From Sulfurimonas sp. SAG-AH-194-I05 (GTDB lineage Bacteria; Campylobacterota; Campylobacteria; Campylobacterales; Sulfurimonadaceae), in contig NZ_JAEMVA010000016.1 of NCBI RefSeq assembly GCF_029215955.1, forward strand, positions 1 to 39,775: DNA of 39,775 nucleotides, read 5' to 3'. The translations under genes were made by a program, and so were the position numbers. Every line of letters begins with the position of its first letter. The stretch's first letter is position 1. The notes beneath the pieces were generated by a model. That model was not told the origin of the DNA. It did no database searches and was given only the letters and a program-made list of their open reading frames with translations. Of the stretch, positions 1 to 39,775 are shown one piece after another.

Positions 1-179
1 TTCTTCTTTTCTTTTTTCTTCTTTTCTAACTTCACTTTTAATTTTTTCTTTTCCTCTTTCTTCGCTTTCTTCTTTTTAGCCTTTTTCTTCTTTGCTTTTA
101 GCTTCTCTGTTTTCTTCGCCTGTTTTTTCATTAGCTTTTTCGCTAATTTCTCTTCTTCTTTTTTGTCTTTCTTTGCCAT
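1..179 (-). CDS. Lysine-rich protein, N-terminal part (3' end cut by window edge)
   Basis: An open frame starts with ATG at 179 and stays open for 59 codons to the window edge, so only the N-terminus is visible. The ribosome site AGGAAAG lies about six bases upstream of the start. More than half of the visible residues are lysine, with glutamate, alanine and leucine making up most of the rest; KKKAKK-type blocks recur. There is no signal peptide. On the plus strand this appears as a T/C-rich tract, which could be mistaken for simple repeat DNA, but the start codon, ribosome site and uninterrupted frame argue for a real gene. The tail could be a nucleic-acid-binding extension on a larger protein or a small histone-like protein; the family is not recognisable from this piece. 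Confidence 0.6.
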   Translation of the reverse strand, partial: MAKKDKKEEEKLAKKLMKKQAKKTEKLKAKKKKAKKKKAKKEEKKKLKVKLEKKKKEKK

Positions 180-210
180 TTTAACTTTCCTTTTTTTATG
201 TCTATACCAA

Positions 211-216
211 AGTATA
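211..216 (-). promoter_or_regulatory. Putative -10 box for the lysine-rich gene
   Basis: TATACT read on the minus strand, about 32 bases before the start codon at 179. The spacer between this gene and ychF is very A/T-rich, and a second candidate (TATAAT-like within 221-231) is nearby, so the exact box is uncertain. Confidence 0.35.
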
Positions 217-307
217 CTCTTAATTATATAATACTCTACTTTAAAATAGAATATTATATTCATAACTTTTAAGAAATATTTTCTCCTAAATTTAAAGTAT
301 TTTAAGC

Positions 308-313
308 TATAAT
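308..313 (+). promoter_or_regulatory. Putative -10 box for ychF
   Basis: Perfect TATAAT in the context GCTATAATCGC, 34 bases before the ychF ATG. The same context, GCTATAATCGG, precedes the sdhA-like operon at 5111-5119, which supports its use as a housekeeping promoter. As is usual in Campylobacterota, no clear -35 box is present. Confidence 0.6.
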
Positions 314-347
314 CGCATTCATAAATACTCAAATATAAAGGTTTTTC

Positions 348-1448
348 ATGGGTTTAGCAATCGGTCTTGTAGGACTTCCAAACGTAGGTAAATCAACAAC
401 TTTTAATGCGCTTACAAAAGCACAAAATGCAGAAGCAGCAAATTATCCTTTTTGTACAATAGAGCCAAATAAGGCAGTTGTACCAGTTCCAGATAAAAGA
501 TTAGCAGAATTAGCTACAATCGTTAATCCTGAAAAAATTCAATACTCTACACTAGACTTTGTTGATATTGCGGGACTTGTTAAGGGTGCGAGCAAGGGTG
601 AAGGTTTAGGAAATAAATTTTTATCTACTATTCGTGAAACTGAAGTTATTTTACAAATAGTAAGATGTTTTGATGATGAAAATATTGTTCATAATGAAGG
701 AAGCATAGACCCTTTACGTGATGTTGAGATTATCGAAGGTGAACTTATTCTTGCAGATATCGAAGTTTTATCAAACAGAATAGACAGACTTAAAAAGCAA
801 GCCAAAGCTGACAAGAGTGCCAAAGCATCATTAGAGATGGCAGAAGAACTTATCGAGTTTTTAGCAGATGGCAACCTTGCTCGAAACTTTGATAAAACAG
901 ATACAGACGAGTATAGACAACTCAACAATGAAGTTCGATTTTTAACAGACAAAGAAATTATGTATGGTGCGAACACTGATGAAGATGGTCTTTTAGAAGA
1001 TAATGATTATGTAAAATTACTAACAGAACATGCCGCAAAAAACAACTGTGAAATCATAAAACTATGTGCTAAAGTTGAAGAAGAACTTATTGATCTCGAT
1101 GATGACGAATCACAAGAATTTTTAGCAGAACTAGGAGTTAAAGAATCGGGGCTTGAACAAATTATTCATAAAGGCTTTAAAAAGCTTGGTCTTATGTCAT
1201 ACTTTACAGCAGGTGTAAAAGAAGTTCGTGCGTGGACTATTAAACAAAATTCAACTGCTCCAAGAGCCGCTGCAGCCATTCACAATGACTTTGAAAAAGG
1301 CTTTATTCGCGCGGAGGTTATTGCCTATAATGATTATATAGAATGTGGTGGTGAAACAAAAGCTAAAGAAGCTGGAAAAATGAGACTAGAAGGTAAAGAG
1401 TACATTGTTCAAGATGGTGATGTTATGCACTTTAGATTTAATGTTTAA
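348..1448 (+). CDS. ychF: Redox-regulated ATPase YchF (OBG family)
   Basis: 366 aa, essentially the normal length of the family (E. coli 363). The P-loop GLPNVGKS is at residues 9-16, the switch region DIAGLVKGAS follows at about 74-83, and the base-specificity motif is NTDE near residue 209, the NxxE form that in this family favours ATP over GTP. The last 80 or so residues form the TGS domain. YchF binds ribosomes and is linked to stress and redox control of translation. It acts in the cytoplasm. It is transcribed alone: the next gene is on the opposite strand and its stop codon is only 3 bases away. The ribosome site is weak (AAAGG). Confidence 0.96.
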   Translation: MGLAIGLVGLPNVGKSTTFNALTKAQNAEAANYPFCTIEPNKAVVPVPDKRLAELATIVNPEKIQYSTLDFVDIAGLVKGASKGEGLGNKFLSTIRETEVILQIVRCFDDENIVHNEGSIDPLRDVEIIEGELILADIEVLSNRIDRLKKQAKADKSAKASLEMAEELIEFLADGNLARNFDKTDTDEYRQLNNEVRFLTDKEIMYGANTDEDGLLEDNDYVKLLTEHAAKNNCEIIKLCAKVEEELIDLDDDESQEFLAELGVKESGLEQIIHKGFKKLGLMSYFTAGVKEVRAWTIKQNSTAPRAAAAIHNDFEKGFIRAEVIAYNDYIECGGETKAKEAGKMRLEGKEYIVQDGDVMHFRFNV

Positions 1449-1451
1449 CTT

Positions 1452-2228
1452 TTACGTTTTATAAAATTCAGTCTTAAGGGAGTTAAATATTGCTAATTTA
1501 ACTCTTTTAAGGCTTCCATCAAATTCTTCTAGTTTTGTATTTTCTATTTTTTTATATTTTTCTACATATGTTGGTAAAATACTTTCTAAAGCTTCATGTC
1601 TATCTTTTTTAATAGTTCCACTTGCTATTTCATTTTTTATATCTGAAATTTTTATTTTTAAATCACTTAGACTCGTACTTTTTATATGCTTCGCTTGTTT
1701 GATTTTTTTAGCAAGTTGGTCAAAACTATTTATTCCTAAAACACTTCTGTTGGCTATTAACTTACTATTTATAATTGCATTCACAAACTTTACTCTTGGA
1801 CTTGAAGAACTTATAGATGCAAGAAGTTCTATAAACGAATGTGCAATATTTTCATAAAGATACTCTTTGTAATGTTTCAAATAATCATCTGCTACTTCGT
1901 GAATAAATTTGACTCTTCCTTTCATTTGAAGTTCTTCTAAGGCATCATCTTTTGAATATTTTAATTCTTCAATTGCATAAGAAATCCATTCATTAGCTAT
2001 CTCTTTAAAAAGTATATTTATCACATGCTTCAAAGTAAAGTCAGAAATAGCTGGAATATGTAAAAAGTTAATATGCTCTTTTAAAATATCGTCTACCATT
2101 GCTTTTGATAAAATACGCATTATTTCAACTCTATCTTTTTCAGACTTTACATTTAAAACTTCTTTTTCAAAAAGAAATTTTTTTGAAAAGATTGAGAGAA
2201 TTAAACCGTCTTTACGCATTGATTTCAT
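1452..2228 (-). CDS. Unrecognised alpha-helical protein, 258 aa
   Basis: I do not recognise this family. The protein is predicted mostly helical and charged, rich in Lys, Glu, Ile and Leu, with no cysteine, no signal peptide and no clear membrane segment, so it is probably cytosolic. The start at 2228 lies 9 bases after the psd stop, with only a poor ribosome site; a second ATG three codons in (2219) is an alternative. It is the last gene of a leftward run thiL-truD-psd, so it is probably co-transcribed and translationally coupled with psd. Its last codons overlap a hairpin that appears to serve ychF on the other strand. Nothing in the sequence gives a function. Confidence 0.75.
   Translation of the reverse strand: MKSMRKDGLILSIFSKKFLFEKEVLNVKSEKDRVEIMRILSKAMVDDILKEHINFLHIPAISDFTLKHVINILFKEIANEWISYAIEELKYSKDDALEELQMKGRVKFIHEVADDYLKHYKEYLYENIAHSFIELLASISSSSPRVKFVNAIINSKLIANRSVLGINSFDQLAKKIKQAKHIKSTSLSDLKIKISDIKNEIASGTIKKDRHEALESILPTYVEKYKKIENTKLEEFDGSLKRVKLAIFNSLKTEFYKT
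1473..1511 (+). terminator. Strand-specific hairpin after ychF, inside the convergent gene
   Basis: 16-base arms at 1473-1488 and 1496-1511 with a 7-base loop. On the plus-strand RNA every position pairs, two of them as G-U; on the minus-strand RNA those two become C-A mismatches. This favours a role in ychF mRNA, beginning 24 bases after its stop codon. There is no long T tract after it, so it may stabilise the 3' end rather than terminate alone. Confidence 0.5.
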
Positions 2229-2237
2229 ATATATACT

Positions 2238-3059
2238 TTAATTCATCTTCGCTATAGTTTGACCATACTTAACATCATCGCCAGCTTTTACACGAAGGTC
2301 AAGCATCTCTTTTTGCGCTATGACTATAATAGTAGAACCCATTTCAAAACATCCAAAATCCATTCCCTTATCAAGATACATATCTGTAAAATCATACGCT
2401 TGTGGATTCGTTGCAACTGCATTTGTTTGAATTTGAGGTGCAAAAGAAACCTGCATAACTCCAACATTTAAAGCACTTACTAAAACCATAAAAAACCTTT
2501 TGCCCGATGTACTTTCACAGTGAAGGACTACTCTTTCATTTTCTATAAATAAGTTAAGTCTTTTTCGAAGTGATGGCATATTTACAGGATAAAATTTTCC
2601 AGGAATATGAACCGCTTTTAAAACTTTTAAATTTGTTGGCATATGGTAACGATGGTAATCTTTTGGAGAAAGATAAAAATTTAAAAATGTACCATTATGT
2701 ACAACATTTTTTTCTTCTTGCGTAAATTCACTACCGATAAAATCATCACATTTATAACGCATTCCTTTAATTTGAAGCGCATAGTCTTCAGTCATAGTTC
2801 CACATTCAGAAATGAGAGAATCACATGGTGCAATAAAGTCACTACCATCTAAAGAAAACATTCTGTCTTCTCTTAAGTGTCTCGTAAAAAGAGCATTTAA
2901 ACTCTTGTACATGTGGGGTGCATGAAATTCATTCATGTCAAGACCCATTAACCCAACGTATACGTTATTTACAATTTTTTGAAACCACGGTGAAAACTCT
3001 TTACTTGCGAATTTTCCAAAGTTTTGTGAAATAAGTGAAGTGATATGTCTTTTTTGCAT
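2238..3059 (-). CDS. psd: Phosphatidylserine decarboxylase proenzyme
   Basis: 273 aa. Converts phosphatidylserine to phosphatidylethanolamine at the inner membrane. The self-cleavage site is MGST at 240-243 (LGST in most homologues); cutting between G241 and S242 would give a large beta chain and a 32-residue alpha chain carrying the pyruvoyl group. The other members of the charge relay are visible: D80 in APCD, and H139 in the YHRYHMP motif at 135-141. No N-terminal membrane helix is evident, as in other short bacterial forms. It lies 20 bases after truD and 9 bases before the 258-aa unknown gene, all leftward, suggesting a single transcript from the thiL promoter. Confidence 0.95.
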   Translation of the reverse strand: MQKRHITSLISQNFGKFASKEFSPWFQKIVNNVYVGLMGLDMNEFHAPHMYKSLNALFTRHLREDRMFSLDGSDFIAPCDSLISECGTMTEDYALQIKGMRYKCDDFIGSEFTQEEKNVVHNGTFLNFYLSPKDYHRYHMPTNLKVLKAVHIPGKFYPVNMPSLRKRLNLFIENERVVLHCESTSGKRFFMVLVSALNVGVMQVSFAPQIQTNAVATNPQAYDFTDMYLDKGMDFGCFEMGSTIIVIAQKEMLDLRVKAGDDVKYGQTIAKMN

Positions 3060-3079
3060 AATTGTATCTCTATCCTCTA

Positions 3080-4153
3080 TTAATTTATTTTTTTCTTTGC
3101 TAGTTCTTCAATAAGAACTGTTGCATACGAACCTTTTGGAAGGGTAAAGTTAAGTTCATACTGTGCTTCAATAGCATTAAACCTTCCCTCAACACCGACG
3201 GGATAAACCCATGCGTATCTTCTTGCTCCATCTGCGTTAATAGTATCGTCAAAATCTTTTTCAATTATACCAGCTGTAAGTGATGACATTTTTACTTTTT
3301 CACCGCAAAGCATTCCTGTTACAGAAATATTTCTTGTATTAAAGCGCTCTAAGTCTTCTTCACTTCCATCAAAATCAAAAAGTCTTCCATGTGGGTAATG
3401 TTCCATAATATCACCAAAAAGTACTTTAAATGGATGTTTTTGTTTTTTGAGTTTTTTGAGTTCTTCTAAGGGTATATTTAAAAGTGATTCTAATTCTTTT
3501 GCTTCAAAGTTAGCTAACAAAGTATTTATCTCTAAACGTCTACTAAGCCACATGTTAAAAAGGTGGGATTGGTACGCACTAATAAGAAACTTTCTAATCT
3601 TTGGATTACGTTCTCGTTTTGTACCCTTAGCAATTTGTTCCCCTTGAATGTGGTTGTCCCCATCGTTACCAAAACGTTGGTATCCAAAATAGTTTGGCAT
3701 ACCAAATTCAGAAATATTTTTTAAAGCCTCATCCATTTTAATAGCAGAGGTAGGGTTTACTTTCTTTAGTTTTATATAAAAACGATTTCCTTTAAGATGC
3801 CCTATTCTTATTTTATTGTTATGGTACGTTTTTGAAAGAATTTTTATACCCTCATGCGTAAATGTATCCATAGCTTCTTCATGCTGTTTATGAATAGAAA
3901 TATACTGTTTTGTCATTGCATATTTGTCTTTTAAACCTGCATAACCTATCTCTTTATTTTTAATTCCTAGGTACTTTGCTAAGATACTTACAAGTTCCAT
4001 AGTTGCAATATTTTTCTTACGAACAAACAAAATCAAATGCTCACCCTCTCCTGAAAAATCATAAAGAGGTAATTCCTCAACAACGAAATCACGTGCTGTT
4101 TGTTTAAAGTGAAAATTGATACTTGAATGCCCGAGTGAATAAAATCTATCCAT
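3080..4153 (-). CDS. truD: tRNA pseudouridine(13) synthase TruD
   Basis: 357 aa, the usual length. Isomerises uridine 13 of tRNA-Glu. The catalytic aspartate is D76 in GYAGLKDKYAMT (70-81), and the second signature NYFGYQRFG is present around residues 154-162, followed by the TruD-specific insertion domain. The start codon at 4153 is 3 bases beyond the thiL stop, so the two genes are tightly coupled. A cytoplasmic RNA-modifying enzyme with no unusual feature. Confidence 0.96.
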   Translation of the reverse strand: MDRFYSLGHSSINFHFKQTARDFVVEELPLYDFSGEGEHLILFVRKKNIATMELVSILAKYLGIKNKEIGYAGLKDKYAMTKQYISIHKQHEEAMDTFTHEGIKILSKTYHNNKIRIGHLKGNRFYIKLKKVNPTSAIKMDEALKNISEFGMPNYFGYQRFGNDGDNHIQGEQIAKGTKRERNPKIRKFLISAYQSHLFNMWLSRRLEINTLLANFEAKELESLLNIPLEELKKLKKQKHPFKVLFGDIMEHYPHGRLFDFDGSEEDLERFNTRNISVTGMLCGEKVKMSSLTAGIIEKDFDDTINADGARRYAWVYPVGVEGRFNAIEAQYELNFTLPKGSYATVLIEELAKKKIN

Positions 4154-4156
4154 AAC

Positions 4157-4981
4157 CTACCTTTTAAAATGATGCGACTTGCATCTGTTTGTGTATTTAA
4201 CACGCGTTGCTACTGCAAAAATATGAAGTGGTGTTCTTGTAACTTGCGCTAATCTTTTTATAGTTTTTTTATCTCTTTTATTAAATGAAATAAGCATTTC
4301 ATACTCTTCACCACTACAACCTATACTTTTAGGAATTTTATTTAAAAATGTATAGCCTATTCTACTTGCTTTACTAATTTTTTCTAAATCGCTAAAAAGA
4401 CCATCTGAAATATCCATTCCAGCGCTTAAATATCTTGAGACTTTATATAAGAACTTATCTCGTAACGTAATGTTTACAAATTTAGAATTCACATGAAGAG
4501 ATCCACCGTTTAAGAGTGTTTTTAAATTCTTCGCTGACGTCCCTAAAGAACCTGTATATGCAAACAAGTCACCATTTTTCGCACTGCTACGTAGTAAAGG
4601 TTTTTTTGTTTCAGAAATAATAGTAATCGTAATATCGAGTTTTGTATTACTTATAGTATCTCCACCAATTATAGCTATGTTAAAATCTTTTGCAACTTTT
4701 TTAAATCCACATGATAAAGCTTTCATTTGTCTTTTTGTAATTGCGGTAGGCATAGCTACACTTAAGAGTGCATATTTAGGCTTTGCATTCATCGCAATTG
4801 CATCGGAAATATTCACATGCATCGCTTTTTTCGCTACTTGATAATAGCTCATCCAAGAAGACTTAAAATGTACATCTTCAAAAAAAGCATCTTTGGAGTA
4901 CACGAAACCATCAATAAAAGCACCATCATTACCAATATGTTTATTATCAAACAATGATATAAAATAATTTTCTACGTTCAA
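4157..4981 (-). CDS. thiL: Thiamine-monophosphate kinase
   Basis: 274 aa, shorter than E. coli ThiL (325). Phosphorylates thiamine monophosphate to the diphosphate cofactor, which the 2-oxoacid oxidoreductase elsewhere in this window would use. Family motifs are visible: an N-terminal GNDGAFI in place of the common GDDAA, DAFFEDVHF, GGDTIS near residue 101, and GMDISDGLFSDLEK near 189. The start is TTG at 4981: no in-frame ATG exists early enough to keep the N-terminal motif, and AGAAGAGAA just upstream can serve as ribosome site. First gene of the leftward run thiL-truD-psd-unknown. Confidence 0.9.
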   Translation of the reverse strand: MNVENYFISLFDNKHIGNDGAFIDGFVYSKDAFFEDVHFKSSWMSYYQVAKKAMHVNISDAIAMNAKPKYALLSVAMPTAITKRQMKALSCGFKKVAKDFNIAIIGGDTISNTKLDITITIISETKKPLLRSSAKNGDLFAYTGSLGTSAKNLKTLLNGGSLHVNSKFVNITLRDKFLYKVSRYLSAGMDISDGLFSDLEKISKASRIGYTFLNKIPKSIGCSGEEYEMLISFNKRDKKTIKRLAQVTRTPLHIFAVATRVKYTNRCKSHHFKR

Positions 4982-5008
4982 TTCTCTTCTTTATATTTAT
5001 TTACTTAC

Positions 5009-5014
5009 ATTATA
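5009..5014 (-). promoter_or_regulatory. Putative -10 box for thiL-truD-psd
   Basis: TATAAT on the minus strand, 28 bases before the TTG start of thiL and divergent from the sdhA-like operon promoter. Confidence 0.5.
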
Positions 5015-5111
5015 CATGTATTGAGTAAATACTTAAGTGTCTCAAATCGTAACAAACTTCTAGTTCATCATAATTTGTTATTCCTTTAAGATATTCAAAG
5101 TCTACACACGC

Positions 5112-5117
5112 TATAAT
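5112..5117 (+). promoter_or_regulatory. Putative -10 box for the sdhABE-type operon
   Basis: TATAAT in GCTATAATCGG, 38 bases before the chosen ATG at 5155. The context nearly matches the ychF promoter. Confidence 0.6.
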
Positions 5118-5154
5118 CGGCATTATTTTAGTTCTAAAATTGAAGGATGAGTTA

Positions 5155-6867
5155 ATGAGTATTCCAATTTATACTTACGATGCAGTTATTGTTGGTGCTG
5201 GCCTTGCTGGTTGTGCGGCAGCAAGAGAGTTGCAAAGTGCAGGCAAAAAAGTTGCCGTTATTACAAAGTTACACCCCCTAAGAAGTCACTCCGGTGCTGC
5301 GCAGGGTGGTATTAATGCAGCCTTTAGTGATGCTGATAGTATCGAACTTCATGAGTTTGACACAGTAAAGGGAAGCGATTATTTAGCGGATCAAGATGCT
5401 GTTACTTTTATGTGTGAAAGAGCTCCTGAAACTATCCGATGGATAGAAGGTATGGGTGCAGCATTTAGTCGTACTCCTGATGGAAAAATTGCACAACGCC
5501 CTTTTGGAGGACAATCTTCTCCTCGTGCATGTTATGCTAAAGATAGAACAGGTTTAACCTTGCTTCAAACGATTTATGAACAAGCTGATCGCGTAGGTGT
5601 TAAGTTTTGGGACGAATGGTATGCAGCTGACATCATCTATAAAGATGGAAAAGTATCAGGTGTAGTTGCATTTAACATTAGAAATATGGAAACAGTTATA
5701 TTTAATGCAAAATCAGTAATGTTTGCAACTGGTGGCTATGCTAGAAGCTATAAAATAAATTCAAATGCACATGCAAATACTGGTGATGGTCTTTCTATCG
5801 TTGCACGTCATGGTCTTCCTTTAGAAGATATGGAATTTGTACAATTTCACCCATCAGGACTTTCAGGAAATGGTGTTTTAATTTCTGAAGCTGCTCGTGG
5901 TGAAGGTGGACAACTCAAGAACTCCGAGGGTGAGCGATTTATGACGAAATATGCTCCTAACGCTATGGAACTTGCGTCTCGTGATGTTGTAGCACGTGCA
6001 ATCCTTAACGAGATTCGTGAAGGTCGTGGAGTTGGTCCAAGAAAAGATGCAGTGTATTTAGATGTTACACATCTTGGACGTGAACTTATCATGAATAAAC
6101 TTCCTGAATTACGTGAACTAGCTATCACTTTTCTAGGTCTTGACATGATTAAAGAGCCTATTTTAATCTCAGCAACTGCGCATTATTCTATGGGTGGTAT
6201 TCCAGTCAATATTGCAGGACGTGCTCGAAAAAACAGCACTGAATTTATTGAAGGCTTTTATGCTGCTGGTGAATGTTCATGTGTATCTGTTCATGGAGCG
6301 AATCGTCTTGGTGCAAACTCAGTACTTGAAGCATTACTTTTTGGTAAATTTGTTGGTAAAACAATGGTAGAAGATGTCGATAAAATAGAATTACGTGTTG
6401 CAACACAAGAAGATGCACAAACTGCACTTAATGAAATTAATTTTGTTATGACAAACAATGGAAGTGAAAAAGTACCAGCATTACGAGAAGAATTACAACA
6501 ATGTATGACAGCAAATGCAGGAGCATTTAGAAGTAAGAAAACTCTTGACCTTGCTATTAAAACCATTAAACAACTTCGTAAAAAATATAAAAACATCAGA
6601 ATTCAAGATAAATCAAAAGTATTTAATACTGAACTTCAAGAAGCTTTAGAGTTTGGTCACATGCTTGATTACTCACTCTTTATCGTTGAGAGTGCTGTTG
6701 CACGTGAAGAAAGTCGTGGTGCTCACTTTAGAGAAGATTTTCAAACAAGAGATGATGATAAATTCCTTAAGCATACTATGGCTTATATGGATGAAAATGG
6801 TGATATTTCACTTGACTACATGGATGTCGTTCTTGGCAAACATGAACTTAAAGCTAGAACTTACTAG
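5155..6867 (+). CDS. sdhA: Succinate dehydrogenase/fumarate reductase flavoprotein subunit (SdhABE type)
   Basis: 570 aa. Carries FAD and the dicarboxylate site of a complex that interconverts succinate and fumarate. Visible: dinucleotide-binding GAGLAG at 14-19, the covalent-FAD histidine H45 in [10 protein letters not shown], the active-site HPSG motif near 226, and [10 protein letters not shown] near 380. A TTG in frame at 5140 would add five residues, but the ribosome site AAGGA at 5143-5147 fits the ATG at 5155. No twin-arginine leader is present, unlike the periplasmic methylmenaquinol:fumarate reductase MfrA of Campylobacter and Wolinella, so this complex should face the cytoplasm. The next two genes encode the iron-sulfur and CCG subunits. 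Direction (oxidation or fumarate reduction for a reductive TCA cycle) cannot be read from sequence. Confidence 0.93.
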
Positions 6868-6884
6868 GTAAAGGGAGAAAACTT

Positions 6885-7865
6885 ATGAGTACAAGTACAA
6901 TTACTACACAAAAAGTAACTTTCAAAGTATTTCGTTTTAATGCAGACGAAGATTATCTTCCATACTATGAAAACTATGAAATGGAAGTAACTTCAGAAGA
7001 AGTTGTTTTAGATATTTTAAATAGAATTAAATGGGACCACGATGGTAGTTTTTCTTATAGAAGATCATGTCGTCACGGTATTTGTGGAACATGTGCCATT
7101 AAAGTAAATGGTAAATCAACACTTGCATGTAAAGAAAGCATGAATGGTTTAGTTGCACTTTTTGGAAATGAGCTTACGCTTGAACCATTAAGTATCAAAA
7201 GAGCCATTAAAGATATGATTATCGATAAGGGTGATTTTTGGGAGAAACATGAAGCTGTAACGCCATACCTTGTTACAGATGTAAATGAAGCTCCTACGCA
7301 CGAGAACCTTGTTTCTCCAGCAGAAGCAAATACTTTAGATGAAGCTGACCTTTGTATTCAATGTGGAGCATGTCATTATGCATGTCCTGTTGTTGCAATA
7401 AACGAAGACTTCTTTGGTCCAGCAGCATTTGCAGCAGCATACCGTTTTGAAGCTGATGTTCGTGATGAAGATGGTACCGATCGAATTTCTGCTATGAATG
7501 AATCTGCGCAAGGTGTTTGGGACTGTGTTAAATGTTTTGAATGTCAAGAAGCTTGTCCTAAAGAGATTAATCCAATTGAAAAAATTGGTAAACTTCATAA
7601 TATGATTTTCCAAAAAGATGTAGCAGTATCAAATGTGGCTACGCGTCATGCAGTTGGTTTTCATCATTCTATTAAAAGATTTGGTGTACTTGATGAAGGT
7701 GGATTAGTGCTTTATTCCGAAATGGCTGGAATTGTTAAACATATACCTGTTGCAGCAAGAATGTTTGTAAAAGGTAAAATTGTTCCACCGTGGGGAATCA
7801 CAAAATCCGATAATATGGATGAAATCAAAAAACTTGTAGCATCATCTACTACAGCTAAGTTTTAG
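6885..7865 (+). CDS. sdhB: Succinate dehydrogenase/fumarate reductase iron-sulfur subunit
   Basis: 326 aa, longer than the roughly 240 aa of classical SdhB because of a C-terminal extension after about residue 240, as in other SdhABE-type complexes. The N-terminal ferredoxin fold holds the [2Fe-2S] ligands C62, C67, C70 and C82. The C-terminal helical domain has C157/C160/C163/C167P and C214/C217/C220/C224P for the other two clusters. Because the third group has a full CxxCxxCxxxC pattern, two [4Fe-4S] clusters or a 4Fe/3Fe pair are possible. A strong ribosome site, AAAGGGAG, precedes the ATG, 17 bases after sdhA. It passes electrons between the flavin and the SdhE subunit. Confidence 0.94.
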   Translation: MSTSTITTQKVTFKVFRFNADEDYLPYYENYEMEVTSEEVVLDILNRIKWDHDGSFSYRRSCRHGICGTCAIKVNGKSTLACKESMNGLVALFGNELTLEPLSIKRAIKDMIIDKGDFWEKHEAVTPYLVTDVNEAPTHENLVSPAEANTLDEADLCIQCGACHYACPVVAINEDFFGPAAFAAAYRFEADVRDEDGTDRISAMNESAQGVWDCVKCFECQEACPKEINPIEKIGKLHNMIFQKDVAVSNVATRHAVGFHHSIKRFGVLDEGGLVLYSEMAGIVKHIPVAARMFVKGKIVPPWGITKSDNMDEIKKLVASSTTAKF

Positions 7866-7874
7866 GAGTAAGAA

Positions 7875-8756
7875 ATGGGAAAATTAAGATATGCACTTTT
7901 TACTGGTTGTACTGCAAAACAAAGTACACCTGAGCAATACATGTCAACATATGCAGTCGCAGAAAAATTAGGAATCGAACTTGTAGAACTAACAGAAGCA
8001 TCATGTTGTGGGGCTTCTCATTTACAAGATTATGACGACTTTTTATCTTTAGTTTTAAATGCTAGAAATATTGCTTATGCTGAGAAACATGAATTAACAA
8101 TGGTTACTATTTGTAATACATGTCAGCTTAATACGGCAATGACGAAGCACCGTTTAGATAACAATGCTGACCTTAAAAAAAGAGTAAATGAAAAATTAGA
8201 AGAAGTTGGTTTAGAGTACAAAGGTACTTCACTAATCACACATTTTTTATATGCTATTATCGATGATATCGGTCTTGACAAAGTAAAAGAGATGGTGGTT
8301 ACACCACTGAGTCAGTTTAATATTGCACCCTTTTATGGTTGTCATAACATTAGACCTAGTGAGCTTCAAAATGAAACGCACAAAACTCCTGAAAATCCAT
8401 ATAACCCTACTTCATTAGATGATTTAATCATTGCATGTGGTGGTGCTACTGTTGATTATGAAGAAAAAAATAAATGTTGTGGTTTCCATGTGGAACTTCA
8501 AGCACCAAAAACTGCAGCAATTTTAACAGGGAATGCAATCGCTGGAGCTATGGATGGTAATGCAGACTGGATGGTAACTCCATGTCCATTATGTCACCTT
8601 AAACTTGATACGCAAACAGGTCATGCTTCACATGCCATAGGACGTGAAGTAAAACTTCCTGTTCTTCACATGCAACAAATGCTAGGTCTAGCACTTGGTT
8701 GTGATGCTGCTGAACTTGGAATGAAACATCACCTCACAAAAGTAGATTTCGTATAA
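7875..8756 (+). CDS. sdhE: SdhE/HdrB-like subunit with two CCG domains
   Basis: 293 aa. In place of haem-bearing SdhC/D anchors, E-type complexes use this heterodisulfide reductase B-like subunit to reach the quinone pool at the membrane. Two cysteine-rich CCG domains are clear: C12, C44-C45-G, C80, C83 in the first, and C156, C201-C202-G, C237, C240 in the second. No transmembrane helix is seen; membrane contact would be through amphipathic segments. The ribosome site AGGAG sits six bases before ATG and the gap to sdhB is 9 bases. The name sdhE here refers to the E-type subunit, not the unrelated flavinylation factor of the same name. Confidence 0.9.
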   Translation: MGKLRYALFTGCTAKQSTPEQYMSTYAVAEKLGIELVELTEASCCGASHLQDYDDFLSLVLNARNIAYAEKHELTMVTICNTCQLNTAMTKHRLDNNADLKKRVNEKLEEVGLEYKGTSLITHFLYAIIDDIGLDKVKEMVVTPLSQFNIAPFYGCHNIRPSELQNETHKTPENPYNPTSLDDLIIACGGATVDYEEKNKCCGFHVELQAPKTAAILTGNAIAGAMDGNADWMVTPCPLCHLKLDTQTGHASHAIGREVKLPVLHMQQMLGLALGCDAAELGMKHHLTKVDFV

Positions 8757-8767
8757 TACTTAACTTT

Positions 8768-8791
8768 ATCATAGAGAACTTTCTCTATGAT
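8768..8791 (+). terminator. Hairpin after sdhE
   Basis: Perfect 10-base arms (8768-8777 and 8782-8791) around a 4-base loop, 11 bases after the sdhE stop. There is no T tract behind it, so it may be a partial terminator or processing site that lowers expression of the downstream chimera relative to sdhABE. Confidence 0.5.
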
Positions 8792-8811
8792 GCGTGTAAG
8801 CTATTTTCTTG

Positions 8812-8817
8812 TAAAAT
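8812..8817 (+). promoter_or_regulatory. Weak candidate -10 box for the SdhB/SdhE-like chimera
   Basis: TAAAAT in TTGTAAAATACA, 27 bases before the ATG at 8844 and downstream of the hairpin. It would allow separate transcription of the chimera and xth. The match is only fair. Confidence 0.3.
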
Positions 8818-8843
8818 ACAAAAAAAATATTTGGATTTTATAA

Positions 8844-9824
8844 ATGATAGAAGTACAACTTTTTAAATTTGATAGTAAAACTGACTATCTCCCCTACTAC
8901 AAAAAATACGAAATACAACATGACTCCGTTACTACAATAAATGATGTTTTAAAGACAATCTTTAGTATCGAAAAATTTGAATACCTTAGCGATGAAACTT
9001 TTTTTCTTCGTGTCAATACTCTTTTCACATCCTCCGATGCTACTGTTGAGAGTTTAATAAATGATAAACAAGAACTTATACTTGAACCCTTAAGTATAAA
9101 AAGAGCTATACATGACCTTATAATTGATACAAAAGATTATAAAGAAAAACTTTCTCTTCTTGATGCGTATATGTCTGAGGATGAAAAAGCTGTAATAATT
9201 GCAAATAAAACATATATGTTAGAATATTATGCTTCGAATACTTTGCACTTTAATAATGACTATATTGGTGAACATGTAATTTTACTAGCACTCGATATAG
9301 TGAAAAAAGACAACACTTTAAAAGATGAAATATTTAATCTTTTAAACTGTGAAGATGGTATTAGCAATAAATCATCATTAAAATATAGAATTGTGAATTA
9401 TCCTCCAAAAAAGCAAATAACAGAAAAAGTAATAGATTCAATAGAACAATATTTTGACAACTTTAATATTGCACTTTATTGTGCGCTCGCAGAGAGTACA
9501 TTTGAAAGTATTATTACGCAAAGCAGAGCTACATATGTTTCTCTTCAATCAAAACATTTTGATATTCCGACAAATGCTACAGAACTTTCTTACCTTATGG
9601 CTGGAACAGTTTTACTTGAAGCAAAAGATAATAACGCTGACTTTTTAGTCGTAAGCACGAATGAAGACTTAGCCTTATTTGATGCAAAGCAAAAAAGTAT
9701 TGGAAAAATAATGGGACGTGAGATAGACGTACCTGTTCTTACTCAAAATGAATTTTTACAAATACTCCAAGGTGCAAAAAAATTAAATAAACACAAGGTC
9801 AAAGTACCTTTTTTAGGAAAATAA
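8844..9824 (+). CDS. Cofactor-poor SdhB/SdhE chimera-like protein, 326 aa
   Basis: The N-terminal 100 or so residues match the ferredoxin domain of the SdhB encoded upstream: both have DYLPYY followed by KYE or NYE, and LEPLSIKRAI near residue 80 (near 98 in SdhB) followed by D-IID. All four [2Fe-2S] cysteines are replaced. Residues about 130-175 still resemble the helical cluster domain around SdhB 173-208, without its cysteines. Residues about 200-310 resemble the second CCG domain of SdhE: FNIALYC against FNIAPFYGC, NADFLVV against NADWMVT, and IGKIMGREIDVPVL against SHAIGREVKLPVL. Only two cysteines remain (C169, C213). The frame is intact and the product has a start, normal codons and a coupled downstream gene, so it is not obviously a pseudogene. 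Function unknown; an assembly, scaffolding or regulatory partner of SdhABE is an inference. Confidence 0.85.
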   Translation: MIEVQLFKFDSKTDYLPYYKKYEIQHDSVTTINDVLKTIFSIEKFEYLSDETFFLRVNTLFTSSDATVESLINDKQELILEPLSIKRAIHDLIIDTKDYKEKLSLLDAYMSEDEKAVIIANKTYMLEYYASNTLHFNNDYIGEHVILLALDIVKKDNTLKDEIFNLLNCEDGISNKSSLKYRIVNYPPKKQITEKVIDSIEQYFDNFNIALYCALAESTFESIITQSRATYVSLQSKHFDIPTNATELSYLMAGTVLLEAKDNNADFLVVSTNEDLALFDAKQKSIGKIMGREIDVPVLTQNEFLQILQGAKKLNKHKVKVPFLGK

Positions 9825-9827
9825 CAT

Positions 9828-10604
9828 ATGTCAGACTCTATAGAAATAATCTCATGGAATGTAAACGGAATTCGTGCTGTTGGCAACAAAGAGGCACTAA
9901 AATGGATAGATGAACGTCAAACAGATATTTTATGTCTTCAAGAGATAAAGGCGCAAGAAGAACAAATACCAGAGGGATTGTTTGAAAAAGAATATACAGA
10001 TATTATCGTAAATTCTGCTACAAAAAAAGGCTATAGCGGTACAATGACGTGGAGCACACTTCAAAGTGATTATAATTCCACATGCCAGCATGTGGATACT
10101 ACGGCAGAAGGTCGTATTGTAGAAACACATTATGATGATATCGTCCTTTTTAATGTTTACTTTCCAAATGGTCAAAAAAATGAAGAAAGACTAGCCCATA
10201 AAATGAAATTTTATGATGACTTTTTAGCATACTGTGAAAAGTTACGTGAAGAGGGAAAGTCTATTGTTATTTGTGGAGATGTAAATACTGCACACAAAGA
10301 AATTGACCTTAAAAATCCAAAAGCAAATTCTAAAACATCAGGATTCCTTCCTATTGAGAGAGAATGGATGGATAAACTTATTGACCATGGCTATATAGAT
10401 ACTTTCCGCTATGTAAATGGTGATGAGGCAGATAGATACAGTTGGTGGTCCTACCGATCAGGTGCAAGACTAAAAAATGTAGGATGGAGAATAGACTACT
10501 TTTTTATAAGTGAAGACTTGTGCGAAAATTTAGAAGAGGCTTTTATTCTTGATCATATTACAGGGTCTGATCATTGTCCTGTTGGAATCAGGCTTTCGAT
10601 TTAG
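9828..10604 (+). CDS. xth: Exodeoxyribonuclease III / AP endonuclease
   Basis: 258 aa, matching the ExoIII family. Cuts DNA at abasic sites and trims 3' ends in base excision repair. Signature motifs: SWNVNGIRA at 9-17 with N11, LQEIK with metal ligand E39, GDVNTAHKEIDLKNPK in the middle (the GDxN catalytic loop), WRIDYFF, and GSDHCPV with the catalytic histidine near the C-terminus. It begins 3 bases after the chimera's stop with AGGAAAA as a distant ribosome site, so it is probably translationally coupled to it. A terminator hairpin follows directly. Confidence 0.95.
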   Translation: MSDSIEIISWNVNGIRAVGNKEALKWIDERQTDILCLQEIKAQEEQIPEGLFEKEYTDIIVNSATKKGYSGTMTWSTLQSDYNSTCQHVDTTAEGRIVETHYDDIVLFNVYFPNGQKNEERLAHKMKFYDDFLAYCEKLREEGKSIVICGDVNTAHKEIDLKNPKANSKTSGFLPIEREWMDKLIDHGYIDTFRYVNGDEADRYSWWSYRSGARLKNVGWRIDYFFISEDLCENLEEAFILDHITGSDHCPVGIRLSI

Positions 10605-10608
10605 AAAT

Positions 10609-10634
10609 ATTTCCACATGTAAGCATGTGGAAAT
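10609..10634. terminator. Bidirectional terminator between xth and ppaC
   Basis: Perfect 11-base arms (10609-10619 and 10624-10634) around the loop TAAG, between two convergent genes, 5 bases after the xth stop. A/T-rich sequence on both sides fits use from either strand. Confidence 0.7.
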
Positions 10635-10647
10635 TTAAAAGTAAAAG

Positions 10648-11565
10648 TTAAAACTGAGGTTGTAAAAAAGGGATAATCTGTTTTTTACGGCTCAAAACAC
10701 CATCCATCCAAACTCTAGAATTGTGTAGTTTTAAATCAAATGCTGATTCTATTTTACTTGTATCATCACTCACAGTTAGAAGCATTGAGCCCTCTTTCAT
10801 AATGTCTGTTAAAAGAACAATCATCGTATGAAGACCCTCTTCTTCTTTTAAAGCTTTCATATCTTGCATAAGTTCATCAATGCGTGGATCTAAAACTGAA
10901 ATATCAACCATTTCTAGTTGGTTTATTCCAACTTGTTGCCCGTTCATATCAAATGCTTTATAGTCACGTTTATTTAAACTACGTGCGGACGCACCATCTA
11001 CTTGTGATTTTGCTATGAACATATCCATACCAATTTTTTTATAGTCTTCAATCCCACAAATTTGTGCTAATTCTTTTACCGCTTTTGTATCAATCTTCGT
11101 ACATGTAGGTGATTTAAAAATAACAGTGTCACTTAAAATTGCACACATCATCATACCCGCAATATTTTTAGGAATTTTTACACCATGGTAATCGTATACT
11201 TCTTTTATAATAGTGTTTGAACATCCAACAGGGCGTACCCACATCTCTAAGGGAGTAGAAGTAGTTAAATCACCTAATTTATGATGATCGAAAATACCTA
11301 AAATAGTAGCTTCATCTATATCATCTTGAAAATGAATTTTATCAGTTGAATCGACAATATATACATTTTCACCTGCTACTGAAGTTTTTAAAAGAGGAAG
11401 TTCACCATCAAACTTGTCTAAAATAAACTGTGTTTCAGCGGAGATAGCACCCTGACGTGCAGGGATACACTCTTCACCTAGTTGATTTTTCAAGTAAGAA
11501 AGAGCGATAGCGCCTACTATCGAGTCACTATCTGGTATTTTATGTCCAAAAACGTATGTTGCCAT
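10648..11565 (-). CDS. ppaC: Manganese-dependent inorganic pyrophosphatase (DHH family)
   Basis: 305 aa, the usual length of family II pyrophosphatases. Hydrolyses pyrophosphate and so pulls biosynthetic reactions forward. Metal ligands fit the family pattern: H8, D12 and D14 in GHKIPDSDS, D72 in the VDSTD segment, H94 in DHHKLGD, and D146 in LSDTVIF. The C-terminal DHHA2 domain ends with the substrate-binding LSRKKQ motif. The start at 11565 follows a plausible ribosome site (AAGG). It probably has its own promoter in the 40-base gap upstream. Confidence 0.96.
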   Translation of the reverse strand: MATYVFGHKIPDSDSIVGAIALSYLKNQLGEECIPARQGAISAETQFILDKFDGELPLLKTSVAGENVYIVDSTDKIHFQDDIDEATILGIFDHHKLGDLTTSTPLEMWVRPVGCSNTIIKEVYDYHGVKIPKNIAGMMMCAILSDTVIFKSPTCTKIDTKAVKELAQICGIEDYKKIGMDMFIAKSQVDGASARSLNKRDYKAFDMNGQQVGINQLEMVDISVLDPRIDELMQDMKALKEEEGLHTMIVLLTDIMKEGSMLLTVSDDTSKIESAFDLKLHNSRVWMDGVLSRKKQIIPFLQPQF

Positions 11566-11591
11566 GTAAAAGCCTTAATTAATTTTTTGTA

Positions 11592-11597
11592 ATTATA
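11592..11597 (-). promoter_or_regulatory. Putative -10 box for ppaC
   Basis: TATAAT on the minus strand in CAGTATAATTAC, 27 bases before the ppaC ATG, within the short gap after the lipoprotein gene. Confidence 0.5.
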
Positions 11598-11605
11598 CTG
11601 TGTTA

Positions 11606-12043
11606 TTATTTAAGTTTATTTACCTGTGCTACTTTATTGCCATCTTTAATAATTTCAACCACATCTCCAGGAACAAGATGTACGTTTGTAGTAATAACAA
11701 CAATTTTGCGTCCTGTTTTTAGCTCAACTACTAATTCATTTGCATCAGACTTACCTATTTCATTCCCAGTATAAGCACCCGCGACTCCACCACCAAGTGA
11801 TGCCAAAGTAGTTCCCACACCTCGTCCCATGGTAGATCCCAAAATTGCACCTATAAGTCCACCAACAACCTTACCACTTCCACTGTCTTTAACCACAACA
11901 CCTCTACTACTAACAATGACACCTGTCATTACACTTTTAATTTGACGATACGAGGTACCATCATATTCTGGTCCTGTGTTTGTTGCACAACCGCTTAAAA
12001 AGAGTATTGCTACTGTACCAACTACTAATACATTTTTAATCAT
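11606..12043 (-). CDS. SlyB-like glycine-zipper outer-membrane lipoprotein
   Basis: 145 aa. The N-terminus is a lipoprotein signal peptide with lipobox LSGC, giving a lipidated Cys19. The middle (about 55-100) is a glycine-zipper 2TM region: GKVVGGLIGAILGS, GRGVGTTLASLGGG and GAYTGNEIG, typical of SlyB/Pcp/OmpA-linked lipoproteins. The last 40 residues look like a small beta domain (VVELKTGRKIVVIT, VPGDVVEII). SlyB-type proteins are thought to help envelope integrity under stress. It starts 9 bases after the cytochrome stop and is likely co-transcribed with it. Confidence 0.85.
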   Translation of the reverse strand: MIKNVLVVGTVAILFLSGCATNTGPEYDGTSYRQIKSVMTGVIVSSRGVVVKDSGSGKVVGGLIGAILGSTMGRGVGTTLASLGGGVAGAYTGNEIGKSDANELVVELKTGRKIVVITTNVHLVPGDVVEIIKDGNKVAQVNKLK

Positions 12044-12052
12044 TTTTTTCCT

Positions 12053-13156
12053 TTATTTAACTGTAAATATATGCTGCTTCAATATTTTGAATGTACCAGC
12101 ATTCCCTTCTTTTTCAAGACCGAATTTTTTTAATAACTTTGGATTCACTAAATAATACCCTAATGTCACAGTTACTTTATCACCTTTTTTAAGTGCTTTT
12201 TTGTATGTGATGACTCTTGTTTCATCTGCTTTAATCATAGTATTTTTAATAACTTCACTTGCTAGCCATGGAGGTAAAGGAGTAGTATCTCTTCCTATTG
12301 TACGTGCAAATACTGTTTGTTTTAGGTCTTTTACAATTTTGTTGTGCTCCACACGCACAAGTAACTTTGTTAGTCGTAAAGGATGAAGGAGCATATCATG
12401 TGGGCTTTCATTATAAATAGATATATGAAATTTCTCAGCATCATTTTTCATATGAATATGGATATACTTTGCTAACATATCTTGGTTTGAATTTGTTCCA
12501 GGAAAACCATGAAAGGAGTGTCTTAGTGTATCTCTTTTTGTGGAAATATCTCCTGTCACTTTTGGCATATGGCATGTAATACAATTTTCCTTAGAGTTTT
12601 CATTTTTACTTCCGGTTATACATACGTCTAAATTCTTTTTGTTTTTCTTATGAGAATGACAACCCATACAAACACCACCATTCATAAAATGAGTATTATC
12701 ATTTGTTGAAGAATGAAAAGTATTACGTTGCTTACCTCTAATATTTCCAAAATAGTATTCTTTATCTTGTGAAATTTTATTTGTATTTGATTTGTTACCG
12801 TATTGGACAGACTCTATTCTATGACAATAGGTACATAGTATACCCTCTGTATGCGTAGAATTTTCAATATCGGGAATACCCTTCGTATCTTTACCTAACA
12901 TGTCTGAGAGGTTATTAGCAGTCGGTGTGTGGCATTTTGCACATTTATATTGCTCTTTTTTTGATTTTAAAGGATGTTTATCCCATATTGCTTTATGAAT
13001 AGGATCTAAAAATACAGTTGATTTTCGGTGCATACTCGTTTCATATTCTTTATAAATATCTGGATGACATTTCTTACAATCACTATTTGGAGCAAAAGAA
13101 GAATTTGCAACAAGAAAGGTTCCACATAACAAAGTTAATAAGTATTTGAATTTCAT
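12053..13156 (-). CDS. Periplasmic pentahaem cytochrome c (cytochrome c554-like)
   Basis: 367 aa from the ATG at 13156, preceded by AAAGGAAAA; an in-frame start at 13204 would put 16 residues before a standard signal peptide and has no support. The signal peptide ends near residue 22 (NSSFA). Five CxxCH haem sites are visible: C27-H31, C72-H76, C108-H112, C163-H167 and C192-H196. The haem part occupies residues 25-200; residues 200-367 carry no CxxCH and look like a beta-rich domain. The arrangement recalls the cytochrome c554/NrfB-like families that pass electrons in nitrogen or sulfur respiration. The redox partner is not visible nearby; the lipoprotein gene follows at 9 bases. Confidence 0.88.
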   Translation of the reverse strand: MKFKYLLTLLCGTFLVANSSFAPNSDCKKCHPDIYKEYETSMHRKSTVFLDPIHKAIWDKHPLKSKKEQYKCAKCHTPTANNLSDMLGKDTKGIPDIENSTHTEGILCTYCHRIESVQYGNKSNTNKISQDKEYYFGNIRGKQRNTFHSSTNDNTHFMNGGVCMGCHSHKKNKKNLDVCITGSKNENSKENCITCHMPKVTGDISTKRDTLRHSFHGFPGTNSNQDMLAKYIHIHMKNDAEKFHISIYNESPHDMLLHPLRLTKLLVRVEHNKIVKDLKQTVFARTIGRDTTPLPPWLASEVIKNTMIKADETRVITYKKALKKGDKVTVTLGYYLVNPKLLKKFGLEKEGNAGTFKILKQHIFTVK

Positions 13157-13175
13157 ATATTTTCCTTTTGATTTA

Positions 13176-13181
13176 ATTATA
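13176..13181 (-). promoter_or_regulatory. Putative -10 box for the cytochrome-lipoprotein transcript
   Basis: TATAAT on the minus strand in ACTATAATTAAATC, 20 bases before the chosen ATG at 13156. This leaves a very short leader and further supports that start over the one at 13204. Confidence 0.45.
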
Positions 13182-13250
13182 GTACAATAAAATAAATCAA
13201 TCAATATTATATAATAATAAGCATAATCTATACCAATAATTCTATCAAAG

Positions 13251-14345
13251 CTATCGTCTTTTAGCCCACCTATAAAAAAATCTTGCTGGAGAAAATATTT
13301 TATGTATAGGCTTCTTGTCTACAATATATTCACATAATTGCTTCGCTAAATAAGGAGCTAAGACAAAACCATATCCTCCACTTCCATTTATCACATAAAG
13401 GTTTGGATAATAATCGTATATACTATAACTTGTAGGTTTTCTTTCAAAATCAATATTTTTATTTGCAAGTGTTTTATCTGAAATCACTAAAGAACCCAAT
13501 AGTGGCAAATAATCTGAAGTTCCCGAACGTAAGCCTGTATAATCTTTTATAACTTCTACATCTTGTAAGTTTATTGTCCGTGAAGCTTTTAAAAGAAGTT
13601 CCTCTCTTCCTCTTTCGTAATCATAAGGTTTTGTAGTCGTTTGAGGATGATACTTTGTATCATGCGTTGCACCAATAGCTAATAACCCATCTTTTGATGG
13701 GGAAATCGAGACTTCTTGATGGAGAGAATTTTTATTTTCTGTACTCGTTTGGACATCTATTCTATGACCCCATACACCACGAATAGGGATATACGTTTCT
13801 TTTATAATTTCTTCATATGCTCCCGTTGCTAAAATAACTTTTTTAGCTGTATGGCATTTATTTATAACCCAGTGCGTTTCTTTAAAGCTAAGACTGTCTA
13901 CTTTTATTTGTAAAAAGTGTGCATCTTTACATAATGCTTTACACATATTTGAAGCATCTACAATCCCAGCATCAATACAAACTGTTTCATTTTCATATAT
14001 ATTTTCACGCAATGTATTTAATTGTAGAGATGTTGTTTTTTTAAAAAAACGCAGAGTTTCATTATCTTTTTCATTTTTAGCTATATGAATTAATGGGGAT
14101 TTTTGTAGTAAATGTGGGAATTTTTTTTCATAAAAATCCATGGAATAGATAAAGGCATCATTTAAAACTTTCCTTAAATCTCCATATTTTGAAAATTTAG
14201 GAGATATAAAAGCACCAGCAGCACCACTCCCCCCACCAGCAATGCCATTCATGTCAAAAATGACAACCTTTTGACCTTTTTGCATAAGCGCATAAGCGAT
14301 GCTAGTTCCATTTATACCTGCACCTATAATGGCTACATCATACAA
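13251..14345 (-). CDS. FAD-dependent oxidoreductase, DAO family (MnmC C-terminal/ThiO-like)
   Basis: 364 aa. The N-terminal GAGINGT at 8-14 is the FAD dinucleotide site, followed by GGGSGAAGAFISPKFSKYGD, the loop typical of D-amino-acid oxidase-fold enzymes. Near the C-terminus are GLRSGTSDYLPLLG and GSGGYGFVLAPYLA, the substrate- and FAD-closing motifs, which resemble the oxidase half of the tRNA-modifying enzyme MnmC more than glycine oxidase. No methyltransferase half is fused. The start is TTG at 14345, 3 bases beyond the protease stop, and no ATG lies early enough to keep the FAD site. It may oxidise an amino acid or a tRNA carboxymethylaminomethyl group; the substrate is not decided by sequence. 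Confidence 0.83.
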   Translation of the reverse strand: MYDVAIIGAGINGTSIAYALMQKGQKVVIFDMNGIAGGGSGAAGAFISPKFSKYGDLRKVLNDAFIYSMDFYEKKFPHLLQKSPLIHIAKNEKDNETLRFFKKTTSLQLNTLRENIYENETVCIDAGIVDASNMCKALCKDAHFLQIKVDSLSFKETHWVINKCHTAKKVILATGAYEEIIKETYIPIRGVWGHRIDVQTSTENKNSLHQEVSISPSKDGLLAIGATHDTKYHPQTTTKPYDYERGREELLLKASRTINLQDVEVIKDYTGLRSGTSDYLPLLGSLVISDKTLANKNIDFERKPTSYSIYDYYPNLYVINGSGGYGFVLAPYLAKQLCEYIVDKKPIHKIFSPARFFYRWAKRR

Positions 14346-14348
14346 GAC

Positions 14349-15767
14349 TTACCATCTTATAGAATTTTTAATGTCGTATCGATTTAAAATAACTTGTTCT
14401 AATTCTCTTGCTTTGTCTCTGTCTATAGCAATTTTAACACCTGATTCATTTTCAATAATAAGATGTTTCCCCCTAAAATTACGAATAATTTGAATAAACT
14501 CTGCAAAATTTTTAAAGTTTTTTCCATCAACCTTATCTACCATCCATAGAGAATAATTATGATCACCTCTGTTTGCAGATGATGCAAGAACTTTGAGGAG
14601 TATTACAGCTTCTTCTCTCTTTTCTGTAGCCCATTCACCAGCAGCTTCACGTAAACGTAAAAGAGTTGAACGATTGTTTACAAGTAAGTTTCTTGAGAGT
14701 GGAGAAAAAACATATCCTCCATATACCAGGTACTTTGGCGTTGCATCATGTGTTATAGTATTTACTAAAAGGTTGTCATTTGCAACCGTATTAATAACCA
14801 CATGCATTGCCATTTTCTTTCCCTTACGTAAAATGTCAAGTTCTACACTTTCTCCAATCTGTTTTTGATCTATATAATATTTATATGCTGTAAATTTATT
14901 TTTAATAAAATCAACTGTACCATCATTGTTAATAATATGTCCATCTATAGAAAGAAGAATATCATGTTCTTGCAGTTTTTTATATGCATTTGACTTGCTT
15001 GAAATATCTATAATCAAGACACCTGTTTGGTTTTTATCCATATGGTATACATCACGTAATGCTTCGTTTTCCATTGTTTGTGTACTTATTCCTAAATGTG
15101 CAAAACCATCATATTTTCCATCCTTTATATCATTTAAAAAATGTCGTACTATCTCAACTGGAACCAGATAACCTATACTTTGAGAACGGGTAAGTTGCTG
15201 CATCACTACACCTACAATTTTTCCATTAGAAATAGCTGGACCACCACTACTTCCAGGGTTTACAGCAGCATCAACCTGAATAGCAAGAAATATTTCACCT
15301 GAATGCGCATAACGTTTATGCTCTATTCGTGAGACAATACCACGACTTACACTTAAACTATCTCCACCAACGGGAAAGCCATACACTGCAATATCTTCTT
15401 CAAATTTGGGAAGCCCATCTAATTCTAGTGCTGTAGTTCCCTCAAAGAAACTTTCATCTTTAAGTTTTAAAATCGCAAGATCAGCTTGATGTGCAATAAA
15501 TTCTACTTCTGCCTCATATTTCTTGGTATCGCCATGTCTTTTTACTTCTATAAAAGTTTCATTTGCTACAACATGTGCATTTGTTAAGATTCTATTTCCT
15601 GCAATAATACTTCCCGATCCATGCGAACGGCTAATACTAGAGTTCCAAGGTGTTGTATAGCTTGGTATTTTTGAAACAGTGTAAATTTTTACTACAGATT
15701 CTTTCACATCAGTTGACGCAAGAGATGAAAATGTTAGAGAGAGTAAGACCAAAAGAGTTTTTATCAT
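14349..15767 (-). CDS. Secreted trypsin-like (HtrA/Deg-type) serine protease with PDZ domain
   Basis: 472 aa with a signal peptide ending near residue 18 (SSLAS), so periplasmic. The protease domain (about 20-215) keeps the triad: H65 in TNAHVV, D96 in ADLAIL and S174 in NPGSSGGP. A PDZ domain follows at about 215-325 (TGVLIIDISSKSNAYKKL, LLSIDG). The remaining 140 residues (about 330-472) are neither a standard second PDZ nor a membrane anchor, and the layout is closer to plant-type Deg9 proteases than to DegP. Likely role: envelope protein quality control. A good ribosome site (GAGGAA) precedes the ATG. The flavoprotein gene follows directly. Confidence 0.9.
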   Translation of the reverse strand: MIKTLLVLLSLTFSSLASTDVKESVVKIYTVSKIPSYTTPWNSSISRSHGSGSIIAGNRILTNAHVVANETFIEVKRHGDTKKYEAEVEFIAHQADLAILKLKDESFFEGTTALELDGLPKFEEDIAVYGFPVGGDSLSVSRGIVSRIEHKRYAHSGEIFLAIQVDAAVNPGSSGGPAISNGKIVGVVMQQLTRSQSIGYLVPVEIVRHFLNDIKDGKYDGFAHLGISTQTMENEALRDVYHMDKNQTGVLIIDISSKSNAYKKLQEHDILLSIDGHIINNDGTVDFIKNKFTAYKYYIDQKQIGESVELDILRKGKKMAMHVVINTVANDNLLVNTITHDATPKYLVYGGYVFSPLSRNLLVNNRSTLLRLREAAGEWATEKREEAVILLKVLASSANRGDHNYSLWMVDKVDGKNFKNFAEFIQIIRNFRGKHLIIENESGVKIAIDRDKARELEQVILNRYDIKNSIRW

Positions 15768-15822
15768 GAATATTCCTCGTAATTTATAGAGTAAATATAC
15801 ATAAATAATCTAAACAAATGGT

Positions 15823-15828
15823 TATAAT
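15823..15828 (+). promoter_or_regulatory. Putative -10 box for the VF530-type gene
   Basis: TATAAT in GGTTATAATTAG, 25 bases before the ATG at 15853. Confidence 0.55.
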
Positions 15829-15852
15829 TAGATTATCAAAAGGACAAAACAT

Positions 15853-16083
15853 ATGAGCGAAGCAATAAAAAATGCAAATAATCCACTGCATGGAATGAAG
15901 TTAAAAAATATTTTAGAAGATTTAGTGAAAAAGTATGGTTGGAAAAAACTCAGTAAAGAGATAGATATACGATGTTTTTTATTTGATCCAACAATCAATT
16001 CAAGCTTAAAATTTTTAAGAAAAACTCCATGGGCTAGAAAAAAAGTTGAAGACCTGTATTTAGAAATGATTGGAAAATTATAA
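15853..16083 (+). CDS. VF530-family small DNA-binding protein (DUF2132)
   Basis: 76 aa. The sequence follows the family consensus closely: NPLHGMKLKNILEDLV near the start, KYGWKKLSKEIDIRCF in the middle, and SLKFLRKTPWARKKVEDLYL near the end. Members fold as a small helical bundle and have been reported to bind double-stranded DNA; the cellular role is not established. It has its own promoter and a ribosome site AAAGGA 8 bases before ATG. It sits alone between two leftward transcription units, its stop only 1 base from the rhodanese stop. Confidence 0.92.
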   Translation: MSEAIKNANNPLHGMKLKNILEDLVKKYGWKKLSKEIDIRCFLFDPTINSSLKFLRKTPWARKKVEDLYLEMIGKL

Positions 16084-16084
16084 A

Positions 16085-16549
16085 CTACTCCTCTTCTTTT
16101 TGAAGAATCATAACACCGAGTTCAGTTTCTACTGGGTATCCTGCTTGTGCCCAAGCTTTAAGGCCACCTTTAAGACTTATAGCATTTTTATATCCTAAAG
16201 ACTGAAGTGTTTGTGCTGCAAAAGCACCACGATTTCCAGCACGACAATATGTCACAATAAGAGCATTTTTATCTTTTACTTTATCTCTTATTTGAAATTC
16301 AAGGTTTCCTCGTGTAATCATATACGATTCATCAGCATAAATCTCACCGTCTTGTTGTTGTTCAGGCTCACGAATATCTAAAACAATAACAGCTTCTTCG
16401 TTATCTATTAGTTTTTTAAGCGTACTCGCTTTCATTTCTCCTGCACTTTTTTTTGCTTCATTTACGAGTTTCGTAGTGCTAATATGTTGCGCAATAAGAA
16501 ATGGTGAGAAAAGCAATGAACAGGTGATAAAGGTTTGTAAAATTCTCAT
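16085..16549 (-). CDS. Exported single-domain rhodanese-like protein
   Basis: 154 aa with a signal peptide (hydrophobic 4-20, cleavage near 20-23), so probably periplasmic. The rhodanese domain spans about 38-145. The active-site loop contains C102 in TYCRAGNRGAFA, with the loop shape of sulfurtransferases rather than phosphatases, and the LDIREPEQ element at 57-64 is the other conserved site. It could carry sulfane sulfur in a sulfur-oxidising cell; the sulfur substrate is not shown by the sequence. The ATG overlaps the glyS stop as TAATG, so it is translationally coupled to glyS. Confidence 0.88.
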   Translation of the reverse strand: MRILQTFITCSLLFSPFLIAQHISTTKLVNEAKKSAGEMKASTLKKLIDNEEAVIVLDIREPEQQQDGEIYADESYMITRGNLEFQIRDKVKDKNALIVTYCRAGNRGAFAAQTLQSLGYKNAISLKGGLKAWAQAGYPVETELGVMILQKEEE

Positions 16550-18570
16550 TATATGCTTACCTCCTTAATATCTGCAATTTTTAATATACTTTTATATACG
16601 GATGCTACTAAAGCTTTTCTATTGTTTTTAACAGCTTCATCTTCAACATTTACCATAACATCTTCAAAGAACTTGTCTAACTCAGGTTTTAAACCTAAGA
16701 GTGCTTCAAGTTCTAACTCATAGTTGTCATAAGTACATTCTTTAACTTCACAATACCTCTTAAATAAAGCAGCTTCAGCCTCAACATCAAAAAGACATTT
16801 ATTGATATATTTTACATCAGCTAAATCAATATCTTTTGTAATGTTTGCCACTCTTTTAAATGTTGATGAGTACTCAGAAAAACCTTTGCTATTTACAATC
16901 TTGTCAAGTGCTTCTATTTTCTGTCCAAGTGCTAAAAGTTCACGTTCCCCTGAAGCTAATACAGCTTCAATTACAGAAGGATTCACACCTTTAAAGTACT
17001 GTTTCACACGTTCTAAGAAAAAGCTCTCGAGTTTTTCCATGTCAATATTTTCATATCCACATGCTAAGTCTTTTAAAGTACGCACTACATCAAAAGAAAA
17101 ATTATGTTCTTTTGTAATTCTTACAAGTCCATTAACGGCACGACGAAGTGCAAAAGGGTCACGTGACCCTGTTGGGATTTGATTAACACTAAAAAGTGCT
17201 AAGAGTGTGTCAAGTTTTAAACTCATAGCAACTATTGCACTTAAAGGAGTTGATGGTAAAGCACTCTCTTCTCCATCTGGTAAGTACTGCTCAGTTATAG
17301 CAGTTACAACCTCTTCATTTTCACCAGCAGCCTTTGCGTAATAGCCACCCATAAGACCTTGAAGCTCAGTAAACTCATACACCATTTCACTCATAAGATC
17401 GGCTTTAGCTAAATGAATTGATTTTTGCAAATCTTCTTTAGAAGCATTTGGTGTATACATCTCAAAAAGAGTATTTGCAATTTTTGTCTCTCTTGTGATT
17501 TTGTCTGCTACACTTCCTAAACCTTTAAAGAATGTCACTTTTTCTAAACCATCCGTTTTTAATCCATTTTTTAAATCATTATCATAAAAGAAAAGTCCAT
17601 CCGCTAAACGTGGACGAAGAACTTTTTCATTTCCTTCTATTACTAGAGAAAAATTATTTGTTAAGGCATTTGAAACAACACAAAATTTATTTATTAACTT
17701 TCCATCTTTAAAAACTGGAAAATATCTTTGATGCTCTTTCATTGATGTAATGATTACCTCAGGAGGAAGTCTTAGAAACGCTTCATCAAATGTACCTAAA
17801 AGTGCAGTCGGATGTTCAGTAATTGCGATTACTTCATTAAGTAAATCATCATCTATTTCTATACCAAAACCTGTTTCCTCTTCAATGCTTTTAAAATCAC
17901 TGAGAATCTTTTCACGTCTATCACATGAAAATAAAGTAACGCCACCCTCTCTTAAAGTTTCAAAATATTCTTTAGCCGTATCAATAGTAATGGCATCAAA
18001 ATTAGATATCCTATGCACAAAAGTAGCCTTGTAAGATTTCACACCAAAGAGTTCAATATTTACAAGTGTATCATCAAGCATTACATTCACCCAACGAATA
18101 GGACGAATAAAACTCTCTTCTAAACTCCCCCAACGCATAGACTTACCAAATTCTAAAGATTTAATCCACGTATTTATCATACCATTTAAAAGTTCTGTAG
18201 ATTCTTGACCTTTTACATCTTTTTTGTAATAAAGAACTTCTTTACCACCCTTCTCACCCTTTCCTATTTCACTTAAAGCTACACCACATTTTTTTGCAAA
18301 ACCATTAGCAGCAGGAGTTGGCTCACCATCTTTATATGCTACTTTAAGTGGAGCTCCAAAAAACTCCTCTACACTGTCTGCTTGTGATGTTGGAAATTTT
18401 TCATGCCAAATAACTAAACGACGAGGAGTATAATAAAATTCAAAATCACAAAAGAGAGAATTTTTTTCTAAAATAGCAGCGTATTTTTTTTCTATGTTTT
18501 TCAGCTCTTTTAAAAGTGGAACTGCTGGAAGTTCCTCAACACCGATTTCAATTAGTAATGGTTTTAACAT
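16549..18570 (-). CDS. glyS: Glycine--tRNA ligase beta subunit
   Basis: 673 aa, normal for the beta chain of the bacterial alpha2beta2 enzyme. It begins LLIEIGVEELPAVPL, the family's N-terminal signature, contains GLGSVADKITRE and GSRDPFALRRAVNGLVRI, and ends in a DALR-type anticodon-binding domain. The alpha subunit gene (glyQ) is not in this window. The ATG at 18570 is preceded by AAGAG. The rhodanese gene follows with a one-base overlap. Confidence 0.97.
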   Translation of the reverse strand: MLKPLLIEIGVEELPAVPLLKELKNIEKKYAAILEKNSLFCDFEFYYTPRRLVIWHEKFPTSQADSVEEFFGAPLKVAYKDGEPTPAANGFAKKCGVALSEIGKGEKGGKEVLYYKKDVKGQESTELLNGMINTWIKSLEFGKSMRWGSLEESFIRPIRWVNVMLDDTLVNIELFGVKSYKATFVHRISNFDAITIDTAKEYFETLREGGVTLFSCDRREKILSDFKSIEEETGFGIEIDDDLLNEVIAITEHPTALLGTFDEAFLRLPPEVIITSMKEHQRYFPVFKDGKLINKFCVVSNALTNNFSLVIEGNEKVLRPRLADGLFFYDNDLKNGLKTDGLEKVTFFKGLGSVADKITRETKIANTLFEMYTPNASKEDLQKSIHLAKADLMSEMVYEFTELQGLMGGYYAKAAGENEEVVTAITEQYLPDGEESALPSTPLSAIVAMSLKLDTLLALFSVNQIPTGSRDPFALRRAVNGLVRITKEHNFSFDVVRTLKDLACGYENIDMEKLESFFLERVKQYFKGVNPSVIEAVLASGERELLALGQKIEALDKIVNSKGFSEYSSTFKRVANITKDIDLADVKYINKCLFDVEAEAALFKRYCEVKECTYDNYELELEALLGLKPELDKFFEDVMVNVEDEAVKNNRKALVASVYKSILKIADIKEVSI

Positions 18571-18693
18571 GTGTAAACTCTTTTATTTTATATTTCGTAT
18601 CGCGATTCTATCTCTTTTTTGGTTAAAAGTTTATAAATAACTTAAAGAAGCTAAATATAATACACTTTATGTTTAGGTAAATGTTTTACTCGT

Positions 18694-18699
18694 TACAAT
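18694..18699 (+). promoter_or_regulatory. Putative -10 box for superoxide reductase
   Basis: TACAAT in CGTTACAATGCCGAC, 34 bases before the ATG, with context similar to the ychF and sdhA boxes. A short inverted repeat, GTAAA-TGT-TTTAC, lies just upstream at 18677-18689 and could be an operator, but its arms are only five bases. Confidence 0.45.
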
Positions 18700-18732
18700 G
18701 CCGACATAAAATATAAAACACAAGGATTCCAC

Positions 18733-19119
18733 ATGCCAAAGATTAACAAATATGTTGATATAGATTCAGTAGAAAGAGAAGCAAAAAAAGACTTAATAGA
18801 CCGTCACTCTCCATTCATCACAGTAGATGGTGAAGCTAAAAAAGGCGAGATGCTTTCAGTTAATGTTAAAATGGGTAACGAATATACACATCCAGATGAT
18901 TTTGATCATTACATCGAAAGTATTACACTTTTCAATGGTGAAACGAAATTAGCAATGACAACTTTCGTACCTGGTACATTAGGAAATGAAAAATCACATG
19001 CTGAAGTAACTTTTAACATCAGACCAACTGGTAAAAAACTTAAACTTGTTGCTCATGGTTACTGTACTAAACACGGTATTTGGGAATCAACTGCTTTAGA
19101 AGTAGCTGTAGCAGAATAG
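18733..19119 (+). CDS. Superoxide reductase, neelaredoxin type (one iron centre)
   Basis: 128 aa. Reduces superoxide to hydrogen peroxide without making oxygen, a common defence in microaerophiles. The iron ligands of the family are visible: H25, H53 in HPDD, H59 in DHYIESI, C111 and H114 in GYCTKHGIWES. There is no N-terminal desulforedoxin domain, so it has only the catalytic centre II. The Glu-Lys pair that precedes the first histidine in Pyrococcus SOR (EKHVP) is Asp-Arg here (D23-R24-H25), a conservative change at catalytic positions. It is transcribed alone and followed by a strong hairpin. Confidence 0.93.
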   Translation: MPKINKYVDIDSVEREAKKDLIDRHSPFITVDGEAKKGEMLSVNVKMGNEYTHPDDFDHYIESITLFNGETKLAMTTFVPGTLGNEKSHAEVTFNIRPTGKKLKLVAHGYCTKHGIWESTALEVAVAE

Positions 19120-19129
19120 TTATACCATG

Positions 19130-19161
19130 ATAAATTAAGAACTTGATTGTTCTTAATTTAT
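19130..19161. terminator. Bidirectional terminator after superoxide reductase
   Basis: Perfect 13-base arms (19130-19142 and 19149-19161) around a 6-base loop, 11 bases after the superoxide reductase stop. The right arm overlaps the last codons of the convergent 155-aa gene. Confidence 0.7.
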
Positions 19162-19620
19162 ATCAAAAGGAACTTCATCCAAGGAAAAATCTGCTAGTTT
19201 TGTGCTAATCCATTCTTTTACTCGAGAGTCTTCATTAAAGTAAAAATAAATTGCTCCACCATCTTCATCATTTTTAATCAGTATTGCATCATTTTCTTCT
19301 TGTTCCCATGAGATTAAACCTTTATATTCCTTATACTCTTTTTGCGCAATATAGTTTTGTATTGTAATTTCTTTTTCTAAAGAATAAAAAAGAAATCTTT
19401 TAGAAGCCAAATTCTCTACACTTACTAAGGAAGTTGAAGTCAAATTATGCAGGTTGTAGTCAAAGTCTTTTAACAGGTCTGACAAAAAGTCATTTGTCCA
19501 AACCATTACTTTTTTCATACATTTTTTAGTAGCTGGATCTGTGTTGTCTCTATCTAAATAAGATGTATTGTAATCTTTACAAATATTACTATAATCTATT
19601 CCTATACCAATTTTTTTCAT
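19153..19620 (-). CDS. Unrecognised acidic protein, 155 aa
   Basis: I do not recognise this family. No signal peptide or membrane segment is seen. The N-terminal third carries two cysteines (C14, C34) within a segment rich in Asp and Asn; the C-terminal part alternates charged beta-like strands, for example DEDGGAIYFYFNED, and ends acidic. It starts 24 bases after the stop of the MOSC-domain gene on the same strand and is probably co-transcribed with it, which is the only functional hint. Its final codons form one arm of the terminator shared with the superoxide reductase gene. Confidence 0.7.
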   Translation of the reverse strand: MKKIGIGIDYSNICKDYNTSYLDRDNTDPATKKCMKKVMVWTNDFLSDLLKDFDYNLHNLTSTSLVSVENLASKRFLFYSLEKEITIQNYIAQKEYKEYKGLISWEQEENDAILIKNDEDGGAIYFYFNEDSRVKEWISTKLADFSLDEVPFDIN

Positions 19621-19644
19621 GTTATCAACTCACTTATATGAAGG

Positions 19645-20094
19645 TTAAACAGCTTTTATAATTGTAACATCATTCCCAACAGCTACAGCACCATATTCAA
19701 CAGGAGAAATAAAAATACCACGTTTGCCTTTAATGAGTTCTGGTATTTCAGGTGCTAATGCATAAAGATAACCGTAAGCATTACATGGTCCTGTTACATC
19801 AAAAAGAGTCTCCCCTATTTCTATAATAGAACCTTTATTAAGATGGTTAAGGTCAATGTCTACATAAATATTTTCAAGTAAAATACCTTTATCAACAACA
19901 AGTTCTGCTTCTTCAATAAGCTCGTAACTTTTTTGTGAAACTAATAGAATCTCATGTTCAACTCCATTGTCGTAATCTCTTCCGCCAACGATTCCACTCA
20001 TATCACAATCAAAATCTTCACAACGCATACGATGACCTACACGTATCATATCTGGCATAGTCATATATAAGTCTAATACTTTTCCAGTTGTCAT
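19645..20094 (-). CDS. Small MOSC-domain protein
   Basis: 149 aa. The sequence fits a stand-alone MOSC (molybdenum cofactor sulfurase C-terminal) fold: GIVGGRDYDNGVEHEILLVS, then VDKGILLENIYVDID, IEIGETLFDVTGPCNAYG with the conserved cysteine C104, and a closing GIFISPVEYGAVAVGNDV. MOSC proteins are thought to bind sulfur or molybdenum cofactor through this cysteine. Three other cysteine or histidine positions near the N-terminus (H21, C25, C30) could also bind a metal. A ribosome site (AAAGGA) precedes the ATG. It leads a two-gene unit with the 155-aa unknown gene. No molybdoenzyme is encoded nearby. Confidence 0.8.
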   Translation of the reverse strand: MTTGKVLDLYMTMPDMIRVGHRMRCEDFDCDMSGIVGGRDYDNGVEHEILLVSQKSYELIEEAELVVDKGILLENIYVDIDLNHLNKGSIIEIGETLFDVTGPCNAYGYLYALAPEIPELIKGKRGIFISPVEYGAVAVGNDVTIIKAV

Positions 20095-20208
20095 TTCTGT
20101 CCTTTACACTCTATAATTTTTAGGAATATTAGCATAATTATTCTTTACTCTCATTACGCTTTTTAGTTAAAAATATAAAATAATAAATTTAAAATAATGG
20201 ATGATTCA

Positions 20209-20235
20209 AAGCCAAGGTATACAGGACTATGGCTT
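20209..20235 (-). terminator. Weak hairpin at the end of the G3E GTPase gene
   Basis: Arms AAGCCA (20209-20214) and TGGCTT (20230-20235), extendable by two pairs if one base is bulged. It overlaps the stop codon at 20227-20229, and only a short T-rich stretch follows. Confidence 0.3.
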
Positions 20236-21198
20236 AATACTAAATTTGGGAATATTTAAAAAATCGAACTCTTTTGTCAAACTATGAACGTCATCTTTAA
20301 TATTCTCTCCAATAAAGATGAGAATTGAAGAATTTTTATACGCATTGAGTTCATCAAATGAAACATTCCCAAATGAATAATTTACAACAAGTGGATTAGA
20401 AACATCTTTTACTTTAACTATTCCCTTCACTCTATAAATACTTTTTGGTATATGTTTAAGTAAATAATCTAAATCCATAAATTCAATGTTCTCATTTAAA
20501 TAAGCAACTTGCTGTGTAATAGAATCTTCTGCTGTATGGTTCATATGTTTATAGTCATTTGCAAGTCCAATAATATCATCAACCTTATACAGACCATCAA
20601 ATACTTCTTTAGTAACAATACCCTGCTCTGCATTATCAATTACATAACTATTAAATACAGTTTTTCCAGTAAGATTATTTTTAATGTTAAACTCTTCTTT
20701 AATTTTCAGAACATCTTTTTTTACATTAATCAATGTAGGTTCATCAACTAAATCTGTCTTATTGAGTATAATAATATTAGATCCACCAATTTGATACTTA
20801 GCAGTAGAGTTATCTTTGTAAGAATCAATATTTTTAGAATCGACTACGCATATAATACCCTCAACAGATACATTAAGGTTTTGTAATGATAAAAAGATAG
20901 GAAAGGGCTCAGATGCTCCTGAGGTTTCTACAAATATTATCTCAGGATTATATTTTTCAATAATTTCAAGAACACCACTTTCAAACTCTTCAGATAGCTG
21001 GCAACAAATGCAACCCTCAGATATTTCAAGTACTTCACTGTATACATTACTCAATATGTTTCCATCAATGCCAATATCACCGAATTCATTAACGACAATA
21101 GCTACTTTCTTATCAGAAAAATGTTTTTTTACAGTATTTGTGAGCATCGTTGTTTTACCAACACCTAAAAATCCTGTAATAATAAATGATTGTATCAT
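20227..21198 (-). CDS. G3E-family GTPase (CobW/YjiA-like putative metal chaperone)
   Basis: 323 aa. The P-loop GFLGVGKTT is at 9-17, VNEFGDIGIDG near 36-46, the metal-binding GCICC at 62-66 (C63, C65, C66), ETSGASEP near 112 and the guanine-specific NKTD near 166. The C-terminal CobW_C domain follows from about residue 240. It lacks the histidine-rich tract of UreG or HypB types. The family loads zinc, cobalt or nickel into target proteins; which metal is used here cannot be told, and no metalloenzyme maturation genes are adjacent. It appears monocistronic, with ribosome site AAGG before the ATG. Confidence 0.92.
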   Translation of the reverse strand: MIQSFIITGFLGVGKTTMLTNTVKKHFSDKKVAIVVNEFGDIGIDGNILSNVYSEVLEISEGCICCQLSEEFESGVLEIIEKYNPEIIFVETSGASEPFPIFLSLQNLNVSVEGIICVVDSKNIDSYKDNSTAKYQIGGSNIIILNKTDLVDEPTLINVKKDVLKIKEEFNIKNNLTGKTVFNSYVIDNAEQGIVTKEVFDGLYKVDDIIGLANDYKHMNHTAEDSITQQVAYLNENIEFMDLDYLLKHIPKSIYRVKGIVKVKDVSNPLVVNYSFGNVSFDELNAYKNSSILIFIGENIKDDVHSLTKEFDFLNIPKFSIKP

Positions 21199-21328
21199 GG
21201 GTCTACCTTATAAGTTAATTATTTTATGTCTATTTATAAATAAATTTATTTCATAATTTTATAAATACGTTTTAAAAAGTTAAGAAAGAAATCTAAGAGA
21301 GAGTTAGTAATAAGTAGGAGGGCATAAA

Positions 21329-21351
21329 TAACTATGCTAAAAGCATAGTTA
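21329..21351 (-). terminator. Terminator of the 2-oxoacid oxidoreductase operon
   Basis: 9-base perfect arms TAACTATGC/GCATAGTTA with a 5-base loop, 6 bases after the stop codon of the gamma subunit gene, followed on the minus strand by TTTATG. Confidence 0.65.
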
Positions 21352-21357
21352 CTAAAA

Positions 21358-22074
21358 TTATATGTTACCGTTGTTATTTTTAGAAGGTTCTAGAATTTGA
21401 GCAAGTCCAACTTCTTTAGCCCATGCAGCAGTTAAATCAAAAGCTGCAGATGCTGTAGAAAGATTCTTTTCAATAAGTTCTTTTTTCTTCTTAAATTTTT
21501 TCTCAATTACTGAGTCAAGTGTAGCAGTACCACCAGAAGCCGTATATTTTTTAAGGAATCTATCTTTAATTCCTTCTTCAATAGCAGGCTTACTAACAGT
21601 CCCAAGTGCTCCAAATAAAGCACCAAGCATAGCCATGTTTGTTGCAAGTTCCGTACCAGCTTGATCGATTGCAAACTTAGTAAAGTCACGTGTTAAAACT
21701 TTAACATTTAAATCATCTAAAATCTTTTTATCAACATCAGTTAAAAGATCTTCGTCACTGTTAATAATAACAAGACCATTTTCTTTGATACCAGCATAAA
21801 AAGGCATAGTATATGATTTACCCATAGTAATAACTTGTGGGTGGAAAATCATAACGATATCAGGATAAATTACTTCACCTCTATCGTAAATAGGAACAGT
21901 ACCTATTCTTACATAACTTTCTGAAGGAGCCATACGTTTTTCAGCACCAAAAAATGGATTAGAAACAGCGAAGTAACCATCAGTATCAGCAGCAGTTGCA
22001 GCAATATGTGCAGCTGTAACTGCACCTTGACCACCAAGACCCGGAAGTCTTACTTTAATCGAATCTTTAGCCAT
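21358..22074 (-). CDS. porG: 2-oxoacid:ferredoxin oxidoreductase gamma subunit
   Basis: 238 aa. Gamma (catalytic domain III) subunit, with the signature RLPGLGGQGAVTAAHIAA near residues 9-26 and NPFFGAEKRMAPSESYVRIG around 39-58, where it contacts CoA and the thiamine site. The last 50 residues form a longer helical tail than in short gamma chains. The ATG overlaps the stop of the beta gene by one base (TAATG). The complex makes pyruvate or 2-oxoglutarate from the acyl-CoA, CO2 and reduced ferredoxin; the substrate is not settled by these motifs, so the por symbol is provisional (for is the alternative). Confidence 0.87.
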   Translation of the reverse strand: MAKDSIKVRLPGLGGQGAVTAAHIAATAADTDGYFAVSNPFFGAEKRMAPSESYVRIGTVPIYDRGEVIYPDIVMIFHPQVITMGKSYTMPFYAGIKENGLVIINSDEDLLTDVDKKILDDLNVKVLTRDFTKFAIDQAGTELATNMAMLGALFGALGTVSKPAIEEGIKDRFLKKYTASGGTATLDSVIEKKFKKKKELIEKNLSTASAAFDLTAAWAKEVGLAQILEPSKNNNGNI

Positions 22075-22943
22075 TATAAAAGTCCTTCTTCTTTACATTT
22101 TATTAAGTGCGCTGCAGCTTCATCTGAAACATACTTGTACGATGCAAATCTATCTTTATCTTGATCTTTCATTTCTCCAAGTCCTTCATTAGCACTTAGT
22201 CCAATTTCAAGAATACAAGGAGTATATATATTAAGGTATGTTGGTCCGATGTCTCTCGCAATTAAAATTGCTTCTCTAACAGCTTTTGCAACAGCTTTTG
22301 GAGCAGATGCAGTCATGTTTATAGAATAGTGACAACCAGATGTAGTAGCAAGCTCCCACATTTTTACTTTTTCAAATTTTTTACCTTCAGGTGCCATTTT
22401 AAAAACTTGACCTTTAGGAGTCATACCTGATTCTTGTCCACCAGTATTTGCATAAACTTCATTATCAAAACAGATTGTTGTGATTTTTTCTTGTCTAAAG
22501 AAAGACTGAAGCGTATAGTCAAGACCAATATCAACAGTAGCGCCATCACCAGCTAAAACAACAACGTCTTTAACTTTATCTGGAAATCTCCATGCTAATG
22601 ATCTTTTAATACCTGATGCAACAGCATTTTGGTTACCAAAAAGTGAATGCACAGTATGAAGTGCAATGTGAGGGAACATTAAAGATGTACAACCAGTTGA
22701 GTTAACAATAATAGTTTCCTCAGGTTTAGGAAGTGCAGCAAGAACGTATCTTAATGCAGCTGCCTCTGGACAACCAGCACATAATGAGTGCTCTTCAAGT
22801 AACTCTTTAGTATCTGGTAATTCTTTAATACCACGTGGTTTTTTTTGATTTTGAGCCCATGTAGCATTTTCTTCAAGATCAATAATCTCTTGAGGCATAA
22901 TGTCTCTAAATTCAGGGTTAATTTTATAAATATCTATTGCCAT
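22074..22943 (-). CDS. porB: 2-oxoacid:ferredoxin oxidoreductase beta subunit (thiamine diphosphate)
   Basis: 289 aa. Binds thiamine diphosphate and a [4Fe-4S] cluster. The GDG...N thiamine motif is visible as AGDGATVDIG (131-140) and CFDNEVYANTGGQ (158-170). The cluster ligands of the family are C55 and C58 in CAGCPE, C85 in STGCTS, and C243 in YTPCILE. The spacing matches pyruvate:ferredoxin oxidoreductase beta chains. It starts one base after the alpha gene ends and overlaps gamma. Within a reductive TCA cycle this is the carboxylation catalyst. Confidence 0.92.
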   Translation of the reverse strand: MAIDIYKINPEFRDIMPQEIIDLEENATWAQNQKKPRGIKELPDTKELLEEHSLCAGCPEAAALRYVLAALPKPEETIIVNSTGCTSLMFPHIALHTVHSLFGNQNAVASGIKRSLAWRFPDKVKDVVVLAGDGATVDIGLDYTLQSFFRQEKITTICFDNEVYANTGGQESGMTPKGQVFKMAPEGKKFEKVKMWELATTSGCHYSINMTASAPKAVAKAVREAILIARDIGPTYLNIYTPCILEIGLSANEGLGEMKDQDKDRFASYKYVSDEAAAHLIKCKEEGLL

Positions 22944-22944
22944 A

Positions 22945-24147
22945 CTATGCTCCTTTTCCTGGGTTAAGCACTTCCATAACTTCTTGGATAATTGCTTCTG
23001 CTGGTAAACTCATACCACCGGCAACTCGAGGTCCACCAATAATGTTAGTATCAGATTTTCCATAAAGTGCAGTTTTAACTTCTTTTTCTAACCAACCAAC
23101 AACATTAAACTCAGGTACCCACGCATGCTTAATACCCTCTAAAGATTTAACTAGTTCTTTTGTTGGGAATGGTCTAATAGTTCTTAACTTGATAACTTTA
23201 GATTTAATTCCAAGTTTTGCAAGTTCTCTTTGACCTTCTTTTGCTTGATGAGAAGCAGTACCACAAGTGATGAATGCAATCTCAGCATCTAAGTCACCAG
23301 TCTCATGTAAAAGACCACCTAAAAAGTGCTCTGCATAAGGACGTGATCTCTCAACTGCTGATCTTACTTCCCACTGCCATGAAGCGTGTGTTGCATAAGA
23401 AATATAGTTAGACTTCATTACAAATGGATCTCTTAAAAAACGTCCAGGAGGTGTTTCTGAATCAATTGGAGGCAATGGAGATTTATATGGCTCATACGGG
23501 AATAATGCAATATCATCTTCTGGAAGCATAACAGATTCTCTTGTATGTGATACAAAGAAACCATCAACTACAGTAACGATAGGCACATGAACATCAGGTT
23601 TTTCAGCAACAATAAAAGCCGCAATACTCATGTCAAATAACTCTTGAACATTTTCAGCATACCAAATCATACAACCAGTTTCTAACATAAATGTAACTTC
23701 AAGATTATCAGGTTGAATTGTAAGTGGTGAATTAATACCACGAGCCATTAGAATTAATTGACAAGGGATTCTCGTACCAGACCATTGTGGAAAGTTTTCC
23801 ATTGCTCTTAATGTACCAGGACCTGAAGTAGTAGTAATTGTTCTTGAACCTGCCATTGCACAACCTGCAACTTCAGCCATTACACCAAATTCATTTTCCC
23901 CTCTAAAATACATACCAACATAACCTTCTGCCCATAGCTCACCAATAAGGTGTGCTGCTTCAGATTGTGGTGTAATTGGGTAAGATACAGATGCATCTAC
24001 TGTACATCTTTTAACTGCTTCTTTTAGAACTTCTGAACCAGTCATAAAGTGTTTAGTTCTAGGAGCTTCGAATAGCATATGGTCTGCTGTAACTAAAGTT
24101 TGTCCAGACCAGTTTTTTGTTGCTGTCATATCAGTAATTTTACTCAT
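22945..24147 (-). CDS. porA: 2-oxoacid:ferredoxin oxidoreductase alpha subunit
   Basis: 400 aa, in the normal range for separate alpha chains. Domain I has the SYPITPQSEAAHLIGEL signature near 56-72, then RGENEFGVMAEVAGCAMAGSR and TTTSGPGTLRAMENFP, which form the thiamine pyrimidine pocket. Domain II at the C-terminus contains IAFITCGTASHQAKEG and KLRTIRPFPTKELV. The ribosome site is AGGAG, seven bases before the ATG. Both pyruvate and 2-oxoglutarate enzymes share these motifs; comparison with biochemically typed alpha chains would decide the substrate. Confidence 0.92.
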   Translation of the reverse strand: MSKITDMTATKNWSGQTLVTADHMLFEAPRTKHFMTGSEVLKEAVKRCTVDASVSYPITPQSEAAHLIGELWAEGYVGMYFRGENEFGVMAEVAGCAMAGSRTITTTSGPGTLRAMENFPQWSGTRIPCQLILMARGINSPLTIQPDNLEVTFMLETGCMIWYAENVQELFDMSIAAFIVAEKPDVHVPIVTVVDGFFVSHTRESVMLPEDDIALFPYEPYKSPLPPIDSETPPGRFLRDPFVMKSNYISYATHASWQWEVRSAVERSRPYAEHFLGGLLHETGDLDAEIAFITCGTASHQAKEGQRELAKLGIKSKVIKLRTIRPFPTKELVKSLEGIKHAWVPEFNVVGWLEKEVKTALYGKSDTNIIGGPRVAGGMSLPAEAIIQEVMEVLNPGKGA

Positions 24148-24162
24148 TTGTTTCTCCTTTTC

Positions 24163-24732
24163 CTATAATTTTAGTTCTGATTTTACTTCTCTAGCTATTT
24201 TGATAAATTTCGCAAGCTCTGAAGAATGTTGATCTCTTAATGTAGCCATAGCATCTTCATGCCCTGACAAACCACAAATTGCAATTGTATAACAGTCAGT
24301 TTCTGCTCTTACAATTTTTAATGCAACATTCGCATAATGACAATGTACACCGATAAATATCGCTGCTTTAATCTTATTATGCCAAATTGTTAAGTTTGGA
24401 TGGTTTGGATTAATTTCAACTTCAGCATCAATTTTTGGATACTTTGGTCTATAATCGTACATTGGAATCATTTTAGCATTAAGAACTTCTGCCATTTCTT
24501 TAATAAGTGTAGCTTTCTTTGATGCTTCTTCATTGTAAGCATATAATACTTGTGGACCAGGGAAAATTGTTGCATTTTCGCTTGTTAACATTACTCTTGC
24601 AACTTCTCTCATTGCTTTTTCTTCTTCAACCACTTCTTCCAATAATAGTGCTTTACCTTCTGGTGGTGTAATTACACCCTCATAAGTAGCAGTAGGATAT
24701 GGTGAATAATACGCAGGACCTTGATTTGCCAT
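24163..24732 (-). CDS. Accessory subunit of the five-gene 2-oxoacid:ferredoxin oxidoreductase (PorE/ForE-like)
   Basis: 189 aa, no membrane segment. It is not one of the four common subunits of this enzyme class. Its position between the ferredoxin-like and alpha genes, with 15 bases before alpha, argues that it is a fifth subunit, as in the five-subunit enzymes of Hydrogenobacter thermophilus. Residues about 50-170 look like an alpha/beta Rossmann-type fold: ATIFPGPQVLYAYNE, AKMIPMYDYRP, IKAAIFIGVHCHYANVALK, YTIAICGLSGHEDA. Conserved-looking C134-H135 could bind a metal. The molecular role is unknown; assignment to the ForE/PorE type is by context. Confidence 0.7.
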   Translation of the reverse strand: MANQGPAYYSPYPTATYEGVITPPEGKALLLEEVVEEEKAMREVARVMLTSENATIFPGPQVLYAYNEEASKKATLIKEMAEVLNAKMIPMYDYRPKYPKIDAEVEINPNHPNLTIWHNKIKAAIFIGVHCHYANVALKIVRAETDCYTIAICGLSGHEDAMATLRDQHSSELAKFIKIAREVKSELKL

Positions 24733-24788
24733 AAGTTCTCCTATGAAATTTTTATTTCTACCGTTAATTTGACATAAATGCCTAAAAT

Positions 24789-25040
24789 TTACTTTTGTGC
24801 AGCTAGTGCTTGTTCTTCTTTAAGTTCGTGAGGTGTTAGCATTGAAACACAGTTTCTACTAAGCATATCAGTACATACGTAGACACACAACTCACACCCT
24901 TTACATCTATCAACATCTACATACGACGTGTTTCTTTCTTTGTCGAACATAAGCGTGTTAGCCTCTGGACAATATAGTGTACATGTGTTACATTTATACT
25001 CTGCACACATATCCGCATCAACTTTTGCAATATAATACAT
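24789..25040 (-). CDS. porD: 2-oxoacid:ferredoxin oxidoreductase delta (ferredoxin-like) subunit
   Basis: 83 aa. Two [4Fe-4S] sites: C12, C17, C20, C24P in the first, where the first spacing is four residues instead of two, and C46, C49, C52, C56 in the second, of the standard CxxCxxCxxxC form. It passes electrons between ferredoxin and the thiamine-bearing beta subunit. Ribosome site AGGGAG is about five bases before ATG. First gene of the operon; a perfect 11-base inverted repeat lies 31-66 bases upstream of its start. A 56-base gap separates it from the next gene, longer than the other gaps in the operon. Confidence 0.87.
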   Translation of the reverse strand: MYYIAKVDADMCAEYKCNTCTLYCPEANTLMFDKERNTSYVDVDRCKGCELCVYVCTDMLSRNCVSMLTPHELKEEQALAAQK

Positions 25041-25070
25041 TCTTACTCCCTATGATAACTTAAACATAGA

Positions 25071-25106
25071 TATTAGACTTGTATAATTGCTTATCCAAGT
25101 CTAATA
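25071..25106 (-). promoter_or_regulatory. Inverted repeat at the oxidoreductase operon promoter, possible operator
   Basis: Arms TATTAGACTTG (25071-25081) and CAAGTCTAATA (25096-25106) are perfect 11-base complements with a 14-base A/T-rich spacer, which on the minus strand contains AATTATA, a poor but possible -10 element. It lies 31-66 bases upstream of the porD-like ATG. It could bind a dimeric regulator or form a hairpin in the leader. Confidence 0.4.
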
Positions 25107-25126
25107 ATTAGTGACATAGCTTCAAG

Positions 25127-25153
25127 AAAAAATCTGAATAATATTCTTCAGAT
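25127..25153 (-). terminator. Intrinsic terminator of the DAB operon
   Basis: Seven-base arms ATCTGAA/TTCAGAT with an 8-base loop, followed on the minus strand by a run of five T and then CTTG. It separates the DAB operon from the oxidoreductase operon transcribed in the same direction. Confidence 0.65.
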
Positions 25154-25357
25154 GTTCTTTAATCAGCTACATTTTATGTTTTCAAGATGAATTTTACTCA
25201 AAAAACCTTTGACTTTTCTTTAATAATATAGAAAAAACTATTTATAAAAGATAAATGCTATATTATATAGCTTTATGTAATCAATTAGTTTTTAATATAG
25301 TATGACATGCTAACTTTGAATAAAGTATATGCGTAACTATCTACGTTCAATAAAGTT

Positions 25358-25675
25358 TTAGTTACTTCCACTATCCTTAGGAGGAACCTGACTTCCATCA
25401 AATCCAATAACTATTGGACTTTGGTTAATAAGGTCTCTTGCATCTTCTGTGTCTTCATCATCTTCTTCTATAGGTCTTACGCTACTGTGTATAATAATCT
25501 TTTCACCATAGTCTACGGCTTCAAAGTAATGTTTCATACAGAACTGTTGGTTCATAAGACATTCTAAGACACGTGCTTTGTTAATCATATCTTCTCTTGA
25601 CTCAAACTCCATAACACTTGCATGGTTACTTTTCTTAAAACAACTACACTCTTTTTCCATTTCTATTGTATACAT
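25358..25675 (-). CDS. Small DAB-operon protein of unknown function, 105 aa
   Basis: I do not recognise a domain. The protein is soluble, with cysteines C10 and C12 (ECSCF), C39 and C47, and two histidines near C47; the last 35 residues are acidic and look disordered. It starts 24 bases after dabA with a good ribosome site (AAAGGA), so it is the last gene of the DAB operon and likely made with it. A regulatory or cytoplasmic accessory role in inorganic-carbon uptake is inference from context only. Confidence 0.72.
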   Translation of the reverse strand: MYTIEMEKECSCFKKSNHASVMEFESREDMINKARVLECLMNQQFCMKHYFEAVDYGEKIIIHSSVRPIEEDDEDTEDARDLINQSPIVIGFDGSQVPPKDSGSN

Positions 25676-25699
25676 TTTTATTTCCTTTACTATTTGTAT

Positions 25700-28579
25700 T
25701 TATATATCTAATTCTTTTATTACTATAAATGCACCGTACTCGTAAGAATAAACTTTTTTAGCTTCTTTATCTATTACTATTGGACGTATCCATTCATTGA
25801 GCACAAATGGTTGTGCGAGTGAATGTTCCACTGCTTTTAAGACTTTTGCTAAGGGTGCTTCTATAAATGTAAGAAGTCTTACAGGCTCATGGTATGCCTT
25901 ACCCTCTAAGTATACTGACTGCGTAGGTAGACCTATTTTTAAATCACTATAGTTACCGCTAAACACTCCGACCTTTGCAACAATGTTATGGTATACCTTT
26001 GAGCCCGCTCCATATATGTGGTTATCAACTGTAGAGAAGTAATGCTCTAAGTTAATCCACTCACCAACAACAAGAGGACCATTAAAAATACCTGTTAGGA
26101 TAGCAGCCTCTTCGTTATCTATTCTTGAGTCATACGAATGCATAAAGTATCTATTTTCCATATCAAGGTGTTGCGATGAACTTCTCGGTCCCACAAATAC
26201 ACCCATATTATTCGCTAGTCCCCATTCAGGTCGAGGCTCTGACCAGTCCATAGACTTAATCATTACATCTTTATCTGTGTTTGTATAGGGGAGAAGCTTA
26301 GCACGTTTACCACGTGAAGCAAATGATGCCTCATTAAAGTCTTTTGCAACCTGAGAGAATCTTTTAAGTTCTTCATCACTCAATATATCAGTATCATAGA
26401 AGCTGATTATATCTGTAGTAGTTATATGCATACCTGGAAGGAATTTAGTGTTATCAGGTATAGTGATTCCTGCTTCATCTTTGAGTTTCTCTCGAACTAC
26501 TTTCATATTTGCTATCATACAAAGCGCTCGTGTGTTTGGAAGACTAATACTTCCCCCACATGCACCACAGTCAAGTGCTGACTCAAATGGGTTGTTATCC
26601 GATACACTCCCATGTCCTATAATGGTTACAAACTCAGGAAAGTTATCAACCTGACCAATCATTGTTAAATACTTTTTAAGATAATGAACCTTCTCCTCGA
26701 GTGTAAATCCTACCATTGCAAGTTTATTCTTTTGAAAATCATAATCTTTAGGTGTAATTTGGTACTCAATACTAAGCTTTTCAATCATCTTCGTAGAAAT
26801 ATCTAACATAAGAGGGTCTTTAAATACTAAGTATCTCCATACTTGGTCAATATCTTCTTTTGAGAATTCTTCATCAAGGTGTGTGTCTAAGTATCTTGCA
26901 ATCATTTTAGTATGGAGTTTATGCACATAGAACTCTATCTTTTCATCTGATAATTTATCGAGTGTATATGTTGTCTTTGGTTTTTGCGCTTTCATTTTAG
27001 CAAAGAGTTTGTTTGTTCTTTGTGGTAAAAATGTTTTACCAAATAAGTTAATACCAAATAACCAACCAATAGCTTCAACTGTAATAAAGGGAGTATAAGG
27101 ATTGTTTTTTAAATCACTTAAAACTTTTTTTGTAGTCTTTGTGATTCCTTTTTTTGCTCTATAAGCTTCAGAAGATTCTTTGGGTATTTCAAACACTACA
27201 TTTTTAGGTTTTATAATAGCGGGTGCTAAGAACTCTTCATGTGCCTTATCAAACTCTACAAATGCGATAGGAATTCCTAAGAATCCTCCTGCACCGTATG
27301 TTGTATATGCTCCTGTATTTTCTATAGACTTACGAATAATTTCAGAACGTACATCTAAACAGAAGGTTGCTGTTGCTAGTGGTTGCTTTTCTTCTTCTAC
27401 TTCATAGGTAGTAAACTTGTCTACATACTCTTTAATGTAACTATCTTCAAGTGCTTTAAGCCAGATATAGCCTTCTTCTTCTTTGAGCTTTTCTATAATA
27501 ATAGCGAGGTCAGTTAAAGAACGCTCACATTTGAGAACATCGCTTGCATGTTGAATTTGTAGAGCATCAAGGGTGAGTTCACTTTTTATATGACCCTTTA
27601 ATATACTCGATGTTTCTTCATTTGCTTCAAGTGCATCAAGTGCTGAACCTGAGAGTATATTCTTATGCTTAAGAAGTTGTAAAATAACATCACTTAGCTT
27701 ATTCTTAGCATGTGCTTCAAACATACTAAAATCACGGAGTTTCTTTTTCTTCACAGCTTGTACCTCTGCATAAAGACGTACAGCCATATACTCAAGAAGT
27801 GAAGATGGGTGTTCTTGTTGTCTTGCATAGTCTGAATCTTCAGAGCGGTATTTAATAAACCCTGCCCAGCCATGAAGTTTAAGGAGGTGTGTTAAAAAGT
27901 ACGCTTCAACATCTTTGACTTGAAGTGTCTTAAGTGCTTCTTCTACAAAGCTTGCAACATCTTTTTCATACGTAAAGTTTTCATAAAGTTTAAATGCCTC
28001 AAACATACCGAGTTCTCTGTTTGGCATACTAAAGGTTGTTTGGTCTTCATCTAAAAAACGTGAAACAAACTCTATAATATTTTTTTCAATAGTATCTTTT
28101 GCATCACCACCAAAGAGTGCGTCATTAATCTCATAAAGCGTCATATGCTTTATGAGTTTTTGTAACCAAGCCTTATCATCACTAAAGATGGAATTTTTCT
28201 CTAAATGTGTATAAAGGTCTGTATCTATCTCTTCTTGTTTATGAAAAAACTGAATTCTAAGTTCATTCCATTGTGGGCTTACTTCCATAAGAAAGTGTTT
28301 AGCTAGATCTAAGTCTATCTCCAGCTTGTTTGTATCAAGAAAGTATTGTAAGTTCGATTCTATTTTTTGAATATCTATCTTACCCTCTTTATAAAGACCC
28401 ATAAAATACGATGAATCCATATATACTTTACCACCAAAGATACTCTTTGCATGTGCGAGTCCATCTTTAAAGTGCATATCTTCAAACCCTTTGAGTGGGT
28501 TATGATGAATAAATGAGCCTATAGGCCAGTAATGGGGAACACTACTCTTAATAGCATTGAGTTTTTCTATAATACTCAT
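25700..28579 (-). CDS. dabA: DabA-type inorganic-carbon accumulation protein (DUF2309)
   Basis: 959 aa. Cytoplasmic half of the DAB dissolved-inorganic-carbon pump, a beta-carbonic-anhydrase-like protein thought to hydrate CO2 one way when coupled to an ion gradient through DabB. The zinc-site residues align with those mapped in Halothiobacillus DabA (C, D, H, C): C407 and D409 in FCLDVRSE, H656 in IIGHGSVS, and C671 in LDCGACGG. The 2-residue and 15-residue spacings agree; the middle insert is longer, in keeping with the longer chain. The ATG overlaps the end of the upstream membrane gene by 4 bases (ATGA), with strong ribosome site AAGGAG. Membrane association is through DabB. Confidence 0.93.
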   Translation of the reverse strand: MSIIEKLNAIKSSVPHYWPIGSFIHHNPLKGFEDMHFKDGLAHAKSIFGGKVYMDSSYFMGLYKEGKIDIQKIESNLQYFLDTNKLEIDLDLAKHFLMEVSPQWNELRIQFFHKQEEIDTDLYTHLEKNSIFSDDKAWLQKLIKHMTLYEINDALFGGDAKDTIEKNIIEFVSRFLDEDQTTFSMPNRELGMFEAFKLYENFTYEKDVASFVEEALKTLQVKDVEAYFLTHLLKLHGWAGFIKYRSEDSDYARQQEHPSSLLEYMAVRLYAEVQAVKKKKLRDFSMFEAHAKNKLSDVILQLLKHKNILSGSALDALEANEETSSILKGHIKSELTLDALQIQHASDVLKCERSLTDLAIIIEKLKEEEGYIWLKALEDSYIKEYVDKFTTYEVEEEKQPLATATFCLDVRSEIIRKSIENTGAYTTYGAGGFLGIPIAFVEFDKAHEEFLAPAIIKPKNVVFEIPKESSEAYRAKKGITKTTKKVLSDLKNNPYTPFITVEAIGWLFGINLFGKTFLPQRTNKLFAKMKAQKPKTTYTLDKLSDEKIEFYVHKLHTKMIARYLDTHLDEEFSKEDIDQVWRYLVFKDPLMLDISTKMIEKLSIEYQITPKDYDFQKNKLAMVGFTLEEKVHYLKKYLTMIGQVDNFPEFVTIIGHGSVSDNNPFESALDCGACGGSISLPNTRALCMIANMKVVREKLKDEAGITIPDNTKFLPGMHITTTDIISFYDTDILSDEELKRFSQVAKDFNEASFASRGKRAKLLPYTNTDKDVMIKSMDWSEPRPEWGLANNMGVFVGPRSSSQHLDMENRYFMHSYDSRIDNEEAAILTGIFNGPLVVGEWINLEHYFSTVDNHIYGAGSKVYHNIVAKVGVFSGNYSDLKIGLPTQSVYLEGKAYHEPVRLLTFIEAPLAKVLKAVEHSLAQPFVLNEWIRPIVIDKEAKKVYSYEYGAFIVIKELDI

Positions 28580-29304
28580 AGAAGCATCTCCTTAAGTCCT
28601 AAGACACTAAGTGTCAGTAGGAGTACAATAACAATAGAATGAATAATCTTTTCTTTTACAGTCATGTGAACATAATGAATAGTAGGGTTTTCTCTACCAA
28701 ACAGAGTCTTTCGCATAACACGCATAGCTAAAAGAAAGTTACCAAAGAAAATAGTACTAACAACAATATACCAAAGCACACTAGGTTCACTCTCAAATAT
28801 ATAACTCAGAAAAAAGATAGAGTTTGGAAAGGGTGGGTACAGAGCTAGTGCAATAAGATAAAAAGCTAAGTATGTACCAATACAAGGAGTAGCAAGAGTA
28901 ATCCCTGTAATGTGGTGGTAGTTTGCACTTCCATAATTCTTTTCATAAAACTGTGCAGTTAAGAAAACACCTATGAGTGATAGGAGTAAGGACAAGCTAT
29001 ACTCTGCACCTTGGTCTTCAAAGAGAAGAAAGAATGGTGCATTTACAAATACAAGGTAATACCCAAGTTTATAAAAGTTAGTAGTTTTAGTTGCCCTATA
29101 TATAGAGAAAATAGCACTTATGAGTGCTATGACTACTATCGAAGTTGTATGTCCACTTGGTATATACAAAGAAGACACTACTGCACCAAGGAGTAAAAGC
29201 CCACTGAGTAAGAAAATATGTTTACTTTTTAGTGGTGTAAATTTCTCTAAAAGGAGGTAGTAAGGAACCCCTCCAGCTAATAGTAATACTATAATAGCAG
29301 ACAT
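28576..29304 (-). CDS. Multi-spanning membrane protein between dabB and dabA, 242 aa
   Basis: About seven hydrophobic helices and no signal peptide cut site. I do not recognise a named family. The stretch ATPCIGTYLAFYLIALALYPPFP near residues 138-160 faintly recalls the discontinuous-helix region of NuoL/NuoM-type proton channels, so a shortened antiporter-like subunit is possible, but the key charged residues of those proteins are not evident. It overlaps dabB by one base (TAATG) and dabA by four (ATGA), so all three are translationally coupled and the product is very likely a stoichiometric part of the pump. The basic two-gene DAB systems do not need such a protein. Confidence 0.82.
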   Translation of the reverse strand: MSAIIVLLLAGGVPYYLLLEKFTPLKSKHIFLLSGLLLLGAVVSSLYIPSGHTTSIVVIALISAIFSIYRATKTTNFYKLGYYLVFVNAPFFLLFEDQGAEYSLSLLLSLIGVFLTAQFYEKNYGSANYHHITGITLATPCIGTYLAFYLIALALYPPFPNSIFFLSYIFESEPSVLWYIVVSTIFFGNFLLAMRVMRKTLFGRENPTIHYVHMTVKEKIIHSIVIVLLLTLSVLGLKEMLL

Positions 29305-30914
29305 TATAACTTCCCACCCTTTCTTATACGTTTAATAATGCTAAAGAAGTAGCCTTCTTTAGCTAGGAATCTATAAAACATCCATTCTATTTTACTTGCT
29401 TTTTGCGTACCCTCAACATCTATAAAGTGTTGCTTATACATAAATAACCAGCCTACAACTGTAATAACAACGAGTATAATTACAGCCATGAGGAGTGTAA
29501 TATTAAGTGTTGCTGCTTCATAAAAAAGTCTTGCATGTTCATGGTATAAAAAATGTTCTAGCGCTAAACCGACAAACTCGTACGTAAAGAGAATAATAAT
29601 AAATGAACTAATAAGGGCAACAACTACTTTAAATGTTTCCGTTCTTGATACTTTAAAGAATGAAAGAAAGAGTTGTGTACCTGTCAGCCAACCAAATGCT
29701 AAAATAATAATCGAAGCATTAAAGTCAAAGAACTCTTCACTGAGTACCATTTTCACACCAATAAAGACAACTATTGGTATGATTGTTAAGAAGGCTAAGT
29801 AGTTAAATATCTTACTTGCCTTACTTTTAAGTTTTTCTTCCCAAAAAAGTTCATAAGAGAGACGTTTAGGAAGGTTCGATTCATGACGTGCGAGTTTAAT
29901 AAGTGCACCTGACTCTAAGAAGAGTGTAGCTTTAAAGATACCATGAACGATTAGGTGGTATACAGCTAAAGAGAAAGCTCCAAGACCTATTTCCATTATC
30001 ATATAACCCATCTGTCCAACAGTGGAGTATCCAAGGGAGCGTTTAATATCTGAGACGGTAAGCATGATTACAGTTGCAAGTATTGCAGTTATAAGACCAA
30101 TACCAAAGGCTATATTTAATACACCTGGTGCTAGAAGGAGTAAGTATGCCATTTTATTAAGAAGAATCCCACCAACATTAGCAACACCTGCATGCATTAC
30201 AGCAGACACTGGGGTTGGAGCTTCTGAGGTATAGGGTAGCCAAATATGAAAAGGCATAATTGCAGACTTCATAAGTGCTGCGAGGAGATAAAGAAGTCCT
30301 ATTACAAATATCATAGGGTCTGTAATTGGGGAGGCACTCATCTCTAGCCATTGTGCACTCAGTACTGCTAAATCAAAGCTTCCAAATGTTTTATAGGTTA
30401 AAATGACTGCAAAAATAAATACTAAGTCAGCACCTTTATGAATTATCATAATCCAACGTGCATTTTTTACAGCAGTATCAGAACCTACATTAAAAGATAC
30501 AAGAAGGTAAAGGCTTATACTTAGTAGTTGCCATGCAAGTGCGAGAACTATAAGGTTATTACTCATAATAAGAAGGTAAATTGCTGAAAAGATAAAGTTT
30601 AAAAGAATAAAGAATCTTTTATATCCTGCTTCATCCCACATGTACTTCGTTGCATACTTACGAATAACAAGACCAAGTATCGCTACATAAGGGATAAGAA
30701 TTGCTGAGAGTTCATTATAAATAAGTAAACCACCAAAGCCTTCAATCACAGTATCCGTACGTATTACGTGATATGTCCCATAGAGTCCAAGTAAGGCTAT
30801 CATACTTGAGAGAAAGATACTCACTCTTGGAATACGCTCTTTTTTACTAACAAACATCAGCATAAAAGCTATAACTATGGGAATGATTGGAATAAGTAAT
30901 ACTATTTTTTCCAC
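29304..30914 (-). CDS. dabB: DabB-type proton/cation channel subunit (NuoL/MrpA family)
   Basis: 536 aa, about 13-14 membrane helices, of the NADH dehydrogenase/Mrp antiporter superfamily. It should supply the ion gradient that drives DabA. Core motif LMKSAIMPFHIWLPYTSEAP with K215/K216 is the equivalent of the KSAQxPFHxWLPxAM signature, then TPVSAVMHAG. At the TM5 position where complex I subunits have glutamate in WEL, this protein has glutamine (LAWQLLS, Q129). The start codon is GTG at 30914, with AGGAG eight bases upstream and no nearer ATG. First gene of the DAB operon. Confidence 0.9.
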   Translation of the reverse strand: MEKIVLLIPIIPIVIAFMLMFVSKKERIPRVSIFLSSMIALLGLYGTYHVIRTDTVIEGFGGLLIYNELSAILIPYVAILGLVIRKYATKYMWDEAGYKRFFILLNFIFSAIYLLIMSNNLIVLALAWQLLSISLYLLVSFNVGSDTAVKNARWIMIIHKGADLVFIFAVILTYKTFGSFDLAVLSAQWLEMSASPITDPMIFVIGLLYLLAALMKSAIMPFHIWLPYTSEAPTPVSAVMHAGVANVGGILLNKMAYLLLLAPGVLNIAFGIGLITAILATVIMLTVSDIKRSLGYSTVGQMGYMIMEIGLGAFSLAVYHLIVHGIFKATLFLESGALIKLARHESNLPKRLSYELFWEEKLKSKASKIFNYLAFLTIIPIVVFIGVKMVLSEEFFDFNASIIILAFGWLTGTQLFLSFFKVSRTETFKVVVALISSFIIILFTYEFVGLALEHFLYHEHARLFYEAATLNITLLMAVIILVVITVVGWLFMYKQHFIDVEGTQKASKIEWMFYRFLAKEGYFFSIIKRIRKGGKL

Positions 30915-31044
30915 TAAAACTCCTGTTTTACATTAGAAAATTTCTATTTAAACTACGATATATAGTCTCTTTAGTAGTATAATAACACCTCTACACTTAA
31001 GTTGATGAACGGTACCTATATACTATCGAAATAAATCCTTTGCA

Positions 31045-31050
31045 ATTATA
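31045..31050 (-). promoter_or_regulatory. Putative -10 box for the DAB operon
   Basis: TATAAT on the minus strand in CATCTATAATTGC, about 130 bases before the dabB GTG, leaving a leader of some 120 bases. A second candidate (TTATTATAC) lies nearer the gene at about 30980. The 283-base spacer 30915-31197 contains no credible gene. Confidence 0.45.
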
Positions 31051-31197
31051 GATGATTTCTTTTAAAGAAACTTTATATTTAATCGCTCTGTCTTTATTTT
31101 AGCTAGGGTTTGTGTTGTATTTATATATTTTTTTTAATTTAAAAAAGAGAAATTAATTTAAGTCCCTTATTATGCATAATACAATAGAATACAAGCA

Positions 31198-31611
31198 ATG
31201 AATATAATAGTATTAGATGATTCCTTTACTGTCCGAATGATTATTGAATCCTTTTTGGAAGACTTGGGTGTGCATGACGATGAAATACATTCTTTTGAGA
31301 ATGCTTTGCATGCACTTGAATACATTGAAAAAAATGGAGCTGACCTCATTTTTAGTGATATCCACATGCCAGAAATGGATGGATATGAATTTGCGACAGC
31401 ACTTTTTAAAAAAAGAAAAGACCTTCAAAAAGTTTTTTTTGCTATTAGTGGTGATGAAACACGTGAAAGCTATAAAAAGATGAAAGAGATAGGTGTGCAT
31501 CGTTTTTTAAGAAAGCCAATTGATAGTATACACTTTAATCATTTTGTACAACAAGAAATAGAAAAGTATAGAAATTCTGAAAATTTAAGTACGTCTGATA
31601 CAATACGTTAG
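31198..31611 (+). CDS. Single-domain response regulator (CheY-like receiver)
   Basis: 137 aa, one receiver domain and no output domain. Phosphorylation site D54 in FSDIHMPEMDGYE, acidic pocket D7-D8, switch serine S84 in AISGDE, and K106 in FLRKPID are all in place. The final 20 residues are a polar tail. It may act by protein contact in chemotaxis or as a phosphorelay intermediate. It is alone, without a kinase gene nearby. The start codon lacks a clear ribosome site, and a possible -10 (CATAAT at 31175-31180) would give a leader of only about ten bases. Confidence 0.93.
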   Translation: MNIIVLDDSFTVRMIIESFLEDLGVHDDEIHSFENALHALEYIEKNGADLIFSDIHMPEMDGYEFATALFKKRKDLQKVFFAISGDETRESYKKMKEIGVHRFLRKPIDSIHFNHFVQQEIEKYRNSENLSTSDTIR

Positions 31612-31635
31612 AAGAGATAATCTCTCTTCTAACGT
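31605..31635. terminator. Bidirectional terminator between the response regulator and gltD
   Basis: Perfect 13-base arms (31605-31617 and 31623-31635) around a 5-base loop. The left arm includes the response regulator's stop codon, and the gltD stop at 31636-31638 adjoins the right arm. Confidence 0.7.
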
Positions 31636-33021
31636 CTATTTAAGTAAAGATTTAGAGATACTTCTTGCAGCTTCACGACCATCAAGGGCAGCTGTTACAA
31701 CTAGGTCTGCACCACGAAAACAGTCTCCACCAGCATAAATGCCTGTAGTTGTAGTCTCGTAAGTTTCTTCGTTAATAACAATACCACCCCATGAATTCGT
31801 TTCAATCCCATTTTCAGCTAAAAATGAAGGAACAACAGGGTCAAATCCAAGTGACATAATCACAACATCTGCATTGACTCTAAATTCACTTCCCTTTACT
31901 TCTTCCATTTTTTGACGACCATCATCCCCTTTGATGCCAAGGTTTGTTTTTACGGCTTCTACAGCTATAGCTTGTCCATTATCATCTAAAACTATCTCTT
32001 TTGGAGATGCAAGAAAGGTAAAGTCTACACCCTCTTCTACCGAGTTTTTATACTCTTTTTTACTTCCTGGCATATTTTTTTCATCACGACGATACAAACA
32101 TGTTACAGACTTTGCACCCTCACGTTTTGCAGTTCGTACACAGTCCATAGCAGTATCACCACCACCAATCACGACTACATTTAAGTCTTTAAAATCATAC
32201 TTTTTATCGTATGACAATTTAAAATTTTTCTTTTGAATTGCAGTTAAATAGCCCATTGCTGCATATACATTTGTAGCTTTTTCACCAGCAAGGCAAGCGC
32301 TTTTTCCTTTTGTAGCACCAACACCTATAAACATTGCATCATGTGTATCTGCTAATTCTTCAAAGGTAATATCTTTACCTACTGTTGTATTTAAAACAAG
32401 TTTAAGTCCAGCATCTTCAAGTAAGGACACGCGTCTTTGTACAATTTTTTTATCTAACTTAAACCCTGGAATACCATATGTTAAAAGACCACCAGCACGA
32501 TCTGCACTCTCATACATAGTAACAGCGATACCTGAGCGTAAAAGGTATGTCGCAGCAGAAAGTCCCGCAGGACCACTTCCTATAATTGCTACTTTTTTAT
32601 CTGTAGTAATTCCTGGAAAATCAGGTTTGTACCCTGCTTTAAAACCAGCCTCTGTTATGTGTGTCTCAATAGAACCAATGGTAATAGCACCATGACCATC
32701 ATTAAGCGTACAGTCACCCTCACAAAGTCTATCATGTGGGCAAATTCTACCCATTACTTCAGGAAAAGGTGATGGTTCATTTGAAAGTTTAAAAGCAAAC
32801 TCTAAATCTTTTTCAGCAATAGACTTTAACCATTGAGGAATGTAATTATGAAGAGGGCATTTATTTAAACAAAAAGGATCTCCACATTGAATACATCGAT
32901 CACTTTGTGTTGAGGCATCTGCTACGTTAAAAACATCATAAATCTCACCAAAATCTTTTGTTCTTTCAACTACTAATCTTTTATTAGGGTCCATTCTCTC
33001 TGTTGTTAAATATTCTTTCAT
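31636..33021 (-). CDS. gltD: Glutamate synthase small subunit
   Basis: 461 aa. Transfers electrons from NAD(P)H through FAD to the large subunit. The N-terminal cluster-binding region has C43, C46, C51, C55 and C94, C100, C104; FAD site GSGPAG at 148-153; nucleotide-binding GGGDTAMD near 280. The C-terminal MSLGFDP and GGDCFRGADLVVTAALDGREAA motifs are typical of the family. It begins one base after the gltB stop, so the two are co-translated. With GltB it makes glutamate from glutamine and 2-oxoglutarate. Confidence 0.96.
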   Translation of the reverse strand: MKEYLTTERMDPNKRLVVERTKDFGEIYDVFNVADASTQSDRCIQCGDPFCLNKCPLHNYIPQWLKSIAEKDLEFAFKLSNEPSPFPEVMGRICPHDRLCEGDCTLNDGHGAITIGSIETHITEAGFKAGYKPDFPGITTDKKVAIIGSGPAGLSAATYLLRSGIAVTMYESADRAGGLLTYGIPGFKLDKKIVQRRVSLLEDAGLKLVLNTTVGKDITFEELADTHDAMFIGVGATKGKSACLAGEKATNVYAAMGYLTAIQKKNFKLSYDKKYDFKDLNVVVIGGGDTAMDCVRTAKREGAKSVTCLYRRDEKNMPGSKKEYKNSVEEGVDFTFLASPKEIVLDDNGQAIAVEAVKTNLGIKGDDGRQKMEEVKGSEFRVNADVVIMSLGFDPVVPSFLAENGIETNSWGGIVINEETYETTTTGIYAGGDCFRGADLVVTAALDGREAARSISKSLLK

Positions 33022-33022
33022 T

Positions 33023-36000
33023 TTAGTTCCCCTTTTCTATATTTAAAGGTAGTTTTGTAAGATTTTTTGGCTTTATTAACCAAAAATTTCTTACCTCTAC
33101 TCTAAAGTTTTCAAGTAATTCTTTCGCTTTTTTACTTTCAGTTTCTACAACATAATCTTTAAGTAATTTTTTGAGTAGATGCCTTGCATCAGCACCCTCA
33201 TCTGTATCGATTCGTACAGCTTCCACTAACTCACGATTAACATTTTCAACAAAAGAATGATCAGCATCGTATACAAAACTAATACCACCCGTCATTCCAG
33301 CACCAAAGTTAATTCCAGTACGACCAAGAATAACAACAATACCACCTGTCATATACTCACATGCGTTATCGCCTGATCCTTCAACAATTGCTAAAGCACC
33401 AGAGTTACGAACAGCAAAACGCTCACCAACTGATCCTGAAATATAAAGCTTTCCACCAGTTGCACCATAAAGACATGTGTTACCACCAGCAGAAAAATCT
33501 TCACCCTCATTTTTAGAAGTGATAATAATTTTACCCCCATGCATACCTTTACCAAGGTAGTCATTTGCAACACCATTGAGGTAAATAGAAACACCAGGAA
33601 TCAAGAATGCACCAAGTGCTTGTCCAGCTACACCCGTTAAGTTGATTTTGATAGTATCTGCTTTAAGACCTTCATCACCATAATACTGCGCAATTTCACC
33701 CGATACTAGTGCTCCGAAACTTCTATGTACATTTTTAATTTCTCTATTAATTCTAATAGGGTGTTCAGGATGTTTAATAGCGCTCATAGCTTCTTTTAAA
33801 ACACCTTTTTCAAAAGTGTTATCATCAAAAGGATGGTTGTATTTTTGTTGGTGTGTATTTATTCCCTCTTCTTCATGTAAAATAGAAGAGAAGTCAAATT
33901 TTTGGGCAAAGTCATCTTTCACAACCTTAAGTACTGAGACCTGACCTATCATCTCTTCCATCGTTTTATAACCCAACTCTGCCATAATCGAACGTACATC
34001 TTCAGCTAAAAGTGTAAAGAAGTTGATTACTTGATCCACATGTCCTTTAAAGAACTCTGAACGAAGTTTTTCATTTTGCGTAGCGATACCTACTGAACAT
34101 TTATTTACATGGCAAATTCGAAGCATTTTGCATCCAACAATAGTAAGAACACCCGTACCAAATGCATACGATTCAGCACCTAAAAGTGCGGCTTTTACTA
34201 CATCTAAACCAGTTTTAAGTCCACCATCTGTTTGAAGTTCTACCATACCACGAAGATTATTTGCCTTTAAAGCATTATGTGCTTCACTTAGACCTATCTC
34301 CCATGGGTTTCCAGCAAACTTAATCGAAGTAAGAGGAGCAGCACCAGTACCACCATCACCACCGGAGATGATAATTTTATCTGCATACGCTTTTGTAACA
34401 CCCGTTGCAATTGTTCCAACACCGATGGTAGAAACAAGTTTAACAGCAACGCGAGCTACAGGATTTACTTGCTTAATGTCAAAAATAAGCTGTGCTAAAT
34501 CTTCAATAGAATAAATATCATGATGAGGAGGAGGTGAAATAAGTGTAACACCAGGAACTGTATGACGAAGTTTACCGATTAAAGCAGTAACCTTATGCCC
34601 TGGAAGTTGTCCACCTTCACCCGGTTTTGCACCTTGTGCCACTTTAATTTGTACTTCATCAGCCGAACGTAAATACGCAGGTGTAACACCAAAACGACCA
34701 GATGCAACTTGCTTGATTTTTGAAACTCTATTTGTTCCAAAACGTGCTTTATCTTCTCCACCCTCACCTGAGTTTGACTGACCACCAATAGTGTTCATAG
34801 CAATCGCAATTGTCTCATGTGCTTCTGGGGAGATAGAACCAAGACTCATAGCAGCAGATGCAAAACGTTTAAAAATTACTTCTTTTGGTTCAACTTCACT
34901 TATATCAATCGCTTTTCTGTTGGATTTAAGTTCAAAAAAATCACGAATGTACTTAAGCCCACGCTTATGAATAATATTTTTCAGTGTATCAAAGTCTTCT
35001 TTTTTTCCACTTGCAGCAACTGCATGGATAGCATGAATAACAGAAGGTCCAAAATCGTGATGTTCTTGTCCGCTATAAAACTTATAAAAACCACCAATAT
35101 TTAAAGGGAAAATCTTTTTAAAACCATCTTCTACAAATGCTTCTTTATGGTACTTTGTAATTCTTTCATCTATATCTTTATATGTTAAACCACCGAGCTC
35201 TGAATTTGAGTTAAGAAAACAATCGGAAACTATTTCATCATTTAAACCCAGTACATCAAAAAGACCAGCATTACGATATGACGCAATCGTCGCAATTCCC
35301 ATTTTTGACATAATTTTTAATAAACCCGCACCCATTGCGGTATGAACAGACTTAATACCTTCACTACACTCCATAGTTAAAACATTTGATGTTTGTATTT
35401 TATCAATAACCGTTGCAAAAAGTAAATTAGGGTAAATTGCACTTGCCCCATAACCTATAAGAACAGCTGCACTATGCGAGTCTACAACTTCACCTGTAAT
35501 ACAAATCATAGATGACAAATGACGTACTTTTGCTTTTAAGAGTGCAAAATTCAAGCGTCCTACTACCATTGCCATTGGAATAACTTTTGTATTCTCATCA
35601 AAGGCAGCATCGTCTAAAATAATAATACGTGTCCCATCATCCTTCACTGACTTTATAATTGTTTCAACTAAAGTGCCTAAAGTATTTTCTAAAGAATCTG
35701 TATAGGCAGTTGAAAATGTAGTGTTATGATAAAAAGCTTGGTAACGTGGTGACGTTTTATCGCCAAACGATTTTAAAACTTCTAATTTTTCATTTGTTAT
35801 AATTGGAGAAATAGATTTTAAACGGTGTGCATGTGTAGGAATCTCATCTAAAATATTATGAACTTCTCCAAAACCAGTATTTAAACTCATAACAACTTTT
35901 TCACGAATAGGGTCAATTGGTGGATTTGTAACTTGTGCAAATTTTTGTTTAAAATAGTCTGTAAAATTTCTTTGTTTATTTGAAAATGCTGCGATTGGAG

Positions 36001-37462
36001 TGTCGTCACCCATGGAACCAACAGCTTCTTTAGAGTCTATTATCATAGGCTCAATCACTTGCTCAATAATCTCTTGTGTAACATTAAAATATCTTTGTCT
36101 TTTAACAAAATTTTCACGAGAAAATTCACATTTTGAAGTGTACTGTACTTCCACATGTTCTTGAAGGTAAATCATATGTTCATTGAGCCATTTCATATAT
36201 GGATTTGATGATTTTAGGTAATCATTGATTTGCTCATTTTTAAGAATTTTACCAAATTTGAGGTCAAGTCCTAGCATCTCACCAGACTGCAGGCGACCAC
36301 GTTCTTTAATATCTTCTTCTGCAATATCAACTACACCATACTCACTCGCAATAAGTAAGTTGTCATCCTTAGTAATAATATATTTTGAAGGACGAAGACC
36401 ATTACGGTCAAGGACACAACCTATATAACGACCATCTGTTACAGAAAATGCAGCAGGACCATCCCATGCTTCAAAAACAGTTGAATGGTACTCATAAAAA
36501 GCACGAAGTTCAGGATCCATATGAGGAGCATTTTGCCATGCTGATGGAATAACTGCACGAACAGCCTTGAAAAAATCCATACCATTTACAATTAAAAATT
36601 CAAAAAAGTTGTCTGCTGAAGCAGAATCTGAAGAATCAAGTTGTAAAATTGGTAAAATTCTTTCAATCTCTTCAGCTGTAAATACATCAGACTTAATAGA
36701 TTCTGATTTTATTTCTACATTTAAGCGATTTCCCTCAACTGAGTTAATCTCACCATTATGGGCAACTGCACGAAAAGGTTGTGCTAGTCTCCATTCAGGA
36801 AGTGTATTTGTTGAAAACCTTTGGTGAAAAAGTGAAAAAGATATTTTAAAATCTTCATCTTGAAAATCTTTATAAAATTCTTTAATATGTGTAGGCATTA
36901 CAAGCCCTTTATAAGAAAGGACACTTGAACTCATAGAAGAAATATAAAAATCTCTATCTTTCACTAATGTATGCTCAACTTCTTTACGAGAAAGGTATAA
37001 AAGGGCATCAAATCTGTTTGTAGCCATAATAGAGTTTGGAGTAATAATTAACTGTACTATATTTGGTAAAGAAGCAATAGCTTGGTCACCAAGTGCATTA
37101 ATATCTACAGGCACATCACGAGTCATCACAATTTTAAGGTCATTGTTTGTACAAATATCTTCTATTGTTTTTAAATGTGCTCTATCTTTTGTAAAAACAG
37201 AGGCTACTGCAAACTGAGAAGAAAGTTCAACACCGTTTTGTGATGTTATTTTTCGTATAAATTCTTCTGGCATAGATAAAAGTAAACCACTTCCATCTCC
37301 AGTTTTTCCATCTGCTGCAACTGCACCACGGTGCATCATTCTCTCGAGTGCTGTAACTGCGTCATCTAAAACCTTGCGTGATGCTTTATTTTTAATGTTG
37401 GCAACAAGACCAAAACCACAGTTATCTTTAAATGATCGTAATAAATCATGATGTTTAACCAT
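33023..37462 (-). CDS. gltB: Glutamate synthase large subunit
   Basis: 1479 aa from the ATG at 37462, which has AGGAG eight bases upstream; a start at 37489 would add nine residues without a ribosome site. Cleavage of 14 residues would expose C15 (CGFGLVANI), the nucleophile of the amidotransferase domain (about 15-420). The central domain, the FMN-binding synthase domain (about 800-1180) and the C-terminal beta-helix GXGXG domain follow. The three cysteines near 1110-1121 (CKMLRICHVNKC) are [3Fe-4S] ligands. Usual length is about 1480-1530. It leads the gltBD operon, with an imperfect palindrome at its predicted promoter. Confidence 0.97.
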   Translation of the reverse strand: MVKHHDLLRSFKDNCGFGLVANIKNKASRKVLDDAVTALERMMHRGAVAADGKTGDGSGLLLSMPEEFIRKITSQNGVELSSQFAVASVFTKDRAHLKTIEDICTNNDLKIVMTRDVPVDINALGDQAIASLPNIVQLIITPNSIMATNRFDALLYLSRKEVEHTLVKDRDFYISSMSSSVLSYKGLVMPTHIKEFYKDFQDEDFKISFSLFHQRFSTNTLPEWRLAQPFRAVAHNGEINSVEGNRLNVEIKSESIKSDVFTAEEIERILPILQLDSSDSASADNFFEFLIVNGMDFFKAVRAVIPSAWQNAPHMDPELRAFYEYHSTVFEAWDGPAAFSVTDGRYIGCVLDRNGLRPSKYIITKDDNLLIASEYGVVDIAEEDIKERGRLQSGEMLGLDLKFGKILKNEQINDYLKSSNPYMKWLNEHMIYLQEHVEVQYTSKCEFSRENFVKRQRYFNVTQEIIEQVIEPMIIDSKEAVGSMGDDTPIAAFSNKQRNFTDYFKQKFAQVTNPPIDPIREKVVMSLNTGFGEVHNILDEIPTHAHRLKSISPIITNEKLEVLKSFGDKTSPRYQAFYHNTTFSTAYTDSLENTLGTLVETIIKSVKDDGTRIIILDDAAFDENTKVIPMAMVVGRLNFALLKAKVRHLSSMICITGEVVDSHSAAVLIGYGASAIYPNLLFATVIDKIQTSNVLTMECSEGIKSVHTAMGAGLLKIMSKMGIATIASYRNAGLFDVLGLNDEIVSDCFLNSNSELGGLTYKDIDERITKYHKEAFVEDGFKKIFPLNIGGFYKFYSGQEHHDFGPSVIHAIHAVAASGKKEDFDTLKNIIHKRGLKYIRDFFELKSNRKAIDISEVEPKEVIFKRFASAAMSLGSISPEAHETIAIAMNTIGGQSNSGEGGEDKARFGTNRVSKIKQVASGRFGVTPAYLRSADEVQIKVAQGAKPGEGGQLPGHKVTALIGKLRHTVPGVTLISPPPHHDIYSIEDLAQLIFDIKQVNPVARVAVKLVSTIGVGTIATGVTKAYADKIIISGGDGGTGAAPLTSIKFAGNPWEIGLSEAHNALKANNLRGMVELQTDGGLKTGLDVVKAALLGAESYAFGTGVLTIVGCKMLRICHVNKCSVGIATQNEKLRSEFFKGHVDQVINFFTLLAEDVRSIMAELGYKTMEEMIGQVSVLKVVKDDFAQKFDFSSILHEEEGINTHQQKYNHPFDDNTFEKGVLKEAMSAIKHPEHPIRINREIKNVHRSFGALVSGEIAQYYGDEGLKADTIKINLTGVAGQALGAFLIPGVSIYLNGVANDYLGKGMHGGKIIITSKNEGEDFSAGGNTCLYGATGGKLYISGSVGERFAVRNSGALAIVEGSGDNACEYMTGGIVVILGRTGINFGAGMTGGISFVYDADHSFVENVNRELVEAVRIDTDEGADARHLLKKLLKDYVVETESKKAKELLENFRVEVRNFWLIKPKNLTKLPLNIEKGN

Positions 37463-37525
37463 TACTTCTCCTAAAATTTGTAAATTCATTCTTAAATATT
37501 TGATATTTAAGCTTTTTTTAAACTA

Positions 37526-37547
37526 ACTTAGTCTATTTAGACAAAGT
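37526..37547 (-). promoter_or_regulatory. Interrupted palindrome near the gltB transcription start
   Basis: ACTT-a-GTCTA-TT-TAGAC-a-AAGT, 22 bases with nine matching pairs and one mismatch per arm, just downstream of the gltB -10 box and about 64-85 bases before the start codon. The position suits a repressor operator for nitrogen control; no regulator is identified. Confidence 0.4.
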
Positions 37548-37553
37548 GATGTT

Positions 37554-37559
37554 ATTATA
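37554..37559 (-). promoter_or_regulatory. Putative -10 box for gltBD
   Basis: TATAAT on the minus strand in TTGTATAATAACATC, about 92 bases before the gltB ATG. Confidence 0.5.
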
Positions 37560-37580
37560 CAATTTAAAGGTTTAAAAAAG

Positions 37581-37586
37581 TATAAT
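37581..37586 (+). promoter_or_regulatory. Putative -10 box for recO
   Basis: TATAAT in AAGTATAATTTTAATG, 55 bases before the recO ATG, divergent from the gltB promoter. Confidence 0.45.
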
Positions 37587-37640
37587 TTTAATGAAATTTA
37601 TTCTAGAAATTTTAATTTTGTGTAGAGAAGAAGCAAAAAA

Positions 37641-38258
37641 ATGCAGGGTTATATAATAAATCTTAACAAAGTCAAAGAAGAAGATTTAATAGTTACCATA
37701 TTATCAAAAAAAAACTTATACACTCTTTATAGATTTTATGGGGCAAGACATGGAACAATAAATATTGGTTTTAAAATAGACTACGAAATTGAAGATTCTT
37801 CCAAAGCCACAATATCACGTCTCAAAGATGTAATTCACATAGGTTTCCCTTGGATGAATGACTACAAACTTCTCCGTCTGTGGCAAGACTTTTTAGCTCT
37901 TTTTCATAAACATTTAAAAGATACGGAAGATATTGGTACTTTTTATTTTGATTTAATTGAGGATTCTTCGCAAAAATGGGGAAAACAAAATCCAAAAAGG
38001 ATTGCTGTTGAGGCTTATGTAAAAATACTTTCACATGAAGGTCGTCTTCATTATGAAAATATTTGTTTTTTATGTTCTAAAAAAATCGAAAATAAAATTT
38101 CTTTATTAAGGGCTTATCTTCCAACACACGAAAGATGTTCTTATACACTTAGTATAAATGCACATGCACTTGAAGAACTTTTTACAAACCATTCATCACT
38201 CTTTTTATCTGATAAGGAGATACAAAGACTTTGGATAGTGTTACTAGAAGGATTATAA
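37641..38258 (+). CDS. recO: DNA repair protein RecO (short Campylobacterota form)
   Basis: 205 aa, shorter than the 240 aa common elsewhere but normal for this phylum. The N-terminus is an OB-fold-like domain (MQGYIINLNKVKEEDLIVTIL, LYRFYGARHGTINIGFKIDYEIE), followed by a helical domain. A zinc-binding motif is reduced to C143 and C146 (CFLC) plus H168 and C171 in THERC. RecO loads RecA with RecR during gap repair. The ribosome site is AGAAGAAG. It is transcribed alone. Confidence 0.88.
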   Translation: MQGYIINLNKVKEEDLIVTILSKKNLYTLYRFYGARHGTINIGFKIDYEIEDSSKATISRLKDVIHIGFPWMNDYKLLRLWQDFLALFHKHLKDTEDIGTFYFDLIEDSSQKWGKQNPKRIAVEAYVKILSHEGRLHYENICFLCSKKIENKISLLRAYLPTHERCSYTLSINAHALEELFTNHSSLFLSDKEIQRLWIVLLEGL

Positions 38259-38325
38259 AGTCTATTAAATACATTTCATATGAAATTTTCGAGTTACATT
38301 TAAGTCTTAACTAGACAACAAGTGA

Positions 38326-38331
38326 TATAAT
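38326..38331 (+). promoter_or_regulatory. Putative -10 box for the chemoreceptor gene
   Basis: TATAAT in AGTGATATAATCTTTG, 37 bases before the ATG at 38368. No sigma-28 flagellar-type motif is seen. Confidence 0.55.
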
Positions 38332-38367
38332 CTTTGTTAATATTTATAACGCAAGGATACATACACA

Positions 38368-39775
38368 ATGAATTCATCGTTAGACAAGGTAGCACAGTCC
38401 AATTTTTGGCAACTTATTATATTTTTAGTAGGCTTTATTGCTGAAGTTTTATTAGTAGAGTTTTCTTTTACTCTCTTAGGTGTAACTGCTGTACATATTG
38501 CTTTAGCTCTGTATTTAAGACATCATCTTCAGTATGTTAAGTCAAGTGTAAAAGACATTACTGTGCAATTAACACAGGCAAGTGAAGGTGACTTTAACAC
38601 AAAGGCTACACCATATGGTCAAGGTGAAACAGTTGTTATGGCTGAAGAGTTTAACAAATTTTTCACACAACTGAACTTTTATATGCATGAAACTTCTAAG
38701 GCTATTGAAGATGCTTCAAACAATACCTTTGCACATGCCTCATCTGAAAATTTAAACCCTTCTTTTACGCAATCAACACAGATGGTAAACAAGTCTGTAG
38801 ATTCTATTGAAAATGCTTATATTATGATTTTACGTGGTGAGATGTCAAATATATTACATCAAACTGGAGGAGGAATATCTGATGGACTGAAAATCGTTCA
38901 ATCAGACTTAATCCAAAGTTCAGAGGATGTTATTGGGGTGTCTACAAGTGTTAAAGACATTGAAACGAAATCTATTGAAAGTATCGCTTCTGTTGCTGGC
39001 ATTAAAACTGAATACGAAGCTTTAATTGAAATGCTTTCACAGTCACATAGTAGTATCGGTGTTTTAAACGAAAGAACAAATGAAATTTCTAATGTTCTTC
39101 AACTCATTAAAGATATCGCTGATCAAACAAACTTACTTGCTCTTAATGCTGCTATTGAAGCTGCTCGTGCAGGTGAGCATGGTCGTGGTTTCGCTGTTGT
39201 TGCTGATGAAGTTCGTAAACTTGCTGAGAGAACACAAAAAGCTACTTCTGAGATTGGAGTAACAATTAGTACACTCCAACAAGAAACACGTGAAGTTCAA
39301 GAATCTTCTGATACTATCTCAGCAATTGCACAAAATGCTCTTGAGAGTGTTCATAACTTTGAAGTTGTTTTAAATAACTTTAAAGACACCTCAGTTGAAT
39401 CTGCGCAATCGAGTAACTACATTAAAGATAAACTCTTTATGATTCTTATTAAAATAGACCATATTCTTTATAAATCAAATGCGTATTCATCTGTTTTAGC
39501 TGAAAAGAAGACTATGGCATTTGGTAACCATAAAGGGTGTCGTCTTGGGAAATGGTACTTAAGTAAAGGTAAAAATGAGTTCGGTCATACAGATGCATAC
39601 AAAGCAGCTGATATTCCACATGCTAAGGTGCATACACATGCGCTTAAAAATATTACATATATAGAGAACAACACAGCGATGGATCCTCAAAACAGAGATA
39701 CTATCGTACAAAACTTTATCGATATGGAAAAAGCTAGTTCGGAACTATTTGTGCATTTAGATGCAATGGTTATAG
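38368..39775 (+). CDS. Methyl-accepting chemotaxis protein with CZB domain (3' end cut by window edge)
   Basis: 469 codons are visible and the frame is open at the edge. Two hydrophobic helices (about 14-31 and 33-50) are joined with almost no loop, so there is no periplasmic sensor domain. A short HAMP-like linker (about 55-105) leads to the signalling region; the hairpin tip around residues 247-287 has [20 protein letters not shown] and then [16 protein letters not shown]. The C-terminal part is a chemoreceptor zinc-binding domain: H365, C391 in GCRLGKWY, and histidines in PHAKVHTH (418-424). CZB receptors such as TlpD sense hypochlorite or energy state from the cytoplasm; this one appears membrane-anchored. 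Ribosome site AAGGAT precedes ATG. Confidence 0.9.

Follow-up and report, generated by a model that had tools for sequence, protein, structure and literature searches.

What is the protein encoded directly after the succinate dehydrogenase genes of this Sulfurimonas genome, and what might it do there? The window, by which we mean the whole 39,775-nucleotide stretch analysed here, carries intact sdhA, sdhB and sdhE genes (spacings of 17 and 9 bp), and its SdhE retains the cluster cysteines. The sdhE stop is followed after 87 bp by an intact open reading frame of 326 codons, whose product we call X and whose end lies 3 bp from an exonuclease III-type gene (Table 1). The first-pass annotation, which had described this frame as an SdhB-SdhE chimera that has lost its iron-sulfur ligands, proved right about its coordinates, strand and reading frame. 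The histidine in the SHSGAAQGG motif of SdhA is the covalent FAD attachment site. We take the AIRS-matching neighbor to be thiL and the gene after X to be xth.

Table 1. Features of the window around X
Feature	Position	Strand	Remarks
Protein X, DUF5644/HdrB-like_C, fused cofactor-free SdhB-SdhE paralogue, 326 aa	8844..9824	+	
SdhB-like part of X, residues 1-187: beta-grasp (Fer2) and helical domains, without cluster loops	8844..9404	+	
DYLPYY motif of X, residues 14-19, common to SdhB	8883..8900	+	conserved columns D23 Y24 L25 P26 Y27 Y28
LEPLSIKRAIHDLIID of X, residues 80-95, common to SdhB	9081..9128	+	columns E100 P101 S103 R106 D110 I113 D114
SdhE/HdrB-like part of X, residues 194-325: the second half of the CCG protein, lacking cysteine ligands	9423..9818	+	
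sdhA, flavoprotein	5140..6867	+	TIGR01812, 764.8 bits; SHSGAAQGG motif present
sdhB, iron-sulfur subunit, cluster cysteines kept	6885..7865	+	
sdhE, CCG/HdrB-like membrane-anchor subunit, E-type complex	7875..8756	+	NF042965 227 bits, TIGR03288 212 bits, both below cut-off
truD and thiL; many genomes in the phylum have them beside sdhABE and/or X	3080..4981	-	TruD 211.7 bits, AIRS 71.2 bits (Pfam)
Exonuclease III-type gene (xth), 3' of sdhE in several X-less Sulfurimonas-type genomes	9828..10604	+	Exo_endo_phos 90 bits
Perfect hairpin of 11 bp in the sdhE-X gap	8767..8792	+	fold of 8757-8843: -20.6 kcal/mol, z -5.0

Identity of X and loss of cluster ligands

Taken singly, the sequence of X is only suggestive of a chimera: it matched HdrB-like_C at E 3.3e-4 and Fer2_3 at E 0.0054, both below the curated cut-offs, and gave weak dhsB/TfrB matches. 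A profile of 105 X relatives matched Campylobacterota SdhB with 99.6% probability (E 1.3e-23) and SdhE with 98.4% (E 6.1e-15). In relatives that carry the two parts as separate proteins, the profile of 9 X1 sequences matched SdhB at 99.9% (E 1.6e-32; 218 columns aligned) and that of 7 X2 sequences matched SdhE, also at 99.9% (E 1.3e-35), across 279 columns that span almost the whole of SdhE, while the crossed controls (X1 with SdhE and X2 with SdhB) reached 0.2% each; in the PDB, the X2 profile retrieved HdrB (8rvu_b) at E 4.3e-31. The short motifs from which the chimera had first been read (DYLPYY, LEPLSIKRAI-DLIID, FNIALYC, NADFLVV and GREIDVPVL) are all present in X, and chance similarity of such motifs was ruled out by the profile and fold comparison with its crossed controls; the likeness to SdhB and SdhE extends beyond them. 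The condition named as refuting the chimera, a lack of structural similarity outside these motifs, was put to the test and did not refute it. X is thus almost certainly a cofactor-free, fused paralogue of SdhB and of the second half of SdhE, as judged from these comparisons. The earlier reading of the N-terminal part as pieces of SdhB was too modest: the motifs are real, but the entire two-domain SdhB fold is kept, with its order of elements and the DYLPYY and EPLS-RA-D motifs. The CCG-domain fold is likewise present, and the assignment to the second CCG domain of SdhE stands for X of the window, which keeps that half only; the split relatives span the full length of SdhE, and the Helicobacter pylori structure 3KWL aligns over both CCG halves.

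What X lacks are the ligands, as the first-pass annotation had stated. It has two cysteines, C169 and C213, neither of which falls in a ligand column (alignments read by eye). Across 239 X family members (120 from loci and 119 from a database search, counted with any duplicates), 10 of the 12 SdhB cysteine columns hold cysteine in none, C70 does so in 20 and C214 in 44, and columns C67, C82, C217, C220 and C224 are gaps in 236 to 239 members. At the ten CCG columns, cysteine occurs in at most 4 of 20 split X2 proteins and at most 15 of 213 fused C-terminal parts at any one column. By comparison, 50 SdhB and 49 SdhE references have cysteine at all ligand columns (ten of ten CCG positions in 49/49 SdhE). 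A full ligand set was found in none of the X proteins examined for cysteines (239 for the SdhB part; 20 X2 and 213 fused C-terminal parts). X therefore differs from SdhB/FrdB in having neither [2Fe-2S] nor [4Fe-4S] ligands, and from class E SdhE and HdrB in having no CCG cysteines and, in the window, no first half. Because it lacks both the iron-sulfur cysteines that define SdhB and the CCG cysteines that define SdhE/HdrB, we file X as a cofactor-free variant of the SdhB-SdhE pair and as a member of neither family. Database entries for such proteins bear automatic names ("2Fe-2S iron-sulfur cluster-binding protein" or "succinate dehydrogenase/fumarate reductase-like Fe-S protein") that mislead in a family without these ligands.

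The family is not unseen, since it already carries a Pfam accession and is represented by a crystal structure. A database search with X returned 211 relatives at E <= 0.01; among the best 120 of these, the precomputed domains were PF18712 (DUF5644), PF22196 (HdrB-like_C) and PF13085 (Fer2_3) in varying sets, with none in a few. In 73 aligned relatives at E <= 0.01, HdrB-like_C was present in all 73, Fer2_3 in 59 and DUF5644 in 45. The suggestion that X might already have an entry as a domain of unknown function found support in a precomputed match to PF18712.8, while a scan with version.6 of that model gave no match for X or for its genome. PF22196 scored 21.1 bits on X, against a curated cut-off of 33.4 and against 117.5 bits for the H. 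pylori type, and PF03937 (SdhAF2/Sdh5) was absent among the Pfam matches of X at E <= 10. Structure 3KWL (H. pylori, DUF5644), public since 2010, is very likely HP0468, to go by length and annotation. X shows strong kinship to it; the Foldseek alignment of the two has an rmsd of 15.4. 3KWL keeps both CCG halves whereas X of the window has lost the first, and the H. pylori-type protein (genome G105) has 496 aa against 326 in the window. Upregulation of HP0468 by molecular hydrogen has been reported, as has its appearance among gastric cancer GWAS hits (PMC6090961). Otherwise, the literature searched on DUF5644, 3KWL and HP0468 yielded passing mentions or nothing, with no derivation from SdhB-SdhE and no function described, and the same passing mentions or nothing were found for Cj1459/Cj1460, which we take to be Campylobacter tags of the family.

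Distribution, gene order and split forms

The DUF5644 model found members in 155 of 298 Campylobacterota genomes and in 0 of 14 controls; adding 35 genomes with near-full-length matches to an alignment of the family (A1), X is present in at least 190 of the 298. The family is present in Helicobacter (HP0468) and in Arcobacter, Sulfurospirillum and Sulfurovum relatives, and presumably in Campylobacter and Wolinella. By comparison, SdhE (E <= 1e-20) was detected in 116/298 genomes and FrdA (NF006383) in 235/298. Among the at least 190 genomes with X, 54 have SdhE and 136, including the H. pylori type G105, lack it at E <= 1e-20, a distribution that speaks against the earlier suggestion of a role specific to E-type SdhABE or to its direction. 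FrdA is found in 176 of the 190, and 2 (G194 and G220) have neither FrdA nor SdhE. For the DUF5644 set over the 298 genomes, the odds ratio was 11.5 with FrdA and 0.11 with SdhE, both values being confounded by phylogeny and obtained with a model built on Helicobacter-like members. FrdA co-occurrence was considered as proof of partnership and set aside, given that at least one of FrdA and SdhE occurs in 294/298 genomes and that the signal tracks clades. Conversely, 59 genomes have SdhE but no FrdA, and X occurs in at least 12 of them and was not seen in at most 47, so that X looks dispensable for E-type complexes. Within the genus of the window, X was found in 7 of 36 genomes and not seen in 29, and the 19 X-less genomes that we fetched have sdhABE without X (in one, L201, the SdhE frame is unlabelled). 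G194 and G220, both 99% complete drafts with X or X1 plus X2, gave no SdhA/FrdA or SdhB/FrdB above the family cut-off; the one sizeable match, a 484-aa frame in G220, scored 290 bits where the cut-off is 567. Their missing complex II may reflect assembly gaps or real loss.

Gene order was read from 80 named loci, the best 80 of 119 confirmed, which a single pattern ending in DYLPY had picked out, so that members with that motif are favored; 79 of them (all except L150) have an X frame. X lies upstream of sdhABE on the same strand in 28 (27 directly adjacent, with gaps of 100-215 bp), downstream in 5 (gaps of 109-159 bp) and on the opposite strand in 9, so that the two are linked in at least 42/79; in the remaining 37, sdhABE is absent from the fetched flank, contig ends included. 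The place just after sdhABE that had caught the eye in the window is real here, but it is only one of several arrangements. The thiL-truD pair adjoins X and/or sdhABE in many families, even where X or sdhABE is lacking, and in Sulfurospirillum and Campylobacter-type loci X stands beside thiL with no sdhABE at the locus. A shared ancestral place near thiL-truD can thus explain the synteny, and linkage alone is no proof of joint function; the adjacency on which the first-pass annotation had drawn is genuine but can be accounted for in this way. The simplest history would be a tandem duplication of sdhBE beside thiL, followed by ligand loss and separate losses of X or of sdhABE. In the window, the hairpin between sdhE and X suggests that X may have its own transcript, and together with the gaps of 87-215 bp it is evidence against tight co-transcription with sdhABE. 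The hairpin has no T run, no terminator-like site was found there, and it is possibly an attenuator or processing site.

The neighboring genes of X offered no functional clue. In several Sulfurimonas-type loci a GGDEF-domain gene (cluster c6; L063 10381-11565, minus strand) stands between thiL and sdhA or beside X, and the window has no gene at that place. A desulfoferrodoxin-type gene (L071 8587-8979, minus strand; domain scan for L071 only) lies near or next to X1-X2 or sdhABE, and its cluster, c9, also has members in L072, L073, L092, L097 and L098, plus a frame in the window. One genome (G309; L207 and L203) has X beside the exonuclease III-type gene and sdhABE on another contig, so the neighbors seen in the window come apart there. 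A MAG contig labelled Fluviicola (Bacteroidota; L109, NVXU02000027.1) carries Sulfurimonas-type thiL/truD, X and sdhABE and is most likely misbinned.

Many genomes carry X as two adjacent genes in SdhB-SdhE order, X1 being mostly 212-256 aa and X2 229-301 aa. Sulfurospirillum (locus L155) is a named holder of this form, and the Campylobacter and Wolinella types appear to be others; the 9 Campylobacter-type genomes that were checked all have separate X1 and X2 frames. In-frame fusions of ca. 450 aa had been suggested for 8 Campylobacter-type genomes and were dismissed, as all 8, and G142, have two separate frames. The other three regions fetched gave fused proteins of 357 aa (G214) and 353 aa (G097) and an X1 frame only (G291). 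A tree of 55 labelled X1 rows, drawn without L081, L132 and L085, implies that the family switched five times between split and fused, and well-supported branches force three of these switches. Such repeated change is a usual sign of two parts working as one unit, and we read it so here.

Selection and possible roles

X is under purifying selection in its relatives. In 25 pairs, dN/dS was 0.09-0.40 for X and 0.02-0.17 for SdhB; these are the pairs of lowest pS among the first 60 computed, in name order, of 280, they are near saturation, several represent one contig twice, and the window is in none. Ten positions show no variation across 73 diverse members, and in a tree 62 X1 rows, arranged broadly by family, are separated from 18 SdhB/FrdB rows by one branch (100/100), with the warning that some long branches meet. 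A decaying duplicate could account for the faster divergence of X (identity 0.41-0.80 in the same pairs, where SdhB has 0.80-0.98) and for its absence from many close relatives. The intact frame in the window, which the first-pass annotation had rightly held against a pseudogene, together with the invariant residues, the dN/dS values and one well-supported group across the phylum, makes decay wildly improbable, and for the family we reject it.

If X is kept, it must be asked in what company. That it is, along the lines of the first-pass annotation, a permanent accessory subunit of SdhABE, a membrane dock for it or a competitor, adjusting electron flow or its direction, is, we think, quite unlikely: its position next to sdhABE in the 42 linked loci and a domain order matching that of sdhB-sdhE would fit, but most X genomes have no SdhE match and most genomes of the window's own genus do without X while X-less loci carry sdhABE. 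A role confined to SdhABE is ruled out by this distribution. It is possible, if doubtful, that the SdhB-SdhE pair, once without its clusters, was taken up as a structural scaffold by another complex unrelated to succinate or fumarate. Retention of X where SdhE is undetected, its presence in the two genomes without detectable complex II and its place beside thiL in loci devoid of sdhABE would all suit such repurposing, and there is a precedent in Tim18, a haem-less SDHD paralogue of the yeast TIM22 complex (PMC10238741). Like X, Tim18 is a complex II paralogue whose cofactor was lost and whose gene was kept; unlike X, it is a membrane subunit in a eukaryote and a known part of another complex (PMC10238741). 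Against repurposing, no candidate partner presents itself, the neighbors being differing housekeeping-type genes (thiL-truD, a peptidase M3 gene and others), and the repeated adjacency to sdhABE would then be history only.

The reading that we favor, tentatively, is that X could serve as a redox-dead stand-in during complex II assembly, docked on the flavoprotein (SdhA/FrdA). The missing electron-carrying ligands, the kept fold and the kept gene together suggest that X acts by binding, and the partner of the SdhB fold is the flavoprotein. X would occupy the face of SdhA or FrdA to which SdhB/FrdB normally binds, would shield or shape the flavoprotein before it is mature, for example while FAD is being attached covalently, and would later give way to the iron-sulfur subunit. 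Since the [2Fe-2S] loop that X has lost presumably belongs to the side of SdhB that faces SdhA, X would have to dock through other surfaces. In E. coli, the assembly factor SdhE/YgfY (SdhAF2/Sdh5) sits on the FrdA surface later taken by FrdB (PMC5773532); the likeness to X is in the proposed site only, as that factor belongs to another protein family, PF03937, with no match in X. A search for PF03937 (Sdh5/SdhAF2) gave no match in any of 101 Campylobacterota genomes but did so in 2 of 14 controls. Wolinella succinogenes FrdA nevertheless carries covalent FAD, and its MFR SdhA bound FAD covalently after one exchange (PMC2680327), which makes a cofactor-free SdhB mimic a plausible local substitute. 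Against the stand-in stand G194 and G220, which have X and no detected complex II, the many SdhE-bearing genomes without X (at most 47 of the 59 SdhE-only genomes), the lost [2Fe-2S] loop, the ability of FAD to become attached in vitro with no assembly factor (PMC9557727), and the co-occurrence with FrdA, which follows clades. A further point against it is that the X-sdhABE linkage may be a relic of tandem duplication, as the 87-215 bp gaps and the thiL-truD neighborhood permit. The bolder proposal, that Campylobacterota built their own complex II assembly factor from a duplicated, ligand-stripped sdhB-sdhE arm that would hold SdhA/FrdA until its active counterpart comes in, and that 3KWL is that factor, seems to us rather unlikely.

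3KWL may also be useful in another respect. In the PDB copy of 2026, an SdhE profile (E <= 1e-5) found HdrB chains and 3KWL only, and no chain except 3KWL came up with both the SdhB-like and the SdhE-like profile; its domain packing may therefore be a first template for the SdhE-SdhB contact. According to a 2023 review, no class E complex II structure had been reported (PMC10238741). For the family itself, these results give an identity to proteins listed only as of unknown function and correct misleading automatic names. If the assembly role is true, X would take the place of the absent SdhAF2, and it would be a clear example of how a redox complex can be duplicated and stripped so that the copy chaperones the complex's own partner.
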